64,000 nt of DNA from Selenomonas bovis DSM 23594 (lineage in GTDB: Bacteria; Bacillota; Negativicutes; Selenomonadales; Selenomonadaceae). The notes below the pieces were generated by a model that did not search any database, was not told the DNA's origin, and saw nothing but the letters and a program-made list of their open reading frames with translations. Both the position numbers and the translations under genes were made by a program. This document shows, piece after piece, positions 1-64,000 of the stretch (positions are counted from its first letter, which is position 1; every line of letters begins with the position of its first letter). Location of the stretch: assembly GCF_000381005.1 (NCBI RefSeq), contig NZ_KB908391.1:1-64000 (forward strand), in the 5' to 3' direction.

Positions 1-28
1 TATTTCATTACAGAAAGGGGAGAGATTC

Positions 29-298
29 TTGGAAGACGAATCCCGGCTTCTGGCGGAAAATGCGGCTTTGAAAAAGAAGATTGCCTATTTGGAAGCCGTC
101 ATCGAAGCACATCATGTGGCAAAGTTCGAAGACAATGTGAATCGATTGAAACTCTCCGTGCGAACGGGATTCAAGCAGATTTCATCAGAGCTGTCTGTCA
201 TGGAGCATGATCCGAAAAACGCAGAGCGCGTCATGGATCTCGTGGATTTCGTTCAGCACTACGCGGACGAGCTCCAACAGTTTATCTACAAGAAATGA
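29..298 (+). CDS. small coiled-coil protein of the maintenance operon
   Basis: An 89-residue protein starting at a TTG preceded by an AGGGGAGAG ribosome binding site. The first 30 residues form charged heptad-like helix (ENAALKKKIAYLEAVIE), so a coiled coil or dimer is likely; the rest is helical with an acidic C-terminus. There is no signal peptide or membrane segment. It lies 13 bases before parA on the same strand, so an accessory role in partition or its regulation is possible, but this rests on position alone. I do not recognise the family. The promoter must lie left of the window. Confidence 0.7.
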   Translation: MEDESRLLAENAALKKKIAYLEAVIEAHHVAKFEDNVNRLKLSVRTGFKQISSELSVMEHDPKNAERVMDLVDFVQHYADELQQFIYKK

Positions 299-311
299 AA
301 GAAGGCATAGC

Positions 312-1073
312 ATGAAAACCATTAGTCTCATCAATCTGAAAGGCGGTGTCGGCAAGACGACCATCGCCACAAACCTCGCCTATCTCCTCACCGAATCATG
401 GGGGCTCCGCGTCCTCCTTATCGACAACGATAAGCAGGGAAATGCCTCGAGATGGCTCGAAGCCGACGACAAGCATGGAACGCTTGCCAATATCTTGATG
501 GACGGAGTGGATGTGAAGGAAGTCATCCAGCACTCAAGATATGGAGGGCTCGATTTCATCGCCGCGGATATGGGATTGATTGAAGCGAATTATGATGTCA
601 TCCGCAAGGAAGGCATTCGTCAGGATTCTATTCTGCGGGAAGCAATGGCTGAAATTCAAGACGATTATGACATCTGTGTCGTGGATAATCCGCCTGACAT
701 CAACATGAGTGTCTTCAATGTGCTTGCGCTGACAGATGATGTCATCATCGTCACTGTCCTGGAAGCGGACTCCATTGATGGCATCAGGAAGATGGTGCAG
801 CAGGTGGAGGATGTGAAGCAGTTCAATCCGCGCCTCTCGATTAAAGGGGTGTTGGCGAATCAATACATCGCATATCCGGATTCCATCGCCTTTTTTGAGG
901 AAATCAAAAAGGAAGGGCTGCCGGTGTTTTCCTCCCGCATTTCTTACGCGACACGTCCGGCGAAGCGCGGGATGGTAGCGGCGAGCAAGAATCACCAGAG
1001 TCTTTTCGAGGTCTGTCCGAAATGCCGTGTATCCAGAGACATCATGAAATTTGCGGAGGAGCTCTTGTCATGA
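312..1073 (+). CDS. parA: ParA/Soj-type partition ATPase
   Basis: A 253-residue ParA-family ATPase that would segregate the element by forming ATP-dependent gradients on the nucleoid with ParB. The deviant Walker A box KGGVGKTT is at about residues 10-17 and the Walker A' region VVDNPPD at about 120. There is no N-terminal HTH, so it is the small (type Ib/Soj-like) form. The ATG at 312 is preferred over upstream in-frame starts because it follows a GAAAGAAGG ribosome binding site and begins directly at the conserved MKTISLINLKGG. The stop overlaps the start of parB (ATGA), implying translational coupling. An unusual C-terminal CPKC pair (about residue 237) could bind metal. Confidence 0.95.
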   Translation: MKTISLINLKGGVGKTTIATNLAYLLTESWGLRVLLIDNDKQGNASRWLEADDKHGTLANILMDGVDVKEVIQHSRYGGLDFIAADMGLIEANYDVIRKEGIRQDSILREAMAEIQDDYDICVVDNPPDINMSVFNVLALTDDVIIVTVLEADSIDGIRKMVQQVEDVKQFNPRLSIKGVLANQYIAYPDSIAFFEEIKKEGLPVFSSRISYATRPAKRGMVAASKNHQSLFEVCPKCRVSRDIMKFAEELLS

Positions 1074-2281
1074 AGAAACATAATGGATCGATGCTGGCCT
1101 ATCTCAATCGCGAGACACAGGAGGCCGCAGAAAAAGAAGTTTATAAGGTCGAACTGATTGATGCGGAGAAAATCCTGCCCAATGAGCGGAATTTTTACTC
1201 GATCGAGGGCGTGGAGGAGATGGCGAATTCGCTCGCTGTCTCCGATAGCATGCCGCCGCTTGAGGTCGTAGATAACGGGGATGGGACATACCGCCTCATC
1301 TCGGGCGAGCGCCGCCTGTCGGCGACACTCTTCCGCATCAAGCGCGGAGAGCTTGATAAGGCGGAGCTTCCTTGCCATGTCCTTCCGGCATTCACGCCGA
1401 AAGGCGTGCTTTCGGCTGAGCAGGTAGAGATGCTACATATCATCCTTGCCAATAATTACCGGCAGAAAAGTCCGCTCGATCAGCTGAATGAGGTGAAGGA
1501 ACTCGAACCGATCGCCCGTGCCATCTATGAGGAAAAGAAGGAAACGAGCGGGGAGAAGACGCGGTTCCGCACGTTTTTCGCCAAGGAGATCCTTGATATC
1601 TCAGAATCGCGTCTTCAGCGCTTGCAGATGCTCACCAAGCTCTGCAAGGAAGCGCAGGATGCCTTTGATGACGGTCTTTTCGGCAAGAGCGCTGCCGTGC
1701 GTATCGCTGCGTTCGATCCGGATATACAGGCCGCATATATTGAGGCGCTGCGCAATGGCGACGCGGACACTACTTTGTCTGGAATCGACGCCTGGCGTAA
1801 GCAGCGAGAAGGGGCAGCGCTAGAGAAAGAAAGCAGTATCGACCTGTTCAATCCAGACGATGCACGGGATTTTTCCGAGGATGGAACCGCGGCGTCAGCT
1901 GATTGTACAGATGATGATGAGATGCCCGGAGAAAGAACAAAAGGCCACGACACAGCTCTGGAATATGATGAGGGAGCTGAAGGTACGGACGATACGGAAG
2001 CGGCGGCAGAAGAAGGAGAAGCAGATGCAGCCGTACGGAAGGAGGCAGCGCCGCAAGAGGAAGATGGGGAAGGCGATACAGGCGCGTCTGCTCCAATGGA
2101 TCTTTCTTCGTTGGAGGCAGAAGAGGAGGCGAAGCGCTGGCTGATAAAGAATCTGGAGGAACTTAAATCAGAAGTGCAATCCCAGATCGACGCATGTAAA
2201 GAGTCCGGCGAGAAGGTTGAGGCTGCACGCTGGGGCGTGCGCCTCGCTGAGCTCCGCTTGGTCATCGAAACCATCCTATGA
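1070..2281 (+). CDS. parB: ParB/RepB-type partition DNA-binding protein
   Basis: A 403-residue ParB-family protein. The N-terminal ParB/sulfiredoxin-like domain (about residues 20-110) ends in the diagnostic box GERRLSA. A helical KorB/RepB-like DNA-binding region follows (about 110-240), then a long acidic Glu/Asp/Ala-rich linker (about 260-350) and a C-terminal coiled-coil dimerisation segment. The ATG overlaps the parA stop. Its centromere is not known; the TGTGTTCAA palindromes at 7244, 22105 and 22233 are candidate sites. With ParA and the downstream replication gene it makes this a plasmid-like maintenance module. Confidence 0.92.
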   Translation: MKKHNGSMLAYLNRETQEAAEKEVYKVELIDAEKILPNERNFYSIEGVEEMANSLAVSDSMPPLEVVDNGDGTYRLISGERRLSATLFRIKRGELDKAELPCHVLPAFTPKGVLSAEQVEMLHIILANNYRQKSPLDQLNEVKELEPIARAIYEEKKETSGEKTRFRTFFAKEILDISESRLQRLQMLTKLCKEAQDAFDDGLFGKSAAVRIAAFDPDIQAAYIEALRNGDADTTLSGIDAWRKQREGAALEKESSIDLFNPDDARDFSEDGTAASADCTDDDEMPGERTKGHDTALEYDEGAEGTDDTEAAAEEGEADAAVRKEAAPQEEDGEGDTGASAPMDLSSLEAEEEAKRWLIKNLEELKSEVQSQIDACKESGEKVEAARWGVRLAELRLVIETIL

Positions 2282-2730
2282 GATGGCGGTATCTGAGCTC
2301 CGCAGGCATCTTGCTACTTGTCCTCCTCGTTCCTCATTTCGGAGCTGCGGGGCTTCCCATTACATCACCTTTTGGATGGCGTATCCATCCAATCTCCGGT
2401 ACTTGGAGATTTCATTCAGGCGTCGATCTTGGCTACAACGAGGGAACGCCTGTTCCGGCCATGTTCGATGGTACTGTTGTTCAAGCGGGAAATTTCGGGG
2501 ATGGCTACGGGAATCAGATTCTGCTCTATCACCCTGCCTCTGATACTTATACGCGTTACGCACATCTATCCTGTATTGTCATCGATGCTGACACCTATGT
2601 TACACAAGGAACGATCATCGGCTATGTTGGCAGCACGGGCAATGCCACGGGGCCGCATCTTCATCTTGAGTATATCGTGCGGGATGGCGATTCGTATGTC
2701 TACGCCGATCCGCTCGTACTGTGGCAATGA
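2278..2730 (+). CDS. secreted M23-family metallopeptidase
   Basis: A 150-residue LytM/M23 peptidase with an N-terminal hydrophobic signal or anchor (about residues 5-24). The zinc and catalytic ligands are complete: H46 and D50 in HSGVD, H96 in YAHL, and HLH at 127-129. It would cut peptide cross-links in the cell wall, in this context most likely to make room for the transfer apparatus. The ATG overlaps the parB stop (ATGA), an odd position for a wall hydrolase. It is little more than the bare catalytic domain. A second M23 domain occurs in the fusion protein at 24576. Confidence 0.9.
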   Translation: MRWRYLSSAGILLLVLLVPHFGAAGLPITSPFGWRIHPISGTWRFHSGVDLGYNEGTPVPAMFDGTVVQAGNFGDGYGNQILLYHPASDTYTRYAHLSCIVIDADTYVTQGTIIGYVGSTGNATGPHLHLEYIVRDGDSYVYADPLVLWQ

Positions 2731-2744
2731 AAGGGAGTGTCTGT

Positions 2745-4028
2745 ATGGAAACACAAGATGAACTTCGAGCATATCCCTCTTCTGTGCTCGAAAAAGGATA
2801 TGGCGTCGTAGGAAAACTTGTCATGCAGGATCGTCGGCTGAATGCCATATCGAAAGCCATCTACGCTTATATCTGCACCTTTGGTACTGTGGCTTTTCCG
2901 GGGCGTGACAAGATTTGCTATGATCTTCAGATTTCCAAGAACACCTACGCCAAGTATATGCACGAGCTCGTGCTGCTCGGCTATATCTCTGTCGAGCAGA
3001 AACGCGGGGCGAATAACGCGTTCCAAAGGAACATCTACACAGTGAACATCGATCCGAGAAAAGTGAAGCCGCGGGAAGACAAGCCAGAAGCAGCGAAGCA
3101 TAATAAATCGAAGCAAGGGAAGGTTGATCGCGAAAAGCTGGAGCCTGAGAGAAACGAGACAGCAGAAGAGGACGTGATGAATCCGCATCTGAAAGAGGTG
3201 CTCGATCGCGTCAAGGCAAGGCATCGCTTAAAGGACGCGCAGGGGAAAGACGATACGCCGCCTGTCCTGGAGGCGACTCCGAGCCCCGTGTCCCAAAATT
3301 TGGTACACGGCGAAAAATCCCGTGTCCCAAATGGCGGGACACCGCCGATTGGGACACATAATATTACAACAACAGCAAAAGAACAAACTGTTGTTGTTAA
3401 TAAAACAGCAACAACAGAACAAGAGGTACTACCTAGGGAGTATAGGAAGCTGAACAATACGCCGACGAAGTCTGCTGTTGCTGTTGACATCTTTGAGCTT
3501 GCTTCGCTCCTCGGAGTGGAAGAAGCGTCCCTGCGGGGATTCATCGCGAAATACGGCGAGAAAAGGACAGAGGAGAAGCTGCAGCTGCTGAAAGAAGCGG
3601 TGCACAGACAGAATATCGGCAATCCCTCCGGCTGGCTCTGCCGTGCTCTGCAATTAGACTTCTTGCCAGTGCATAAGGCGGAAGCAACTGACTTCGCAAG
3701 AATTGAACAGGCTATTCGCGACACGAATAGCGAAGAGCGCGCCATCGCTAGGAGGAAGAACCAACAGCCCGTGGATCTCATTAACCAAGGGACGGAGGAG
3801 CTGCGCGAGAAGCTCCTGAAAGTCTGCCGGGAGATCGACGCGCAGACCAGGCGTGTTGAGTGCAGCAAGCCTGCAGACCGTGACTATGAGAGCGCGCGTC
3901 TCCACATGCTCAAAAACAGGAAAATCGCTATAGCGTATACCCTGCGGATGCGCGGTGAACTGGGAGGAGACGAAGACGACGATCCGCACGAAAGCCGCGC
4001 ATCTCCCCGGGGAGGGCGCGCATCATGA
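2745..4028 (+). CDS. replication-initiator-like winged-helix protein
   Basis: A 427-residue protein. The ATG at 2745 follows an AAGGGAGTG ribosome binding site. Residues about 15-95 resemble the HTH region of RepA_N/DnaD-like plasmid and phage initiators: helices around AISKAIYAYICTFG, a recognition segment near ISKNTYAKYMHEL, and a basic wing. A polar linker follows (about 100-245), then a second helical domain (about 250-420) with LLGVEEASLRGFIAKYGEK resembling the DnaD or RepA C-terminal region. The linker DNA carries a cluster of repeats that could be the replication origin, as in RepA_N plasmids where the origin lies inside the rep gene. The family assignment is by pattern only; a transcriptional regulator is the alternative. 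Confidence 0.6.
   Translation: METQDELRAYPSSVLEKGYGVVGKLVMQDRRLNAISKAIYAYICTFGTVAFPGRDKICYDLQISKNTYAKYMHELVLLGYISVEQKRGANNAFQRNIYTVNIDPRKVKPREDKPEAAKHNKSKQGKVDREKLEPERNETAEEDVMNPHLKEVLDRVKARHRLKDAQGKDDTPPVLEATPSPVSQNLVHGEKSRVPNGGTPPIGTHNITTTAKEQTVVVNKTATTEQEVLPREYRKLNNTPTKSAVAVDIFELASLLGVEEASLRGFIAKYGEKRTEEKLQLLKEAVHRQNIGNPSGWLCRALQLDFLPVHKAEATDFARIEQAIRDTNSEERAIARRKNQQPVDLINQGTEELREKLLKVCREIDAQTRRVECSKPADRDYESARLHMLKNRKIAIAYTLRMRGELGGDEDDDPHESRASPRGGRAS
3285..3417. other. candidate replication origin inside the rep-like gene
   Basis: Two direct copies of CCCGTGTCCCAAA lie at 3285-3297 and 3319-3331. The first is mirrored at once by TTTGGTACACGG (3299-3310), giving a near-perfect 25-bp palindrome. 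The second is mirrored by TTGGGACACA (3349-3358) around an inner GGCGG-GACA-CCGCC stem (3333-3346). AT-rich DNA follows, with CAACAACAG at 3367 and 3409 and its inverse CTGTTGTTG at 3388. Iteron-like repeats, cruciforms and an AT-rich tract in a rep linker are typical of RepA_N-type origins. Assigning this as ori is inference. Confidence 0.45.
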
Positions 4029-4744
4029 ACGCCATAAAAAAGCAGGATATTGCCATTTCCATCGCTGCATCAGCCCTGAAGGCGGCCTTTTCCAAAAATG
4101 CGATGCCGATGCTCTCTATCGCGGAGCTCCAGCGATTGATCGCGAGCGAAACGAAGGAGCGGATCATTTCGTTCTATCTGCGTTCGCAGCGTGAGGCCAT
4201 CAACAGGATTCTCGTACATGCCTATCTCCTCTCCTGCAGCAAGATGGAATCCGACTTCCTCATCGGGCATTATCGCGATGGGAAGAGTATCCATTGTCTC
4301 GCTATGCGGATGCCCCTGCAGGAGAGGCAGATCTACGACCTGCGGCAGAAATCCCTGAAACGGTTGTCAGCACTGCTGTTTTACCGGCTCAGCGAGGATG
4401 ACGTGTTCTTTCCTGGCATTGCTTTGAACCTGCTGAACGTCCTCGACGTGCGGATCAGCACCTTCGTGCTTCGGGCTGATGTTCCTGTCGCTCCAGGTTT
4501 CTTGGATTCGCTCATAGTAGCGAGATCGCACTGCCGGGCGCTACTCTCGTATCAGAACCGGTTCATCTTCTCCTCGTCAGACAATCCCTTCGAGCGCTGT
4601 ATCCGCACAAGGCTCGCGCACCCGGAGCTTACGATCGCGGAGCTGACATCGCTCCTGAATGAGGGCGCCGTACGGGGAGAGAGCACACGGAAAATCTACC
4701 AGTACCTCCAGGCGTTTTCAGAGACGGCGGTTTCTCTGCTGTAA
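4025..4744 (+). CDS. sigma-region-4-like helical protein, function unknown
   Basis: A 239-residue basic protein whose ATG overlaps the end of the preceding gene (ATGA). The segment at about residues 78-125 (a start such as LIGHYRDGKSIHCLAMRM followed by ERQIYDLRQKSLKRLSALL) resembles sigma-70 region 4 or ArpU-type phage regulators in its spacing. That makes a DNA-binding or transcriptional role plausible. The C-terminal half is helical with no recognisable motif. It is the last gene before the first copy of the 42-bp promoter element, so it is a candidate regulator of the transfer operons. I am not sure of the family. Confidence 0.65.
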   Translation: MNAIKKQDIAISIAASALKAAFSKNAMPMLSIAELQRLIASETKERIISFYLRSQREAINRILVHAYLLSCSKMESDFLIGHYRDGKSIHCLAMRMPLQERQIYDLRQKSLKRLSALLFYRLSEDDVFFPGIALNLLNVLDVRISTFVLRADVPVAPGFLDSLIVARSHCRALLSYQNRFIFSSSDNPFERCIRTRLAHPELTIAELTSLLNEGAVRGESTRKIYQYLQAFSETAVSLL

Positions 4745-4758
4745 AATTTTAATCTCCG

Positions 4759-4800
4759 TGCAAAAGTCCGCAGTTTTTCAACTTTGCAGTGTTTTACAAT
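4759..4800 (+). promoter_or_regulatory. 42-bp transfer-operon promoter/operator, copy 1
   Basis: Copy 1 of a sequence repeated at 14719 and 28084. It begins TGCAAAAGTCCGCAGTTTTT and ends in TACAAT, a good -10 box. TGCAAA and its complement TTTGCA form an inverted repeat with an 18-bp spacer just upstream of the -10, suggesting a regulator site overlapping the promoter. No good -35 hexamer is present, as expected for an activator-dependent promoter. It drives the operon starting at 4819. Confidence 0.7.
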
Positions 4801-4818
4801 GCTTGTAGAGGTGATGAC

Positions 4819-5370
4819 ATGAAACGACGAGCCAATCTTCCGAGCCCGCGCGCCCATCCGATCTTTTACCTTTTAGGCACCCTGGCTGTGTGCCTTCTGC
4901 TGTTTCGCGCGGCAGGAGGCAGGTTCCCGCCGCTTCCGCAGAACGTCCTGTTTTACAACACGACGGCCTCCATGCCGATCGGCTACTACCTCCGGATTCC
5001 CTGTGCTCGGTTTTCAAGCGGCGACATCGTGGCGTATGAGCCGACGGACGAAGTCAGGCAGTTTGCTCTGGAGCGCGGATACACAGATAAGGACATCTGC
5101 CTGCTCAAGCGGATCGGAGCGCTCGAAGGCGATTCCTATCAGGCGGCAGACGGGAGTTTCTACGTCAATGGACAGTACAGGGGACCGGTTGCGGTTGAGG
5201 ACAGCAACGGAGAGCCGCTACCGCAGCTCCCGCCTGGAAAGCAGGTGGTTCCCGCGGGCGAGTTCCTGCCGCTTGCCGATGTGACGAGAAGCTTCGACGG
5301 CAGGTATACAGGAACAGTTCCGCTGGCGAATATTCGCGGCAGAGTGATCCCGCTTCTCGCATTCTGGTGA
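4819..5370 (+). CDS. traF: TraF-like S26 signal peptidase of conjugation
   Basis: A 183-residue S26-family peptidase with one N-terminal membrane segment (about residues 14-31). The catalytic serine lies in the SMPIGYY motif (S51) and the general-base lysine in CLLKRI (K97), as in TraF of IncP plasmids and LepB. TraF proteins mature the conjugative pilin; here the substrate would be the VirB2-like pilin at 14822. The ATG at 4819 follows AGAGGTGATGAC, and a short 18-base leader separates it from the -10 of promoter copy 1. It is the first gene of transfer operon 1. Confidence 0.88.
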   Translation: MKRRANLPSPRAHPIFYLLGTLAVCLLLFRAAGGRFPPLPQNVLFYNTTASMPIGYYLRIPCARFSSGDIVAYEPTDEVRQFALERGYTDKDICLLKRIGALEGDSYQAADGSFYVNGQYRGPVAVEDSNGEPLPQLPPGKQVVPAGEFLPLADVTRSFDGRYTGTVPLANIRGRVIPLLAFW

Positions 5371-5376
5371 TTCATC

Positions 5377-5907
5377 ATGAAGACGAAACTTGAGAAACGC
5401 ATTCGCGTTCGCTCCTGGATTACAGAAGCATCTGCCTGTAGCCAGAAACTGCTGCCTGAGCTGCAGGAGTTTCTCCAAAGCCTGGGAGGGAACAGCATCT
5501 TCGCCGACCTCGCTATCAGCGAGGCAATCCGTCTCCTTTGCAGGCAGAGTGGTCAGGAGGCGTACATCTCCGTCCGCGCACTGGCGATCGGGAACGATTT
5601 GCGCGTTGAAATCCGGACGAATCGCGGTGCGTTTCCCGCTCAGGCCATCAAGAACCGCATCCAGTCCTTCGCCGAGCAGGCGCGGTATCGAAAAATTTCC
5701 TGGATGAGCCTGAACGAGAGGCTCCTGCAGCAAAAGTCCCGCGTTATCCGTCGCATTCTGATGCCCGCGGAATCCATCCTCATGAATGTTGACGGCGAAA
5801 AAGTAACCCTGTACTTCCGGATACCATTCACACACAGCCATTCCTCTGACAGGATCGAGGATTTGGCACAGAAAGTACACTTAGAGAAAAACGAGGTTAT
5901 TTACTGA
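5377..5907 (+). CDS. conserved transfer-operon protein, weakly HATPase-like
   Basis: A 176-residue soluble basic protein 6 bases after traF, without a signal peptide. Residues about 40-85 (FADLAISEAIRLLC, then ISVRALAIGNDLRVEI) follow the helix-strand pattern around the N-box of anti-sigma/RsbW-type HATPases, but the glycine-rich ATP motifs are not evident. An ATPase role is therefore not supported. The C-terminus (MNVDGEKVTLYFRIPF) is beta-rich. No family recognised; the operon position suggests a transfer or regulatory role. Confidence 0.7.
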   Translation: MKTKLEKRIRVRSWITEASACSQKLLPELQEFLQSLGGNSIFADLAISEAIRLLCRQSGQEAYISVRALAIGNDLRVEIRTNRGAFPAQAIKNRIQSFAEQARYRKISWMSLNERLLQQKSRVIRRILMPAESILMNVDGEKVTLYFRIPFTHSHSSDRIEDLAQKVHLEKNEVIY

Positions 5908-5922
5908 GAGGGGAGAAGCAAC

Positions 5923-6498
5923 ATGCGTACGATGAGCGAACTTTTCCGCAGCGTGAAAGCACTGGAGAAGAAGTCCCTTTTCCTGGGAAGCCTGATGGGC
6001 GCTGCCGTCATCCTGCTGGCAGGCGTTTTGTTTCCCGCCGCGCACCCGCCGGAACGGGAAAGCATCCCGATAGATCCCGCGCCCTTCGCCGGTGATTTGT
6101 CGGGGAGCAGCGCCCTTGGCGTCCTGACGAAGAAAAGCGAGGAGACGGAGAAGACAGCACCCATCCAGGCAACACCAGTATCAGTCGGACGTGTTCAGCC
6201 GCGCCTTGCGGCGCAGGGAACGCTGATCCCGCTGCCGAATGTCCCGAATCCATCTGCCATACAGTCACCTGCTGCCGCTGTTTCCCTCGTTGCTCCGCCT
6301 GCCCCCACAGCACTGGAGCAGCCTGAGCAGCTGCAAGAAAAGGCGCAGGCGCGAGAAGCACCGAGGCAGGGGGATAGCCTCGTGGATGAGGGCAGGACAT
6401 TTTCTGACGGCAGGATCGCCTGGTTCAGCGGCAGTCCTGCGCCTTCGGTGCAGGATGATGGTATTGCAAAAGAAAAGGAGAGAAGCGAATGGCATTAA
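5923..6498 (+). CDS. single-pass membrane protein with Pro/Ala-rich periplasmic tail
   Basis: A 191-residue protein after a GAGGGGAGAAGC ribosome binding site. One membrane segment (about residues 20-40) is followed by a long Pro/Ala/Ser-rich low-complexity tail. This layout recalls TonB or the proline-rich part of VirB10, suited to spanning the periplasm. No catalytic motif was seen. The last 10 bases overlap the start of virB8. An envelope-spanning accessory of the transfer channel is likely by position only. Confidence 0.7.
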   Translation: MRTMSELFRSVKALEKKSLFLGSLMGAAVILLAGVLFPAAHPPERESIPIDPAPFAGDLSGSSALGVLTKKSEETEKTAPIQATPVSVGRVQPRLAAQGTLIPLPNVPNPSAIQSPAAAVSLVAPPAPTALEQPEQLQEKAQAREAPRQGDSLVDEGRTFSDGRIAWFSGSPAPSVQDDGIAKEKERSEWH

Positions 6499-7235
6499 AG
6501 ACACAGGAACAGCCCCAGAAATTCTCAGACACCGGGAGCGCGAAAAGTCCGGCAGATAAAGCAAGATCTGTCATGGACGCGCGGATCGGCAGCGTCGCGA
6601 AGCAGAACTACAACTGGCGGCGCATCGCGCTCGGACTGCTCGTCTGCTGCATTGTTTTATCCATTGGCCTCACGGTGCAGTCCCTGAAAAGCCAGATCGT
6701 CCCGTACATTGTCACCGTTGACAAGAGCACGGGCGAGGTGGAGAAAGCGGGCTCACTCATCGCGGAAGATTACAAGCCGCAGGAAGCGGAGATACGGTAT
6801 TTCATCAGCCAGTTCATCCAGAACGGACGGAGCATCCAGCTCGACCCTGTCCAGCAGGACAAGCTCCAGCAAAAGGCGTTTGCGTATCTTACGACATCAG
6901 CCGCGAAAAAATTCCAAACCATTCAGGCCAACGAGAAATTCCGGGAGAAATATGCGACCGTCACCATCCAGGTGAAAATCCGGGGCGTCAAGAAAATTTC
7001 GGATACGGATTCTTTCCATGCCTCCTGGGACGAGGAAGAGTTCAACATATCCTCCGGGCAGCAGACTGTCCATCACTACGAAGGCGTCTTCTCGACGACG
7101 ACGATCCCACCCAAGGACGATGCGACGCTCATCGTCAATCCGCTGGGACTTTACATCTCTGACATGAACTTCTCAGAAGAAATTGGCAAGGCAAAGGACG
7201 CAGGAAATGCACCGGAGCCAATGACGAAAAAATGA
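6489..7235 (+). CDS. virB8: VirB8/TrbF-like inner-membrane T4SS protein
   Basis: A 248-residue bitopic protein. The cytoplasmic N-terminus runs to about residue 43, followed by a membrane helix (about 44-66) and a periplasmic NTF2-like domain with the family's characteristic beginning QIVPYIVTVDKSTGEV and YFISQFI. VirB8 nucleates the inner-membrane part of the T4SS and contacts VirB9 and VirB10, which are encoded next. Length and gene order (virB8-B9-B10) fit IncP TrbF and VirB8 families. Its start overlaps the preceding gene by 10 bases. Confidence 0.92.
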   Translation: MALKTQEQPQKFSDTGSAKSPADKARSVMDARIGSVAKQNYNWRRIALGLLVCCIVLSIGLTVQSLKSQIVPYIVTVDKSTGEVEKAGSLIAEDYKPQEAEIRYFISQFIQNGRSIQLDPVQQDKLQQKAFAYLTTSAAKKFQTIQANEKFREKYATVTIQVKIRGVKKISDTDSFHASWDEEEFNISSGQQTVHHYEGVFSTTTIPPKDDATLIVNPLGLYISDMNFSEEIGKAKDAGNAPEPMTKK

Positions 7236-7243
7236 ATCTGATT

Positions 7244-7266
7244 CATGTGTTCAAATTGAACACATG
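7244..7266. repeat. TGTGTTCAA palindrome, copy 1 (possible ParB site)
   Basis: A perfect 23-bp palindrome with 11-base arms (CATGTGTTCAA) and a central A, lying in the virB8-virB9 gap. The same core occurs at 22105 and 22233. No U-tract follows, so it is not a typical terminator. Confidence 0.7.
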
Positions 7267-7295
7267 GAAAATGAAAAAAGGAGCGATGAATCAAT

Positions 7296-8399
7296 ATGGC
7301 AAAAGTAAAAAAGGCATTGATTGCGGCAGTCATGTGCGGTCTTCTGCCGATGGGAGCTGCGACGTATGCCGCGGAGACAGGAGAAACGAAAACGGAACAA
7401 AACGCCATCGATACGGCGGAATACCCGAGCCTGGAAGAAACGCTGGCGAAGCTGCAAGGGCGCGCGTCAGCCGATCAAGAGACGCAGAACGCGCAGACTC
7501 CGAAGAACGAGGAGACACCAAGGCTGTCACGCCGGGAAAAGAATCAGGTAGAAACTCTGAAAGGGGAGTTCTACGCTATGAGTGAAACGCAGGCGGAGAT
7601 ACTTTCCCTGCTTGACCGTCTGAATGAGCGGATGGACGGCATAGAAGTTCAGGCAGCCAGGCAGAAGCTCATCGTCCCCGGACCGACGACGGCAAATCTC
7701 GTGAATCCTTCTCCAGCATCCCGCGTGAACTACACGCAGGATGCCATCAATGCGCAGGGCTCCTCCACGATGGTATTCGCCTATGCGCCGAACCAGCTCT
7801 ACAAGATTTATTGCCGCAGGGGATTCGTGACAGATCTCGCCTTCAAGAAAGGAGAGGCGATCACCTATATCGGCGGTGGCGATACCTCGGGATGGGCTGT
7901 TTCCCAGACAACAGTAGACGGCACGGCGCATCTTTTCATCAAGCCGACCGTCGAGATGAGCACGACGAACATGATTGTCGCGACGAGCCGCCGGAGCTAC
8001 CATATCCTCCTGAACAGCTCTGACTGGTACAATCCGATGGTGATGTGGAACTACGCGGACGAGCCGGAACAGGAAGGATTCCTCGCCGCGAAGCAGGCGG
8101 AAAAACCAGCCACAGTCGCCGTGACGGACATCGAAGCGCTCGACCACGCGTTCAAGGTGAGCGGCAGGAACCAGGAATACATGCCTGCTGTTGTCTACTC
8201 AGACGGGAAGCGCACCTACCTCGAATTCGAGAAACTGCCGAAGAAGCAAGTGCCGCTGTTCGTCCAGCAGAAGGGTGAGCGCACGATGACCATCATGAAC
8301 TATCGGCAGAAGGGCAACCTCTACATCGTAGACGGCACATTCCAGAAAGCGCAGCTCCGCGTTTCGGAAAATGAAAGCGTCACGATCGCGCATAAGTAA
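7296..8399 (+). CDS. virB9: VirB9/TrbG-like outer-membrane core T4SS protein
   Basis: A 367-residue exported protein with a signal peptide cleaved near residue 25 (TYAAE). A short helical coiled segment (about 85-115) precedes the VirB9/CagX domain with its typical FAYAPNQLYKIYCRRGFVTDL and HILLNSS motifs and C-terminal beta repeats (about residue 280 onward). VirB9 forms the outer-membrane core with VirB10, so its presence implies a diderm host. No separate VirB7 lipoprotein was found. It starts about 30 bases after the palindrome at 7244 with an AAAAAGGAG site slightly upstream. Confidence 0.92.
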   Translation: MAKVKKALIAAVMCGLLPMGAATYAAETGETKTEQNAIDTAEYPSLEETLAKLQGRASADQETQNAQTPKNEETPRLSRREKNQVETLKGEFYAMSETQAEILSLLDRLNERMDGIEVQAARQKLIVPGPTTANLVNPSPASRVNYTQDAINAQGSSTMVFAYAPNQLYKIYCRRGFVTDLAFKKGEAITYIGGGDTSGWAVSQTTVDGTAHLFIKPTVEMSTTNMIVATSRRSYHILLNSSDWYNPMVMWNYADEPEQEGFLAAKQAEKPATVAVTDIEALDHAFKVSGRNQEYMPAVVYSDGKRTYLEFEKLPKKQVPLFVQQKGERTMTIMNYRQKGNLYIVDGTFQKAQLRVSENESVTIAHK

Positions 8400-8410
8400 G
8401 GAGGCCGCGC

Positions 8411-9835
8411 ATGGACTTTGATACGCTCAAATACAAGGTGCAGGAACTCGTGCGCCATATCACGGGGAAAAAGGATGAGGATGAAGAAGACGCAGATCGC
8501 GCGGAAGAAAAGCGCGGAGTGAAAGCCTTTTTCAGCCGGGTCATGGACAAGCTGCGTGGGAAGAAAGAAGAGGATGACACCGACACAGGAGAGACCAATG
8601 CCAAAGGAGAGCATAAGCAGTCCACCATCATCAACAGGAAATTCATAGGCTTTGCCATCATCGGCATGGTGCTTGTGAGCCTCCTTTCCTACAGCTACTT
8701 TGATGATTCCGCGGAAAAAGGAGCGCAGCTTCAGAAGCATGCACAGCAGCAGGCAGCGAATGAACCCGCGAACAAAGACAACAAGGTAAGCAACGATCCC
8801 TCCTACAAAGATCTTGCTGCCATCAATCAGAAGAATCAGCAAAGAGCCGGTGCGGCAAATGCGCAGAATCAGAATGGGAACCAGGAAAGGATGCAGGCGG
8901 TGCGCCAGCAAAGCGCGCCGCCGTCGGCGCCTGTTGTCATCCGGCCCGCTTCAGCGCCGACGGCGTCTGTCCCATCCATTTCCGCTCCTCGTGCAGCAGC
9001 GCTCCCGCCTGTAAATGTAAGCATGCCCGCGCAGCAGTCTGGAAAGAACGCAGAGAAGGGCGAAGCGGACAAGCTGGAGCAGCGCTATTCCTCCGCAATC
9101 GACTTCGCCCTTGGCAAGGGTGCTGCGACTAGCCAGGCACCCACAGCCAGTGCGGTAGCCGCTCCCGTAGCAGACGCCGCGCTGCCGAATGCGGATGTCT
9201 CCCCGCAAGGGACGAACGCGAACATGCTGCAGGTCGCATCGTTTTCTTCCTCCTCGACAAGTCCCTATGTCGTCCAGGCGGGCACGCTCATCCCTGCCAT
9301 GTTGTTCTCCGGCATCAATACAGATACGCCGGGACAAGTCATCGCGCAGACGAGCGCGGATGTCTACGACAGCCTCACGCAGACCAATCTTCTCATTCCC
9401 GCTGGCTCGCGTCTCATCGGCACTTACGAAAGCGGCAAGACGGTGGGAAGCGGCAGGATCAACGTCGTGTTCAGTACGGTCATCTTCCCTTCGGGAGAGG
9501 CGTTCGACATCGGCAGCAGCATTGTTGCCGTGGATGGCGGCGGCTACAATGGACTGGTCGGAAAGGTGCACCGCCATACGGGAAGGATGCTCGGCGCAGG
9601 CATGTTCTCCAGCGCGATCGCCGCCTTGGGCAGCCTAGCAAGCGGCAACACGAACTCCACGGATACCTACTCAGGCGGACAGCTTGCCATGCAGGGAGCG
9701 CTCGCGAACCTCATCCAGTCCACAGCAAACCTCTTCGGCAAGGGAAGCGATGTCCAACCGACGGTCACGATTGAGCCGGGGCATACCTTCCAGCTTTTTG
9801 TGGCGCAGCCGATCTCCTTCGGGACAAGCATGTGA
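8411..9835 (+). CDS. virB10: VirB10/TrbI-like T4SS energy-transducing core protein
   Basis: A 474-residue protein after an AAGGAGGCC ribosome binding site. It has a charged cytoplasmic N-terminus, one membrane helix at about residues 77-96, a long Gln/Ala/Pro/Ser-rich periplasmic region, and the TrbI beta-barrel domain from about 285 (VVQAGTLIPAMLFSGINTD, LLIPAGSRLIGTY and a final HTFQLFVAQPI). VirB10 spans both membranes and links the ATPases to the outer-membrane pore. All family landmarks are present. Confidence 0.94.
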   Translation: MDFDTLKYKVQELVRHITGKKDEDEEDADRAEEKRGVKAFFSRVMDKLRGKKEEDDTDTGETNAKGEHKQSTIINRKFIGFAIIGMVLVSLLSYSYFDDSAEKGAQLQKHAQQQAANEPANKDNKVSNDPSYKDLAAINQKNQQRAGAANAQNQNGNQERMQAVRQQSAPPSAPVVIRPASAPTASVPSISAPRAAALPPVNVSMPAQQSGKNAEKGEADKLEQRYSSAIDFALGKGAATSQAPTASAVAAPVADAALPNADVSPQGTNANMLQVASFSSSSTSPYVVQAGTLIPAMLFSGINTDTPGQVIAQTSADVYDSLTQTNLLIPAGSRLIGTYESGKTVGSGRINVVFSTVIFPSGEAFDIGSSIVAVDGGGYNGLVGKVHRHTGRMLGAGMFSSAIAALGSLASGNTNSTDTYSGGQLAMQGALANLIQSTANLFGKGSDVQPTVTIEPGHTFQLFVAQPISFGTSM

Positions 9836-9849
9836 TAAGTGACACAGGG

Positions 9850-9871
9850 GGCGCGGCATGGCCGCGCCTTT
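9850..9871 (+). promoter_or_regulatory. GC-rich hairpin between virB10 and virD4
   Basis: GGCGCGGC and GCCGCGCC form a perfect 8-bp stem with a 3-base ATG loop followed by TTT. It resembles a weak or partial intrinsic terminator, or an mRNA stability element, that would set virD4 expression below that of the channel genes. An in-frame ATG inside the loop argues that the true virD4 start is downstream at 9891. Confidence 0.55.
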
Positions 9872-9890
9872 GTGCCGGAAAGGACAGTTT

Positions 9891-12422
9891 ATGCAGGACA
9901 TACCAGAAAAACAGCGTCCGTACTTCATCGGCGGCTGCATCGCCATCATGCTCCTCATGCACCTTCTCGGGCATTGGGCGACCGTCCAGTATATCGCGGC
10001 GCAATACAATTACACACTGGAGCTTCCCGGCCATATCTACGGCCATATCTGGCATCCCATGGCATTGTCGATGTGGAAGAGCAACGCCGACGTCATACAG
10101 TATATCGGAATCCCAATCCGCCGCAGTTTCTGGATCACCTGGCTTTTTTACGGTGCGGGCATCTTCATCTGTTACCAGATCTTCCAGGTCATGAGACGCC
10201 TGACGAGCCACGGAACAGCGGGCTGGGCGAAGAACAAGGACATCAAGAAGGCGGGTCTCTCGGCGCCATCAGGCTTCGTCGTCGGGCGCAATCCCTTCAC
10301 CAAGAAGCTCCTGCTCCACGACGGGCCGGAGCATATTCTCCTGGTCGCGCCGACGCGATCGGGCAAGGGCGTCTGTAACATGGTGCCGACAGGCCTCCTC
10401 TGGCCGCACAGCATCTTCCTCTTCGATCCGAAAGGAGAGCTCTGGGAATTCACAGCGACGCACAGACAGAAAGCCCTCGGGCAGAAGGTCATGAAATTCG
10501 AGCCGCTCTGCAAGGACGATTCTGCCGCGAAGTGGAATCCCTTCGCCGAAATCGATTTCCAGTCCTTCGAGGAGCTCACCGATGTTTCCACCATCTCCGA
10601 GATGATGATCAAGACTGGCGGCGAATCCAAGGACCCATTCTGGGAAAACTCCGCCGTCGCGCTTGTAAACGGCGTCATCCTGCATCTCTTGTACAAACAC
10701 CATCAGGAAAACAGACTGCTGCCCTGCCCGTCGGATGTGATGACGCTCCTATCCTCTCCGACGATGAGCACGGCGCAGCTTTTCGCGACGATGAAGATGT
10801 ATCCGCACATCTCAAAAGAAGAATTTCTTGAAATCGATGGCCGAACGAACATCCTGAAAAAAATCTATGGTGAATACATCGAGAACTTTGAGCCATTCCG
10901 CAAATACGCGGCAGAGCACAGGGATCAGCTCTCCCTATTGGAAACGCGGTTCAAGGAAAATGAGAAGCAGGGGATGCTCTATGCGGAAGCCTTGAAGGAA
11001 GGGCGCGAGGATGTCCCGCCGCCGAAGAGTAACCTCGAAGTCCTCCAGGAAACGATACGCGAGCTGGAAAACGCGGCGGAAGGGAAATATACGTTCAACT
11101 TCAGCATGCCGGATCTCACGGGCAAGAGCGAGAAGCAGCAGATCGAAGCGGCGGTCAACGCGCACATCGAGACCATCGGGCCCTGGTTCCTCCTGCTCGT
11201 GCATCCGAAAGTCGCAGAAGCGGCTGCAGCCATCTACAACGGCGCGAAGGAGACGAGCGCGTCCATCATCCAGACCGCGCAGACCGCGATGCACGTCTAC
11301 CAAGACCCGCTCATCCGCAAGAATACCGCCGTTTCCGACTTCACGCTCCGCGACCTGCTCGATCCGAAGCAGGAAGTCTCGCTCTATCTTGTACTTCAGC
11401 CGAATGACATCGACAAGCTCCGGCCCATCCTCCGCCTCTTCGTCAATACGATGCTCTCGAAGCTCGTCCGCGACATGGAGTTCGGAGAAGCGGGAAAAGA
11501 CGGGAAAGCAGGGACGAAGAAAAAGAAGCAGCGCCTGCTCCTCATGCTCGACGAGTTCCCACAGCTCGGGAAGCTGGAATCCATCGAGAAGTCCCTCGCC
11601 ATCTGCGCCGGATACGGCGTGAAGATCTGTATCGTCGCGCAGAGCATGGGACAGCTCAACAAAATCTACACGAAGGACAATGCCATTCCCGGCAACTGCC
11701 ATGTGCAGATCTACTTCACGCCGACACTGGAGGACGGCGGCGGTACCGCCAAGACGCTCTCCGAAACGCTCGGTGAGAAAACCATCCACTCCTTTTCCAC
11801 ATCGACGAGTGGCGAGATGTTCAAGAGCTCGACCTCGACCTCTAACATGGCGCGGAAGCTCATGACGCCTGACGAGGTTCGCCGCATGTCGAGCGAGAAG
11901 GAACTCGTCTTCGTCGCGGGCCATCGCCCAATTTACAGCGACAAGATTCGTTATTACAAGGAAAAGCAGTTCATGGAGAAGATTTCTCCGCCGCCGCTCT
12001 ATTCCGATACCGCGACGGCCATCAAAAGCTATGCGGATCTCTTCAAGATCCACGCAGCAGAACGCAGGAAGATTGAAGAAAAGCGCCTTGCGGTCGAAAA
12101 GGCCCGGCAGGCAGAGGAAGGAAACTCAGCTGGAAAAGCGAAAGGAGAGATGCCGCATGAAGAACGTGTTCAGCGGGAAGAAATCGCCGCTCAAGAATCT
12201 CAAGAGCAAGCTGGGCAGAAAAGCCGTCACGATACAGGAAATCAGGAAGCTCCGTCCTCCGAAAGTGAGGAAGCGCTCGTAAAGCCAGGCGCGTCGATGA
12301 AGGATCCGGCGCTGCGCAGCCTCGCGCTTCGGATCGCGGAAGAGACCGTCCGGCAGGAACGCGTGCAGGCGGACATGGAGCGGAAAATAGTGCAGCCGCA
12401 GACAGGAAAGGAGAGTGCGTGA
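9891..12422 (+). CDS. virD4: VirD4/TraG-type type IV coupling protein
   Basis: An 843-residue coupling ATPase that would recruit the relaxosome to the channel. Two N-terminal membrane helices (about residues 11-30 and 80-100) precede Walker A APTRSGKGV (about 153-161) and Walker B LLLMLDEFPQLG (about 545). The region AQSMGQLNKIY and the RPI-rich TraG C-terminus are also present. Between about 285 and 430 there is an extended charged insertion not typical of compact TraG. The C-terminal tail after about 720 is highly charged and probably a substrate-binding or coiled region. The ATG at 9891 follows GGAAAGGAC; a start at 9858 would lie inside a hairpin. Confidence 0.93.
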   Translation: MQDIPEKQRPYFIGGCIAIMLLMHLLGHWATVQYIAAQYNYTLELPGHIYGHIWHPMALSMWKSNADVIQYIGIPIRRSFWITWLFYGAGIFICYQIFQVMRRLTSHGTAGWAKNKDIKKAGLSAPSGFVVGRNPFTKKLLLHDGPEHILLVAPTRSGKGVCNMVPTGLLWPHSIFLFDPKGELWEFTATHRQKALGQKVMKFEPLCKDDSAAKWNPFAEIDFQSFEELTDVSTISEMMIKTGGESKDPFWENSAVALVNGVILHLLYKHHQENRLLPCPSDVMTLLSSPTMSTAQLFATMKMYPHISKEEFLEIDGRTNILKKIYGEYIENFEPFRKYAAEHRDQLSLLETRFKENEKQGMLYAEALKEGREDVPPPKSNLEVLQETIRELENAAEGKYTFNFSMPDLTGKSEKQQIEAAVNAHIETIGPWFLLLVHPKVAEAAAAIYNGAKETSASIIQTAQTAMHVYQDPLIRKNTAVSDFTLRDLLDPKQEVSLYLVLQPNDIDKLRPILRLFVNTMLSKLVRDMEFGEAGKDGKAGTKKKKQRLLLMLDEFPQLGKLESIEKSLAICAGYGVKICIVAQSMGQLNKIYTKDNAIPGNCHVQIYFTPTLEDGGGTAKTLSETLGEKTIHSFSTSTSGEMFKSSTSTSNMARKLMTPDEVRRMSSEKELVFVAGHRPIYSDKIRYYKEKQFMEKISPPPLYSDTATAIKSYADLFKIHAAERRKIEEKRLAVEKARQAEEGNSAGKAKGEMPHEERVQREEIAAQESQEQAGQKSRHDTGNQEAPSSESEEALVKPGASMKDPALRSLALRIAEETVRQERVQADMERKIVQPQTGKESA

Positions 12423-13441
12423 TGCAGACAGAACGAGAAAGAAGTCTGGAGGAGAGACCGTCGCACGAAGTCGTCCGGGAACGGCTTATCAGCGTTCTGG
12501 AGATGAGCCTTGGTAGCGACATCATGCGCTACATGCACATGGACAACGTGACAGAGGTCATGGTGAATCCGGACGGAAAGCTCTGGCTGGACATGGAGGG
12601 AAAGGGCTTTGTCTATACCGGGATCACTATGCCGGAGGATGCGACGAAGCGCATCATCTACTCCGTCGCGGATCTTTCCGGGCAGGTCATCGACATGAAG
12701 CAGAACCCATCACTCCAGGCCGACATCCCCGCCTCGCGCCTCTTTACGAACTGCCGTTTTCAGGCAGAGTTGCCGCCGATTGTCACAGGGCCGTCCTTCA
12801 ATATCCGCAAGCACAGCAAGACCGTCTACACCCTGGACGATTACGTCGAACAGGGCTCCATGACAAAGAGCCAGTGCGCTGTCATCAGGGACGCCATCCT
12901 CCATCATAAGAACATCATTGCGGCAGGTGGCACGGCTTCCGGCAAGACGACGCTTCTAAACGCCATCCTCGCGGAAATCTCCAAGCTCGATGAACGCATT
13001 GTCACGATCGAGGACACGAAAGAACTCAAATGCACCGCGCAGAACAAGACGGCGCTCACGACACAAGAGCACGTCGGCATGGATGATCTCCTGCGCATGA
13101 CGCTCCGCCTGTCGCCGAACCGCATCGTCGTGGGCGAGGTACGAGGGAAAGAGGCGCTAACACTCATCGATGCCTGGAGCACCGGACACCGCGGCGGCTG
13201 CTCGACCGTCCACAGCGACAGCGCGCTGGAGACGCTGTTCCGCCTGGAAAACATGATTGCCCGCGTCTCCGTCACGCCGCAGCAGGCCTCCATTGCGCGC
13301 GCCATCAACGTCATCGTCTACATCGCGAAGCGCGCTGCACGGCGCCGCATCGAGGAAGTCATTGCCGTCGATACCTGGGACAGCAAGGCCGGAGAATACA
13401 TCACGCATCGCCTGGACGATCCGGAAGAACTGACGGAGTGA
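12422..13441 (+). CDS. virB11: VirB11/TrbB-type traffic ATPase
   Basis: A 339-residue hexameric secretion ATPase. Walker A GGTASGKTT is at about residues 169-177, the Asp box and Walker B lie around RIVVGEVRG, and the His box is GHRGGCSTVHSDS. It powers pilus assembly and substrate handover together with VirB4 and VirD4. The ATG at 12422 lies on the virD4 stop and follows AAAGGAGAG; a GTG three bases earlier is possible. Size and motifs are standard for TrbB. Confidence 0.94.
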   Translation: MQTERERSLEERPSHEVVRERLISVLEMSLGSDIMRYMHMDNVTEVMVNPDGKLWLDMEGKGFVYTGITMPEDATKRIIYSVADLSGQVIDMKQNPSLQADIPASRLFTNCRFQAELPPIVTGPSFNIRKHSKTVYTLDDYVEQGSMTKSQCAVIRDAILHHKNIIAAGGTASGKTTLLNAILAEISKLDERIVTIEDTKELKCTAQNKTALTTQEHVGMDDLLRMTLRLSPNRIVVGEVRGKEALTLIDAWSTGHRGGCSTVHSDSALETLFRLENMIARVSVTPQQASIARAINVIVYIAKRAARRRIEEVIAVDTWDSKAGEYITHRLDDPEELTE

Positions 13442-13459
13442 CGCGCCGTATGATATACT
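13430..13459 (+). promoter_or_regulatory. probable internal promoter for the kinase pair
   Basis: CTGACG (13430-13435) and TATACT (13454-13459) are separated by 18 bp, overlapping the end of virB11 and 18 bases before the start at 13477. This would give the following two genes expression independent of operon 1. Confidence 0.5.
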
Positions 13460-13476
13460 GGAGTAAACGGAGGTGT

Positions 13477-13695
13477 ATGACCTTGGAACGACCATTTGAT
13501 CCGAAAAAATATACCGATTTCCTTCCGGAATACATGGAACAGGCATATGAAGCACTGGAAAAAAATGACAAGCTCCATTACGCTCTGGCAGTCATCAACA
13601 TCGCGGGAGAAGTCAAATATTTAGTGAAAAGCGAAGAGCTCGATCCAGAAGAGGGCGAGCGCATCAAGGAATACTTTTGGGGGCAGGTGGAATGA
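13477..13695 (+). CDS. small partner of the HipA/CtkA-like kinase
   Basis: A 72-residue acidic protein beginning at the ATG that follows a strong GGAGGTGT ribosome binding site. The longer upstream frame lacks one. The sequence (a Tyr/Phe-rich N-terminus, then EQAYEALEKNDKLHYALAVI and an acidic tail) shows no clear HTH. Its stop overlaps the start of the downstream kinase gene, so the two are translationally coupled. It may be an antitoxin or chaperone-like partner, as small upstream genes are for some HipA-domain kinases. That role is inferred from arrangement only. Confidence 0.65.
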   Translation: MTLERPFDPKKYTDFLPEYMEQAYEALEKNDKLHYALAVINIAGEVKYLVKSEELDPEEGERIKEYFWGQVE

Positions 13696-14609
13696 TTAAT
13701 TTCAACAATGAGAAAGAGATTCCAAATACATTTTTTGGCGGTTCGGAGCAAAAGCGGGCCTATGAGATCGACGGAAAAATCTATATGGTGAAGTTTCCCG
13801 ATCCTGTCAGGCAGAAGAAAAATGGCTTGAGCTATATGAACAACCAGTTTTCCGAGTACATCGGCTGCCATATTTTCCGCGCGCTGGGCATTCCTGCACA
13901 AAACACCTTCCTGGGCGATTACCAGACGGAGACAGGGAAACGGAAGATTGTTGTTGCTTGTGAAAATTTTTGTACGGATGGATACTCTCTGATGGAATTC
14001 AGCAAGCTCGCCAGAGCAGTTGCCAGCAGTAACGACAAGTTTCCGCGCGAATTGGGATTTGTCATGAAGACCATCGATGACATGACGTTCGGGACAACGA
14101 CGGACAAAGAATCCTTCAAGGCGCAATTCTGGGATATGTTCGTTGCAGATACCTTGATTGGCAACGACGACAGACATCTTGACAACTGGGGCTTCCTTGT
14201 CAAGGGAAATCATATTCGCTTTGCGCCTGTCTATGACTGCGGTTCCGCTTTGACCCCGCTCATGGAAGATGAGAAGATGGCTGCCATCCTGAAGGATGAA
14301 ACGGCCTTCATCAACCAAGAATACAATGTTAAATCCGCATATCGTTATCAGGGGAAGCGCTTGTTCTACCACGAGATCTATAAAAATCCTCCGCAGGGGC
14401 TGAAAGAAGCCATCTTGCGCATCGTTCCCAGAATAGATGTACGTTTCCTGACAACTGCAATCGTAGAGACGACGCCGGAAATGTCGAACATCAGGAAAAC
14501 GTATCTCGCGAAGGCATTGGATATTCGATCGCAGCGCATCCTCATCCCCGCATGGAAACGCGCGAGAAAAGAGATGTCGCTTTCCCTAGAAGAGGGAAGG
14601 AGCCGGTGA
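13692..14609 (+). CDS. HipA/CtkA-like Ser/Thr kinase
   Basis: A 305-residue stand-alone HipA-fold kinase resembling the CtkA group rather than full HipA. Residues about 20-35 carry the strand and lysine of the N-lobe (YEIDGKIYMVKF). The catalytic loop is IGNDDRHLDNWG (about 153-164) and the metal-binding DFG equivalent is YDCGSAL (about 180). HipA kinases phosphorylate translation factors and can arrest growth. It starts on the stop of its small partner, has a promoter of its own, and ends at a strong terminator, so it looks like cargo added to the end of transfer operon 1. Confidence 0.8.
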   Translation: MINFNNEKEIPNTFFGGSEQKRAYEIDGKIYMVKFPDPVRQKKNGLSYMNNQFSEYIGCHIFRALGIPAQNTFLGDYQTETGKRKIVVACENFCTDGYSLMEFSKLARAVASSNDKFPRELGFVMKTIDDMTFGTTTDKESFKAQFWDMFVADTLIGNDDRHLDNWGFLVKGNHIRFAPVYDCGSALTPLMEDEKMAAILKDETAFINQEYNVKSAYRYQGKRLFYHEIYKNPPQGLKEAILRIVPRIDVRFLTTAIVETTPEMSNIRKTYLAKALDIRSQRILIPAWKRARKEMSLSLEEGRSR

Positions 14610-14651
14610 AGCAGATAACCTAAAAATGAATCATCCTTTCAGAACGGACAA

Positions 14652-14685
14652 AGCACCTTATTTCATGGAAATAGGGTGCTTTTTG
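14652..14685 (+). terminator. intrinsic terminator of transfer operon 1
   Basis: AGCACCTTATTTC pairs with GAAATAGGGTGCT (one T-G wobble) around an ATG loop and is followed by TTTTT. It separates operon 1 from promoter copy 2. Confidence 0.85.
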
Positions 14686-14718
14686 TGTATATCTGCTGGA
14701 CAAAAAATTTCCCTTTCC

Positions 14719-14760
14719 TGCAAAAGTCCGCAGTTTTTCAACTTTGCACTGTTTTACAAT
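14719..14760 (+). promoter_or_regulatory. 42-bp transfer-operon promoter/operator, copy 2
   Basis: Differs from copy 1 at a single base (ACTTTGCACTG instead of ACTTTGCAGTG) and ends in the same TACAAT -10. A GGGAGG-GCAT-CCTCCC hairpin lies in the leader at 14769-14784. It drives the virB2-virB6 operon. Confidence 0.72.
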
Positions 14761-14821
14761 AAGGAAATGGGAGGGCATCCTCCCGGATGATTCATTGCTT
14801 CAAACGAAAGGAGAAATCACT

Positions 14822-15247
14822 ATGCGTATCAAGATGAAACTCACGGCCCTGGTCAACCGGAAGCTCGGCGAGGTGAAAAGCGTCAAGAAGGAGGATCTGC
14901 TCCAGTTCGGTAAGAACTGCCTGCCGATGCTATTCACTATCGGCTTCTTCCTCATCACGAATGACGCGTCGGCGCAGACGACATCGACAGCTGGTAATGT
15001 AGGGATTACGCCGCTCCAGAAGCCGCTTCAGGTCATCACGGATGCCCTCACTGGGCCGATCCCGATCCTCGTCACTGGCGGTGGCATCGCGCTCGGCGGC
15101 ATGAGCTGGGCGATGGGCTGGGAACAGCAGGCCATGATGCGTGGCGTCAAGGTCGCCGGCGGCGGCGCCATTGCGATGGGAGCCGGTCAGTTTCTTGAAT
15201 CGACGCTGTCGGACAGTGCAACGCTGGCGGCAGGATTGTTGTTCTGA
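14822..15247 (+). CDS. virB2: VirB2/TrbC-like conjugative pilin
   Basis: A 141-residue prepilin after AAAGGAGAAATCAC. A long basic N-terminal extension leads into a hydrophobic signal (about residues 40-52) with a likely cleavage after NDASA. The mature part has two hydrophobic helices (about residues 80-95 and 105-125) separated by a short basic loop, the VirB2/TrbC pattern. The TraF-like peptidase at 4819 could process it. It is the first gene behind promoter copy 2, as expected for the most abundant structural subunit. Confidence 0.88.
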   Translation: MRIKMKLTALVNRKLGEVKSVKKEDLLQFGKNCLPMLFTIGFFLITNDASAQTTSTAGNVGITPLQKPLQVITDALTGPIPILVTGGGIALGGMSWAMGWEQQAMMRGVKVAGGGAIAMGAGQFLESTLSDSATLAAGLLF

Positions 15248-15253
15248 GGTGAC

Positions 15254-15538
15254 ATGATGGATGATAAGCGTGATTTGCAGGAAATCACCTGGACACACCT
15301 GCCCATCTACCGCTCGCTTACGGAGTACATCCTGTTCATGAACGTGCCGCGGAAGTTCCTCATGTACAATTTCAGCATCGCTGGCTTCGTGCTCCTGTGC
15401 TTTGGCCTGAAATACTGGCCTATCCTCGTCATGAATGTCCTGGCGCATTTCCTCGTCCGGTACTTCTCGCTGGAGGATGCGCAGTTTTTTGACTGCTTCA
15501 ATGCGTATTGGAGCAAGAAGGATTACTACTCGGTCTGA
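15254..15538 (+). CDS. virB3: VirB3/TrbD-like inner-membrane T4SS protein
   Basis: A 94-residue protein with an N-terminal amphipathic stretch (LPIYRSLTEYILFMNVPRKF) and two closely spaced membrane helices (about residues 38-70). This is the VirB3/TrbD signature and it sits between virB2 and virB4 as in nearly all T4SS operons. It has a GAGGTGAC ribosome binding site. The C-terminus is aromatic and polar. Confidence 0.88.
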   Translation: MMDDKRDLQEITWTHLPIYRSLTEYILFMNVPRKFLMYNFSIAGFVLLCFGLKYWPILVMNVLAHFLVRYFSLEDAQFFDCFNAYWSKKDYYSV

Positions 15539-15559
15539 CTGCGGAAAGGAAGTGAGAGC

Positions 15560-16669
15560 ATGGCAGAAGAACGGTTCGTGGAGGAGGAGAAACCGTCCTG
15601 GCGGGAGTACCGGCTTGACAACAAGGACATCTGGGACTGGATTGCCTGGGAGGCCTTCACTCATGAAAGCGTCCTGCGCAATAAGGATGACAGCGTGCTG
15701 GGCGTCATCCGCTACGAACCCTGCGCGGGCAGCCTCGAAGGCGCGTGGAGTACGCTTCCTGGCTTTGCCCGCGGCTGGGTCATGAACATCGAGGAGCAGC
15801 ACACGAGCAGGGGGACGGCGGCATATCTCGTCCTCACCTGGAACCCCTTCAAGAACATGAAAGGAGAGGTCACGAATACGCTGGAGCGGGGGAAGACGGT
15901 CGCCATCGACGGGATGGAGGCATACCTCTATGAAAAGTTGGTATCCTTCCGCGATGCCTTTCCGGATGCCGCGCACGCGCATATCCTCCGCTATCAGGAA
16001 ATCGTCGATTACCTCGTCTTCACACTCGCGCATGGCCGGTACCAAGTGACGATGCCAGCGATTCCCGTCGATCTCGATTATGCGCTTTCCAGGGACTTCG
16101 ATGCGGACTTTTCCGCGAATCGGATCACGTTCGGGGAGGAAACGTTCCTCGTTCTGACGCTCCCGGATTTTATCGGTTCGCGAAGCGCGACACTCAGGCG
16201 GCTCATCGATGCTTTTGTGAAGAATGACATTCCCTGCCGCCATGTGCAGCGCCTCCTCTTTTTCAGCCCAGACGAGGTGAAAAAGGAGCGCGGCAAGCGA
16301 TCCCGCATGAGACTCTGGTGTCCCTCGCGGCATTACATCAAAGAACTCATCGAGGAGCCGATGAACGGGAATTTCTACGGGTATTACAACAATACTTTTG
16401 TCGCCCTGGTGCCGACCGCTGCGTATGAAAAATGCGAGGCGTACCTGCGGAAGCTGTTCGAGGAAGCGGAAGAGTTCTATCTTCTTGAAAACTTCAATGC
16501 CAAGCAACGCTGGTGGGGCACGATTCCGGCCCATTTTCGGGCAGGGATCGTGCCGCCAGCCTATGGCTTTTCACGGCTTGAGGATCTTCTGTACCTGAGC
16601 GAAGCGGCGAAGGGCAGGGAGAGGGAGCTGCTGCTCTCCATCGAGGAGGAAGAGCAAAAGGAGGGATGA
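15560..16669 (+). CDS. ATPase-less VirB4 N-domain paralogue
   Basis: A 369-residue protein directly before virB4. Its opening (DIWDWIAWEAFTHESVLRNK, then VLGVIRYEPCAGS) and its end (TFVALVPTAAYEKCEAYLRK, then WWGTIPAHFRAG) match the N-terminal module of VirB4/TrbE. It stops where the Walker A domain would begin. No P-loop is present. VirB4 N-domains contact VirB3 and VirB8, so this may be a structural subunit that pairs with full VirB4. It is complete, with its own AAAGGAAGTG ribosome binding site and no sign of a frameshift. Confidence 0.75.
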   Translation: MAEERFVEEEKPSWREYRLDNKDIWDWIAWEAFTHESVLRNKDDSVLGVIRYEPCAGSLEGAWSTLPGFARGWVMNIEEQHTSRGTAAYLVLTWNPFKNMKGEVTNTLERGKTVAIDGMEAYLYEKLVSFRDAFPDAAHAHILRYQEIVDYLVFTLAHGRYQVTMPAIPVDLDYALSRDFDADFSANRITFGEETFLVLTLPDFIGSRSATLRRLIDAFVKNDIPCRHVQRLLFFSPDEVKKERGKRSRMRLWCPSRHYIKELIEEPMNGNFYGYYNNTFVALVPTAAYEKCEAYLRKLFEEAEEFYLLENFNAKQRWWGTIPAHFRAGIVPPAYGFSRLEDLLYLSEAAKGRERELLLSIEEEEQKEG

Positions 16670-16670
16670 G

Positions 16671-19160
16671 ATGTACAATCTGAATCTTTTTGATGAACGG
16701 CGGGCGCCGTTGTCCGATTATATGCCGTTCGCGAGGCTTACGGCCATCCGCGTGGCGGGGAACCGCTGCGCCATCTGCCTGAACAAGGACGGCTCGATCA
16801 TGGCGACGTTCCGCTACCGGGGGCCTGATCTCGCGTCCTCCGTGGACGAGGAGCTTGCCGTCCTCACGAACCGCCTCCAGGCGGAAATCGGCCTCCTGAA
16901 GACGAACAACGTGCTCTATTTTGAGGCGCAGCGTGTTCCTACGACGGCTTACGAGACGACGGATTACTTCTGCGATGACGTCACGCGAGGTATCGACGCG
17001 GAGCGCGCGGCCCTCTTTGAGAGCGGGCGCTATTTCGAGTCGCATTTCTACTGCACCTTCTGGCACAAGCCGCCGGTCGAGCGGCAGGAGAAAATCAAAG
17101 AGATCATGATCGAGGGACGCGAGAAGAAAATCACGAAGGCCGATGATGTCTTTGAAAATTTCGGCGAGATGCTCTATAAGTTCACAAAGAGCATGACGAA
17201 CCTCGGCGTCGAGGTCGAGTTCCTCGATGAGGATGCGCTCATCACCTACTTGCATTCCACAGTCTCCGCGGAAAACCGTTCGCTCAAATGCCCGGATGCC
17301 TCTATCCCGATCGACCGGTTCCTCTACGATACGCCGCTCTACGGCGGCCTGGAGCCGCAGCTCGGGAACAAGCACCTGCGCGTCATCGCGCCGATTTCCT
17401 TCGGCAATGATACGCAGTTCGGTATGTTCGACGAGTTCAACCGCCTGGACTTCCCGCTGCGCTGGGTGACGCGGGCCTTTACGATGAGCAAGCTCGACGT
17501 ATCGGATGAGCTCGACAGCGAGCGCCGCAAGCTCAAGGGAAAGACGCAGTCGCTCACGGCGACCATCGCCGACGCGACCATCCGCAACGGCATGCAGAAC
17601 GCCGAGAACATCGACGACGTCGCCGTCGACCGCCTCGCGGAGGTGCGCGACGCCATGAATGCCGTTGAGGGCGACCACATTTCCTTCGTCTACTATTCCA
17701 CCGCGGTCCTGGTCATGGACGAGGATCGCGAGGTGGTGGACGAAAAGGCGAAGCTCATCCGGCAGATTTTCATCGAGCGCGGCATCAAGTTCGCGAAGAT
17801 CGAGGACTTCAACGCCGTGGATACCTTCTTCTCCTGCGTCCCCGGAAAACAGGGGAACGTCCGGCAGCCGATGATCTCCACAGGGAACCTCGTCCACATG
17901 ATGCCGCTCGCGCTCGCCTGGAGCGGCAACGCCTGGAACAAGCACCTTGACGCGCCGCCGCTCCTCTACGCGCAGACGGACGGCGCAAGCCCATTCCGCC
18001 TGAACCTCCACATCAAGGACGTCGGCCATTCTCTGATGATCGGCCCTACGGGCGCGGGCAAGTCGGTCTGTCTCAACACCATCGAGGCGCAGTTCGCCAA
18101 GTACAAGAACGCCCGCATCATCATCTTCGACAAGGGCGCCAGCTCCAAGGTACTCACCTATGGCGTAGGCGGGAAATTCTACGATGTCGGCAAGGCGAAA
18201 AGCCTCTCCTTCCAGCCCCTTGCGCACATTGACAACGAGGATGAGCGGCAGTGGGCGCTCGACTGGCTCTGCGACTTCCTCGCGGAAGAAGGTGTCGATA
18301 CAACGCCGGATCAGAAGGCCATCATCCGCGATTCCCTGGCCACCGTCGCGGGGATGGAGCAGAAATACCGCACGATGACGACGTTCATCTCCTTCCTCCA
18401 GTCGCGGCAACTGAAAGAGGCTTTCTACTCCCTCGCGCTTGCCGACGACAGCGGCAACAAGGGCGAGTACGGCGAGATTTTCGACAGCGACCGGGATCAC
18501 CTCGCCATCTCCAGATGGCAGTCTTTTGAGATGGAGACCCTGATGAACGCGAAGCGCATCGTCGGCACGACGCTCATGTACATCTTCCACCGCATCGAGA
18601 ACGTCGTGAAGAACGCGACAGAGGGCGAGCAGGGGCCGACGCTCATCGTGCTCGATGAGTGCTGGGTGTTCTTCCAGAACCCGATGTTCGCGGAGAAAAT
18701 CAAGGAGTGGCTCAAGACGCTGCGCAAATACAATACGAGCGTCCTCTTCGCGACACAGAGCCTCGATGACGTGGCCAAGAGCGCCATCTTTGACACGGTG
18801 CTCTCCTCCTGCCAGTCGCGCATCTTCCTGCCGGATAAGCTCGCCATCACGCAGAACAGGCGGGAGCTTTATCACCAGTTCGGCCTCAACAGCCAGCAGA
18901 TCAACCTGCTCGCGCACGCGCAGTCGCAGCGCGAATATTACTATGACGGGCCGCAGGGATCGCGCCTCTTCAACCTCGCGCTCGACCTCTGCCCGTTCAC
19001 GCTCGCCTACGTCGCCGTAGGGGACGCGGCCCTCGCCAAATGCAAGCGCATCCTCGAAGACTACGGAGAGGAGCGCTTCAACGAGATGTGGCTCGCGTCG
19101 CATGACCTTGACTATCCGGAATACCGGGAGAAGGAGGAACTCACGCTATGCTTGGACTGA
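16671..19160 (+). CDS. virB4: VirB4/TrbE-type conjugation ATPase
   Basis: An 829-residue protein with a full N-terminal domain (about residues 1-420) ending in FFSCVPGKQGNVRQP. Walker A GPTGAGKSV is at about 458-466, Walker B LIVLDECWVFF at about 656, and the motif RKYNTSVLFATQSLDDV follows. VirB4 energises pilus biogenesis and DNA transfer. It starts immediately after the stop of its ATPase-less paralogue and overlaps the next small gene by 13 bases. Length and motifs are standard. Confidence 0.95.
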   Translation: MYNLNLFDERRAPLSDYMPFARLTAIRVAGNRCAICLNKDGSIMATFRYRGPDLASSVDEELAVLTNRLQAEIGLLKTNNVLYFEAQRVPTTAYETTDYFCDDVTRGIDAERAALFESGRYFESHFYCTFWHKPPVERQEKIKEIMIEGREKKITKADDVFENFGEMLYKFTKSMTNLGVEVEFLDEDALITYLHSTVSAENRSLKCPDASIPIDRFLYDTPLYGGLEPQLGNKHLRVIAPISFGNDTQFGMFDEFNRLDFPLRWVTRAFTMSKLDVSDELDSERRKLKGKTQSLTATIADATIRNGMQNAENIDDVAVDRLAEVRDAMNAVEGDHISFVYYSTAVLVMDEDREVVDEKAKLIRQIFIERGIKFAKIEDFNAVDTFFSCVPGKQGNVRQPMISTGNLVHMMPLALAWSGNAWNKHLDAPPLLYAQTDGASPFRLNLHIKDVGHSLMIGPTGAGKSVCLNTIEAQFAKYKNARIIIFDKGASSKVLTYGVGGKFYDVGKAKSLSFQPLAHIDNEDERQWALDWLCDFLAEEGVDTTPDQKAIIRDSLATVAGMEQKYRTMTTFISFLQSRQLKEAFYSLALADDSGNKGEYGEIFDSDRDHLAISRWQSFEMETLMNAKRIVGTTLMYIFHRIENVVKNATEGEQGPTLIVLDECWVFFQNPMFAEKIKEWLKTLRKYNTSVLFATQSLDDVAKSAIFDTVLSSCQSRIFLPDKLAITQNRRELYHQFGLNSQQINLLAHAQSQREYYYDGPQGSRLFNLALDLCPFTLAYVAVGDAALAKCKRILEDYGEERFNEMWLASHDLDYPEYREKEELTLCLD

Positions 19161-19390
19161 CACTCTCATTTATGGTGCTCCTGCTCTTTTATTTCGCCAT
19201 CCGCGTGAACCGCATGGAAATCCGCCTGAACCTGATCGAGAAGGCCGTCAACGACGCCATCCGCGAGGGAAAGCTCGATACGGAATTCCTGGGCAAGCCG
19301 TTCGGCGGCGATTCCCTTGGCGTCGTGGACTTCTTCTATGCGCTCAAAGACGCCTGGAATGGCAGCGGCAAAGCGAACAAAGCGAAGTGA
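19148..19390 (+). CDS. small membrane-anchored transfer protein
   Basis: An 80-residue protein with one N-terminal membrane helix (LSFMVLLLFYFAIRV) and a charged cytoplasmic tail with a Gly-rich end. It overlaps virB4 by 13 bases and follows a GGAGGAAC ribosome binding site inside virB4. Size and position suggest an accessory of the VirB4 complex. No family recognised. Confidence 0.75.
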   Translation: MLGLTLSFMVLLLFYFAIRVNRMEIRLNLIEKAVNDAIREGKLDTEFLGKPFGGDSLGVVDFFYALKDAWNGSGKANKAK

Positions 19391-19400
19391 GGAGGCGCCT

Positions 19401-21275
19401 ATGAACCAGGAAGGACCACTCACCGAAGAACAGCGGCTCTACCGCTCGCTCGCGGTCAAGGAAAACGCATCCCTGGGCGCCGTCATCGAAGCCATCGAGC
19501 GTGGCATCCTGGAGCGGATGAAAAGAGAAGGCTACGGCGAAAACCAGCTTTCCGCCGCGCTTTCCGCAAGCCGCATCACGCTCTTGACCAAGGAACTGGA
19601 CAGGGACTATCTGCAGCGCGTCTTCCCGGAGGATGCCGATTCGGCGGACAATCTCGCGCTGCCCCTGGCCGCGGCGAGATTCAATGAGCTCTACGAGGGC
19701 GAGATCGCCGCCGTAAAGCCAGAACTTGCCGCGAGCGACGCAAAAATCCTCGCTGCCATGCAGGAGCGCATGCCGTTGGAAAGCGTCCGCGAAGCCTATC
19801 TCGGGAGCAGCCTCTACCGGGCGCTCGTCGGCAACGACCGCACAGCCCAGCCGGAGGAGCAGCGCGTGTGGAAGTCCTACCGCGAAGCGCGGGAAAAGGA
19901 AGCCGCCAGGGACGCGCAGGAAACGGAGGACATCTTCGCCGCGTGTTGGCAGCAACGGAGCCGGAGCCAGGCGCTGCCGCTCGCGTACCGCGAGGGCAGG
20001 GCAGCCGTCGAATATCTCCGTGAGACCGGCGTCTCAGAGGACGCGCTCCGCGACCTGCTCGAAAAATACGCGGAATACGAGGGTCGCGACCGGGACGCGT
20101 ACCTGCGGAAACTCGCACGGGAAGCCTATAAGGAAAAGCTCGCCTACGATGCCCTGCAGGCAAACGAGGAAGACGCCTTCGCGGCCGCGCTGAAGCTCTT
20201 CGTCCAGGAACGCGACGGGAAGCCCGTCAGCTTCGCGGATGAAAAACTCATAGCAGATGCCCTCCGCGAGGCGCAGGCCGAGGAGACATCCCTCAGAGCC
20301 TCGCTTCTCTCCGGATCGCCCGCGCTGCGCGCGCCGGGCTTCGACCATAACGCAGCGCTCGCCGTGCTCCTCGGCCAGGCGGAGGGCATGCCCTTCCAGC
20401 GCGGGAGCTACCTCACGAGCGAAGACCGGTACAAGGACTTCATCAGCAGCTGCGAGGAAGCTCTCATCGCGCAGGGCGCGGGCCGGAGCGTCGCGGAAGA
20501 GCGCGCCTGCTACAACAAGCTCGCCGCGCGAGAGCTACTGGAGGCGGGCGCGACCGAGGAGGAAATCAAAGACATCCTCCTGCGCATCGGTGGCATCCCG
20601 GCCAAAGAGCGCGCGAAGAGAAACCTCGACAAGCTGCTCGCCGAAGCGAGGGAGGCGATGGAACGCGGGGAAGCACCAGAAACTCCCGTCGCCGTGGCTG
20701 AGGAAAACGAGAACGTTCGGAAGGAAGAAAAGAAACGCGTCCGCGCTATCTGGAAAGAGGAGCCCGCGGACATCCCTCAGTCGGAAGAGGCGCTTGAGCA
20801 AAGCGAAAGCCAGGCACCCGTCGTCATCTCCGCGCGGGAGCGCAGGCGGGAGCTCGCGCGGATTCCGATCTTCTCGCCGAAGTCTGAGCGCGGGGAAGAC
20901 ACCCCGGCAGACGAGTTCTACGACAGCTGCAAGCAGGAATACAAGGAGGAATTCCTCATTCCCTTCAACGACCAGATGGACGAGGGCATCATCCTCTGCA
21001 TGCTGAACCAGGGCTACGAGGAAAAGGAAATCGTTGCCGCCATGGACCGCCTCTCAGAGGCCGCCTCTCGCGCGCATCAGTCGAACTACGCCGCGAACAA
21101 GATGAAGAATGTCAAGAAAAAACCCAAGTACCAGAACCTCCTGAAAGGATTCGAGCAGAAGCTCGTAAACGCCGAACGGAACTACCTCCAGACGAAATAC
21201 CGTGAAGGAAAGAAAATGACGAGCTATGACGAAGCCCTGGTACGCAGGCGCGATCCGTGCGGCGTGCCGCAGTAA
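19401..21275 (+). CDS. large charged helical protein of operon 2, function unknown
   Basis: A 624-residue soluble protein starting at the ATG after GAGGAGGCGCC. It is almost entirely helical, rich in Glu, Ala, Arg and Leu. Several similar short modules recur in which a Tyr/Phe-x-x-Ser-Cys helix is followed by a loop and a helix such as GATEEEIKDILLRI or GYEEKEIVAAMDRLSE (about residues 340-410 and 510-560). This suggests internal helical repeats. No enzymatic motif, signal or membrane segment was seen. It lies between virB4 and virB5, so it is likely a cytoplasmic factor for transfer or an effector carried with it. Confidence 0.75.
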   Translation: MNQEGPLTEEQRLYRSLAVKENASLGAVIEAIERGILERMKREGYGENQLSAALSASRITLLTKELDRDYLQRVFPEDADSADNLALPLAAARFNELYEGEIAAVKPELAASDAKILAAMQERMPLESVREAYLGSSLYRALVGNDRTAQPEEQRVWKSYREAREKEAARDAQETEDIFAACWQQRSRSQALPLAYREGRAAVEYLRETGVSEDALRDLLEKYAEYEGRDRDAYLRKLAREAYKEKLAYDALQANEEDAFAAALKLFVQERDGKPVSFADEKLIADALREAQAEETSLRASLLSGSPALRAPGFDHNAALAVLLGQAEGMPFQRGSYLTSEDRYKDFISSCEEALIAQGAGRSVAEERACYNKLAARELLEAGATEEEIKDILLRIGGIPAKERAKRNLDKLLAEAREAMERGEAPETPVAVAEENENVRKEEKKRVRAIWKEEPADIPQSEEALEQSESQAPVVISARERRRELARIPIFSPKSERGEDTPADEFYDSCKQEYKEEFLIPFNDQMDEGIILCMLNQGYEEKEIVAAMDRLSEAASRAHQSNYAANKMKNVKKKPKYQNLLKGFEQKLVNAERNYLQTKYREGKKMTSYDEALVRRRDPCGVPQ

Positions 21276-21305
21276 TCCCAGCATTTTGAAAGGAAGTGGA
21301 TCACC

Positions 21306-22100
21306 ATGAATATCAATCCCCTGACCTGGCGCGAATCGACACTCAAGACCGGCATCCTCGCGGGCATCGTCCTCGGCGTTCTCACGCCGCTGGCCGCGAT
21401 GGCCATCACGAGCCACCACTCGGAAGCCGCTGTTGCCGTCATCGATCAGCGCAACATCGAAGAAGCCATCAAGACCGCCATTTCGACAGCAGACATCCTT
21501 ACGACGGAGCAGAAAGAACTTGCGCTCAAGATCCTCGATGCGAAAAAGCTCAGCCCGGATCTCCTCGCCAACTTCATGGAAAAGCAGGAGGAGACGGGAG
21601 GCTTCTGCAAGACGCCAGAAATCATGAAAGACCTCGGTATCATCAAGGCGAACGGAGAAATCCCGAGCATCCTCAACAGGAACACGACCGTCCAGGAAAT
21701 CTTCCGCAACGAGATCGGCACGATCGAGGACGCCATGACGGGCAAGAAAACCATCGCCGACCTCTACCTTCAGACGCAGAAGAACCAGAAGGCTCTCGAC
21801 GCGACCTACAAGGCGGCAGCGGAGCGGGCGCAGGCGAGCCAGAAAGTCTCCGACACCACGCAGGCCACTGTGCAGCAGGCCGTCGAGGCCGCATCGAACG
21901 CGGAGGGCGAGCAGCAGCTCATGCAGGCGGAAATCCAGCTTCTCGCGGCTGGCATCCTCCAACAGTCCGACATGCGGGACCTCGCGGCGCAGGGACTGGC
22001 CATGAGCTCCGAAAAATGGTATATGGAGAATTTCGAGCGTGCGCAGGCGGAAACGCGGGAACGTGCCGCCGCTCAGCAATTTGCGAATTTCGTGAAGTGA
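21306..22100 (+). CDS. virB5: VirB5/TrbJ-like minor pilus protein
   Basis: A 264-residue exported helical protein with a signal or anchor (about residues 14-34), then the TrbJ-type start of the mature chain (AVAVIDQRNIEEAIKTAIS). A Cys-containing loop follows (GGFCKTPEI), then a C-terminal helical bundle with the recurring motif NAEGEQQLMQAE (about residue 198). VirB5 is a minor pilus tip protein. A diverged relative with the same NAxGEQ motif is encoded at 26465. Ribosome binding site GAAAGGAAGTGG. Confidence 0.8.
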   Translation: MNINPLTWRESTLKTGILAGIVLGVLTPLAAMAITSHHSEAAVAVIDQRNIEEAIKTAISTADILTTEQKELALKILDAKKLSPDLLANFMEKQEETGGFCKTPEIMKDLGIIKANGEIPSILNRNTTVQEIFRNEIGTIEDAMTGKKTIADLYLQTQKNQKALDATYKAAAERAQASQKVSDTTQATVQQAVEAASNAEGEQQLMQAEIQLLAAGILQQSDMRDLAAQGLAMSSEKWYMENFERAQAETRERAAAQQFANFVK

Positions 22101-22104
22101 GATT

Positions 22105-22127
22105 CATGTGTTCAATTTGAACACATG
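22105..22127. repeat. TGTGTTCAA palindrome, copy 2
   Basis: A 23-bp perfect palindrome (arms CATGTGTTCAA, central T) 4 bases after the virB5 stop. It shares flanks with copy 1 at 7244 (GATTCATGTG on the left, CACATGGAAA on the right), so about 30 bp in all are conserved between the two sites. Confidence 0.72.
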
Positions 22128-22183
22128 GAAAAAATAGGAAATATAAATATATAATAATAACAGCAAACAATAAAAAATAAAGC

Positions 22184-22221
22184 CATCGCCAAGATCTGCG
22201 TCCGGGAAACGCAGGGCGATG
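22184..22221 (+). promoter_or_regulatory. structured RNA hairpin upstream of virB6
   Basis: CATCGCC (22184-22190) pairs with GGCGATG (22215-22221), and inside it CTGCGT (22196-22201) pairs with ACGCAG (22209-22214) around a CCGGGAA loop. This is a 13-bp stem with a single 5-base bulge, set in very AT-rich DNA between two TGTGTTCAA palindromes. It could be a processing, attenuation or stability element in the virB5-virB6 gap. No U-tract follows. Confidence 0.55.
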
Positions 22222-22232
22222 ATCCGCAGGGA

Positions 22233-22251
22233 TGTGTTCAATTTGAACACA
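22233..22251. repeat. TGTGTTCAA palindrome, copy 3
   Basis: A 19-bp perfect palindrome (TGTGTTCAA, T, TTGAACACA), 106 bp after copy 2, in AT-rich DNA with repeated AACAATAAAA tracts before virB6. Confidence 0.72.
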
Positions 22252-22312
22252 AATATTAAATGCTATATAAAAATTACAAACAATAACAAGAAACAATAAA
22301 AGGAGGGATTTC

Positions 22313-23899
22313 ATGCGCAGCGTGAAAACGATGGGGAGCAGGCAGGAGATACGCTGTCTGTTGTTCTTTTTGATGGTTGCGCTTCTGCTCGCGCCGTCGC
22401 CGGACGCGCTGGCCGCAAATGGCTCGGAAACCATCGCGAATGCGGGCACAGGCCTCGGAGGGGACTTCGACGAAGGACTGAAGACGTTGGCGACGGGAAC
22501 CGTCAAGATCATGCACGGCGTGATGATCGTCATGACGGCGCTCGCGGGCATGATGATCGTCTTCGGCCTCGAGGACGGCAAGAAATTCATCTGGCAGATC
22601 GCGCTCGGCGCGGGTCTGGCCTTCAATTTCGGTGCCTTTCTCATGGACGCGGGATTCTGGAGCATGGCGCAGGAGCCGGGAACGGTGCAGCAGGTGACGG
22701 CGTTTACGCCGGAGCTGGTCACAGGCGACGGTGCGAACGTGAAGGACCTCAGCATCCTCGGCTCTTTCGTCGCGCACTTCAAGGACAATGTCATCACACC
22801 GGGCGCGGCGAACATCACGCCGTACTGCCTGCGTCTCCTCGTCATATTGACCGTCATCCAGGCTTCCTGGGAACTCTCGATGAAACTCATCAGCGGCAAC
22901 AAGATGCAGTATCTCATCTCCATGACGCTCAAGCTCGGCTTCTTCTCGTTCCTCATGATGAACTGGATTCCATTCATGAAGGCCCTGATGGAGGGCTTCC
23001 AGATGCTCGGCGTCAAGGCGGCGGGGCAGGAGCTCCAGGCGGGGCAGGAGCTTATCACAAAGGCCGCGGATGGCATTGTGCAGACCGTCTTCAACATCAG
23101 CTCACTCATCCTCTTCCCGAAGTCGCCGGACAGCCTCACAGGGATGGCGCTCTCCGCACTCGTCGGCAACGTGACGAACGGGCCGCGGATGATCCTCTGC
23201 GTCGTCATTGTATGCGTGCTCGTCTTCTGCTTCTTCCTCGTCGCGATCGAGATTGCGATGGCCTACATCGAGTTCTACGTCATGGCCCTCCTTACGATTC
23301 CCTGCCTTGCCTTCGGCACGATGGGGAAGTTCAGCTTCCTCACGGAAAAGGCCATCGGTGCAATGTTCAACTGCGCGCTAAAGGTATGCGTCATAGGATT
23401 CCTCGCGCTCTTCACGCAGACCTACCTGGAAGGGCTTGGAACACAGATGGAGACAGCACAGAAAGCGGGCGAGATCTCGCAGAATCTCGCGCTCATGCTC
23501 CAGACCGTCCTCGCCTCGTTCCTCATCTATATGCTCATCAAGAAGATTCCGAAACTCGTCTCCAGCCTCCTGAACGGCGCGCCACAGCTCTCGGGCAGCG
23601 ACATGATGGGCAGCATGCGGAGCGCTGCCAACGCCCCGGTCAACGCCGCAGCCACCGTGACGGGCAACTACGGCAAGATCCAGGCAGCGCGCGCCGCTGC
23701 GCAGGCCGCAGGCCGCGGCGGCGTCAGGGGCTCTCTCACCCAGCTCGCGCGAAACAGCGTTATGTCCTCGAAGCCGGTAAGGTCGTATAGGGAGGGGATA
23801 CGAGGATTCAAAGATACGAAACAATTTACTGGTGATAAATATCTTGAGGACATCAAAGACGCGTTCTCTAAAAATCAAAAGCCGAAAAATAAAAAATAA
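22313..23899 (+). CDS. virB6: VirB6/TrbL-like polytopic T4SS channel protein
   Basis: A 528-residue membrane protein with a signal peptide (about residues 15-34), several hydrophobic helices (about 60-110, 160-215, 275-345 and 385-405) and a hydrophilic Ala/Gly-rich cytoplasmic tail. VirB6/TrbL forms the inner-membrane passage for DNA. It follows an AAAGGAGGGATTTC ribosome binding site and a 212-base non-coding gap containing two palindromes and a hairpin. It ends just before two opposing small genes. Confidence 0.85.
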   Translation: MRSVKTMGSRQEIRCLLFFLMVALLLAPSPDALAANGSETIANAGTGLGGDFDEGLKTLATGTVKIMHGVMIVMTALAGMMIVFGLEDGKKFIWQIALGAGLAFNFGAFLMDAGFWSMAQEPGTVQQVTAFTPELVTGDGANVKDLSILGSFVAHFKDNVITPGAANITPYCLRLLVILTVIQASWELSMKLISGNKMQYLISMTLKLGFFSFLMMNWIPFMKALMEGFQMLGVKAAGQELQAGQELITKAADGIVQTVFNISSLILFPKSPDSLTGMALSALVGNVTNGPRMILCVVIVCVLVFCFFLVAIEIAMAYIEFYVMALLTIPCLAFGTMGKFSFLTEKAIGAMFNCALKVCVIGFLALFTQTYLEGLGTQMETAQKAGEISQNLALMLQTVLASFLIYMLIKKIPKLVSSLLNGAPQLSGSDMMGSMRSAANAPVNAAATVTGNYGKIQAARAAAQAAGRGGVRGSLTQLARNSVMSSKPVRSYREGIRGFKDTKQFTGDKYLEDIKDAFSKNQKPKNKK

Positions 23900-23925
23900 C
23901 AGCAAGACAAGAATAAGCCTCGCTG

Positions 23926-24186
23926 TTATAGAGTACGGGTGACTTGCGTATTTGCTTGGAACTCAGCTTCTAATTTGTTTAGGCGTTGGTGGAGCATCTG
24001 ATTTTCTCGTAAGAGTTGCTTTATCATGAGATGCATGTCACGAATGATATAGGTAAATTCTTCATCAGACCTTATGTAACCACCGCTATCAAGAACAAAA
24101 CCGAGGGTAAGAGGCTCTGTCCTTGGATCTGCAGGTGCCTGAGGCTGCGCTGCTTTTTTCTCGCCGTTTCCCCAGAAGAGTCCCAT
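23926..24186 (-). CDS. small opposite-strand protein with C-terminal coiled coil
   Basis: An 86-residue protein on the strand opposite to the transfer genes. It has a hydrophilic Ala/Gln/Pro-rich start, a central TLGFVLDSGGYIRSDEEF region and a coiled-coil C-terminus (IKQLLRENQMLHQRLNKLE). It lies 18 bases after the neighbouring membrane-protein gene and shares its promoter at 24486-24514. A hairpin with 8-bp arms (ATAACAGC/GCTGTTAT) separates it from the convergent virB6. Function unknown. Confidence 0.7.
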   Translation of the reverse strand: MGLFWGNGEKKAAQPQAPADPRTEPLTLGFVLDSGGYIRSDEEFTYIIRDMHLMIKQLLRENQMLHQRLNKLEAEFQANTQVTRTL

Positions 24187-24204
24187 GATTAAGCCCTCCT
24201 TTAC

Positions 24205-24447
24205 TCAATCTGCAACGTAGGCGTTGTATTCCTTCACGCCGTAGTAGCCAAGATACGCGCCGAGGGCCGCGCTGATGGGCAGCCCGAGATAAGCGCCGAT
24301 GAACGATACCGGTCCGATGAGTACGAGGAAGACGATGAGGCATTTCCAGTTGAAACCGAGCGCATACGGCAGTCCGATGAGGAAGCTGCCGAGCAGGATG
24401 CCGAGAAGATAACTCTTCTTTTCCGAAGACGTTGCTTCACCTGTCAT
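24205..24447 (-). CDS. small membrane protein, opposite strand (possible entry exclusion)
   Basis: An 80-residue protein with three hydrophobic stretches (about residues 12-30, 34-52 and 55-70) rich in Gly and Leu, and a short polar N-terminus. It follows a TGGAGGTCAC ribosome binding site and its own promoter. Small membrane proteins divergent to T4SS genes can be entry-exclusion factors. That is a guess from position; no homology was recognised. Confidence 0.72.
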   Translation of the reverse strand: MTGEATSSEKKSYLLGILLGSFLIGLPYALGFNWKCLIVFLVLIGPVSFIGAYLGLPISAALGAYLGYYGVKEYNAYVAD

Positions 24448-24485
24448 GATGTGACCTCCAATATAGTCGAACCTTTTATAAACTC

Positions 24486-24514
24486 ATTATAACAAAAGTT
24501 GCGGAGATTGTCGA
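24486..24514 (-). promoter_or_regulatory. promoter of the opposite-strand gene pair
   Basis: Reading on the minus strand, TCGACA (24509-24514) and a perfect TATAAT (24486-24491) are 17 bp apart, 38 bases before the start codon at 24447. Confidence 0.75.
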
Positions 24515-24575
24515 GAAAGGATTCTGAGATGATGTTGATTGCACGCGCGGATTCCCTAGGGAAGGAGCGGATGAT

Positions 24576-26450
24576 ATGATGCCGAGGAAACGCATTTTGC
24601 TGCTTTTCCTGCTGCTTTTCCTGATCCCTGTCCAGGCGCTGGCGGAGAGCTTCATCAATCCGACGACGGGCGTCGTCACGTCGCCGTTCGGCCCGCGGGA
24701 GCGGCCGACGGAAGGCGCGTCAAGCTTCCACAAGGGCATCGATATCGCGGGCGAGCTCAACGATCCCGTCAATGCCTCTGCTGGCGGCATCGTGGAATAT
24801 GCTGGCTGGGCCGATGGCTACGGCAACGTCATCTACATCCGCCATCCGGACGGCTACGAGACACGCTACGCGCACCTGAACGAGATCGGCGTCACTGTGG
24901 GACAGTCAGTCGCAGCGGGCGAGACCATCGGCTGGCAGGGGAATACAGGCATTGGCACGGGCGTCCACCTCCACTTCGAAATTCGCGACCCGTTCGGCAA
25001 TGCCATCGACCCGGCCACGATGGTCCCGGACCTCGGCGCCTACGTCTCGGGCTACGGGCCGAGCTCACCGGAGGGACGCTTCGTGAAATGGGAGCTGCTC
25101 AACGACTTCGCCAATCCCATCAAGGAAATCCTTGACGGCGTGGTAGAGCTCATCACGAAGGGGCTCAAGGCGCTCCAGGACTATGTCGCGGGATTGTTTT
25201 TCGTCCTCTGCCTCATCGACATCGCTGTCGGCGCGATGGGCAAGGTGCTTTCCCCGACAAGTGAGGATAAGGAGGGCCTCGTTCCCTGGCTCATCCGCCG
25301 CTGCTTCTTCTACGGCTTCTGCCTCGTCTTCCTCTACAACTGGAAGACCTTCATCGGCAATCTCTCCCTGCACGGTTTCCCCGTCCTTGGCGGGATGATC
25401 GGCGGTGATGTGAGTGCGGCGAACACCGCCGTCTCTGACCCGACGCAGATCGTGCAGAAGGGCATGAGCATCGTCGCGCCCATCGTCAACTCCACGCTGA
25501 TGGCACGCGGCAGCATCTTCGATATGTTCTTCGGCAGCATCCTCGATCTCGTCTGCCTCGTCATCGCGGCAGTGCTGTTCATTCTCTTTTTGATCATCGG
25601 CTACCATATCGCGCTCGCGTACATTTCTTTTTACGCGTCTGTGCTGTTCAGCTTCACCTCGTTCCCGCTCTCAGGGCTCCGCTATGTGCGGCATTTCGCC
25701 GCCAATGGCGTCAACGGTGTGATCGCCTGTTCCATCAACCTCATGTTCTTCTGTTTCTTCGCTGCGGCGCTGCAGATGACCATGGCCTCCTTCACCGTCC
25801 CGGCGCTCGTCTCGAATACCGCGGTCTATTCCTCGACACCGGCTACGCGCGCGGGCGCCTCGACCGGCGCGGACATCACGGGACCGGAGGACTACGTCGC
25901 CATGGCGCGGGAGGCGGCGCGCCACTACGGCATCCCCGAGGATCTCTTCTGCGCGCAGATACAGGCGGAGAGCGGCTGGGATCCGAACGCCGTCTCCTCT
26001 GCAGGCGCGCAGGGCATCGCGCAGTTCATGCCGGATACAGCGGCCTCCTTCGGCATCGATCCCTTCAATCCAGCGGAGGCGCTGGAGGCCGCTGCGCAGT
26101 ACGACCGCAGCCTCTATGACGCGCTCCCCGACGACAAGAAATCCTGGGATCTCATGTTCGCGGCCTACAACATGGGAGGCGCCGGGCTGGCCAACAGGGG
26201 CTATGATTACTCAGGCGTAGCGGAGACAGTGGACTACGTCGCCAAGATTTTCGGCACGACGGAAATCGGCAAGGGCATGGTGCGAGGAACCGTGCAGAAA
26301 GCGGCGAACATCGGCCTCATGCTGCAGGTGCTGCTAATCGTCCTGCTCTTCATGTATATGGCAGACCGCATCTCGAGGCTCGTGCTCGATCAATTCGGCA
26401 GTCCCGGCTTCCGGCTCTACTACGAGCAGGGCATCTTCAGCCGCGGCTGA
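24576..26450 (+). CDS. M23 peptidase - VirB6-like - lytic transglycosylase fusion
   Basis: A 624-residue exported protein with three modules. After a signal peptide (about residues 6-23), an M23 domain carries all ligands: H52 and D56 in FHKGID, H100 in YAHL, and HLH at 131-133. A polytopic VirB6/TrbL-like region follows (about 205-420), with helices such as FFVLCLIDIAVGAMG and YHIALAYISFYASVLF. The last part is an SLT/lysozyme-like domain (about 440-560) with the catalytic glutamate in QAESGWDP and the AQGIAQFMPDTA motif. A final membrane helix lies near 590. It would join wall-peptide cutting, glycan cutting (the VirB1 role) and an inner-membrane channel in one chain. Ribosome binding site GGGAAGGAGCGG. 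Confidence 0.88.
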   Translation: MMPRKRILLLFLLLFLIPVQALAESFINPTTGVVTSPFGPRERPTEGASSFHKGIDIAGELNDPVNASAGGIVEYAGWADGYGNVIYIRHPDGYETRYAHLNEIGVTVGQSVAAGETIGWQGNTGIGTGVHLHFEIRDPFGNAIDPATMVPDLGAYVSGYGPSSPEGRFVKWELLNDFANPIKEILDGVVELITKGLKALQDYVAGLFFVLCLIDIAVGAMGKVLSPTSEDKEGLVPWLIRRCFFYGFCLVFLYNWKTFIGNLSLHGFPVLGGMIGGDVSAANTAVSDPTQIVQKGMSIVAPIVNSTLMARGSIFDMFFGSILDLVCLVIAAVLFILFLIIGYHIALAYISFYASVLFSFTSFPLSGLRYVRHFAANGVNGVIACSINLMFFCFFAAALQMTMASFTVPALVSNTAVYSSTPATRAGASTGADITGPEDYVAMAREAARHYGIPEDLFCAQIQAESGWDPNAVSSAGAQGIAQFMPDTAASFGIDPFNPAEALEAAAQYDRSLYDALPDDKKSWDLMFAAYNMGGAGLANRGYDYSGVAETVDYVAKIFGTTEIGKGMVRGTVQKAANIGLMLQVLLIVLLFMYMADRISRLVLDQFGSPGFRLYYEQGIFSRG

Positions 26451-26464
26451 AAGGAGGAATCATC

Positions 26465-27346
26465 ATGAAACTCACCAGGAAGAAACAAGGCATCGCGTTC
26501 GCGTCGCTCTTCGCCGTCGCCGCGACGGCAGCCGCGCTCTCAGGCGGCATCGGGATCGGCGAGGCGAAGCATCACTGGGCGCCGCATGATCCGGCGAACT
26601 ACTGGAGCCAGACGAGCATCTCGTGGGCCGATACGAACGATCCCGGACATTATTTCTATCACGACCTTGGCAAGCAGGGAGGAAACGTCATCGACATCAC
26701 GCGCGTCATCAAGTCCGTTCTGTTCGGGGACGACTTCCGGAACATCCTGTCGACCGTGCTCGCCGATCTCGGCATCGAGATCACGAACCATCAGTCCCTC
26801 GACGCGCAAGTGAAACGGCAGAACGGGGAAGTCATCGGCAGGAACGGCGAGCGCATCCCCGTCCTCTACGAGACCATCCGCGAAAGCAGCTTCGAGGGAT
26901 CGCCGTATTTCCATACCTTCCGCGAATCCCAGGCGGCAGCCGACACCCCGCGCAACCTCGTCATGCAGCGGAGCATCATCTCCTCGGCGGCAGAGGGCTA
27001 CGCAAACGTCGCGCAGCTCAGCATCGCGGGAAACGACGAGACGCGCGCCGCCGTCAGACGTCTCGTAGAGGCTGCAGCCAATGCCCAGGGCGAGCAGGAG
27101 CTGCGGGAAATCATCGCGCAGCTGAAAGCGCTCCAGGCATCCGGCGAGGGGAACCTCTCCGCCGTACAGGCGGCGCAGACGCAGATGGAGCGCGACAAGC
27201 AGGCCGTCGTGCTCGACGAGGAAATCGAGCACGAGAAGGAGTATGAGCGCATGGAGCTGAACTTCGTCGACCCTTACAGCGAAGAGCTCAAGAAGAGCTA
27301 CGACTATACGCGTGAACCGGCCAGGGGCCTGGTGCCGTTTGAATGA
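26465..27346 (+). CDS. second VirB5/TrbJ-like exported protein
   Basis: A 293-residue protein with a signal peptide (about residues 10-34). After a distinct mid-region (about 60-150), the C-terminal bundle contains LVEAAANAQGEQELREI, closely similar to the NAEGEQQLM motif of the VirB5 protein at 21306. It is 14 bases after the fusion gene with an AAAGGAGGAATC ribosome binding site, so the two are co-expressed. It is probably a diverged VirB5 serving the second VirB6-like protein. It ends operon 2. Confidence 0.75.
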   Translation: MKLTRKKQGIAFASLFAVAATAAALSGGIGIGEAKHHWAPHDPANYWSQTSISWADTNDPGHYFYHDLGKQGGNVIDITRVIKSVLFGDDFRNILSTVLADLGIEITNHQSLDAQVKRQNGEVIGRNGERIPVLYETIRESSFEGSPYFHTFRESQAAADTPRNLVMQRSIISSAAEGYANVAQLSIAGNDETRAAVRRLVEAAANAQGEQELREIIAQLKALQASGEGNLSAVQAAQTQMERDKQAVVLDEEIEHEKEYERMELNFVDPYSEELKKSYDYTREPARGLVPFE

Positions 27347-27394
27347 AGCGGCTGCCTCCTGGTGGGATGTACAGCTGAAGTTCTGCTGCTGTTG

Positions 27395-27423
27395 TTGTAT
27401 TTCGGCAGGCTGCGTGGTATACT
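27395..27423 (+). promoter_or_regulatory. promoter of the antitoxin RNA
   Basis: TTGTAT (27395-27400) and TATACT (27418-27423) with a 17-bp spacer. Transcription would start near 27430 and run into the terminator at 27464-27498. Confidence 0.7.
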
Positions 27424-27429
27424 AGGCAT

Positions 27430-27498
27430 AGGCAAAACATAGAGACTGCTTCATCGGGGCAGCAAAAAAGCCGTGAGGTGCGAACTCACGGCTTTTTC
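27430..27498 (+). ncRNA. antisense antitoxin RNA of a par/Fst-like type I system
   Basis: A predicted RNA of about 70 nt between a good promoter and an intrinsic terminator, with no ORF. Its 5' part (GCAAAACATAGAGAC, then CTTCATCGG) nearly repeats the plus-strand DNA at 27606-27633. It is therefore complementary to the toxin mRNA across the start codon and first eight codons. It also overlaps the toxin transcript at the shared terminator. This is the layout of RNA II in the pAD1 par locus. The start point is inferred. Confidence 0.65.
27464..27498. terminator. bidirectional terminator shared by toxin and antitoxin RNAs
   Basis: GCCGTGAG and CTCACGGC form a perfect stem around a GTGCGAA loop, with six A residues on the left and five T residues on the right. 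It can therefore end both the plus-strand antitoxin RNA and the convergent minus-strand toxin mRNA. Confidence 0.88.
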
Positions 27499-27549
27499 TA
27501 TTCCGTTTTGGAAAGGTGGCTTAAACCTTAGGCCCGTTGCCTTTTGTAC

Positions 27550-27630
27550 TCAACTGTCGAGCCATTTGCAAATGTAGTAGGCAACTACACTCGCCAAGAC
27601 AGAGAGCAAAAACATAGAGACAATCTTCAT
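27550..27630 (-). CDS. 26-residue hydrophobic peptide, type I toxin candidate
   Basis: A tiny minus-strand gene. The peptide begins MKIVSMFLLSVLASV, continues VAYYICKWLD and ends in Ser. It is a single membrane helix followed by a short charged tail, the general form of Fst/Ldr-like type I toxins. The ATG at 27630 sits 7 bases after a strong GGAAGGGGG site; an ATG two codons upstream is too close to it. A promoter lies at 27676-27704 and the transcript would end at the bidirectional terminator, about 200 nt in all. Toxicity is inferred from architecture. Confidence 0.65.
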   Translation of the reverse strand: MKIVSMFLLSVLASVVAYYICKWLDS

Positions 27631-27675
27631 CGGCATTCCCCCTTCCTTTGCCTGTCTGGGGGTGGCAACAAGAGA

Positions 27676-27704
27676 ATGATACCATGATTTTCCCTGCTGC
27701 ACAA
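27676..27704 (-). promoter_or_regulatory. promoter of the toxin mRNA
   Basis: On the minus strand TTGTGC (27699-27704) and TATCAT (27676-27681) are 17 bp apart. Transcription would begin near 27669, about 40 bases before the toxin start. Confidence 0.65.
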
Positions 27705-27718
27705 TCTTTCTTCGCCGC

Positions 27719-27763
27719 AAAAAAATACGAGCTTCCGAAATCCTCGGAAGCTCGTATTTTTTT
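27719..27763. terminator. terminator of the small acidic gene (bidirectional)
   Basis: A perfect 20-bp stem (ATACGAGCTTCCGA in its core) with a 5-base loop, flanked by A7 and T7 tracts. It ends the minus-strand gene at 27766 and insulates the toxin promoter. Confidence 0.9.
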
Positions 27764-27765
27764 GT

Positions 27766-27960
27766 TCAATCCATGAGGCCGAGCTTTTTCAGCCACTCGT
27801 GCTCTTCCTCTTCGCTCGGACGCAGCGCGCCCGGCCAGCAATACGGCGGATTCCAGTCCGTGCCGAATTCCTCCTCCGCCTCCTTCTGCGTCAGGATTTC
27901 TCCCGCGATGAACGGAGCCTCATCCGTATGCACCTGTGTCATAGCTTCGCGTTCTGTCAT
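27766..27960 (-). CDS. small acidic protein, function unknown
   Basis: A 64-residue acidic protein on the minus strand with a CAGGAGGG ribosome binding site, its own promoter and its own terminator. It contains a conserved-looking core (KEAEEEFGTDWNPPYCWPG) and a Glu-rich C-terminus. No membrane segment. I recognise no family; an anti-restriction or regulatory peptide is possible but unsupported. Confidence 0.7.
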   Translation of the reverse strand: MTEREAMTQVHTDEAPFIAGEILTQKEAEEEFGTDWNPPYCWPGALRPSEEEEHEWLKKLGLMD

Positions 27961-28005
27961 ATTCCGTCCCTCCTGCTGCTATTCTTATGATTCCGACTTG
28001 ATTTC

Positions 28006-28034
28006 AGCATAGCCGATTGCTCATGAAAAAGCAA
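28006..28034 (-). promoter_or_regulatory. promoter of the small acidic gene
   Basis: Minus-strand TTGCTT (28029-28034) and TATGCT (28006-28011) with a 17-bp spacer, about 45 bases before the start at 27960. It lies back to back with promoter copy 3. Confidence 0.6.
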
Positions 28035-28083
28035 GATGGGCAGCGCATAAAAATTATAAACGTAGCAGAAAAATTAATCTTCG

Positions 28084-28125
28084 TGCAAAAGTCCGCAGTT
28101 TTTCAATTTTGCAGTCCTTTACAAT
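28084..28125 (+). promoter_or_regulatory. 42-bp transfer-operon promoter/operator, copy 3
   Basis: Same 42-bp element as at 4759 and 14719, here with a longer TGCAAAA/TTTTGCA inverted repeat, GTCCTTTACAAT at the -10 end, and matching upstream bases (TTAATC, CGTGCAAAAG). It drives the ardC-helicase-polyvalent operon. Confidence 0.7.
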
Positions 28126-28145
28126 GAGAAAAGATAAGACATATT

Positions 28146-28174
28146 GCGCGCGCCAGGCGGCAAACGCCGCGCGC
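28146..28174 (+). promoter_or_regulatory. leader hairpin of operon 3
   Basis: GCGCGC (28146-28151) pairs with GCGCGC (28169-28174) and GGCG (28156-28159) with CGCC (28165-28168) around GCAAA. It lies at the 5' end of the predicted mRNA, 26 bases before the ardC start. It may stabilise the leader or affect translation. Confidence 0.5.
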
Positions 28175-28199
28175 ACGTCAGACGGCAAAGGAGGAGCCC

Positions 28200-31010
28200 A
28201 TGGACAATCACCAGGAGCGGCAGGCGCTGCAGCCGCCGGAAGGAAGCGAGATCAGAATCTATTACGAGGGCAATGACGAGGGGCTGCCTGTCGCCGATCC
28301 GACGCTTTTCGAGAAGATCAAGGCGGGCGAGGTGACGAAGACGAACCAGTTCATCTTCACTATCCAGCCCTGCGACCTGACGGGCGCCAAGACCATCATG
28401 CCGGAAGTATGGAAGGACGGGGAGGGGAAGGAATACCACCTGCACAAAGAAGTCTCCCGCGCCATCGGGACAGGTGCGTACTGGCTCGGCGCCCCGCGGG
28501 AGGAAGCAGCGAAGGAAGCTGAAAGGACGGCGTCCGTCCCGTCCGCCAGGCAGGAAAGCGCGCCCGCACAGGCGGCAGCGCCTGGGGAAGAGACGCTCGC
28601 AAGGGAGATACCTGCAGCTGAGAACGAGAGATCATCACGGGAGACAGCAGAAGCGGCTGCTGAAGGAAAGGCATCCTCGGATGCGGCTGACGAGCAGGTG
28701 AGACCGTATCGCAAAGGAAAAAAGGGCTACAAGAAACGCGACGTCTACAAGGAAACGACGGATAAAATCATCTCTATGCTCGAAAGCGGCAGCATGCCGT
28801 GGCAGAAGGCCTGGGACGAAAAGACGGCGGGGCTGCTCGTCAGCACGCCGCTCAACGGGAAGAACAACCGACCCTATACGAGGTGGAACAGGCTCTACCT
28901 CTCCATGCTCATGGAGGAACGCGGCACGGACGATCCGCGCTTCTTCACCATGGGGACACTCAAGCACCAGAACAAGATCCATCAGGCTAAGGTGGCGATG
29001 TGGAAGGCGCAGGGGAAGGACTACAAGCCGGAATTTGAATGGGAGTACCGCGTCAAGGAAGGAACACGCAGCATCGGCATCATCTCGACCTGGAAGGTAG
29101 ACACGGACAAATACGGCAACCCGCTCCCGGAGGAGGATCAGTATTTCGCGAACAAAAATACGAGCGTCTACCATGCGTCCGACTGCATCCGCCGCGAGTA
29201 CGAGCGCGACAAGGACGGCAACCTCGTCCGCGATGAGGAGGGCAGGATCAAATACACCGACCATCCGCTCATCCCTTGGGAGCCGAAGCACAAGGGATAT
29301 ACGCATGAGGAGCAGAGCGAGATCTGCGAGTCCATCCTCAAGGCGAGCGGTGCGAAGATCATCCACGATGTCCCGCGTCTCCATGAGTATCCCTGCTATG
29401 CGCCGTCAAGCGACACCATCCATCTGCCGCCGAAGGAGGCCTTTCCGGACATCAACCAGTATTACGCGACGGCCCTGCATGAGCTCGGCCATTGGACTGG
29501 ACACGAGACGCGCCTCGATCGGCCTCTGGCTTCGATGCAGAGCGACAAGGAATCCTACGCGAAAGAAGAGCTCCGCGCAGAGCTCGCCTCGACGTTCCTC
29601 GCCGTCGATCTCGGTCTGCCGATGAACCCGACGAACCACGCGGCCTATATCGGCAGCTGGATCAAGGCGCTCAAGGATGACAAGATGGAGATCTTCAAGG
29701 CATCGAATGACGCGAAGAAAATCGCGGATTTCGTCAAGAGCTTCATACCGGAGCGCTTCCGGGAAAAGGACGCGGCCCTCGTCGAGGCGCCGGAGGGCGT
29801 TGCTGAGACGAAGCAGGAGGAAATCATGGCCTATGACAAGGAGCGGCTGACAGCCGTAGACGATCCATCCCTTGAGACGCTTCCGGATGAGGACGCCGCC
29901 AAAGAGACGGCGCGGTTCTACCGCTATCTCACGAAACGTCCGGCAGGGCCCGGCGCGATTCCGGCGGAACATCTCGTGACCATCGATCCGCATCCTGCGG
30001 ACGCGCTGAATCCCGACGGGGAAGCCGTATACTACGCGAAGCAGCTTCCCGCATCAGTGGCCGCGAAGTACGAGCTCACGCCGGATTACACCTATTTCGC
30101 GAACAAATCCGTCCATCTCGAGATTTATCAGCGGAAGGAAGGCGGCGCGCCGCAGACGGATGCGCCGCGCTTATTCGAACAGGATTACGAGAAGACCTAC
30201 GAGGGGAACTTCGTCCGCACGGACAGCTCTTCCCAGGTCATCTGCGCGAAGGCGGTCGACAAGGTGACGAGCGAGGGCAGCATACCGCGTCCGCTGCGCG
30301 AGGGCGACATCATCGAGGTCGATGGGCAGCTCTGGAACCTCGACAAGACCGGCTTCTCGCGTGTCGAGCTGCATCCCTACGGCAACGACTACGCGATGGC
30401 GCCGCTGACGAGTGAGACGGTCAAGGCGCTCATCGAGGAGGCAAAGAAGAACATCAACGAAGAATCGTATGCCGTCTATCGGCAGAAATTCCGCGAAAGC
30501 AGCTACATTGGCGCGCAGAGCGACGCGACTCTCGCCGTGCATCCCGGCGTATTTCAGCCGACGGACAGCGAGAAGGAAGGCGCGGCGCTCGCCATGCAGC
30601 GCCTCTATGCGGAAGACTATCGCGAAAGGACACGCCAGGAAGGGCTCTCCATCTACACCCCGGCGGATGAGAAGGGGTGGAAGAAGCTCGACGAGGAATT
30701 TGCCGCCTCGTTCCTCATGAACGCGTTCGCGGGGAAATTCCATCAGGATGACGCCATCAGCAAAGGCCTGCAGGCAGGAGAGGACGGCATGCTTTACTAC
30801 ATGAGACTGGCGGAACATGCGATCCAGGAAAACAGCCCGTACTCCGTCATCTCGCAGGACAAGCAGTATGGCGAGCTCTGCGTCATCGACGCCGCCAAGC
30901 GGCAGGATGTCGACGCGGCGTACCGGGCATACAAGGACGGGAAGCGCGCGGGTGACGCGCAGCCGGAAGCGCGGCCAGAACAGGAAGCAGAAGAAGGCCG
31001 CAGCCGCTGA
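28200..31010 (+). CDS. ardC: ArdC-like antirestriction protein with zincin domain
   Basis: A 936-residue polyvalent protein. A short N-terminal domain (about residues 1-100) and a low-complexity linker precede an ArdC N-domain (about 180-340) with motifs such as PWQKAWDE, STPLNGKNNRPYTRWN and GIISTWKVD. This domain binds ssDNA and protects incoming DNA. A zinc-peptidase domain follows with HELGHWTGH (about 427-435) and a downstream RAELASTFLA helix. The C-terminal 400 residues hold further domains I cannot name. Start ATG after AAAGGAGGAGCCC. It is the first gene of operon 3, suiting early expression during establishment. Confidence 0.85.
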   Translation: MDNHQERQALQPPEGSEIRIYYEGNDEGLPVADPTLFEKIKAGEVTKTNQFIFTIQPCDLTGAKTIMPEVWKDGEGKEYHLHKEVSRAIGTGAYWLGAPREEAAKEAERTASVPSARQESAPAQAAAPGEETLAREIPAAENERSSRETAEAAAEGKASSDAADEQVRPYRKGKKGYKKRDVYKETTDKIISMLESGSMPWQKAWDEKTAGLLVSTPLNGKNNRPYTRWNRLYLSMLMEERGTDDPRFFTMGTLKHQNKIHQAKVAMWKAQGKDYKPEFEWEYRVKEGTRSIGIISTWKVDTDKYGNPLPEEDQYFANKNTSVYHASDCIRREYERDKDGNLVRDEEGRIKYTDHPLIPWEPKHKGYTHEEQSEICESILKASGAKIIHDVPRLHEYPCYAPSSDTIHLPPKEAFPDINQYYATALHELGHWTGHETRLDRPLASMQSDKESYAKEELRAELASTFLAVDLGLPMNPTNHAAYIGSWIKALKDDKMEIFKASNDAKKIADFVKSFIPERFREKDAALVEAPEGVAETKQEEIMAYDKERLTAVDDPSLETLPDEDAAKETARFYRYLTKRPAGPGAIPAEHLVTIDPHPADALNPDGEAVYYAKQLPASVAAKYELTPDYTYFANKSVHLEIYQRKEGGAPQTDAPRLFEQDYEKTYEGNFVRTDSSSQVICAKAVDKVTSEGSIPRPLREGDIIEVDGQLWNLDKTGFSRVELHPYGNDYAMAPLTSETVKALIEEAKKNINEESYAVYRQKFRESSYIGAQSDATLAVHPGVFQPTDSEKEGAALAMQRLYAEDYRERTRQEGLSIYTPADEKGWKKLDEEFAASFLMNAFAGKFHQDDAISKGLQAGEDGMLYYMRLAEHAIQENSPYSVISQDKQYGELCVIDAAKRQDVDAAYRAYKDGKRAGDAQPEARPEQEAEEGRSR

Positions 31011-31026
31011 CAGGAGGGAAGCAAAG

Positions 31027-34000
31027 ATGAAACGGGAAGAGATTTTAGCGGAGCAGGAGCGCTTTTTCAGCGCGGTCAGTGCCAATAAAGAGCGCTACCG
31101 TGATTTTCTCGCCAGCATGGCGGATCACTACAAGCAGCCGGTCGGGACACAGGTGCGCCTTTATTTCCACGCGCCTGCCGACGGGAGGGCATACGCTCCG
31201 GCGGCCATCTGGGAAAAGCTCCGGTCGCCGGTGAAGCCGGGCGCGGAGGGCATCGATGTCCTCCAGACGTCCGGTGAGATCGCGCAGGTCTACGACATCA
31301 CGCAGACAGAGCACGAAGAACAGGTTCGTCCGCTCGTATGGGCGTACCGCGAGGCACGGGACGGCGCCTCACTGACCGAGGTGAACGGCACAGCGCGGCG
31401 GGAAGGAGAGCAGACGGCGGACTACATCGTACGACTCTGTCGCGAGGAAACGGCAAGACAGGATGATGTTGAAAATAAGCAGCTCGTCGCCGCAGGTGCC
31501 GCCTATCTCTCGCTTACGCGCATGGGCCTGGAGGAGGAAGCAGGAAAGAAAGCCCTGCTCCCTCTGCTCATCGCGCCGTATGCGCGCACCGAGGGCAGTG
31601 CGCTCCTCGAAGCTACGCGGCGTGTCGCAGTCAAGATCCTCGACCCGGTCGCGAGCATCGCGAGGAACCATCACAGGCAGGAAACCCAGGAAGACAATAG
31701 AGCGCAGCAGGAAACGGAGGCAAAAGATCATGGAGACCATGAAAGAAATGCTGGAGGACGAGGAGCAGATGACATGGGAGACCGTGGAGGCGATGCCGGA
31801 GCTGCCGACGCTCGCGGCCTGGACGGAGTACCTGTCGAGGCGCTACCGGACGAAGGCAGTCAGCGAGGACGGGCTTTCCCTGAAGATCCGTCAGCTGAGC
31901 CGTCTCTGCCGTCTGTTGCACCATCTCGGACAGAAGATCGAGGCCATCTCGAGTCATCAGCGGATGCAGGAGAGGCCAAGCCTTTCGCGGGAACAGATCG
32001 AGGAAGCGCAGCGGTTGCGGGAACGGGCGAAGACCGTGGAGAAGGCCTGCGCGCGCGTGGTGAGCGACTGGGAGTACGAGCTGCGCGCGGAGGAAGCGCG
32101 GCAGGAAGCGGAGCGGCAGGAGGCGGTAGCGATGAAACTGGAAGCCCTGCGGCTCCGCGCGGAGAAGATGGAGGAGCAGCCGAAGATCGTGGGCAACTGG
32201 GCAGCGATCCGGCGGGCATGGTTGCGGGAGGAACGCCCGGCGCTCTGGATCGATCTCGTGAAGAGCGGGAAGGCGGCGCCGCACCTTTTAGCTATCCAGC
32301 GAGAGACAGCGAAGAACTTCCTCCGGATTATGGAGCTGCGGGTGGAACGGGAAGTACCGCAGAAGACGCGGAGCTTCCTGGAGGCGATGAATCTTCGCAG
32401 GAGCATCCAGCAGCAGACGTGGGAGGAGATGATAGCAAACATCACGCGGTGACAGCAGGAGGGGAAGACGGCAGTCCCTACGCCGCTTTTTCTTTGAAGG
32501 ACATCGACTACGCGGCAGATCTCTCCACGGTGAAGGGGAAACGCTCCGTCTTCGCGCGGAATCTCGCCGCGATCCGCGTCATGAAGCGCCTGGAGGAGGA
32601 CGGTCGCGGGCCGGACGAACTCGAGGCGCGCCTCTTGAAGAGTTACAGCGGGTTCGGCGGCATGCCGGAGGCCTTCGACCCGCGAAATACCGCCTGGCAG
32701 GACGAGTACCGGGCGCTGCGCCATTTTCTCACGCATGAGGAATACGCCTCTGCCCGCGCCTCCATCCTCGATGCCTTCTATACGCCGCACGATGTCACGG
32801 CGGCCATCGTCGAAGGTGTGGCGTCCCTGGGCTTTGCAAGCGGCAATATCCTGGAGCCGTCGTGCGGCTCGGGACGCTTCTTTGACGCGATGCCGGAGGC
32901 GATGAGGAAAGAAAGCCATATCGTCGGTATTGAGATGGATACGCTCACCGCGCGGATTGCGCGCGCGGCGCATCCGGACGTGGAGATTTTCGCGCAGTCC
33001 CTCCAGCGTTCCCGCTTTGCTGACGGCAGCTTCGACCTCGCCATCGGCAACGTCCCCTTCGGCGTGAATCCCATCTTCGGCGATGAAAAATACGAGGGAC
33101 AAGGCTTGAAGCCGCACGATTATTTCCTGCTCAAGATGCTCGACGAGGTGCGCCCCGGCGGCATCGTCGCCGCCATCACCGCCACGGGCACCATGGACAA
33201 GGGCAGCACGGCTGTTCGCGATCGCCTGGCGGAGAAGGGCGAGCTCCTTGCGGCCATCCGTCTTCCAGGCGATACGTTCGCGAGTGCGGGAACCGAGGCG
33301 GCGACGGACCTTCTCATCTTCCGCAGGAAAGACGGGCGCGTATTCGAGGATGCAGCAGTCAGGGAGCGGCTCGCCCCTGCAGGATGGCGGGAAATCCAGA
33401 GCTACCCCGACAGCGCGTTCAAGGAGCGCCACACCATCAACCGCTACTTCCAGCAGAACGAGGAGGACATCCTCGGCACACTCAGGGAACGGAGCGGTAA
33501 GTTCGGGCCGGAGCTTTACGTCGAGCGCCATCCGGACAAGGCGCTTGCCGACGCCATCCGGGAGGCATTCGCGCGGATTCCGCGCGCAGACTATTACACG
33601 CCGCCTGCGTCGCCGCTGCCGCCGCCGGTGCAGCGGGAGGAGGAGCAGCCGCACGACATTGGTTATTCCATCGAGAGCGGCTCGCTCGTCTACACCGACG
33701 TCATGGGCGAGACGAGAGAGCCGGAACTTACAGAAGAAGAGAAGGCGCGCGTGCTTTCCGCCATCAATCTCCGCGATGCGGGGCTCAAGGTTCTCGACGC
33801 GCAGGCGAAAGGCGTATCCAATGAAGACCTGCGGGCCCTGCAGAAGAAATTCCGCGCGTGTTACGACGCGCACCTCGAACAATACGGACGCATCCAGAAG
33901 GACCGGCTGCTCCTGCGCCTCTTCGCGGAGGACACGAGCTATCCCTTTCTCACGAGCCTTGAGGTCTACAACCGCCGGAAGGAATTTGAACGCCTCTCGG

Positions 34001-37000
34001 ACGTTTTCACGGAGCGTACGATCCAAGGCGTGCAGATTCCAGATCATGCCGATACCGCAGCGGACGCTCTCGTCATATCTATCCAGCAGAAAGGCGAGAT
34101 CGACCTCCGTTACATGGAGCAGCTGACAGGCCAGAAAGAGGGAGATCTCATCCGCGACCTCGAGTATACGCATATTTACTTCGACGAGGCATCCCACAAA
34201 TACATCGAGGCGAGCGAGTTCCTTTCCGGAGACATCTACGCCAAGATCGCCCGTCAGGGTAACATCATCGAAACTGCCGAAAAGGAAATCCGCGACATCT
34301 GCGACAGAAAGCTCAGCGGCGGTGCCGTCCTGCTGCGCACCTCATCGGAAAGCACTATGCCGGAGCTTTCCGAGACGCCGTCCCGCCTCGAGCGGCAGCT
34401 TCATTTCATCATCTCGCACATGGAGCGCAGTGGTAGGCTGCCCGCGCGGCTTTTCCTGGAATCCGGACTGGGCTTTTCCTTTCCCTCCCGTTATGAACGG
34501 GAAGGGCGCCTTGACTTTTCAGAGAATCCCTTCCTGAGTACCCGTGAAATGATGGCGCTTGTCATCAGGAATGTGGATTTTGAGAAGCAGCCGGAGCTGC
34601 GTCCCGTCGTCGCGGGCTATTTCGTTGCGGCTGCCAGGAGAGTGCCGTATCCATACGAGGGTTATGAAAGAATGTTTACGGAAAACGAAGCGGACACCGC
34701 GCAGAAGCTCTTCGGCGATCAGAGGTTCATGCTGGAATGCTTCAAGAGAGATCCGGAATACTGGAGATCTGCCCACGGCATCGACGCCGGTACGGATGAC
34801 TTCATCTCCAAGGTTGCCGCAGGGTATGCCGCCTGCGTCATGAATCAGCCCGGGATGGATCATAGTGCGGCTTTGGTGGTTCGCAGCGTGCAGAACAACT
34901 TAGCTGCGAGAGACGGCATCTCCATTCATGATAAGCTCGTCTGGCTGGATGCGGTCGGCGATTTCCTTCTCAGCGGCAGCAAGGTGGCAGAGCAGCTGGA
35001 AGGCCGCCGCTTTGACGATCCTGAGATGGTCTCGACGCTCCAGAACGTCGAGACGCCAGAGTCGCTTGCGCATCACTACGAGCTGCTTCCTGAGGAAGCG
35101 CGGGAGGAAATCAAGGCAAAGGAGCAGCAGATCGCCCGCGCGAAGAAAAACCGCGAGGCACTTGAGACCGTGAAGCCGGAGCACATCCCCGTCGGCGAGA
35201 TCGCCTTTTCCATCGGCTCGCCCTGGCTCAAGCGGGAATATGTCGAGGACTTCATCTGCGAAGCGCTCGAAATTGACAAGACATATTGGAATTCGCGCAC
35301 CTACCGAGACGAGGACACGCTCAAGGTCACATATGTGCCCGAGACGAGCACCTGGAGGATCGAACCGTCCAATTCCTTCGTCCGCGAGTACGGCGCACGG
35401 GGGACAAAGTGGCAGACACCTGGCATGCAGATGTTCTCCACGACGGAAAAAGGCTGCATCGAACTTCTGAATGACTGCCTCAACCAGAAAAAGACACAGG
35501 TCGTCGTGGATGGCCGCCGCGATGCGGAGCTCTCGATCGCCGCGCAGGCGAAACAGGACGCCATCGAGGCCGCTTTCCGCACCTGGCTGCTTAAGGACGT
35601 CAAGCGGGCGCAGGAAGTCGAGGACGTTTATAACAAGCAGTTCAACAACATCCGCCTGCGCCAGTACGACGGTGCGAATCTCCAGTTCCCCGACATGGCC
35701 AATACCATCACGCTCCATCCGCACCAGAAAGATGCTATCGCGCATCACCTTTTCGGTGGGAATACGCTCTTCGCGCATTGCGTCGGCGCGGGCAAGACGT
35801 ATGAGATGATCGCCTCCATCATGGAATCGAAGCGCATGGGTCTCTCCAAGAAGGCCATGATGGTGGTGCCTGCCCACCTCGTGCAGCAGACAGCAGAGGC
35901 GTTCCGGGAGCTCTATCCGCGCGCGACGCGCCGCATCTACGCACCGACGAAGAACGAGGTCGCGGGAACAGAGGGCATCAAGCGGCTCTCAGCAAAGATC
36001 GCCACGCAGAATCTCGACTGCGTGATCCTGCCCTATTCGACCTTCCAGCGGCTCAAGCTCTCTCCTGAGACAGAGGCAGGCTACCTGCAGCAGGAAATCG
36101 ACAAGCTCGACGACAGGTACAGCGAACTCGTCGCCGTGACGGAGAACCCGAAAAAGAACTTCACGATCAAGCAGCTGCAAAAGCGCATCTCGCGACTGAA
36201 GGACAAGCTCCAGTACATCGAAAAAGTGAATCAGAAGAAGGGAATTGCGGGCGCGATCCCGTTCGACAGGCTCGGCATCGACAAGCTCGTCATCGATGAG
36301 GCGCATTACTATAAGAACCTGCCCATTGAGACAAGCCATACGAATGTGGGCAACATCGGTAGCAGCGATCACTCGGAAAAATGCTGGGATCTCCTCATGA
36401 AGACGAAATATCTCAACGAGAAAACCGGCGGCCGCGGGTTGATTTTCGCGACGGGCACGCCGATCGCGAACTCGATGTCGGAGCTTTATACCCTCCAGCG
36501 CTATCTCACGCCGGATGTGCTCCAGAACGCGGGCATCTCCCACTTTGACGCCTGGTGTGCGAACTTCGGCGAAATCCTCTCCGAGCCGGAGCTGCGCCCT
36601 GAGGGCAAAGGATTCCAGACGAAAGAGCGTCTGCGCACGTTCAAGAACACGCCGGAGCTTTCAACACAGTTCCGTCTCTTTGCCGATGTCCGGACGCCGG
36701 AGCAGCTTCCTGGCCGCCATGTGCCGGAGGCGAACATCAAGATCGACGAGGCACCGGCCTCCAGCTTCCAGAAGGAGAAAATCAACGAGCTCTTCGAGCG
36801 CGGCGAAAGCATCCGCAAGGGGAAGCCAGACACCGTCATCAGGAAGGACGGCGTCGTGACGGACGACAGCATGCTCATCATCACGCGGGAAGGCCGCGCG
36901 CTCTCGCTCGACCCGAGAATCGAGACACCGTCTGCCGCTGACCTGCCGGACAGCAAGGTGAATCGTTGTGTGAAAAACGTTGTACGCGAATATGAAGCCT

Positions 37001-38280
37001 CCGCAGCGACAAGAGGGACGCAGATCATCTTCTGCGACACCTCTATCTCGACCAGCGACGCCGCGAAAAAGGGCGCGTTCAACGTCTATGACGACCTGCG
37101 CACCAAGCTGATCGCCGCGGGCGTGAAGCCGGAGGAAATCGCCGTCGTCCAGGAGACGAAGAAGGATCAGCTGGAAGAGAAAATCTTTGCGCCCATGCGC
37201 GAAGGGAAAATCCGCATTCTGCTCGGCTCGACGGACAGCCTCGGCGTCGGCACGAACGTCCAGACGAAAATCGTCGCGCAGCACGATCTCTCCGTTCCCT
37301 GGCGTCCGGCAGATCTCGAGCAGCGGATGGGCCGCGCCATCCGTCCCGGCAACGAGAACAAGAGCGTGAACATCTACCGCTATGTCACCCAGGGGACCTT
37401 CGACGCTTATATGTGGCAGACGCTCGAAGTCAAGCAGCGCGTCATTGCGCAGATGATTTCCGGCAACACGACGGCGCGCACGATCAGCGACATGGACGAG
37501 GTCACGCTCTCCTTCGCCGACCTCAAGGCTATCTCGACAGACAATCCGCTCTTCAAGGACAAGATGGAGCTTGAAAACGAGCTCGCCCGTCTCCAGATCG
37601 CCAAGGCAGGCTACGAGACGACGAAGCAGCGGCTCAAGGAACTCGCCGAGATCACGGGACCCAAGGAACTCCGCTCCATCGACGCGCGGATTTCCGGCCT
37701 CATGCACGATAAGATGCTCATCGACGAGAACACGGAGAAAAACGAGCTTGGCGGCGAGATTTTCCGCATGAAAATCGGCGATACTGTCTACCAGGACCCG
37801 CTGGAAGCGGCAAGGGTGCTGCATGAAGCCGCCAAAGGCGGACGGCAGAGCGCCAGCAAGATTCGGGGCGAATACCGAGGTATGAAACTCTTCGTCCGCA
37901 TCGACGACAAGACAAAGGAGCCATTCCTCAGCCTTTGCGGCACTATCTTTCACCGCGTCGCTTTCGCCCAGCCGGGAAAGGAACTCACGACCATTCATGC
38001 CCTGGATCATGTGAAGACGTCCATTGAGAAGAAAATCGTCCAGCTGAAGGAAGACCGCGCGCCCATCGAACGCAACATGTCTTCGGCTAAGGAAAAGATC
38101 AAGGAGCCCTTCGATGGAGAACTGCGCCTGAAAGAAGTGCAGAAGCGCCTGATGGAGATCAATGCGAAAATTGAGACGGCATCAGAAAAAGCCGTGAACG
38201 GATACCGGGCGAACGAAGCGCCGGAACCCTGCAGCCAGCAGGCGGCAGCGACCAGTGACGAAGCTGCCATGACAAGATGA
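31027..38280 (+). CDS. giant adenine-methylase / SNF2-type helicase polyvalent protein
   Basis: An open frame of 2417 residues starting at an ATG after AGGAGGGAAG. Residues about 1-230 resemble the small N-terminal domain seen in ArdC-type proteins (LYFHAPADGRAYAP, WEKL, VYDITQTE). A methyltransferase lies at about 560-800, with an SAM-site ILEPSCGSGRFFDAMP and the catalytic NPPY variant IGNVPFG near 673. A superfamily 2 helicase follows, with CVGAGKTYEM near 1585, DEAHYYKN near 1757 and QRMGRAIRPGN near 2098, then a coiled C-terminus. Such proteins are common on large conjugative elements and may modify or process the element's DNA. Residues about 235-475 are low-complexity because this stretch overlaps a gene in another frame (31730-32452). 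A separate helicase gene starting at GTG 32449 is an alternative reading. Confidence 0.8.
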   Translation: MKREEILAEQERFFSAVSANKERYRDFLASMADHYKQPVGTQVRLYFHAPADGRAYAPAAIWEKLRSPVKPGAEGIDVLQTSGEIAQVYDITQTEHEEQVRPLVWAYREARDGASLTEVNGTARREGEQTADYIVRLCREETARQDDVENKQLVAAGAAYLSLTRMGLEEEAGKKALLPLLIAPYARTEGSALLEATRRVAVKILDPVASIARNHHRQETQEDNRAQQETEAKDHGDHERNAGGRGADDMGDRGGDAGAADARGLDGVPVEALPDEGSQRGRAFPEDPSAEPSLPSVAPSRTEDRGHLESSADAGEAKPFAGTDRGSAAVAGTGEDRGEGLRARGERLGVRAARGGSAAGSGAAGGGSDETGSPAAPRGEDGGAAEDRGQLGSDPAGMVAGGTPGALDRSREEREGGAAPFSYPARDSEELPPDYGAAGGTGSTAEDAELPGGDESSQEHPAADVGGDDSKHHAVTAGGEDGSPYAAFSLKDIDYAADLSTVKGKRSVFARNLAAIRVMKRLEEDGRGPDELEARLLKSYSGFGGMPEAFDPRNTAWQDEYRALRHFLTHEEYASARASILDAFYTPHDVTAAIVEGVASLGFASGNILEPSCGSGRFFDAMPEAMRKESHIVGIEMDTLTARIARAAHPDVEIFAQSLQRSRFADGSFDLAIGNVPFGVNPIFGDEKYEGQGLKPHDYFLLKMLDEVRPGGIVAAITATGTMDKGSTAVRDRLAEKGELLAAIRLPGDTFASAGTEAATDLLIFRRKDGRVFEDAAVRERLAPAGWREIQSYPDSAFKERHTINRYFQQNEEDILGTLRERSGKFGPELYVERHPDKALADAIREAFARIPRADYYTPPASPLPPPVQREEEQPHDIGYSIESGSLVYTDVMGETREPELTEEEKARVLSAINLRDAGLKVLDAQAKGVSNEDLRALQKKFRACYDAHLEQYGRIQKDRLLLRLFAEDTSYPFLTSLEVYNRRKEFERLSDVFTERTIQGVQIPDHADTAADALVISIQQKGEIDLRYMEQLTGQKEGDLIRDLEYTHIYFDEASHKYIEASEFLSGDIYAKIARQGNIIETAEKEIRDICDRKLSGGAVLLRTSSESTMPELSETPSRLERQLHFIISHMERSGRLPARLFLESGLGFSFPSRYEREGRLDFSENPFLSTREMMALVIRNVDFEKQPELRPVVAGYFVAAARRVPYPYEGYERMFTENEADTAQKLFGDQRFMLECFKRDPEYWRSAHGIDAGTDDFISKVAAGYAACVMNQPGMDHSAALVVRSVQNNLAARDGISIHDKLVWLDAVGDFLLSGSKVAEQLEGRRFDDPEMVSTLQNVETPESLAHHYELLPEEAREEIKAKEQQIARAKKNREALETVKPEHIPVGEIAFSIGSPWLKREYVEDFICEALEIDKTYWNSRTYRDEDTLKVTYVPETSTWRIEPSNSFVREYGARGTKWQTPGMQMFSTTEKGCIELLNDCLNQKKTQVVVDGRRDAELSIAAQAKQDAIEAAFRTWLLKDVKRAQEVEDVYNKQFNNIRLRQYDGANLQFPDMANTITLHPHQKDAIAHHLFGGNTLFAHCVGAGKTYEMIASIMESKRMGLSKKAMMVVPAHLVQQTAEAFRELYPRATRRIYAPTKNEVAGTEGIKRLSAKIATQNLDCVILPYSTFQRLKLSPETEAGYLQQEIDKLDDRYSELVAVTENPKKNFTIKQLQKRISRLKDKLQYIEKVNQKKGIAGAIPFDRLGIDKLVIDEAHYYKNLPIETSHTNVGNIGSSDHSEKCWDLLMKTKYLNEKTGGRGLIFATGTPIANSMSELYTLQRYLTPDVLQNAGISHFDAWCANFGEILSEPELRPEGKGFQTKERLRTFKNTPELSTQFRLFADVRTPEQLPGRHVPEANIKIDEAPASSFQKEKINELFERGESIRKGKPDTVIRKDGVVTDDSMLIITREGRALSLDPRIETPSAADLPDSKVNRCVKNVVREYEASAATRGTQIIFCDTSISTSDAAKKGAFNVYDDLRTKLIAAGVKPEEIAVVQETKKDQLEEKIFAPMREGKIRILLGSTDSLGVGTNVQTKIVAQHDLSVPWRPADLEQRMGRAIRPGNENKSVNIYRYVTQGTFDAYMWQTLEVKQRVIAQMISGNTTARTISDMDEVTLSFADLKAISTDNPLFKDKMELENELARLQIAKAGYETTKQRLKELAEITGPKELRSIDARISGLMHDKMLIDENTEKNELGGEIFRMKIGDTVYQDPLEAARVLHEAAKGGRQSASKIRGEYRGMKLFVRIDDKTKEPFLSLCGTIFHRVAFAQPGKELTTIHALDHVKTSIEKKIVQLKEDRAPIERNMSSAKEKIKEPFDGELRLKEVQKRLMEINAKIETASEKAVNGYRANEAPEPCSQQAAATSDEAAMTR
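31730..32452 (+). CDS. TnpV-like protein nested in the +1 frame of the helicase ORF
   Basis: A 240-residue ORF with ATG after ACGGAGGCAAAAGATC. Its codons end in G or C as in neighbouring genes, while the helicase frame over the same bases gives Gly/Asp/Ala/Arg-rich low complexity. This stretch is therefore probably coding in this frame. The protein is helical; its last 85 residues (IRRAWLREERPALWIDLVKS onward) follow the pattern of TnpV proteins of conjugative transposons. Its stop overlaps a GTG (GTGA) that could begin the methylase-helicase. Function unknown. Confidence 0.7.
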   Translation: METMKEMLEDEEQMTWETVEAMPELPTLAAWTEYLSRRYRTKAVSEDGLSLKIRQLSRLCRLLHHLGQKIEAISSHQRMQERPSLSREQIEEAQRLRERAKTVEKACARVVSDWEYELRAEEARQEAERQEAVAMKLEALRLRAEKMEEQPKIVGNWAAIRRAWLREERPALWIDLVKSGKAAPHLLAIQRETAKNFLRIMELRVEREVPQKTRSFLEAMNLRRSIQQQTWEEMIANITR

Positions 38281-38293
38281 GGGAGTGACATTG

Positions 38294-40801
38294 ATGGATA
38301 TGGATCAGGAAGAAAGGGACGTACTCAGAAAGAGCCTCGGCGAGGATGGCATGCGGGTTTTCACGGCCATCGAAGCCACGCTTTCGGAAGGAAACGAGGC
38401 AGTTAAAAACTCCGCGAGCGTCGGCGCGGCGATCCTCGCCAGCCATGCGAAAGCCTGGAGCGAGGCAGAAACAGCAGCAGGCAGGAAGCAGAGTGCGGAG
38501 GACTATCTCGAAACCGTCAATGTCGTTGCCAATAAAACGGCAGGAGATGTGGAGCTCGAAGACCTTGAAAAGGTAGTTCGCCGTTGGAACCGGACGATTG
38601 ACGAATATGCGGCGGCAGACAAAAAGGAATGGAAAGCTCATCGAAATGGTGATTTATTTCCTGTGATGAAAATACCCCTTGTGTTGCAGACATTGGGCGC
38701 ACCGCTTGAAGAATTGTATGTTTTTGGCAGTTTCTTTGCTCATTCATTGGAGCATAGGGGGATGAGTCTGGATTTGTTGCGTCAACTCCCAGAAACATTG
38801 GTAGATCCGTTGATGTTGATTCGAGGGAATAAACCGAATAGTTATGTATTTGCCATTGAACTCGTTGATCGAAATGGAGCGAGCATCGTTTCAGTAATCG
38901 AATTTGAAAAATCGTACAATCCAAGTAAAGCAAAAGCAAATATCATCAACACGGCATTTGGGAAAACAAATAGCTCTATCGATGATACGCCGTCTATGCG
39001 ATGGTTTCAAAGACGTATTGAGGCGGGAGATGTCCTTTATTTGAATAAAAAGAAAAGCGTCAAATGGTTCAGAACCCACGAGAACTCGTCTCTCGCGTCA
39101 TCTGAAACACTTAACGCTTTATCTACGCTCATTCTATCAGAAGACATGAAAAAAGTAAAGACCGAAGAAGACCTTGAACGGATTAAAAAAGAGCATCCCA
39201 CGCGCTATCAGCTTGAATATCATTCGCCGGAAGAAGACAAAAAATGGTTTGAAGGACGGACAGAATTTCTTGCAAGCGGAAAGCGCATCATGAACCTCTT
39301 TGAAGGCGCGGACGAAACGACCTTTCTGCACGAAACTGCGCATATACTGTATGACGATTTGAGAAGGGCCTCTGCGCTGGATGAGACAGCGAAGAAGGAT
39401 TTGAAAGTCGTGGAGGAATGGGCTGAGTGGCGGCCAGGACAGGCTGAGGAATACGGGGGAACGGCATGGGGAAAGGAGTTTTTCGAGCGCGATGAGGCAA
39501 TTCGTGCGGCGATAAAGAGTGGGGATGCTGTTTTGGAGCGAGAGCTCCGCGCCGAATGGCGGGAAGAACGATTCGCGCGAGGATTTGAAGGCTACCTGGA
39601 GAAGGGAAAAGCTCCTACGAGTGCCTTGCAAGGCGTATTTGACAGGGCAAAGTGTATTTTCAGAAATGCGTATGCAGCATTCCGCGGCAAGGGAGGTCGC
39701 CCCTCTCCTGCAGTGGAGAAGGTCATGGCTCGGATGGTTTCCACATCATCAGAGAGGAAAAAGGAAAGGAAGACGGAAATGAAGAATGAACAAATGGCCG
39801 CGTCATGCTATGAAGAGCTGCAGGATGTCCTAGATGCAGCGGGAACCAGTCTGCCAGAAGCGGCGAACCGGCGTCTCCAGAGCGCGGCGGAGACGCTGCG
39901 GGACGCCATGGAGGCGCTTGAACGAACGGAGCAGGAATACTGCGGGCCGGATCAGGAGGCCTGGGATCGCTTCGCCTCGCTGCAGGAGGAGAATATCCGT
40001 AATATCCTCGCCGCCGCGGACATCGCCGATGCAGCAGGCAGGGAAAGCGAGGCTGCGGAAAAAGCCGTAAAAGAATCTATCGCAGGCCTTGAGCGGGGCA
40101 CCGCTTATCTCAGGCAAAGCACGGAGCGCATCGAGCAGCGCGAGGATCAGCTGGATGAGCAGCTGGAGTTCCTCGAACAGAGTAAGGCGGCCATCGAGGA
40201 AAGCGCCGCGTATCAGATCGGCGTAAAGGAGCAGTTTTCCAGTACTGTCAGCGCGATGAACCGTTTCCTGGATGAGGTACGTGCAAACCGAAAGCAGTCA
40301 GCCCGCGTGCGGCGGGAGGTCGCTTCTGCATGCCTCAAAGCTGGCAGAGAAGGGGTGAAGGAGCTGTATTATGCGTTCAAGTTCCTGCCGGTCAAGGTAG
40401 AAAAAAGCATCATCGAGAAAAACGATGATGCGGTAAATCGTTTCCTGATGCAAGCGCAGTTCCTCTTTGAAAAGGGCGCGGAGAAGCTGCACCGTGAGAC
40501 AGCTGCTGCCATTGACGCGGCCCGTTCCCACCAGTTGGCGGAAGACTTTTACCGCGAGGCATGGAAAGATGAATGTCAGAAGGCAGGCGGCACGCCCACG
40601 ATCGAAGTCGATCGTTGTGTCGCCCGCCGGATGGCAGCGGCAGGGATGGGAGAATATACGATCAGGGCGACGCTCTCGTGCCATTCTCCGTTTCAGAAGG
40701 AGCTCGCGAGAGACGGCCAGGCGGAAAAGATCGCAAGAGAGGCGAAAAAAGAGATGGCCGGAAGGGAAAGTGGTGTCAGGGAGGAAGCCGTCATCAGATG
40801 A
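38294..40801 (+). CDS. polyvalent protein with MuF-C toxin-like and HExxH domains
   Basis: An 835-residue protein; ATG after GAGGGAGTGAC. Residues about 120-260 (LVLQTLGAPLEELYVFG, HRGMSLDLLRQLPETLVDP, SVIEFEKSY, then GDVLYLNKKK) follow the phage MuF C-terminal toxin domain, a predicted RNase-like fold. Residues about 335-440 contain HETAH, a zinc-peptidase-like motif. The second half is long coiled coil. Bases about 38640-39300, which encode the toxin-like part, are visibly more AT-rich than both flanks, pointing to acquisition as a module. It may act in the recipient after transfer, or in conflict with rival elements. Confidence 0.75.
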   Translation: MDMDQEERDVLRKSLGEDGMRVFTAIEATLSEGNEAVKNSASVGAAILASHAKAWSEAETAAGRKQSAEDYLETVNVVANKTAGDVELEDLEKVVRRWNRTIDEYAAADKKEWKAHRNGDLFPVMKIPLVLQTLGAPLEELYVFGSFFAHSLEHRGMSLDLLRQLPETLVDPLMLIRGNKPNSYVFAIELVDRNGASIVSVIEFEKSYNPSKAKANIINTAFGKTNSSIDDTPSMRWFQRRIEAGDVLYLNKKKSVKWFRTHENSSLASSETLNALSTLILSEDMKKVKTEEDLERIKKEHPTRYQLEYHSPEEDKKWFEGRTEFLASGKRIMNLFEGADETTFLHETAHILYDDLRRASALDETAKKDLKVVEEWAEWRPGQAEEYGGTAWGKEFFERDEAIRAAIKSGDAVLERELRAEWREERFARGFEGYLEKGKAPTSALQGVFDRAKCIFRNAYAAFRGKGGRPSPAVEKVMARMVSTSSERKKERKTEMKNEQMAASCYEELQDVLDAAGTSLPEAANRRLQSAAETLRDAMEALERTEQEYCGPDQEAWDRFASLQEENIRNILAAADIADAAGRESEAAEKAVKESIAGLERGTAYLRQSTERIEQREDQLDEQLEFLEQSKAAIEESAAYQIGVKEQFSSTVSAMNRFLDEVRANRKQSARVRREVASACLKAGREGVKELYYAFKFLPVKVEKSIIEKNDDAVNRFLMQAQFLFEKGAEKLHRETAAAIDAARSHQLAEDFYREAWKDECQKAGGTPTIEVDRCVARRMAAAGMGEYTIRATLSCHSPFQKELARDGQAEKIAREAKKEMAGRESGVREEAVIR

Positions 40802-40804
40802 TGT

Positions 40805-43800
40805 TTATCTTCCATGAGATTCTTCTTCTTCGATGTCTTCTTGATCAAGGCGGGATATGAGACGCCAATCCTCTTCGAGCGTGTTGTCTTTTTTGTCGCT
40901 GGCGATGAGTGCGCCATGCTGCATGTCGAGGTCTCTTGCAACTGCACGGGCGTGTTCGATGCGTGAGCGCGCAGGAGCGCCGCCATGTCCGCCGCTTTCC
41001 GCCTGCCCCGCGGGATGTGACGCAGCATCGCCATATCCGCCGCCTTTTCCGCGTGCATCCGCATGCGGGAGAGACGCACTTCGATGTACGATGTCTCCTT
41101 TTTTCGCCATGACGGCTGTGACGACCTCGTCCTCGTGTATGAGGCGCTCATGCTCTTCCTCCAGCGCGCGCAGTTTCGCGGATACGCGCTGGAGATTTTC
41201 TACGGCAGGACGGTTTTTCTTCATGATGCCGAGCGCGATGCGTTGGATCTTTGCTTCTGCCTCCGGCGTATCCCGCCGCTTCTCGATAGCTGCCCGCGTG
41301 GCATCGAGCTCTCTTTTCCAGGTTTCCAATTTGCGCGCTCTCTCGTCGAGCCTTTTACGTTCAGCGAGCAGGGCGCTTTTTTCATTGTGGTAGGTTTCGG
41401 TGTCTTCGGCGTGTCTTGCGTGGAACGCTTGTACTTGTTCGCTGAATTTCTTGTTGTCGTTTTGGAAATAAGTTTCCTGTTTTCTGTATTTTGCTTCCTG
41501 CTCGCGGAGGCGTTTTACGCCGCCGTGCTCGTAGATGTTCTCCGCGATTTTGATGATGCGGTCGTAGCTATACACGGCTTTTTTCGCCTGCATAAGCTCC
41601 TTCTGTTTCCGCTCGATGGCGAGATACTGGTAGTGTCGCGCGATGCCGAGGAGGTGGCTGGCCTCGGCGAGTGTCATAGCAAGATCGTCCTTCATCGCGC
41701 TGAGCGGAAGCGCCCCGTCGAAGCGGCGGGCGTGCGCCTCGTCGAGGGTGCGCTTGTACGCCTTCGCCATCGCATCGAGGGAACGGAGAGATTTGAGATA
41801 GCGTTGCTTCTCCAGTTCGTTGTTGAAGAGCAATTCGTGGATGCGGTGCTGGATTTCTTTGTGTGTGTCACGCGAGGAAAGCTTCGCGAGATAGGGCTGG
41901 AGTTTTTCCTCGGCGGCCTTGTGTTCCGCTTCGAGAATGCGTAGGCGTTCCTGTACCGCTTCATCCAGCTCGTCGCGGGCAACGAGTTCATCGATGTCAT
42001 CACTGTCGATTTCTTTCTGGAAAAGCTCATCCCAGAATCTTTTTTGCTCGCTGAGATCGCGGCGCAGATCCATCGCCCGCGTCCATGCCTCGCGCCCATC
42101 TTCATCCAGATATTCAAGACGCGCTTCCTCATAAGCAGCATGTCCCCAGACTACGCTGCTTTCGAGTGCACGGGCTGTGTCATACACCGCTTTCAGTTTT
42201 TCCCGCTGCGCTGCAAGCTCCTTCTGCGCGGCTTCATCAAGATGCGCGAAAGATTCCTGCATGGCGGCATCATATTTTGCGTAGGCGCTTTCGCGCAGAT
42301 CGGCAGCCGCTTGCTCCTTCTTCTCATCCGCGTCGAGCTCGCGCTTGATGATGGCATCAAGCCGCTTGTCATTGAAGGCGCGGAGCTCCTTCTGCTGGCG
42401 CACGACATCATCATCGCGCGCGATGGAGATAGGATCGGTGTGGCGCTCGGCAACGCGGTCGAGAATTTTCGCCAGCACAAAGTCGCCCCGCAGCTCCGCG
42501 TTCATCTTCTGCACTTCGAGGGAGAGCGCATCGACGCGCGAGGGGACGCCGTGCTTTTCAAGGACTTCGTTCTGAATTGCAGCGTAATCCTGCCGCATGC
42601 GGAAAAGATATTCTGCGCGGTTTTTCCCACGCCATTTTTCCGATTTTTCGCAGCCGCCGCGTTCCGGATATTTTTTATTTACGCGCTTGAAGAACATCTC
42701 AGGATTGCGTTCCTGCCGCCGCTCCAGATCGTCAAGCTCGCGCGTCGAGAACATGATATGGACATGCGGATGCCGCTCGCCGAGCGACATTGAGCCGACT
42801 TTTTCGTGGATCGCCCAAGCGTAATAATAGTCCTTCAGATGTTTTTCGAGAAAGCGATCGAGAATCTCCCGGCTCTTTTCTATCGGCAGCTCGTTCGGAA
42901 GAGAGAAAACAATCTCCTTATAGCGTTCACCGTTGGCGCGCTCAAATCGGTCTGCTGCGTGAAAGAAACGCAGCGCAGAACCTTCGGCCCATTTCGGCAA
43001 ATGGTTTCCGGTCATCACGCAGCCGCCGCGCATTTCATAAATCGCTTCGCGGTTGATGTACTGGAGATGCGAAAAAGCAAAATCGCCGGTTTCGTTTTTC
43101 TGCAAGATTTTCAGGATGGCATCCGACGCCTGGTTTACAGCGTCGCGCCGTCCTGGAGAAACGGACCGTCGCAGATCAAGACGGGGATCCCGTCTTGATC
43201 GCTCGTCGAGTAGCTTGGTGCCTGCATCGCGCGGCAATAGCAGACGAGGTCTTCCCCTTTTAGCAGCCACATGGCCTGCGGGCAGTGCATGCAGATGAAG
43301 TCCTGGGGCAAGTGCTTCTTTGGTACGTTTTGCAACGTCATCGATAGACATTGTGGCAAGCTCGATGGATTTTGGGAAATCTCGTTTCCCGTTTCCGGCT
43401 CGATCTCGCTTTCGAGCTCCGCTTCCGGCGCTGGTTCCGACAGATCCAGACTTTCGTCCTCCGCGCTCTCGTCTAGTACGCCGAGCAAGTCCTTCAGCGA
43501 TTCCTTTTCCTCGCTCATTTGATTCACGCTCCTTCTTTTCACTTTCGCTCTTGATTTCCATTTCGATATTGGAGAAATGCGCGCCGAGCGCGAATGCGTT
43601 CGTCGCAAAAATCAGCTTCTGCTGAAACTCCTCACCGCCGTTTACCGTTACTTCGTCGCCGAAGATTTTCTGCGCTGTCGAGAGCGCTATGGCGACTGTC
43701 TCCGTCGAAGCATACTGACTGACATGGATGCCCATCTTGTCGAGAGAGATTTTCCCGAACGGGGAGTCGTAGAGAAGCATTGGCTTTTCAGGGAGCGCCA

Positions 43801-43978
43801 TGATGGGATGCTCGCCAGAGAGATACTGGCGGAAACAACTTTTCGCGCCGAGTGCCTGCTGCTGATCGATGTCCCGGAACTTTCCCTCGCGGTTCACATA
43901 TGTGACGTGCGAAGTGGAGGAAATGCGCATGCCGTTAGGCTTCTTGTCGGTCTTGATCCTGAAATGGTAGCAAGCCAT
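40805..43978 (-). CDS. mobA: MobA/MobL-family (MOB_Q) relaxase
   Basis: A 1057-residue relaxase on the minus strand; ATG at 43978 after TTAGGAGGTGTG. The N-terminal part (CYHFRIKTDKKPNG, HVTYVNREGKF) is the MobA/MobL opening. The main relaxase region restarts at about residue 290 (SHLQYINREAIYEMRGG) and includes the three-histidine metal site HPHVHIMF near residue 400. The rest is long coiled coil. It nicks oriT and pilots the strand through VirD4. The linker at about residues 154-281 is low complexity because the same bases encode another gene in the +1 frame. The C-terminus converges on the polyvalent gene, 3 bases apart. The oriT lies upstream of its start. Confidence 0.88.
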   Translation of the reverse strand: MACYHFRIKTDKKPNGMRISSTSHVTYVNREGKFRDIDQQQALGAKSCFRQYLSGEHPIMALPEKPMLLYDSPFGKISLDKMGIHVSQYASTETVAIALSTAQKIFGDEVTVNGGEEFQQKLIFATNAFALGAHFSNIEMEIKSESEKKERESNERGKGIAEGLARRTRRERGGRKSGSVGTSAGSGARKRDRAGNGKRDFPKSIELATMSIDDVAKRTKEALAPGLHLHALPAGHVAAKRGRPRLLLPRDAGTKLLDERSRRDPRLDLRRSVSPGRRDAVNQASDAILKILQKNETGDFAFSHLQYINREAIYEMRGGCVMTGNHLPKWAEGSALRFFHAADRFERANGERYKEIVFSLPNELPIEKSREILDRFLEKHLKDYYYAWAIHEKVGSMSLGERHPHVHIMFSTRELDDLERRQERNPEMFFKRVNKKYPERGGCEKSEKWRGKNRAEYLFRMRQDYAAIQNEVLEKHGVPSRVDALSLEVQKMNAELRGDFVLAKILDRVAERHTDPISIARDDDVVRQQKELRAFNDKRLDAIIKRELDADEKKEQAAADLRESAYAKYDAAMQESFAHLDEAAQKELAAQREKLKAVYDTARALESSVVWGHAAYEEARLEYLDEDGREAWTRAMDLRRDLSEQKRFWDELFQKEIDSDDIDELVARDELDEAVQERLRILEAEHKAAEEKLQPYLAKLSSRDTHKEIQHRIHELLFNNELEKQRYLKSLRSLDAMAKAYKRTLDEAHARRFDGALPLSAMKDDLAMTLAEASHLLGIARHYQYLAIERKQKELMQAKKAVYSYDRIIKIAENIYEHGGVKRLREQEAKYRKQETYFQNDNKKFSEQVQAFHARHAEDTETYHNEKSALLAERKRLDERARKLETWKRELDATRAAIEKRRDTPEAEAKIQRIALGIMKKNRPAVENLQRVSAKLRALEEEHERLIHEDEVVTAVMAKKGDIVHRSASLPHADARGKGGGYGDAASHPAGQAESGGHGGAPARSRIEHARAVARDLDMQHGALIASDKKDNTLEEDWRLISRLDQEDIEEEESHGR
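43135..43518 (-). CDS. Cys-rich small protein nested in the +1 frame of the relaxase
   Basis: A 127-residue ORF with ATG at 43518 after AAGGAGCGTGAATCAA. The first 55 residues are acidic. The rest is a compact Cys-rich domain with HCPQAMW, LVCYCRAMQ and ending LICDGPFLQ, which looks like a small zinc-binding fold seen next to mobilisation genes. Codon third positions in this frame are G/C-rich as in true genes here, unlike the relaxase frame over the same bases. It could be a relaxosome accessory. Confidence 0.7.
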   Translation of the reverse strand: MSEEKESLKDLLGVLDESAEDESLDLSEPAPEAELESEIEPETGNEISQNPSSLPQCLSMTLQNVPKKHLPQDFICMHCPQAMWLLKGEDLVCYCRAMQAPSYSTSDQDGIPVLICDGPFLQDGATL

Positions 43979-44000
43979 GTCGGCACACCTCCTAAAAATT

Positions 44001-44049
44001 GAAATTTTGGCGCAGCGTACTCCATCGTTTTTTTGAAATTTCGGCGCAG
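44001..44049. repeat. 15-bp direct repeats in front of the relaxase gene
   Basis: GAAATTTTGGCGCAG (44001-44015) and GAAATTTCGGCGCAG (44035-44049) differ by one base, 34 bp apart, just upstream of the relaxase start. They are candidate binding sites for a relaxosome or autoregulatory protein. Confidence 0.6.
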
Positions 44050-44170
44050 TTGCAATCCACGAACTATCAACCCGAAGGGTTCAAGGAGCGAAGGCGACTG
44101 GCAAAACCAAAGATTATAGAATGATGATAATTTTGATTTTCACATATCTGTCGAATGCCCGCCTCTGCAC

Positions 44171-44210
44171 GCGTTTCTGCCCGAAGGGAGAAACGCCTAA
44201 GTGCACCTCC
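44171..44210 (+). other. origin of transfer (oriT) with MOB_Q nick region
   Basis: GCGTTTCT (44171-44178) and AGAAACGC (44189-44196) form an inverted repeat, extended inward by CCC-GAA-GGG. Two bases later comes TAAGTGCACCTCC (44198-44210), matching the IncQ/pSC101-type nick consensus TAArTGCGCCCT. By analogy the nick is after 44205. Hairpin, spacing and adjacent MobA/MobL gene all agree. The 5' strand would lead into the topB-ssb operon. Confidence 0.8.
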
Positions 44211-44255
44211 TCGCCCCCCGTACACCCTTATTTTATGGGATTTCAGCCAATCTGT

Positions 44256-44277
44256 CACGTTGCAAATTTGCAACGTG
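44256..44277. repeat. 22-bp perfect palindrome upstream of the leading-region operon
   Basis: CACGTTGCAAA followed immediately by its exact complement, with no spacer. It lies just upstream of the promoter at 44286, as an operator would. Its core TGCAAATTTGCA contains the same TGCAAA/TTTGCA half-sites as the 42-bp promoter elements. Confidence 0.7.
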
Positions 44278-44285
44278 CGCGTCTA

Positions 44286-44315
44286 TTGCGTGGGCGTGAA
44301 ATCGCATGTTAAAAT
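44286..44315 (+). promoter_or_regulatory. probable promoter of the leading-region operon
   Basis: TTGCGT (44286-44291) and TAAAAT (44310-44315) with an 18-bp spacer, about 60 bases before the first gene at 44374. Confidence 0.5.
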
Positions 44316-44373
44316 TTTTTCAGAATGATGAAAAAAGCGCTTCGCGAAAATCGTTGAGAAAGGAAAATGCAAA

Positions 44374-44688
44374 ATGAGCGAAAATGAAAAATCGAAAAAG
44401 AAAAATTTTGAAGAAATGTCGAAAGACATTGATGCAAAAATTTTAGAAACGGAAGATGCACTAGGGAAATTGGAAGCGAGTCTTGAAAAGACGAAGGAAA
44501 AAGTCAAACGGATGAAAGACAAATTGAACAACCTGCGGGAAAAGAAAAAAGCGCTGTTTGGGGATAAGATTTGCAGCGAAGGCATCCGTTCTTTTTCCGA
44601 ACTCGATGAGCTGCTTGCGCTTCATCATGAGACGAATCCGACGAAAGATGAGGATTCGTCTCGTCCGGATGAGGGGGCGATGATGTGA
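44374..44688 (+). CDS. small coiled-coil protein of the leading region
   Basis: A 104-residue, very Lys/Glu-rich protein. About residues 15-65 are one long coiled coil (ETEDALGKLEASLEKTKEKV). The C-terminus is acidic and ends on the topoisomerase start (GTGA overlap). Its small size, charge and place next to oriT fit a relaxosome accessory or an SMC-like DNA-binding helper, but no family is recognised. Confidence 0.75.
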   Translation: MSENEKSKKKNFEEMSKDIDAKILETEDALGKLEASLEKTKEKVKRMKDKLNNLREKKKALFGDKICSEGIRSFSELDELLALHHETNPTKDEDSSRPDEGAMM

Positions 44689-46709
44689 ATCGTCTCTTCA
44701 TTGCAGAGAAGCCGAGCATGGGAAGAGCGATCGCCCAGGGGCTCGATCTGGATGGAAAGCACAGCGTCTCAGCTGACGGCTGCATTCACGTCGGCAACGA
44801 CACGGTCACATGGCTTTTCGGGCATCTCCTGGAGCAATTCTCACCGGATGAATATGATGAAAAATATAAGAAGTGGAAAATCGAAGACCTTCCCATCATT
44901 CCCTCCGCGTGGAAGCTCAAGGTCAAGAAAGAGGCGAGCAAGCAATTCAAGATTGTCTCACGCCTCGCGAAATCGGCTGATGTCATCGTGAATGCTGGCG
45001 ATCCTGATCGGGAAGGGCAGCTCCTCGTCGATGAACTTCTAAATTATATCGGCGTACTGAATACGAAAAAAATCGAGCGCATCTTGCTGAACGCACTCGA
45101 TGTGAAATCTATTCGCGGGGAGTTGAAACGGCTACGGCCCAATTCTGATTTTACTGGACTTCGAAATTCTGCGCTCGCAAGACAGCGGGCCGACTGGCTG
45201 ATCGGCATGAACCTCACGCGCATTTATTCGATGCTTGCGCAGGATGCAGGCTACGATCTTCCCATCCGCGTCGGTCGTGTGAAAACGCCGACCATGGGAC
45301 TGGTCGTGCGCAGGGAAATCGCGATCCGCACCTTCAAGCCGAAGAATTTTTTCACGCCGCTTGTAACATTCCATCACGCGAATGGCGACTTTGTCGCAAA
45401 ATGGAAACCAGACCATCGTGAAGGCGTAGACGAAGAGGGGCGCGTTGTAGACAGGCAGACAGCTGAAAGAATTCTGGCTGCGGTCGCTGGAGCATCAAAC
45501 CTTCATATTATAAAAGCGGAACAAAAAGAAGGAGAGGCAAAGCAGAGGCTTCCCTTCTCACTCTCTACACTGCAGGTAGAGGCTGGCAAGAAGACAGGAT
45601 TCTCTCCGCAAAAGATCCTTGATGTCCAACAGGCACTCTATGAAAAGAAGTTGACCACTTATCCGCGCTCCGACTGCGAATATCTCCCGGAAAATCAATT
45701 CGCCGATGCGCAGATTATCCTCGCTCATCTCTCCGAGCTGGATGCGCCATTTTCAGAACTGGCGAGAAAAGCAGATCCGAACATTCGCAGCCGTGCTTGG
45801 AACGATAAAAAGATTTCAGCTCATCATGCCATCATTCCGACGACTGTGCAGCCGGATTTTTCAAAACTATCGGCGGAAGAAATAGCACTCTACACCATCA
45901 TCGTAAAAGCATATATCGCGCAATTCTACCCGCCGCAGAAATTCCTTTCTACGCATATTGAAGCCGGAGACGAAGACTTGGTATTCGTCGCGAACGGAAA
46001 AGTCATTTCAGAAGAAGGCTGGAGGGTAATCTACCAGTCGGATGCCCGCGGGGAAGAAAAAGAAGCGGAAGCACAGGGAGATGACGAAAAACAGAAACTG
46101 CCTCTTATGAAGGAAAACAATATTCTCACTTGTGCTGGAAGCAAGCTGACCGAAGGCGTGACGAAACCGCCGTCTCGATTTACGGGCGCGACACTCATTC
46201 AGGCGATGAAAGAAATCTATAAATATGTGCTCGATCAATCCCTGGCGGGCACGCTGAAGGAATGTTCCGGCATCGGCACGGAAGCGACGCGTGCAGGAAT
46301 GATAGAGGAGCTTGAGCGGACGGGCTTCATCGCGAAGAAAGGAAAATATTTTGTTCCGACCGAGATCGCGTCAACCATCTGCCGTATTCTGCCAGAAACG
46401 CTCATCTATCCAGATCTCACAGCGCAATGGGAGAACGCGCTCGAAAAAATCGGCAACAGGGAAATGTCGCTGGCGGAGTTCGGAAAGCAGCAAGAAAAAT
46501 TCCTTTCTGCGCTGCTAAGCAAGGCGAAGGATACCAAGATTCCCCCACCAAAGAATGTGCCGCTCTGCCCGGCATGTCACAAGCCGCTTCGCAGGCGGAA
46601 GAGCAAGAAGGGAACATGGTTTTGGAGCTGCAGCGGCTATCCCGACTGTAAGAAGATCTTTGCAGATGAAAAGGGAAAGCCTGGGAAGGAATGGATTTTC
46701 AATGATTGA
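44685..46709 (+). CDS. topB: DNA topoisomerase III (type IA)
   Basis: A 674-residue type IA topoisomerase with a GTG start overlapping the preceding stop. Toprim features AEKPS (E8) and DPDREG (D106, D108, E110) are intact. The catalytic tyrosine is in TTYPRSDC (Y326). The C-terminus carries a four-cysteine zinc ribbon (CPACHKPL, then CSGYPDC). Plasmid TopB/TraE-type enzymes decatenate DNA during replication and conjugation. It is the second gene of the leading-region operon. Confidence 0.95.
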   Translation: MNRLFIAEKPSMGRAIAQGLDLDGKHSVSADGCIHVGNDTVTWLFGHLLEQFSPDEYDEKYKKWKIEDLPIIPSAWKLKVKKEASKQFKIVSRLAKSADVIVNAGDPDREGQLLVDELLNYIGVLNTKKIERILLNALDVKSIRGELKRLRPNSDFTGLRNSALARQRADWLIGMNLTRIYSMLAQDAGYDLPIRVGRVKTPTMGLVVRREIAIRTFKPKNFFTPLVTFHHANGDFVAKWKPDHREGVDEEGRVVDRQTAERILAAVAGASNLHIIKAEQKEGEAKQRLPFSLSTLQVEAGKKTGFSPQKILDVQQALYEKKLTTYPRSDCEYLPENQFADAQIILAHLSELDAPFSELARKADPNIRSRAWNDKKISAHHAIIPTTVQPDFSKLSAEEIALYTIIVKAYIAQFYPPQKFLSTHIEAGDEDLVFVANGKVISEEGWRVIYQSDARGEEKEAEAQGDDEKQKLPLMKENNILTCAGSKLTEGVTKPPSRFTGATLIQAMKEIYKYVLDQSLAGTLKECSGIGTEATRAGMIEELERTGFIAKKGKYFVPTEIASTICRILPETLIYPDLTAQWENALEKIGNREMSLAEFGKQQEKFLSALLSKAKDTKIPPPKNVPLCPACHKPLRRRKSKKGTWFWSCSGYPDCKKIFADEKGKPGKEWIFND

Positions 46710-46722
46710 AAGGAGATAAATA

Positions 46723-47229
46723 ATGAACCGACTTATCATCAGCGGCTTTGTCGCGAGCGATCCGATTACGAACTACACCTCGAACGGAAATGCCGTCGTG
46801 CATTTCTCGCTTTCCGTCCGCAAGGGGAAGCGGAGAGAGGACGGCACTTATGCAGCCAACTTCTTCCAAGTGGATGCGTTCAACAGGACGGCAGATCTCA
46901 TCAAGGAGAGGAACTTGCTCCGGAGTGATTTCGTGTCCGTAGAAGGGCGATTGGATAATGACGTCTACGAGCAGGCAGGCAAGAAGCAGACACGGACAAA
47001 AATCATTGCCGAGTATGTAGAGCTCCCTCCCGCAAGTGCGGCGGACAAAGAAAGCGCTGCTCCCAAAGATGAGGCAGCAGAGTCGCAGGAAAACCGAACT
47101 GTGCAGCAAGAAAGCGGAGCGCAGAAAGCGACCAATACGCCGTCGGAAGGATTGACGCGCGCCGGAGCTCCGGCAACGGATCGCTTCGCGCAGGAATATG
47201 GCGCGGCAGAGGATGAAATCCCATTCTGA
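46723..47229 (+). CDS. ssb: single-stranded DNA-binding protein
   Basis: A 168-residue SSB. The OB fold occupies about residues 1-108 (starting MNRLIISGFVASDP, with FFQVDAFNRTADLI). A Gln/Ala/Glu-rich linker follows, and the acidic tip DEIPF binds partner proteins. Placed just past oriT on the strand that would enter first, it could coat incoming ssDNA or damp the SOS response early in the recipient. AAAGGAGATAAATA ribosome binding site. Confidence 0.93.
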   Translation: MNRLIISGFVASDPITNYTSNGNAVVHFSLSVRKGKRREDGTYAANFFQVDAFNRTADLIKERNLLRSDFVSVEGRLDNDVYEQAGKKQTRTKIIAEYVELPPASAADKESAAPKDEAAESQENRTVQQESGAQKATNTPSEGLTRAGAPATDRFAQEYGAAEDEIPF

Positions 47230-47250
47230 AAGACTTTGCAAATCAAAAGA

Positions 47251-47290
47251 CAGCGCCTGGAACCTCACGTCCGGCGCTGCCATTTCTTTT
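47251..47290 (+). terminator. terminator after ssb
   Basis: CAGCGCC (47251-47257) pairs with GGCGCTG (47273-47279), followed by CCATTTCTTTT. It ends the last recognisable gene of the element. Confidence 0.7.
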
Positions 47291-47291
47291 A

Positions 47292-47320
47292 TTGAAGGCA
47301 TGGAGGAAATCCTCTATAAT
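47292..47320 (+). promoter_or_regulatory. promoter of the transposase gene
   Basis: TTGAAG (47292-47297) and TATAAT (47315-47320) with a 17-bp spacer, 39 bases before the transposase ATG. Confidence 0.75.
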
Positions 47321-47358
47321 GATAGTGCTGAATTATCGTTCATAGGAGGAAAACCACC

Positions 47359-48633
47359 ATGCAACATCTTGATTTTATCACATTTCTGTTGCAACTTCCA
47401 CAACAATGCAAGGAATTTGTTTCGGAGGATGTTCTTCAATTCCAACTGCCGCGCAGGCATCACGATTGCCCATACTGTGGCGGCAGCCATACGAGCGTAG
47501 ACAAATACCGCACACAGATTTTGCGCGGTGTTCCGGATGTCCGCATCACATTCATCTACAAGAACCGCCGCTATCGGTGCACGGAGTGTGGCAGAACCTT
47601 TTCAGAAGACAGACCGTTTCTCAAAAAATATCAGAGGATGCCGGAGAGTGTCGTAGAAGACATGGTTTCAGCTCATGGAGACCTTTTGACTGATTCTTAT
47701 ATCGCGCGCCATCACGGTATTTCGCCTTGCACCGTCTCCCGCCATTTCCTGAGAGCGATGCGGAGGCAAGACGCGAACACCTTAGACATTCCAGACACTC
47801 CGCAAGGCGGGGAGGAGGCGGCGCCTTCTGCCTTTCCGACCGTATTGTCGATGGATGAGTTCCGGGGAAATGTGGGCGCGAAATTCCAAGTCGCCATCCA
47901 CGATCTGAAGGAACGCACCTGCCTTGACATCATCGAGAACCGCACGACGCATCTTCATGAAGCCATTTCCTCCATACCGGAAGCAAGCCGTATGCAGGTG
48001 GAGACATTCTCGATCGACCTTTCCAATCAATTCCGCAGCATCGTCGCTCAATACTTTCCCAATGCCACCATCGCTGCGGACAAATTCCACGCGATGCGCT
48101 TGGCCAGCGATGCGATGGATACTGTTCGGAAGAACGTGCAGGAAAAAATGAAAAATCAAAACGAGAAGCTGTCCTTCAAAAAATCGAGGAAACTCCTTCT
48201 TTCACGTTTTCAGCACCTAGATGAGAAAGCAAAGACAAGGCTTGAAAAGCTCCTTGCAGTGGACGCCCAGTTGCGTACGGCATACGAGCTGAAAGAAGAA
48301 TATCACAGCCTGTTCGACGCAGCAAACCACAATGATTTTCTTGAAAAGGTGCGGGTATTCTCTTGCCACGCGGAACAATCCGGCATCAGATCGTTTAGAA
48401 GCGTCGCCAGAACGACGCAAGAATGGAAGATGGAGATTTGGCATGGCATAGCAACAGGATATAACAACGGTTTTACCGAAGGCTGCAACAATACAATCAA
48501 AGTCTTGAAAAGAATCGCATATGGCTTCCGCAACTTCGAAAATTTCCGCTATCGTATCTTGTATCTCTTAAACAACCAGGAACGCCGTCAACGCAGGAGT
48601 AAGCCAAAAAATCAAACCAGTGCGAAAAAATAA
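47359..48633 (+). CDS. ISL3-family transposase
   Basis: A 424-residue transposase. The N-terminal zinc finger has C37-x2-C40 and C74-x2-C77, followed by an HTH (about 112-130, SYIARHHGISPCTVSRH). The DDE catalytic residues are D166 (LSMDEF), D241 (AADKFH) and E374 (FTEGCNN). The C-terminal KRIAYGFRNFENFRYRI is characteristic of ISL3. It is full length, with an AGGAGGAAAACCACC ribosome binding site and its own promoter, so it may be active. Confidence 0.94.
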   Translation: MQHLDFITFLLQLPQQCKEFVSEDVLQFQLPRRHHDCPYCGGSHTSVDKYRTQILRGVPDVRITFIYKNRRYRCTECGRTFSEDRPFLKKYQRMPESVVEDMVSAHGDLLTDSYIARHHGISPCTVSRHFLRAMRRQDANTLDIPDTPQGGEEAAPSAFPTVLSMDEFRGNVGAKFQVAIHDLKERTCLDIIENRTTHLHEAISSIPEASRMQVETFSIDLSNQFRSIVAQYFPNATIAADKFHAMRLASDAMDTVRKNVQEKMKNQNEKLSFKKSRKLLLSRFQHLDEKAKTRLEKLLAVDAQLRTAYELKEEYHSLFDAANHNDFLEKVRVFSCHAEQSGIRSFRSVARTTQEWKMEIWHGIATGYNNGFTEGCNNTIKVLKRIAYGFRNFENFRYRILYLLNNQERRQRRSKPKNQTSAKK

Positions 48634-48680
48634 TAAAAAATTTTTATAAAAATCAACCGTAACTATTGACAAAAAGCCCC
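47359..48680 (+). mobile_element. ISL3-family insertion sequence (left end not located)
   Basis: It contains one full-length ISL3-type transposase. The right end is placed at about 48680, where a thioredoxin-like reading frame on the other strand loses family similarity and a GGGGCTTTTTGTCAATAG-like terminus (read inward on the minus strand) begins. I could not find a convincing matching left inverted repeat between ssb and 47359. Confidence 0.65.
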
Positions 48681-48746
48681 AGAACCGAGAATCTTGACAG
48701 CGCAGTCCTTTTCCATTGTTTCTTTTTTCTTGCTAAAACCAAACAT
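48663..48746 (-). pseudogene. thioredoxin-like gene truncated by the IS
   Basis: Starting at ATG 48746 after a GGGGG site, the minus strand encodes MFGFSKKKETMEKDCAV followed by KILGSG, the opening of the small thioredoxin-fold (redox-active disulfide 2) proteins encoded beside ArsP-type permeases. The expected CxxC does not follow. The frame runs into IS sequence and stops after 27 codons. It is third in the arsR-permease operon. The remainder of the gene is not present on the other side of the transposase. Confidence 0.7.
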
Positions 48747-48766
48747 CACAAGACCCCCTAAAATCT

Positions 48767-49762
48767 TTACAAGAATAACGATTGAAAGATATTGAATACA
48801 TAACCCACGAAGATGATGCCGAGCGTGCAAAAGGAGACGAAGACCTGGAGCAGCCGGCGTTTCACAACCTGGCTCAGCATGATCAGGGAAGGAATGCTCA
48901 ACGTGGTGACCGCCATCATAAAGGAGAGGACGGTTCCGAGATTCGCGCCCTTGGCGAGCAGCGCCTCAGCAATGGGAATGGTGCCGAAGATATCGCCGTA
49001 CATGGGAACGCCAAGCAATGTCACCATGACGACGCCAAGGGGATTTCCGTCGCCGAACGCAGCGCTGATCCAGGCCGCCGGAATCCAGTTGTGGATCAAT
49101 GCGCCGATACCGACGCCGAGTAATATGTAGGGGAAGACCTTGCGGAAGGTGCGCGTCACTTGTTCCTTTGCGTAGCGGACGCGCTCATCGCGTGTCATCT
49201 TCTCCGCGGCGTCCTGCGGCAGAGGGGCGTTCCGAACGAAATCCTCCACATACCGCTCCATCCCGGCTCTCTCGATCAGCGTGCCGCCGATGACGGCGAT
49301 GATCAGGCCGACCACGACATAAGCGACGGCAATCTTAGCACCGAAGATGCTCATGAGGATGATGAGACTGCCTAAGTCCACCATGGGCGAAGAGATCAGG
49401 AAGGAAAAGGTAACACCAAGCGGCAGGCCGGCGCTCGTGAAGCCCATGAATATCGGAATCGACGAGCAAGAGCAGAAGGGCGTCACCGTACCGAGCAGGG
49501 CGCCTGTGATATTGGCGCCGAGTCCGTGGAACCGGCTCATGATCCGTCGGCTGCGTTCCGGAGGGAAATAGCTCTGGATATAGGAAACCAGGAAGATCAG
49601 GACGCAGAGCAGCAGCGTGATATTGATGACATCATAGAGGAAGAAATGCAGACTGCCGCCCAAGGGCTGGGCGATGTCGATGCCGAGCAGCTGCAGCCCG
49701 GTGCCGATTCCTTGGTTCAGCCATTGCATACCTAGGATTTGTGTTTGAATGAAATTCCACAT
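48767..49762 (-). CDS. ArsP/DUF318-type permease
   Basis: A 331-residue protein with about eight membrane helices in two halves. The first carries TPFCSCSSIPIF, the CSCS motif of the PF03773 permease family (ArsP and relatives), and the second PMYGDIFGTIPIAEALL. ArsP exports methylated organoarsenicals, but other family members have unknown substrates. The central cytoplasmic loop (about 175-210) is charged. The ATG overlaps the arsR stop (TGATG), showing one operon under ArsR control. Confidence 0.85.
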   Translation of the reverse strand: MWNFIQTQILGMQWLNQGIGTGLQLLGIDIAQPLGGSLHFFLYDVINITLLLCVLIFLVSYIQSYFPPERSRRIMSRFHGLGANITGALLGTVTPFCSCSSIPIFMGFTSAGLPLGVTFSFLISSPMVDLGSLIILMSIFGAKIAVAYVVVGLIIAVIGGTLIERAGMERYVEDFVRNAPLPQDAAEKMTRDERVRYAKEQVTRTFRKVFPYILLGVGIGALIHNWIPAAWISAAFGDGNPLGVVMVTLLGVPMYGDIFGTIPIAEALLAKGANLGTVLSFMMAVTTLSIPSLIMLSQVVKRRLLQVFVSFCTLGIIFVGYVFNIFQSLFL

Positions 49763-50046
49763 CAAGATACCCCTCCTGTGCAGCGAAGCGAAGCTATGAA
49801 TTTGCGGTACGCTGTCAAGGTTTCACAATCCAGCGAATAATACATCCACTTCCAATCCTTGCGACAGCGTATGATGCCAGCGTTTTCCAGCTGTTTCATG
49901 TGATGTGACAGGGTCGGCTGCGTGATCATGAGCTTCTCCAGGAGTTCGCAGGCACAACACTCTCCATGTGTCAGGAGTTGCACAATGCGCATGCGGTTCA
50001 GATCGCCCAATGCCTTGCAGATCAGGACGGCTCTTTCGATATCCAT
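49762..50046 (-). CDS. arsR: ArsR/SmtB-family repressor
   Basis: A 94-residue winged-helix repressor after GAGGAGGTG. The HTH covers about residues 40-62 (ITQPTLSHHMKQLENAG). Cysteines in GECCACELL (about 28-36) resemble the alpha-3 metalloid site ELCVCDL of ArsR; two more are at R61CRK and near the C-terminus. It would repress its own operon until a metal or metalloid binds. Repeated sites in the promoter support autoregulation. Confidence 0.92.
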   Translation of the reverse strand: MDIERAVLICKALGDLNRMRIVQLLTHGECCACELLEKLMITQPTLSHHMKQLENAGIIRCRKDWKWMYYSLDCETLTAYRKFIASLRCTGGVS

Positions 50047-50060
50047 GAAAACACCTCCTC

Positions 50061-50120
50061 ATATAGATAAACATCAATACTATGCGTTCAGTATAACATC
50101 ATATAGAAAAATGTCAATAC
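50061..50120 (-). promoter_or_regulatory. arsR promoter with two tandem operator repeats
   Basis: The minus strand has TTGACA (50112-50117) and TATACT (50090-50095) with a 16-bp spacer. Two 20-bp repeats of the form ATATAGAwAAAyrTCAATAC lie at 50061-50080 and 50101-50120, exactly 40 bp apart. One covers the -35 and spacer, the other the start of the transcript. Confidence 0.75.
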
Positions 50121-50215
50121 GATAATCATCTTTTCCATGCGTGCTCTTCGACGTATTCGGGGAAGTGGATCGGCAGCGATAAGCAGTGTTGGCTGGGATT
50201 TCCTGGGCAAGCATC

Positions 50216-50244
50216 TTGATAATTACTTTAAGGCATAGTATAAT
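50216..50244 (+). promoter_or_regulatory. promoter of the cobalamin riboswitch and cbiK
   Basis: TTGATA (50216-50221) and a perfect TATAAT (50239-50244) with a 17-bp spacer. Confidence 0.8.
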
Positions 50245-50287
50245 AACATACGTCAATCGGACATTTCTCAAAATCGCATACGGAGGA

Positions 50288-50462
50288 GCAGGTGTCGCAA
50301 GACTTAATAGGGAAGTCGGTAGGAGCCGCTGATGCATCAGTGGTTCCGGCAAAGCCGGCGCGGTCCCGCCACTGTGAGGGGAGCAGCTTTGCATGATGTC
50401 ACTGGAGATTATCTCTGGGAAGGCGCAGAGCGGCGATGAACCGAGCCAGGAGAACTGCCTGC
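50288..50462 (+). promoter_or_regulatory. cobalamin riboswitch
   Basis: A leader with the conserved landmarks of the B12 element: a 5' GTCGCAAGAC region, GCCGCTGATGCATCAGTGG, the CCCGCCACTGTGAGGG core, TCACTGG and GGGAAGGCGC. It ends with the B12 box GAGCCAGGAGAACTGCCT (50442-50459, consensus AGCCAGGAGACCTGCC). It would bind adenosyl- or related cobalamin and shut off cbiK through the terminator at 50549. Confidence 0.92.
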
Positions 50463-50548
50463 TCATCGGTCACCGATGGTACTCACGAAGGATGGGGAGG
50501 GGACTCTGGGCGGAGGCTCAGGCCTTTCTTTTTCATGGAAGCAGCATC

Positions 50549-50576
50549 GGCGGCGCAGGAAGCGCCGCCTTTTTTT
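50549..50576 (+). terminator. expression-platform terminator of the riboswitch
   Basis: GGCGGCGC and GCGCCGCC form a perfect 8-bp stem with a 5-base loop and T7. It lies about 90 bases after the B12 box and 97 before cbiK. Confidence 0.88.
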
Positions 50577-50672
50577 CGCTTGTGGGGAGCGGGCAGGCTT
50601 TCTGCGTGGGGGAGAAAGGTCTTTGGTAGAGATTGCTGATGAAATCAGCGATATTGCGAAGGGGGATTTCCT

Positions 50673-51671
50673 GTGAAAAATTGGAGAAACATGCTTGCAG
50701 CAACGCTTGCGGTCTCGGCACTCGTCGGCTTTTCCGCGCCGATGACGGAGGCGGCCTATTCCCTGAATCCAGAGGTCAAGGATGCGACGCCGGCGCTCAA
50801 GGAGGCGTCGCAGATCGGCGTGCTGAAGCACGAGACGCCCGAGCTTCAGAATGAGGCGAACAAGGACGCCATCGTCGTCATGAGCTTCGGCACGACGTTC
50901 AAGGACACGCGCGCGAAGACGATCGACGCGACGGTCAAGGCCATCCAGGCGGCGCACCCCGATGTCAAGGTCGTCACGGCGTTCACGAGCCATATCATCA
51001 TCGACCGCATCGCGAAGAACGAGGGCATCAAGTATCCGACGCCGGAGGAGGCCCTCCAAGAGCTCAAGAGCGACGGCTATACGCGCGTCGCGCTCGCGTC
51101 CCTCGATGTCATCCCGGGCATGGAGTATGCCTATGACAAGGGCGTCTACGAGAACTACAAGAACCAGTTCAAGAAGATGACGCTCGGTACGTCGCTCATG
51201 TACTGGCAGGGCCAGGAGGAGCAGCCGGACGATGTGACGGAGACAATCGAGGCGCTCGAGACGCAGTTCCCGAAGCTGAAGAAGGATGAGGCCATCCTCA
51301 TCATGGCGCACGGCACGCCGCAGGTGTCGAATGCGTACTACTCCGTCATCCAGGCGAAGATCAATGAACTCGGGCTCAAGAATGTCTTCGTCTACACGGT
51401 CGAGGGCTGGCCGTCTCTCGAGACGGTGATGCCGAAGCTCAAGGCAAACGGCATCAAGAAGGTCACGCTCATGCCGATGATGATGGTCGCGGGCGACCAC
51501 GCGAACAACGACATGGCGGGCAGCGACCCGGACAGCCACAAATCGCAGCTCGAGGCGGCGGGCTATAAGGTCGATGCCTATATCCACGGCATCGGCGAGA
51601 ACGAGAAGATCCGCGCGCTCTACGTCAAGCGCGCGAACGACGCGTGGGATGCGCTCGAGAGCGATAAGTAA
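50673..51671 (+). CDS. cbiK: periplasmic sirohydrochlorin cobaltochelatase CbiK
   Basis: A 332-residue class II chelatase starting at GTG after AAGGGGG. A signal peptide (about residues 1-27, MTEAA) marks it as the exported CbiKp type. Active-site histidines are in IMAHGTPQ (about 212) and VAGDHANND (about 273). CbiK inserts cobalt (or iron) into sirohydrochlorin. An exported form cannot easily feed cytoplasmic B12 synthesis and may instead serve cobalt, haem or tetrapyrrole handling. The cobalamin riboswitch upstream ties it to B12 status. Confidence 0.9.
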   Translation: MKNWRNMLAATLAVSALVGFSAPMTEAAYSLNPEVKDATPALKEASQIGVLKHETPELQNEANKDAIVVMSFGTTFKDTRAKTIDATVKAIQAAHPDVKVVTAFTSHIIIDRIAKNEGIKYPTPEEALQELKSDGYTRVALASLDVIPGMEYAYDKGVYENYKNQFKKMTLGTSLMYWQGQEEQPDDVTETIEALETQFPKLKKDEAILIMAHGTPQVSNAYYSVIQAKINELGLKNVFVYTVEGWPSLETVMPKLKANGIKKVTLMPMMMVAGDHANNDMAGSDPDSHKSQLEAAGYKVDAYIHGIGENEKIRALYVKRANDAWDALESDK

Positions 51672-51700
51672 GCAGAAAATGTCACGCTGAGGAGATGGCT

Positions 51701-51740
51701 CGGCGGCAGCAAGGAGGAATGCTGCCGCCGGGCCTCTTTT
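51701..51740 (+). terminator. terminator after cbiK
   Basis: CGGCGGCAGCA and TGCTGCCGCCG form an 11-bp perfect stem around AGGAGGAA, followed by GGCCTCTTTTG. Confidence 0.85.
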
Positions 51741-51927
51741 GTTGGGCGCATGGGCTGCTCGCGCGGAACGGCTTTATGGAGAAAGCGCCTGCCTCTGATA
51801 TGCGCCGGTCGGGCATGCTCGCTGCGAGGCGCGCAGCACGGGAGCGTGTCAAGGAAGCAGGAATCCGCCAGTGAGACAGCGAATGATGAAGTGTGAAGCA
51901 GATGTCAGATGCAGAAAGGAGTGGGAC

Positions 51928-52434
51928 ATGGTGTTTCGCGAAATGAGGAGGAATCGGCAGGCGCTCTCGCGGGAGGAATGCGTGCGCGTTTTGCAGCAGG
52001 CGACTTCGGGCGTGCTTTCGGTAGCTGGCGATGATGGCTATCCGTACGGTGTGCCGCTGTCGTTTGCGTGGTCGGAGGGCAAGCTGTATTTTCATGCGGC
52101 GAAGAGCGGGCACAAGCTTGATGCCCTGCGTCGGCAGGAGAAGGCGTCGTTCTGCGTCATCTTGCAGGATCACGTTGTGCCGGAAGAGTTCACGACCTAT
52201 TACCGAAGCGTCATTGCGTTCGGCAAGGTGCGCATCATCGAGTCGGATGACGATCCAGAAAAGCGCCGCGGGCTGGATCTGCTCGCGGACAAATATTGCC
52301 AGGATGTTTCCGCGAAGAGCCGTGAGGCTGAAATCAGCAAGCTGAAGCAGGCGCTCGTCGTCCTCGTGCTCGACATCGAGCATGCAACGGGCAAAGAGGC
52401 GAGGGAGCTCATGGAAAAGCGTCAGCAGGTCTGA
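51928..52434 (+). CDS. pyridoxamine 5'-phosphate oxidase-fold flavoprotein (NimA-like)
   Basis: A 168-residue split-barrel FMN-binding protein; ATG after AGAAAGGAGTGGGAC. It has the family's opening (MRRNRQALSREECVRVLQQA), GVLSVAGDDGYPYGVPLSFAW, FHAAKSGHKLDALRR and a later SVIAFGKVRII strand. These proteins often reduce nitroimidazoles or other substrates, but the substrate here cannot be told. It stands alone between the cbiK terminator and the ABC exporter. Confidence 0.87.
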   Translation: MVFREMRRNRQALSREECVRVLQQATSGVLSVAGDDGYPYGVPLSFAWSEGKLYFHAAKSGHKLDALRRQEKASFCVILQDHVVPEEFTTYYRSVIAFGKVRIIESDDDPEKRRGLDLLADKYCQDVSAKSREAEISKLKQALVVLVLDIEHATGKEARELMEKRQQV

Positions 52435-52555
52435 GGCTTTCCTTTGCGCGCATGCTGCGAGAGACGGCAGGAGGGCGTTGGCTGCTCCTGCCGTCTTTGT
52501 TTCGCTTGCCAGATGTGATAGAATGAGTACGTATCTCAGCGATAGGAGGAAAAGG

Positions 52556-53320
52556 ATGCAGCCAATGATGGAGCTGGAGGCGCTGACGAAGCGCTTCCGC
52601 CATAAGGATAAGGCGGGCCGCATGGCCTGGAAGACGGCGGTGGACGGCCTCTCGCTCTCGGTGGGGCGCGGGGAGGTGTTCGGCCTGCTCGGCCCGAACG
52701 GTGCGGGCAAGACGACGACGATCCGCATGCTCACGCTGCTCACGGAGCCGACCTCGGGCCGGATCCTCTACGGCGGGCAGGAGGCCGCGACGCATGCGCG
52801 CATGGTCAAGCAGCTCATCGGGGTCGTGCCGCAGCATGTGAATTTCGATCAGGATCTCACGGTCTGGGAGAATCTCGAGCTGCACGCGCGGCTACATCAC
52901 ATGGGACGCGCGGCGCGGGAGGCGCGCATCCGGCAGCTGCTCGACTATGTGGAGCTCTCCGAGGTGCAGAACGACGGCGTGCGCCGCCTCTCAGGCGGCA
53001 TGAAGCGCCGCCTGCTCATCGTGCGCGCGCTCATTCACCGGCCGCGCGTGCTCTTCCTCGACGAGCCGACGGTCGCGCTCGATCCGCAGGTGCGCCGCCG
53101 CATCTGGACGCTCGTGCGCAAGATGAAAGCGGCGGGCGTGACGGTGTTCCTCACGACGCATTACATCGAGGAGGCGGAGGCGCTCTGCGACCGCGTGGCG
53201 ATGCTCGCGGGCGGGCGGCTCGTCGATCTCGATACGCCGACGCATTTCTGCGAGAAAATGGGACTTTCGACGCTCGAGGATGTGTTCCTCGCGCTCACGG
53301 GGAAGAAGGTGCAGCCATGA
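52556..53320 (+). CDS. ABC-2 exporter ATP-binding protein
   Basis: A 254-residue ABC ATPase: Walker A GPNGAGKTTT (about residues 43-52), Q-loop GVVPQH, signature LSGGMKRRLLI, Walker B VLFLDEPTVALDP and H-loop TTHYIEEAEALCD. It resembles DrrA/NodI-type drug or polysaccharide exporters. ATG after TAGGAGGAAAAGG; a likely promoter (TTGTTT, 16 bp, TAGAAT) lies just upstream. It overlaps the permease gene (ATGA). Confidence 0.93.
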   Translation: MQPMMELEALTKRFRHKDKAGRMAWKTAVDGLSLSVGRGEVFGLLGPNGAGKTTTIRMLTLLTEPTSGRILYGGQEAATHARMVKQLIGVVPQHVNFDQDLTVWENLELHARLHHMGRAAREARIRQLLDYVELSEVQNDGVRRLSGGMKRRLLIVRALIHRPRVLFLDEPTVALDPQVRRRIWTLVRKMKAAGVTVFLTTHYIEEAEALCDRVAMLAGGRLVDLDTPTHFCEKMGLSTLEDVFLALTGKKVQP

Positions 53321-54060
53321 ACGCGCTCATGGATATCTGGACGGTATTCTGGCGCGATTGGGTGGTGCTGCGGCGGCGTCTCACGAAGTTCATCCTCTCG
53401 CGCATGGTAGCGCCGATGCTCTATCTCGTGGCGTTCGGCTGGGGGCTCGGCAGGAGCATCCAGGTGGCGTCCGGCACGTATCTCGATTTCCTCGTGCCGG
53501 GCATCCTCGCGCTCAATTCCATGAATATCAGCTTCAACAGCATCACGCCCGTACACGCGGAGCGCATCTATCACAAGAGCCTCGAGGAGTACCTCATCGC
53601 GCCCATCTGGCCGCCCGCGTTCGTCATCGGCAAGGTACTCGCCGCCGTGCTGCGCGGCCTCATCTCCTCGGCCATCATCGTCGCACTTGCGCTGCTCTTC
53701 GGCGCGCAGATCGCGTTCTCGCCGCTCTTTCTCGCCGTGCTCGTGCTCAACTGCGTCATCTTCGCGGAGATCGGGTTCCTCGCGGCGATGAAAATCAGTA
53801 CGTATGAGGAGATGGGGCAGGTCAATACGTATATCCTGCTGCCGATGTCGTTCCTCTGCGGCACCTTTTTCTCGACGCACGCGCTGCCGGCGGCTGTGCG
53901 ATTCTTTATCGAGCTGCTGCCGCTCACGCACACGAGCTATCTTCTGCGCGGCCTCGGGACGGGAACGGCGGTATCGCCGCTCTCATTGCTCGTGCTGCTC
54001 GCGTATGCCGTGCTCTGCTTTGCCTGGAGCTGCCGCGCGTTTTCCCATCTCAGGAGGTAA
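53317..54060 (+). CDS. ABC-2 type permease
   Basis: A 247-residue membrane protein with six hydrophobic helices and the ABC-2 domain pattern of NodJ/DrrB proteins, including YLDFLVPGILALNSMN near residue 45. It starts on the ATPase stop and forms an exporter with it. The substrate is unknown. Confidence 0.9.
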   Translation: MNALMDIWTVFWRDWVVLRRRLTKFILSRMVAPMLYLVAFGWGLGRSIQVASGTYLDFLVPGILALNSMNISFNSITPVHAERIYHKSLEEYLIAPIWPPAFVIGKVLAAVLRGLISSAIIVALALLFGAQIAFSPLFLAVLVLNCVIFAEIGFLAAMKISTYEEMGQVNTYILLPMSFLCGTFFSTHALPAAVRFFIELLPLTHTSYLLRGLGTGTAVSPLSLLVLLAYAVLCFAWSCRAFSHLRR

Positions 54061-54063
54061 ACT

Positions 54064-54927
54064 TTGTTCAAGACGATTCTGCATCACCGCGCGTCCTCAT
54101 GCGAGGACTGCGCGAAACTCTGCTGCACGAAAATCGATGATTTCACGGTTCGCATCGGGAGCTTGACGATCTTCGAGCATGTGCATCTCCATGTTCACTG
54201 CGGGCAGCTCACGGCGCTCATCGGTCCGAACGGCGCGGGCAAGAGCACGCTGCTGCGCTCCATCCTCGGCGAGGTGCCGCACACGGGAACGCTCCACTAT
54301 GTCGATGCGAAGGGCAAGCACACGGGCCATCCCGTCATCGGCTATGTGCCGCAGTATCTGCGCTTCGACGTGAGCGCACCGACGAGCGTTGAGGATATCT
54401 TCATGGCGTGCCTTTCGCGCCGCCCTGTCTGGCTGCTGCCTGCGGGCAAGCTGCGCGCGCGCATCCAGCGCGGTCTCGCGCGCGTCCACGCGGAGCATCT
54501 CATCGACCGGCGGCTCGGCGCGCTCTCAGGCGGCGAGCTGCAGCGCGTATTGCTCGCGCTCGCGCTCGATCCGATGCCGGATCTCCTGCTGCTCGATGAG
54601 CCGGTGTCCGGCGTCGATCAGAACGGTCTCGAGCTCTTCTATGAGATCGTGGCGGAGCTGCGCGAGCAGGAGGACATGGCCATCATCCTCATCTCGCACG
54701 ATCTCAACATGGTCGCGAAGCATGCGGATCAGGTCGTGCTGCTCGATAAGCGCGTCATCTGCTCGGGAACGCCCGAGGAGGTTTTCTCCGATCAGCGCAC
54801 GAAACATATCTTCGGCGTGCTCGCGGGCGAGACGGCGCGCGAGGCCGCGGCGGAGATTCCCGGCGCCGCGCGGGAGCAGGCGGGCGCTGCGCCTGCGGCA
54901 GATGCTATGGGAAGGAGGAATGCCTGA
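54064..54927 (+). CDS. metal ABC transporter ATPase (ZnuC/MntB-like)
   Basis: A 287-residue ABC ATPase with a TTG start after CAGGAGGTAAAC. An unusual Cys-rich N-terminus (SSCEDCAKLCCTK) precedes Walker A GPNGAGKSTLL, Q-loop GYVPQYL, signature LSGGELQRVLLA and Walker B LLLLDEPVSGVD. The pattern is that of zinc/manganese importers. The N-terminal cysteines may sense or hold metal. No substrate-binding protein is encoded in the window. Confidence 0.88.
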   Translation: MFKTILHHRASSCEDCAKLCCTKIDDFTVRIGSLTIFEHVHLHVHCGQLTALIGPNGAGKSTLLRSILGEVPHTGTLHYVDAKGKHTGHPVIGYVPQYLRFDVSAPTSVEDIFMACLSRRPVWLLPAGKLRARIQRGLARVHAEHLIDRRLGALSGGELQRVLLALALDPMPDLLLLDEPVSGVDQNGLELFYEIVAELREQEDMAIILISHDLNMVAKHADQVVLLDKRVICSGTPEEVFSDQRTKHIFGVLAGETAREAAAEIPGAAREQAGAAPAADAMGRRNA

Positions 54928-55763
54928 TGGAGACCATCGCGGGCCTTCTGCCGCAGCTGCTGCCCTTTGAGTGGGCCGCGCACCATTTCATGCAGAACGC
55001 GTTCCTCGCCATTTTGCTCGTGACGCCGCTCTTCGGCCTGATGAGCACGATGGTGGTCGCGAGCCGCATGGCCTTTTTCTCCGACTCACTGGGTCACGGC
55101 GCGTTCACGGGCATCGCCATCGGCGTGCTGCTCGGCTCCGTTTCGCCGCTTTTGTCGCTCGTGCTCTTTTCCGTGGCGTTCGCGGTGTTCATCACGTATA
55201 TCAAGAACAAGAGCACGGCGTCGACGGATACCGTCATCGGCGTCTTCTCCTCGACGGCCATCGCTCTCGGCCTCATGCTCATGAGTTACGGCGGCGGATT
55301 CAATAAGTTCTCCTCGTATCTCATCGGCGACATCCTCAGCGTGACACCGGAGGACCTCTCGGCGCTCGCCGTCGTCTTCCTGCTCGTGTTCATCGCCTGG
55401 GGGGTGCTCTTCAACCAGCTCCTCGTGCTCTCCATCAACGCCTCGTTCGCGCGCAGCCGCGGCATCCGCGGCTTCTGGGTGGAGAGTGCGTTCGCCGCGC
55501 TGCTCGCCGTTGTCGTCTCCATCAGCATCCAGTGGGTGGGCATCCTCATCATCAACGCCCTGCTCGTGCTGCCCGCGGCCGCCGCGCGCAATGTCGCGCA
55601 GAATGTCAAGCAGTACCATCTCTTCTCCGTGCTCACGGCGCTTTTCTCGGGCATCACGGGTCTGCTGCTCGCGTATTACTTCAATATGGCGGCGGGCGCG
55701 ACGATCGTCGTCGTCTCGTCGGCGGTGTTCTTCGCGACGCTGCTGCTCGGCAGGCGGCGCTGA
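54927..55763 (+). CDS. metal ABC transporter permease (ZnuB-like)
   Basis: A 278-residue ABC-3 family permease with eight or so helices. Family motifs include SDSLGHGAFTGIAIG, STASTDTVIGVFSSTAIALG and LLVLPAAAARNVAQN. It begins on the last base of the ATPase gene. Together they import a divalent metal such as zinc or manganese. Confidence 0.92.
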   Translation: METIAGLLPQLLPFEWAAHHFMQNAFLAILLVTPLFGLMSTMVVASRMAFFSDSLGHGAFTGIAIGVLLGSVSPLLSLVLFSVAFAVFITYIKNKSTASTDTVIGVFSSTAIALGLMLMSYGGGFNKFSSYLIGDILSVTPEDLSALAVVFLLVFIAWGVLFNQLLVLSINASFARSRGIRGFWVESAFAALLAVVVSISIQWVGILIINALLVLPAAAARNVAQNVKQYHLFSVLTALFSGITGLLLAYYFNMAAGATIVVVSSAVFFATLLLGRRR

Positions 55764-55840
55764 CCGCCGCCCGGAAAGTGCGGAGGAGGGCACACAGACG
55801 CAGCATCGCGTTTGAGAACTATTGAAAGGAAGGATTCCCC

Positions 55841-56233
55841 TTGCCATCGGTTGTCTTGGTATTCCTCGGCGGCGGCCTCGGCGCCGTCTGCCGCTATTTC
55901 GTGACGACGCAGGTCGGCGCGCGGTTCGGGACGGTGTTTCCGTTCGGCACGCTCACGGTCAATACGCTCGGCAGCTTCCTCATGGGTCTCCTCATGGGCG
56001 CGCTCCTCTTCCTCACGGAGCGCACGGGCCTCACGGCCGGCCCGCTGAAGCTTCTCCTGACCGTCGGCTTCCTCGGCGGCTTCACGACGTTCTCCTCGTT
56101 CAGCATGGAGACGATGACGCTCTTGCGCGGCAGCAGCTATTTCTACGCGGCGGCCAACGTCGCGCTGAACCTTTTCTGCGGCTTCTGCGCCGTCTGGGCG
56201 GGACTCATGCTCGCGCGGACGCTCGTGAGATGA
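55841..56233 (+). CDS. crcB: CrcB/FluC fluoride channel
   Basis: A 130-residue four-helix protein with a TTG start after AAAGGAAGGATT. The motifs GGGLGAVCRYF, TLTVNTLGSFLMG and GGFTTFSSFSMET are diagnostic of FluC, whose dimers form a fluoride-selective double-barrelled channel. It exports toxic fluoride. Only one copy was seen; no fluoride riboswitch was recognised in the 77-base gap before it. Confidence 0.95.
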   Translation: MPSVVLVFLGGGLGAVCRYFVTTQVGARFGTVFPFGTLTVNTLGSFLMGLLMGALLFLTERTGLTAGPLKLLLTVGFLGGFTTFSSFSMETMTLLRGSSYFYAAANVALNLFCGFCAVWAGLMLARTLVR

Positions 56234-56305
56234 GATGCTAGGGGGCAGTGGATGCCCTGCGGCCTGACGCTGCACGCGGAAATAGTTGAATAAGCGATAC
56301 CATTC

Positions 56306-56350
56306 AAATGGGACACGCTCGTACTGGTTATGAGCGTGTCCCATTTTTGC
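56306..56350 (+). terminator. terminator after crcB
   Basis: A 15-bp perfect stem (AAATGGGACACGCTC and complement, 56306-56320 with 56332-56346), 11-base loop and T-tract. It is symmetrical enough to act in both directions. Confidence 0.88.
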
Positions 56351-56378
56351 AGTTACAAAAAATAAACGTGGCAGCGTC

Positions 56379-56437
56379 TTGCAAAATATAAGCAACCGCG
56401 GTATGATATAGCCGAAGTAGATATAAAAAATATATCT
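56379..56437 (+). promoter_or_regulatory. promoter and inverted repeat of the LysR gene
   Basis: TTGCAA (56379-56384) and TATGAT (56402-56407) with a 17-bp spacer. AGATATA-AAAAA-TATATCT (56419-56437), a perfect inverted repeat, lies at the start of the transcript and is a plausible autoregulatory LysR site. Confidence 0.65.
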
Positions 56438-56483
56438 AGCAGCGAATGAAATACAAAAAATATATAAAGGAGATGAGACGACC

Positions 56484-57410
56484 TTGGATCTGAAACAGCT
56501 TCATTATTTCATGACCATCGTCAAGGAGCAGCAGATCACGGCAGCCGCCAAGAAGCTGCACATGACACAGCCGCCGTTATCGCATCAGATGAAGCTGCTG
56601 GAAACGGAGCTCTCTGCCCAGCTCTTCAAACGCGGCTCGCAGTATATCGAGCTCACGGAGGCGGGGCGTCTGCTCGCGCGGCGCGCGCAGCAGCTTCTGG
56701 ATATGGCGGCTGATACCGTGCGCGAGATCGATGAGCTCAACCAGCGCCTCGAGGGAACGCTTTCCATCGGGACGATCTCCTCGTCCGGCAGCATCCTGCT
56801 CAGCCCGGGGATGCAGGCGTTTCATCGGGAATACCGCAAGGTTCATTTCGAGATTCACGATGCCAACACGTATCAGCTGATCGAGGAGCTTGAGAAGGGC
56901 ATCATCGAGATCGGCATCGTGCGTACGCCGTTCCATACGAGTTCGTTCAACTGCCGGTTCCTGAATACGGAGCCCATGGCCGCCGTCATGACGGCGGATC
57001 TCGACTGGTGTCCCGAGCGGGAGGAGATCGCTGTCACGGAGCTTCACGAGCGGCCACTCATCATCTATCGGCGCTTCCAGCAGCTGCTGCAGGAGGTCTT
57101 CGACGAGAAACAGGTGGCACCTGAGATATCCTGCCGCAATGACGACGCGAGGACCACTGTCCTCTGGGCCAACGCGGGCCTTGGCATCGGTATCGTGCCG
57201 CGCTCGGCGGTGGCGCTGGCTGCGCATGAGCAGCTGCGTGTCAAGACCATCGCTGAGCCGGCGCTCGAAACGCATATCGCGGCTGTCTGGCGGCGTCATA
57301 CGGAGCTTTCGCGGATCGGAGAAGCATTTTTGACGGCACTTTGCGGCCCGGACGCGGCGGCAGAGGCAGACGGGAAACAGGAGGAAAATCAATGTCCGAC
57401 GAGGAAATGA
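56484..57410 (+). CDS. LysR-family transcriptional regulator
   Basis: A 308-residue LysR protein with a TTG start after AAAGGAGATGAG. The winged HTH (about residues 1-65) reads ITAAAKKLHMTQPPLSHQMKLLE. An effector domain follows with TISSSGS and GIGIVPRSAV. It is co-transcribed with, and overlaps, the chromate transporter pair, so it probably controls them in response to an anion or stress signal. Confidence 0.92.
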   Translation: MDLKQLHYFMTIVKEQQITAAAKKLHMTQPPLSHQMKLLETELSAQLFKRGSQYIELTEAGRLLARRAQQLLDMAADTVREIDELNQRLEGTLSIGTISSSGSILLSPGMQAFHREYRKVHFEIHDANTYQLIEELEKGIIEIGIVRTPFHTSSFNCRFLNTEPMAAVMTADLDWCPEREEIAVTELHERPLIIYRRFQQLLQEVFDEKQVAPEISCRNDDARTTVLWANAGLGIGIVPRSAVALAAHEQLRVKTIAEPALETHIAAVWRRHTELSRIGEAFLTALCGPDAAAEADGKQEENQCPTRK

Positions 57411-57979
57411 AATCTGTGGCAGCGAGCTGCCGCCATTTTTACTGGAAGTTGTTCCAATCGACGTTTCTCATCAGCGCGTTCACGGTGGGCGGCGGCTTCG
57501 TGATCATCCCGCTGCTGCGCGCCAAGTATGTGGACGAGTACGGCTGGCTCGATGATAAGGAGACGCTGAACCTCGTCTCCATCGCCCAGTCCATGCCCGG
57601 CGTCGTGGCGGTCAATGCCGCCATCATCCTCGGGTATCGCATGGCAGGCCTCCGGGGGGCGCTCACGGCGCTTGCGGCGACCATCCTGCCGCCGCTTGTC
57701 ACGCTGTCCGTCATCTCCTGCGCCTATGACTGGTTTGCGACCAATCCCTATGTGCGCTATGCGCTCAAGGGCATGCAGTGCGGGGCCACGGCCCTGATCG
57801 TCAATGTGGCCATCGACCTCTTGCAGAAGCAGTGGCGGAAGAAGCTGCTCTGGCCGCTCGCGATCATTGTCGGCACCTTCGTGGCCAATTTCTTTTTCGG
57901 TGTCAATATCATGCTGCTCGTGGTGATCGACGGACTGCTGGGCCTGGTCTTCCTGCGCGGCGCGGCGTATGGGAAATAA
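57392..57979 (+). CDS. chromate transporter subunit A
   Basis: A 195-residue half-size CHR-family protein with about six helices. Family motifs are FTVGGGFVIIPLLRAKYVDE, SIAQSMPGVVAVNAA and LPPLVTLS. Short-chain CHR proteins act in pairs with opposite topology to export chromate or related oxyanions. The ATG is inside the end of the LysR gene (19-base overlap). Confidence 0.92.
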   Translation: MSDEEMKSVAASCRHFYWKLFQSTFLISAFTVGGGFVIIPLLRAKYVDEYGWLDDKETLNLVSIAQSMPGVVAVNAAIILGYRMAGLRGALTALAATILPPLVTLSVISCAYDWFATNPYVRYALKGMQCGATALIVNVAIDLLQKQWRKKLLWPLAIIVGTFVANFFFGVNIMLLVVIDGLLGLVFLRGAAYGK

Positions 57980-57994
57980 GGGAGGGCGGAACGC

Positions 57995-58567
57995 ATGATT
58001 TATCTGATCTTGTTCTGGGAGTTCGCCAAGGTCGGCATTTTCTGCGTGGGCGGCGGCTATGCTTCGATGCCGCTGATCCAGGCGGCTGTGGTGGACACGT
58101 ATCATTGGATGAGCCTCGGGGAGTTCGTGGATATCTTCACCATTTCCCAGATGACGCCGGGGCCGATCGGCATCAACGCCGCTACCTTCGCCGGTATGAA
58201 GATCGCTGGCATCCCGGGCGCCGTCTGCGCCACGGTGGGCTTCTGCACGCCGTCGCTGTTCCTTGGCATCATCCTGGCGAAGCTCTTTTTCCGCTATGGC
58301 GATATCGGCCCCATCCGCGGCATCCTCAACGGGCTGCGGCCTGCTGTGGTGGCCCTCATCGCCGTCGCCGGCATCAGTTTCGTGGTCCTCGCGCTCTGGA
58401 ATACGGAGACGCTGCCGGAGGATCTCTCGGCCCTCGATCCGCTGGGCGTCATCATCCTGGCGCTTTCCCTCGTGGCGGTGCGCAGGAAGGTCGGCGTAAT
58501 CAAGCTCCTGGCCGGCACGGGCGTGGCAGGACTCGCGCTGGGACTCGCTCAGCAGATGCTGCGCTGA
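57995..58567 (+). CDS. chromate transporter subunit B
   Basis: A 190-residue CHR half protein: FAKVGIFCVGGGYASMPLI, TISQMTPGPIGINAATF and CTPSLFLGIIL. It partners the preceding subunit, 15 bases away, with a GGGAGGGCGG ribosome binding site. Confidence 0.92.
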   Translation: MIYLILFWEFAKVGIFCVGGGYASMPLIQAAVVDTYHWMSLGEFVDIFTISQMTPGPIGINAATFAGMKIAGIPGAVCATVGFCTPSLFLGIILAKLFFRYGDIGPIRGILNGLRPAVVALIAVAGISFVVLALWNTETLPEDLSALDPLGVIILALSLVAVRRKVGVIKLLAGTGVAGLALGLAQQMLR

Positions 58568-58663
58568 GCGGATACAGCTTGTGCGGGGCATATAGAGAGG
58601 GAAAGGGATGAGACGCGTTTTCATACGAGGAAATGCGATTCTAAAATTTTTCTAGAGCGTGTA

Positions 58664-58732
58664 TTGCCGATACCTTTGCAATACTTTATAATAAACTCAA
58701 CGCACAAACGTCCACTTTGTGGACATTGTGCG
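58664..58732 (+). promoter_or_regulatory. comEA promoter and 5' leader hairpin
   Basis: TTGCCG (58664-58669) and TATAAT (58687-58692) are 17 bp apart. At the predicted transcript start, CGCACAA and GTCCAC pair with GTGGAC and TTGTGCG (58701-58732), a 13-bp stem with a TTT loop and a small internal mismatch. The leader then runs about 100 nt to comEA. Confidence 0.65.
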
Positions 58733-58830
58733 CCCGCCCTTACAGTAAAAGGAAGAGGAAACGTCCTGTTCTCTTTGTGCAGGGGAGAGGGGGGCACAGA
58801 GGAGCTTAACGGTCCGTCAGGAGGTGCGCG

Positions 58831-59403
58831 ATGCCTTTGTTCCGGAAATCGATGCTCGTGCTCCTGCTGCTGGCGCTGGTCGTCGGCGGCGGAGCGTTCT
58901 ATGGCATGCAGTCACAGCAGGAGGCCGTCGTGCTCGATGCGGCGGAGCAGCCAGCGGCAGAGGAGGCGTCCGCGGGTGTTACGGTCTATGTCACGGGGGC
59001 GGTGCAGCAGCCAGGCGTCGTGACAGTCGCGGCAGGCGCGCGGACGGCGGATGCCGTCAATGCCTGCGGCGGCCTCCTGCCACAGGCGGATGCGGAGCGC
59101 GTCAACATGGCGCAGCCGGTGAAGGACGGCCAGCAGATCCGTGTGCCGGAAAAGAAGGAGACAGGAACGGCTGGGGCGGACGGTAAGGCAGCACCTGGCA
59201 AGGACGCGGACGGGTGCGTCAACCTCAATACGGCGGATGAAAAGGCGCTCGATGCGCTCCCGGGGGTCGGCCCTGCGACGGCGCGAAAAATCATCGAATA
59301 CCGCGAGAGCGAAGGCGGGTTCCAGAGCACTGAGGATCTCATGAAGATTAAGGGTATCGGGCAGGCAAAATACGATAAACTCAAGGATAAGGTCACGATC
59401 TGA
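58831..59403 (+). CDS. comEA: ComEA competence DNA-binding protein
   Basis: A 190-residue membrane-anchored protein: one N-terminal helix (about residues 8-26), an SLBB domain (about 48-108, VTVYVTGAVQQPGVV), a linker and a C-terminal double helix-hairpin-helix (about 128-190, VNLNTADEKALDALPGVGPA). It binds incoming dsDNA in the periplasm and passes it to ComEC, encoded next. ATG after CAGGAGGTGCGCG. Confidence 0.94.
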   Translation: MPLFRKSMLVLLLLALVVGGGAFYGMQSQQEAVVLDAAEQPAAEEASAGVTVYVTGAVQQPGVVTVAAGARTADAVNACGGLLPQADAERVNMAQPVKDGQQIRVPEKKETGTAGADGKAAPGKDADGCVNLNTADEKALDALPGVGPATARKIIEYRESEGGFQSTEDLMKIKGIGQAKYDKLKDKVTI

Positions 59404-59471
59404 CGCCTCATCTCGGCACGCGGGGCGCAGGATGGCTGGTGCGCGATGGGCGGCGCCGCGTGACGATATGA

Positions 59472-59510
59472 GGGCAGTGGCAGGCGTTTTTTCCTGCTGC
59501 TGCCCTTTGT
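59472..59510 (+). terminator. probable terminator after comEA
   Basis: GGGCAG and GGCAGG pair with CCTGC and CTGCCC (59472-59505) around CGTTTTTT, with T-rich DNA after. A bulge in the stem makes it imperfect. Confidence 0.55.
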
Positions 59511-59667
59511 TGCTTTTGCGGGGGGCGAAGCGCGGAGCGGCAGATCTGTGTTGCTGCTGGCCATGAGCGGACAGCTGGTGTCGTGGGAAAAGGGATGTGC
59601 CGGATGGCCAGGATATCCCTTGACGATGGCGGGCACGCGGCAGCGCGGGAGGCGGGGAGGTTTTGGG

Positions 59668-62121
59668 ATGAGAGAAGAGCTGCGAGAGTTTTTCCGCAGA
59701 TGGCGCGCGGCGGCGCCCGGGCAGCAGCAGGAGCCGTTCCTCGCGCTCTTGCTCATGCTCGTGGCGCTGGGTATTCTCTGTGCCGAGCGGCTGGCGCCGC
59801 CTGCGCCGCTCTGCGCGCTGCTTTGCGTCTGCGCGCTGCTTCTCGGTGTGTTCCTCGTCTGGCGGCAGCGCCCGTCTGCCTGGCTCGCGCTCGCCGTGCT
59901 CTTTTTCGCGCTCGGCGGCTTGCGGTTCCTCGCGGCGGACGCTCTGCCGCTGGCGGATGTCTCGCGCCTCGCGGGACAGGAGGCGCGCGTAGAGGGGCAG
60001 CTACGCGCTGCGCCTGTGCTGCGGACGGATGCACAGGGCGTGCGTCATGTACGCTATGAGGTGGAGGCCGTCTCGGTGCAGGCGGCAGGCGGCAGGCGGC
60101 AGAGCGCTGCGGGCGGGCTCTATGTCTACGCGGTCGTGCCGGATGGGCAGGAGCCGCCCGCCGCGCGCGTTGGAGATATGGTCGCGGCGCGCGGCAGGCT
60201 GCGCGTGCCGCATGGCTACCAGAATCCCGGCCAGCTCGATATGCGGCGCATGCTGCGCGCTGCGGGCATCACGGCGACGCTCGCGGCTGGCAAGCAGGGC
60301 GTGCGGGTAGTGCCGCAGGAGGGATACGCCTTCTGGCGCGCGCTCACGGCTGTGCGGGAGCACTACCGCGCGTCGATGGAGCGCGTGATGCCGCGGGAGG
60401 ACGCGGCGGCGGTCTTCGCGCTGCTCTTCGGCGGCTATGAGGGCATCAGCGAGGAGCTCGTCGCTGATTTCACGACGACGGGCATCGTGCATCTCCTCTC
60501 GGTCTCCGGCTCGCATATCAGCCTGCTCGCGGCGGTGCTCGCGGCGCTGGCGGCGCTGCTGCGTCTGCCGCGGGCCTTGCGCGCGGGGCTCGTCATCGGC
60601 GGCATCGCCGTCTATGCGCTGCTCGCTGGCTGCGTGCCGCCCGTCATCCGCTCGGCGCTCATGGGCGGGCTGACGTTCACGGCGCTCGCGCTCGGGCGCG
60701 AGCACTCGGCGCGGCGCATCCTGCTGCTCACGGGGCTTTTCATGCTGCTCTGCTGGCCGCTCCTGCTCTTCCATATCAGCTTCCAGCTCTCGTTCCTCGC
60801 GACGGCGGGGCTGATCTTCCTCGCGCCGCCGCTCACGCGCTGGCTCCGCGCGCACAGCTGGCCGCGCTTCCTCGCGGCGGGGCTTGCCGTCACGACGGCG
60901 GCGCATCTCGCGACCATGCCGGTCATCGCGTATTATTTCCACATGTTCTCCGTCTCGTCGTTCGCGGCGAATCTCCTGCTCGTTCCCATCGTCGAGCTGC
61001 TCATCGTGCTCGCGCTCGCGGCAGGCATCGTCGCCTGGCTGCTGCCGCCGCTGGGGAAGCTTGCGTTCGGCGCGGCGAGTCTCCTGCTCGGTCTCGTGGC
61101 GGAGGCGGCGGGCGCGTTTGCTCGCCTGCCGGGCAGCCAGATCTATGTGCCGCCGCCGGGGCCATTTGCCTGTCTCCTCTGGTATCTCGCACTCGGCTGC
61201 GCGTTCCTGCCCGCGTCCGTGCGGACGGCGGCGCTCCGCCTTTGCCGCCGCTATGCGCGCGAGGGGGCTTTGCTGCTGGCAGTCGCTTGTGCCGCCTGGG
61301 GCGGCGTGCGCCTGCTCTCGCCGCCGCAGCTCGCGGTCACGTTCCTCGATGTTCATCAGGGCGATGCCGCGGTGCTGCAGATCGGCGGGCACGCGTTCAT
61401 GATTGACTGCGGCGGCACGCGGGACCAGGCCTTCGATGTCGGCGGGCGTGTCGATGTGCCGTATCTCCTGCACGTCGGCGTCCGCCGCCTCGATGCGATC
61501 TTCCTCTCACACGTGCACGAGGATCATGCGGCCGGAACGGGCGGCGTCCTGCGGCGGCTGCCCGTCAGCGCCGTGTTGACGGCTGGCGAGGGACGCGCGG
61601 CCTACGCGCGTAGCATGGGGCTCTCGACGGCCGATCCTCTGCTCGACCGCCTCGTGACGCTACATACGGGGGAGCGCTACACCATCGACGGCGTTACCAT
61701 CGAGGCCATCGCCGTGCCGGAGGCAGAGGAGGCGGCGGGCAACGAGGCCTGCGCCGTCCTGCGCGTCCGCTACGGCGACGCAGCGTTCCTCTTCACCGGC
61801 GACATGGAACAGGCGCAGGAGGCGGCACTGCTCGTCGCGCAGCGCGATGTCCGGTGCACGGTGCTCAAGGTCGGGCATCATGGCTCCGCCACCTCGACGA
61901 GCGCGTCGTTCCTCGCGGGCGCTCGGCCGCGCTACGCCGTGATCTCCGTCGGCGCAGACAACACCTTCGGCCACCCGCGTCCCGAGGTGCTCGCGAGACT
62001 TCGCGCGGCGGGGGTGCGGACGTTCCGCACCGATGAGGATGGCGCTGTCACCTTCCGGACGGACGGGCGGCGCCTCTGGGCGGAAACATACGCGGCGGGG
62101 GAGGTGTCGCTGACGCAGTGA
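59668..62121 (+). CDS. comEC: ComEC/Rec2 DNA uptake channel
   Basis: An 817-residue protein. Membrane helices and an OB-like domain fill the N-terminal third, the competence domain follows (about 220-500, FALLFGGYEGIS, LLSVSGSHISLLAAVL), and a C-terminal metallo-beta-lactamase domain has SHVHEDHAAG (about 612-621) and VGHHGSATSTS. It moves single-stranded DNA across the inner membrane. The ATG at 59668 has a GGGGAGG site; a start 40 codons upstream is possible but gives a poor N-terminus. Confidence 0.94.
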   Translation: MREELREFFRRWRAAAPGQQQEPFLALLLMLVALGILCAERLAPPAPLCALLCVCALLLGVFLVWRQRPSAWLALAVLFFALGGLRFLAADALPLADVSRLAGQEARVEGQLRAAPVLRTDAQGVRHVRYEVEAVSVQAAGGRRQSAAGGLYVYAVVPDGQEPPAARVGDMVAARGRLRVPHGYQNPGQLDMRRMLRAAGITATLAAGKQGVRVVPQEGYAFWRALTAVREHYRASMERVMPREDAAAVFALLFGGYEGISEELVADFTTTGIVHLLSVSGSHISLLAAVLAALAALLRLPRALRAGLVIGGIAVYALLAGCVPPVIRSALMGGLTFTALALGREHSARRILLLTGLFMLLCWPLLLFHISFQLSFLATAGLIFLAPPLTRWLRAHSWPRFLAAGLAVTTAAHLATMPVIAYYFHMFSVSSFAANLLLVPIVELLIVLALAAGIVAWLLPPLGKLAFGAASLLLGLVAEAAGAFARLPGSQIYVPPPGPFACLLWYLALGCAFLPASVRTAALRLCRRYAREGALLLAVACAAWGGVRLLSPPQLAVTFLDVHQGDAAVLQIGGHAFMIDCGGTRDQAFDVGGRVDVPYLLHVGVRRLDAIFLSHVHEDHAAGTGGVLRRLPVSAVLTAGEGRAAYARSMGLSTADPLLDRLVTLHTGERYTIDGVTIEAIAVPEAEEAAGNEACAVLRVRYGDAAFLFTGDMEQAQEAALLVAQRDVRCTVLKVGHHGSATSTSASFLAGARPRYAVISVGADNTFGHPRPEVLARLRAAGVRTFRTDEDGAVTFRTDGRRLWAETYAAGEVSLTQ

Positions 62122-62358
62122 GGTGCAGCGCGGGAGCGCCATCGGCTGTTGGTGGTCAGGCCGTCGCCGCATAGATGGGCGTCTGCGCGGCGGTGCGCTG
62201 AGAAATTCCCGCACGCTGGCAGGAATGTTCGCCTTTTTGTCGAATAAAGAGAAGAAATCAAGAGATACAGCGCGCCGGTATTGTGCCGGTTCGATAGGGA
62301 GAGTTGTTTTCCGCGCTATGCCATGGGCTGCGCGGAGGGGAAGGCGATAGGGGAAGAT

Positions 62359-62883
62359 ATGACGAAGGAAGAACTCATCAAGCAGCAGATCCAGCGGATC
62401 GAGGTGCTGGAAAACAAGGTGGCGTCGCTTGAGACTGAGCTTGCGACCTTGCGGTCGCGCTACGAGGCGCGGCGCAGCGCCGCGGCATCGGATATTAAGG
62501 AGAGCCGCGAGAAGGATCTCTACCCGCAGGAGCGGCGCGAGATCCTCATGGATGTCCTGCGGCAGGCGCGCAGGAATATCCCTGATGGCACGCGGCGCGC
62601 GGATGTCGTCGATGACGCGCTCGCGAGCTGTGCCGTCCAGGGCATCCCGGCGAAGAAGGAAAAGGCGCTCAAGGAGGCGCTCACAGGGTATCAGGATATG
62701 GACGCGTCGCTGCGCCGCAAGCTCTCTGACCTCGGCATCGATGTGGCGGAGAAGACGAACCGTCACTGGAAGGTGCGCTACTATGGCGATCCGCGCTACA
62801 GCGGCGCGATTCCCTGCAGCGGCAGCGACGGTTTCCGCGGCGGGCGAAATCTCGCGGCGGATCTCATCAAGCGGTTTTTTTAG
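62359..62883 (+). CDS. coiled-coil protein of unknown function
   Basis: A 174-residue soluble protein; ATG after GGGGAAGAT. The first 45 residues are coiled coil (IQRIEVLENKVASLETELA). Then comes a helical domain (EILMDVLRQARRNIPDGTRRADVV) and a C-terminal region with HWKVRYYGDPRYSGAIP. No signal peptide. Family not recognised. Confidence 0.8.
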   Translation: MTKEELIKQQIQRIEVLENKVASLETELATLRSRYEARRSAAASDIKESREKDLYPQERREILMDVLRQARRNIPDGTRRADVVDDALASCAVQGIPAKKEKALKEALTGYQDMDASLRRKLSDLGIDVAEKTNRHWKVRYYGDPRYSGAIPCSGSDGFRGGRNLAADLIKRFF

Positions 62884-62979
62884 AACGTACCGCATGTGCC
62901 AGGGATTCTTTCCGGTGTCGCCGTCTTTCGCTGTCGTCGCAGAGAGAGCGCGTTCCGAGGAATGGAAGGGAGAGAGGGC

Positions 62980-63705
62980 ATGAGTTTGTTTCCAGGCGTT
63001 GGTGTGATTGCGAATGTTGCAGGGATTGTTGCCGGCGGGTGTGCTGGGCTTGCTTTCGGAAGATTCCTTTCCGAGAGGCTCCAGCGGACGCTCACAGCGG
63101 CCTGCGCGGTGGCCGTCATGTTCCTCGGGCTGGGCGGCGCGCTCTCCGAGGCGCTGTCGCTCAGCGCGGACGGGCGGCTCGTCTTCTCGGGGAGCGGTAT
63201 GCTGCTCGCGAGCATGATCGGCGGCGCGCTCATCGGCGAGACAGTCAATCTCGAGGACCGCATGGAGCAGTTCGGGCGGTTCCTGCGGCGCAGAACGCGC
63301 AGCCAGGGCGATCCGCGCTTCGTCGAGGGCTTCGTGACGGCCTCGCTCACAGTCTGCATCGGCGCGATGGCGGTCATCGGCTCCATCAATGACCGGCTGC
63401 TCGCTGATCCGACGGTGTTGTTTGCAAAGACGGCGCTCGATACGGTCATCGTCATGGTCATGACGGCGTCGCTCGGCAAGGGGTGCGTGTTTTCGGCGCT
63501 TTCGGTCGGCCTGTTCCAGGGGAGCATTTTCTTCGCGGCGGGATTCTTCGCGCCGCTCATGACGCCGGCAGCGCTGGACGCGCTCAACTATGTGGGCAGC
63601 CTGCTGATTTTCTGCGTGGGCACGAACCTGCTCGGCCTCACGCGGATCCGCGTGGCGAATCTCCTGCCGTCGCTTGTGGTCGCGGTCGCCTGGGCCCTGG
63701 CCTGA
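62980..63705 (+). CDS. DUF554-family membrane protein
   Basis: A 241-residue protein with six or seven helices, starting at ATG after GGGAGAGAGGGC. It has the DUF554 signature: a GVGVIANVAGIVAGGCAGL start, FVEGFVTASLTVCIGAMAVIGSIND in the middle and a NYVGSLLIFCVGTNLL end. DUF554 proteins are putative transporters of unknown substrate. Confidence 0.88.
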   Translation: MSLFPGVGVIANVAGIVAGGCAGLAFGRFLSERLQRTLTAACAVAVMFLGLGGALSEALSLSADGRLVFSGSGMLLASMIGGALIGETVNLEDRMEQFGRFLRRRTRSQGDPRFVEGFVTASLTVCIGAMAVIGSINDRLLADPTVLFAKTALDTVIVMVMTASLGKGCVFSALSVGLFQGSIFFAAGFFAPLMTPAALDALNYVGSLLIFCVGTNLLGLTRIRVANLLPSLVVAVAWALA

Positions 63706-63750
63706 GCTAGGGCAGCGCCCAAGCGGCTAGCGGGGTGTTTGGCGGGAGCC

Positions 63751-63779
63751 TTGCGAGGAGCGCGGGGTTCCCGTTTTTG
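63751..63779 (+). terminator. probable terminator after the DUF554 gene
   Basis: GGGAGCC and GGTTCCC (one G-T wobble) with a 15-base loop, followed by GTTTTT. Confidence 0.55.
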
Positions 63780-63809
63780 ATGTGGTTCCTTTAGAAAGGA
63801 GATGCTCTC

Positions 63810-64000
63810 ATGGGTGTCGAGATCGAGCGGAAGTTCCGCGTGCGGGCTGGCTGGCGGCCGGACAGCGCGGGGGAGGAGATCGCGCAGGGATACCTCTCCT
63901 CTGTGCCGGAGCGTACGGTGCGCGTGCGGCTGCGCGGCGGCCGCGGCTATCTCACGGTCAAGGGGAAGAACGGCGGCGCGGACGCGGCGCGCCGCGCGGA
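63810..64000 (+). CDS. CYTH-domain protein, cut by the window end
   Basis: ATG after AGAAAGGAGATG. The first 63 residues read MGVEIERKFRV, then GYLSSVPERTVRVRLRG and YLTVKGK, the EIERKF and alternating basic strands of the CYTH/triphosphate-tunnel family (inorganic triphosphatase or adenylate cyclase CyaB-like). Such enzymes usually cut inorganic triphosphate. The gene continues beyond the window. Confidence 0.9.
   Translation, partial: MGVEIERKFRVRAGWRPDSAGEEIAQGYLSSVPERTVRVRLRGGRGYLTVKGKNGGADAARRA

Follow-up and report, generated by a model that had tools for sequence, protein, structure and literature searches.

Genes nested within other genes have mostly been discussed as single cases. 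In plasmid RSF1010, the auxiliary mobilisation gene mobB is reportedly nested in the MOBQ relaxase gene mobA; its product MobB is said to be membrane-associated and without the Cys motif of the protein described here. In the IncP plasmid RP4, TraH is described as an acidic product of a second reading frame inside traI, which stabilises the TraJ-TraI interaction at oriT, and the nesting of traH in RP4 traI is already known (PMC7314908). A search of the open-licence literature with a few terms, which provides weak evidence of absence, returned no account of a recurrence of traH across relaxase superfamilies (MOBQ, MOBF).

Here, we describe a nested gene in the first 64,000 nucleotides (positions 1-64,000, forward strand) of contig NZ_KB908391.1 from Selenomonas bovis DSM 23594, hereafter referred to as the window. 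This gene shares with the IncP traH genes in traI (RP4, R751, pB12) a homologous protein, a nested position in the +1 frame of a relaxase gene, a Shine-Dalgarno sequence and an acidic N-terminal part, and with R751 traH also an LPD7 domain directly upstream in the host frame. The two systems differ in that the IncP host is a MOBP TraI whereas the window host is a MOBQ MobA/MobL relaxase, and in that traH is located behind the catalytic domain of the host in IncP plasmids but before it in the window.

A nested traH-family gene in a MobA/MobL relaxase gene

The features of the nested gene and its host, in the order in which the host gene is read, are as follows.

40805-43978, minus strand: host gene, MobA/MobL (MOBQ-type) relaxase of 1057 aa, open through the nested gene
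43886-43909, minus strand: first HxxYxNRE repeat, host residues 24-31, before the LPD7-traH block
43550-43729, minus strand: LPD7 domain of the host, residues 84-143, matched by a trained profile
43529-43534, minus strand: Shine-Dalgarno sequence AAGGAG of the nested traH, 10 nt before its ATG
43135-43518, minus strand: nested gene of the traH family, 127 codons and a stop, +1 relative to the relaxase frame
43046-43069, minus strand: second HxxYINRE repeat, host residues 304-311, after the LPD7-traH block
42500-43024, minus strand: MobA_MobL domain match (Pfam), host residues 319-493, with HPHVHIMF at residues 403-410

The nested gene starts 460 nt from the start of the relaxase gene, i.e., in the +1 frame, and overlaps host residues 154-281, upstream of the MobA_MobL part. 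The latter was recognized by PF03389 in Pfam (E 2.3e-19, profile positions 35-207 of 224) and contains the histidine motif HPHVHIMF, while the NCBIfam MobQ equivalog scored 54.8 of 200 bits, which is under the cut-off. The original prediction of a Cys-rich gene of 127 residues with a ribosome-binding site, nested in the +1 frame of the relaxase, is borne out by the coordinates, by the AAGGAG sequence and by the TraH homology presented below. It had also described host residues 154-281 as low in complexity; the overlapped stretch is indeed Arg-rich and low in complexity, and the correction to be made is that the stretch just before it is an LPD7 domain. An ORF with a MuF C-terminal domain (PF18819; window 38285-40801, plus strand) directly adjoins the end of the relaxase gene.

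On the other side of the relaxase gene, a candidate oriT is located in a divergent intergenic region.

44171-44210, plus strand: candidate oriT, inverted repeat GCGTTTCT/AGAAACGC followed by TAAGTGCACC, with the same layout beside several related relaxases
44374-44688, plus strand: divergent 104-aa coiled-coil-like ORF, adjoining the candidate oriT

We take the candidate oriT to resemble the RSF1010 oriT and the MOBQ core. A perfect palindrome, CACGTTGCAAATTTGCAACGTG, was observed close to it (window 44256-44277). The product of the coiled-coil-like ORF is possibly an accessory protein, and the element in the window also carries a coupling protein, a VirB4/TrbE-like protein and TrbI and TrbL-type proteins.

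The nested protein is a homolog of TraH of IncP plasmids

We searched the 72,556 plasmid records of PLSDB with the window protein (tblastn, E up to 1), and 781 records were matched. Among the best matches were stretches in the +1 frame of MOBP relaxases from Massilia putida (2e-7), Campylobacter fetus (2e-6) and Pseudomonas viciae (7e-6), and MobQ relaxases were matched at E 0.02. Among the collected loci, the traI gene of R751 was found to hold a homolog (E 4.8e-9, tblastn with composition correction and filter turned off), which is located at an offset of 1546 nt in traI and is thus again in the +1 frame; the gene at the matching place in traI of the IncP plasmid pB12 is annotated as traH. 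By these matches, the window ORF is a homolog of TraH of IncP plasmids (R751, pB12). No significant match to the window TraH was obtained in Pfam or NCBIfam, nor to the R751 TraH in Pfam.

The window TraH is acidic, with 25 D+E residues as compared to 6 K+R, and eight positions are invariant over 14 aligned members (L62, C76, C79, W84, C93, C95, C116 and G118). The spacing of the cysteines suggests that the five-Cys C-terminal domain may bind zinc; the suggestion is drawn from this spacing because the AlphaFold models of TraH were poor (mean pLDDT about 60 in two models). A sequence search of the PDB gave a single match (E 0.84), which was taken as chance.

traH recurs in one reading phase

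In total, 137 single-copy traH loci were located, all of which (137/137) are in the +1 frame of a longer ORF and none in the +2 frame, although many of these are near-copies and do not represent independent cases. A profile search of 380 genomes of the class gave 56 matches in 34 genomes, or 53 loci once double matches had been merged, with a profile that was built from members including R751 and several of these same loci. Of these loci, 44 are single-copy and all in the +1 frame of a longer ORF, while nine are tandem-double and free-standing; decay is visible in at least two of the 44 nested loci (L125, L130), and some hosts are short or ended by the contig. By a pattern scan of the named genomes, 104 relatives were confirmed; we retained 80, many of them near-copies of IncP TraI. 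All 80 are located within a host ORF in the +1 frame, and 78 of the hosts are longer than 250 aa, the exceptions being a frame-disrupted locus (L168) and one ended by its contig (L196). The plasmid loci (L001, L063-L066, L068 and L236-L242) are likewise in the +1 frame in 13 of 13 cases, of which L236-L240 were selected for gene tables suggestive of a free-standing gene or an unusual host. A 62-residue TraH consensus matched 1024 plasmid records, of which the loci named here were read. A frame artefact or sequencing error can be ruled out, since the two frames stay open across many separate genomes.

Phage records yielded three partial TraH matches at E 0.8. In IMG/VR, 87 stretches fitted the pattern from an alignment of proteobacterial TraH proteins and none was confirmed; likewise, nothing was confirmed when genome contigs were scanned with the window protein alone.

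At the place of traH, the gene table gives only the host CDS in eight of the 13 plasmid loci, the PLSDB tables being incomplete. In P. aeruginosa pP9Me2 (L239), the table has a small hypothetical protein at the traH match, and in A. nasoniae paNv_CAN5 (L240) it is blank there; both tables list an LPD7 protein further on and no relaxase, and an open frame of 1279 and 930 aa, respectively, spans the match. Gene callers may have been misled by the nested traH at these loci, or the gene table may be incomplete. In six genomes of genus g13 (G202, G230, G238, G244, G246, G249), we observed two to four nested-traH relaxase loci each, which suggests that a cell carries several related elements or that the bins are mixed.

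The hosts are unrelated relaxases

We scanned 49 hosts against Pfam (E <= 1) and found matches to MobA_MobL in 40, Relaxase in 23 (overlapping), TrwC in two and LPD7 in 37. The position of traH varies among the hosts. In MOBP TraI, it is located between LPD7 and the TraI C-terminal domain (R751, L214, L226-L228), with one host ending at traH (L157), while in other MOBP hosts it precedes LPD7 (P. viciae, Massilia putida, L202); in C. fetus it is located at the end of the host gene. In MobA/MobL hosts, it is placed either behind the domain (L066, L128, L129, L171, L212) or, in the Selenomonadaceae including the window, before it. In the TrwC (MOBF) hosts, it is located between the relaxase and the helicase (L103 in G032, L127 in G085). 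One host matched LPD7 and KfrB without a relaxase match in Pfam (L234), and another gave no Pfam match at 0.01 (L130). The arrangement thus recurs in three unrelated kinds of relaxase, which argues that the nested traH is not a chance open frame, and the nesting of homologs in the same phase in many relaxases identifies the ORF as a real gene.

The nine tandem-double TraH-like genes (L131-L139, from G230, G286, G244, G223, G281 and G272) are not nested but homologous, which shows that the wider family does not depend on nesting. A TrwC (MOBF) relaxase gene precedes the tandem-double gene in five of the nine loci (L131, L132, L135, L136, L139), with a 4-nt overlap between the two genes in three (L132, L135, L139); at L133, L134, L137 and L138, the tandem-double gene starts close to the end of its contig and a TrwC match was not obtained. 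Within MOBF, the family is thus found both inside the relaxase gene and immediately after it, in keeping with a co-translational tie to relaxases.

In a tree of the TraH domain (78 of 105 rows, with the TraI rows thinned by half, and 76 columns), the proteins cluster by host context, with 9 changes among five host classes as compared to a least possible number of 4, the classes being assigned by hand and including L238-L242 without a Pfam scan. Only 6 of the 75 inner branches are starred as well supported and some branches are very long, and the tree cannot settle the number or the direction of the nestings.

The role of TraH in the window is taken from RP4, and it is conceivable, if rather less likely than a stabilising role at oriT, that the protein acts otherwise, e.g., in folding of the relaxase, in regulation or in docking of the coupling protein. 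The relaxosome role described for RP4 TraH (PMC7314908) argues against this, as does the finding that in the host-scanned loci, decayed or truncated ones apart, traH is located in or directly behind relaxase genes.

Both frames are constrained

In codon shuffles in which the nested protein was held fixed, the host frame was stop-free in all 30 non-redundant cases (sum of log10 P = -92, with P below 1/4000 set to 1/4000), as compared to a mean of 2 to 10 expected stops, and the other frame has stops in every case. These cases were reduced from 48 loci, with the two visibly decayed loci (L125, L130) and the tandem free-standing genes left out; the nested stretch was taken from the profile match, which in some rows starts before the true start. 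For the window, the analysis was redone from the ATG, and the host frame was open in 0.33% of the recodings (P = 0.0033; 5.0 stops expected).

We also compared 4-fold sites in 11 close pairs, selected from 132 so that no locus is in common although some are close kin of each other. The 4-fold sites of the host differ at 29 of 416 positions in the overlap as compared to 767 of 2295 outside it, and those of the nested gene at 52 of 342 (Fisher p = 9e-13 versus outside). Since the wobble positions of the nested gene are first positions of the host, the slowing of the nested sites points to constraint on the host frame. In many pairs, the host residues are at least as divergent within the overlap as outside it, and the constraint on the host linker is thus weak. 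Of 101 distinct nested starts, 83 have an exact Shine-Dalgarno match of 5 nt or longer before them, as compared to about 10% of the control windows. The best-scoring start was chosen in both sets alike, and duplicate domains, the tandem genes and the loci L125, L126, L130, L168 and L196 were left out. Together, the shuffles and the 4-fold sites indicate that both frames are under constraint; to this extent, they support the earlier expectation that the host frame is probably translated through the nested gene.

These data bear on the idea that the locus encodes three separate proteins, i.e., an N-terminal protein (residues 1-154), TraH and a relaxase core, with the continuity of the host frame being incidental. 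The Arg-rich and low-complexity character of the overlapped stretch is compatible with such an arrangement, and in L130, where the adjoining traH is broken, the N-terminal part is encoded in a short frame of 252 aa that has no relaxase match in Pfam. We nevertheless consider it improbable, given that the host frame is open in every non-redundant case and that the nested 4-fold sites are slowed. Moreover, no good Shine-Dalgarno sequence was seen by eye at the ATG/GTG/TTG codons 292, 316, 321, 322 and 327 within relaxase residues 281-330, the region for which the absence of an obvious internal start after the nested gene, as originally noted, was confirmed.

The LPD7-traH block of the Selenomonadaceae

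The window relaxase carries an LPD7-traH block between two HxxYINRE-like repeats near its N-terminus. The LPD7 domain was not reached by Pfam in this host. It was matched at residues 84-143 (i-E 4.7e-10 in a set of about 100) by a profile that we trained on 50 stretches preceding traH in TraI-type hosts of the named genomes, and the match stops 11 residues short of the nested ATG. With this profile, LPD7 was identified upstream of traH in 33 of the 35 distinct loci of the Selenomonadaceae form. The order of LPD7 followed by traH is, as judged by the profile, common to the window form and TraI.

Four relatives without traH have a short stretch between the two repeats (L002 in pSRC6, L151 in G022:C42, L152 in G041 and L154 in G099), while two others have one HxxYINRE-like motif only (L153, L017). 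The MobA/MobL relaxase of pSRC6 from Selenomonas ruminantium resembles that of the window in its two HxxYINR-like repeats and in a similar oriT-like site, but has a short linker where the window relaxase has LPD7-traH, and the whole plasmid gave no traH match. No traH match was found in G041, and the only match in G099 (E 0.26) is on a different contig. In G022, traH was matched on C26 only. From these comparisons, the LPD7-traH block was gained or lost in Selenomonadaceae relaxases.

A recent insertion of a block that is functionally unconnected to the relaxase frame into this lineage would account for the relaxases without the block, one of which occurs in the same genome as a block-bearing one (G022:C42 versus G022:C26). 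This explanation is very improbable because the block is found in hosts that over their whole length are often less than 35% identical to that of the window, which shows that it is old in its Selenomonadaceae form, and because both frames are constrained. Functional overlap and module insertion had been put forward as alternatives; each holds in part, since a short linker occupies the site of the block in traH-less relatives while the overlap itself is conserved and constrained. The contrary case, a related relaxase lacking the stretch with the Cys-rich gene encoded elsewhere, was not seen, and pSRC6 as a whole is without both. Finally, with the window host protein fixed, 20% of recodings leave all 128 codons of the +1 frame free of stops (P = 0.20), so that its openness alone proves no gene, but the view that it is a spurious shadow of the Arg-rich linker is ruled out by homology and by the conserved Shine-Dalgarno sequence, the Cys-rich protein being conserved in hosts of three relaxase superfamilies and the host 4-fold sites being strongly slowed in the overlap.

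A second nested gene on the same element

The original prediction had mentioned another +1 nested gene on this element and had taken the two cases to suggest selection for compactness as one of two options. The second case is real: a gene for a TnpV-like protein (PF14198, E 3e-8; window 31463-32452, plus strand) is located in the +1 frame of a methylase/helicase ORF of 2487 aa (window 30817-38280, plus strand). All six TnpV-like loci found among 100 relatives, the window included, are in the +1 frame of a longer frame, with host lengths limited by the available stretches. Selection for compactness on one element is not needed to explain traH, however, because its nesting is old and spread over many plasmids.

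Discussion

We are confident, short of certainty, that the window contains a MOBQ relaxase gene whose linker is overprinted with a gene of the traH family, with one mRNA giving rise to both proteins and TraH most likely serving as a stabiliser of the relaxosome. From sequence comparison, the nesting is an old and conserved gene-within-gene arrangement. We infer that both frames are translated in the host organism and, by analogy to RP4, that TraH of the window has a relaxosome function. One message with two start sites would thereby yield two proteins of one complex, a relaxase and its stabiliser. Ribosomes that initiate at the relaxase ATG would read through to produce the full-length relaxase with its Arg-rich linker, while those that initiate at the internal Shine-Dalgarno sequence would produce TraH, a small and acidic protein with a five-Cys C-terminal domain. 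TraH would then, most likely as in RP4, stabilise the complex of relaxase, accessory protein and oriT, and its nesting would fix its co-expression with the relaxase.

More tentatively, and with somewhat less than even confidence, we propose that traH lives inside other genes, as one family in the linkers of MOBP, MOBQ and MOBF relaxases, always in the +1 frame and partly spread as an LPD7-traH block. Both frames may have been selected because translation of TraH within the relaxase message, or coupled behind it by a 4-nt overlap, would set the stoichiometry of the relaxosome.

The occurrence of one gene family in one phase in the linkers of three unrelated host families offers replicated cases for asking why genes overlap, and the recurrence of traH also makes it possible to ask how an overprinted gene moves. 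TraH points to a component of the relaxosome that would have been overlooked because it lacks a match in Pfam and NCBIfam and because often only the host CDS is given in the gene tables.
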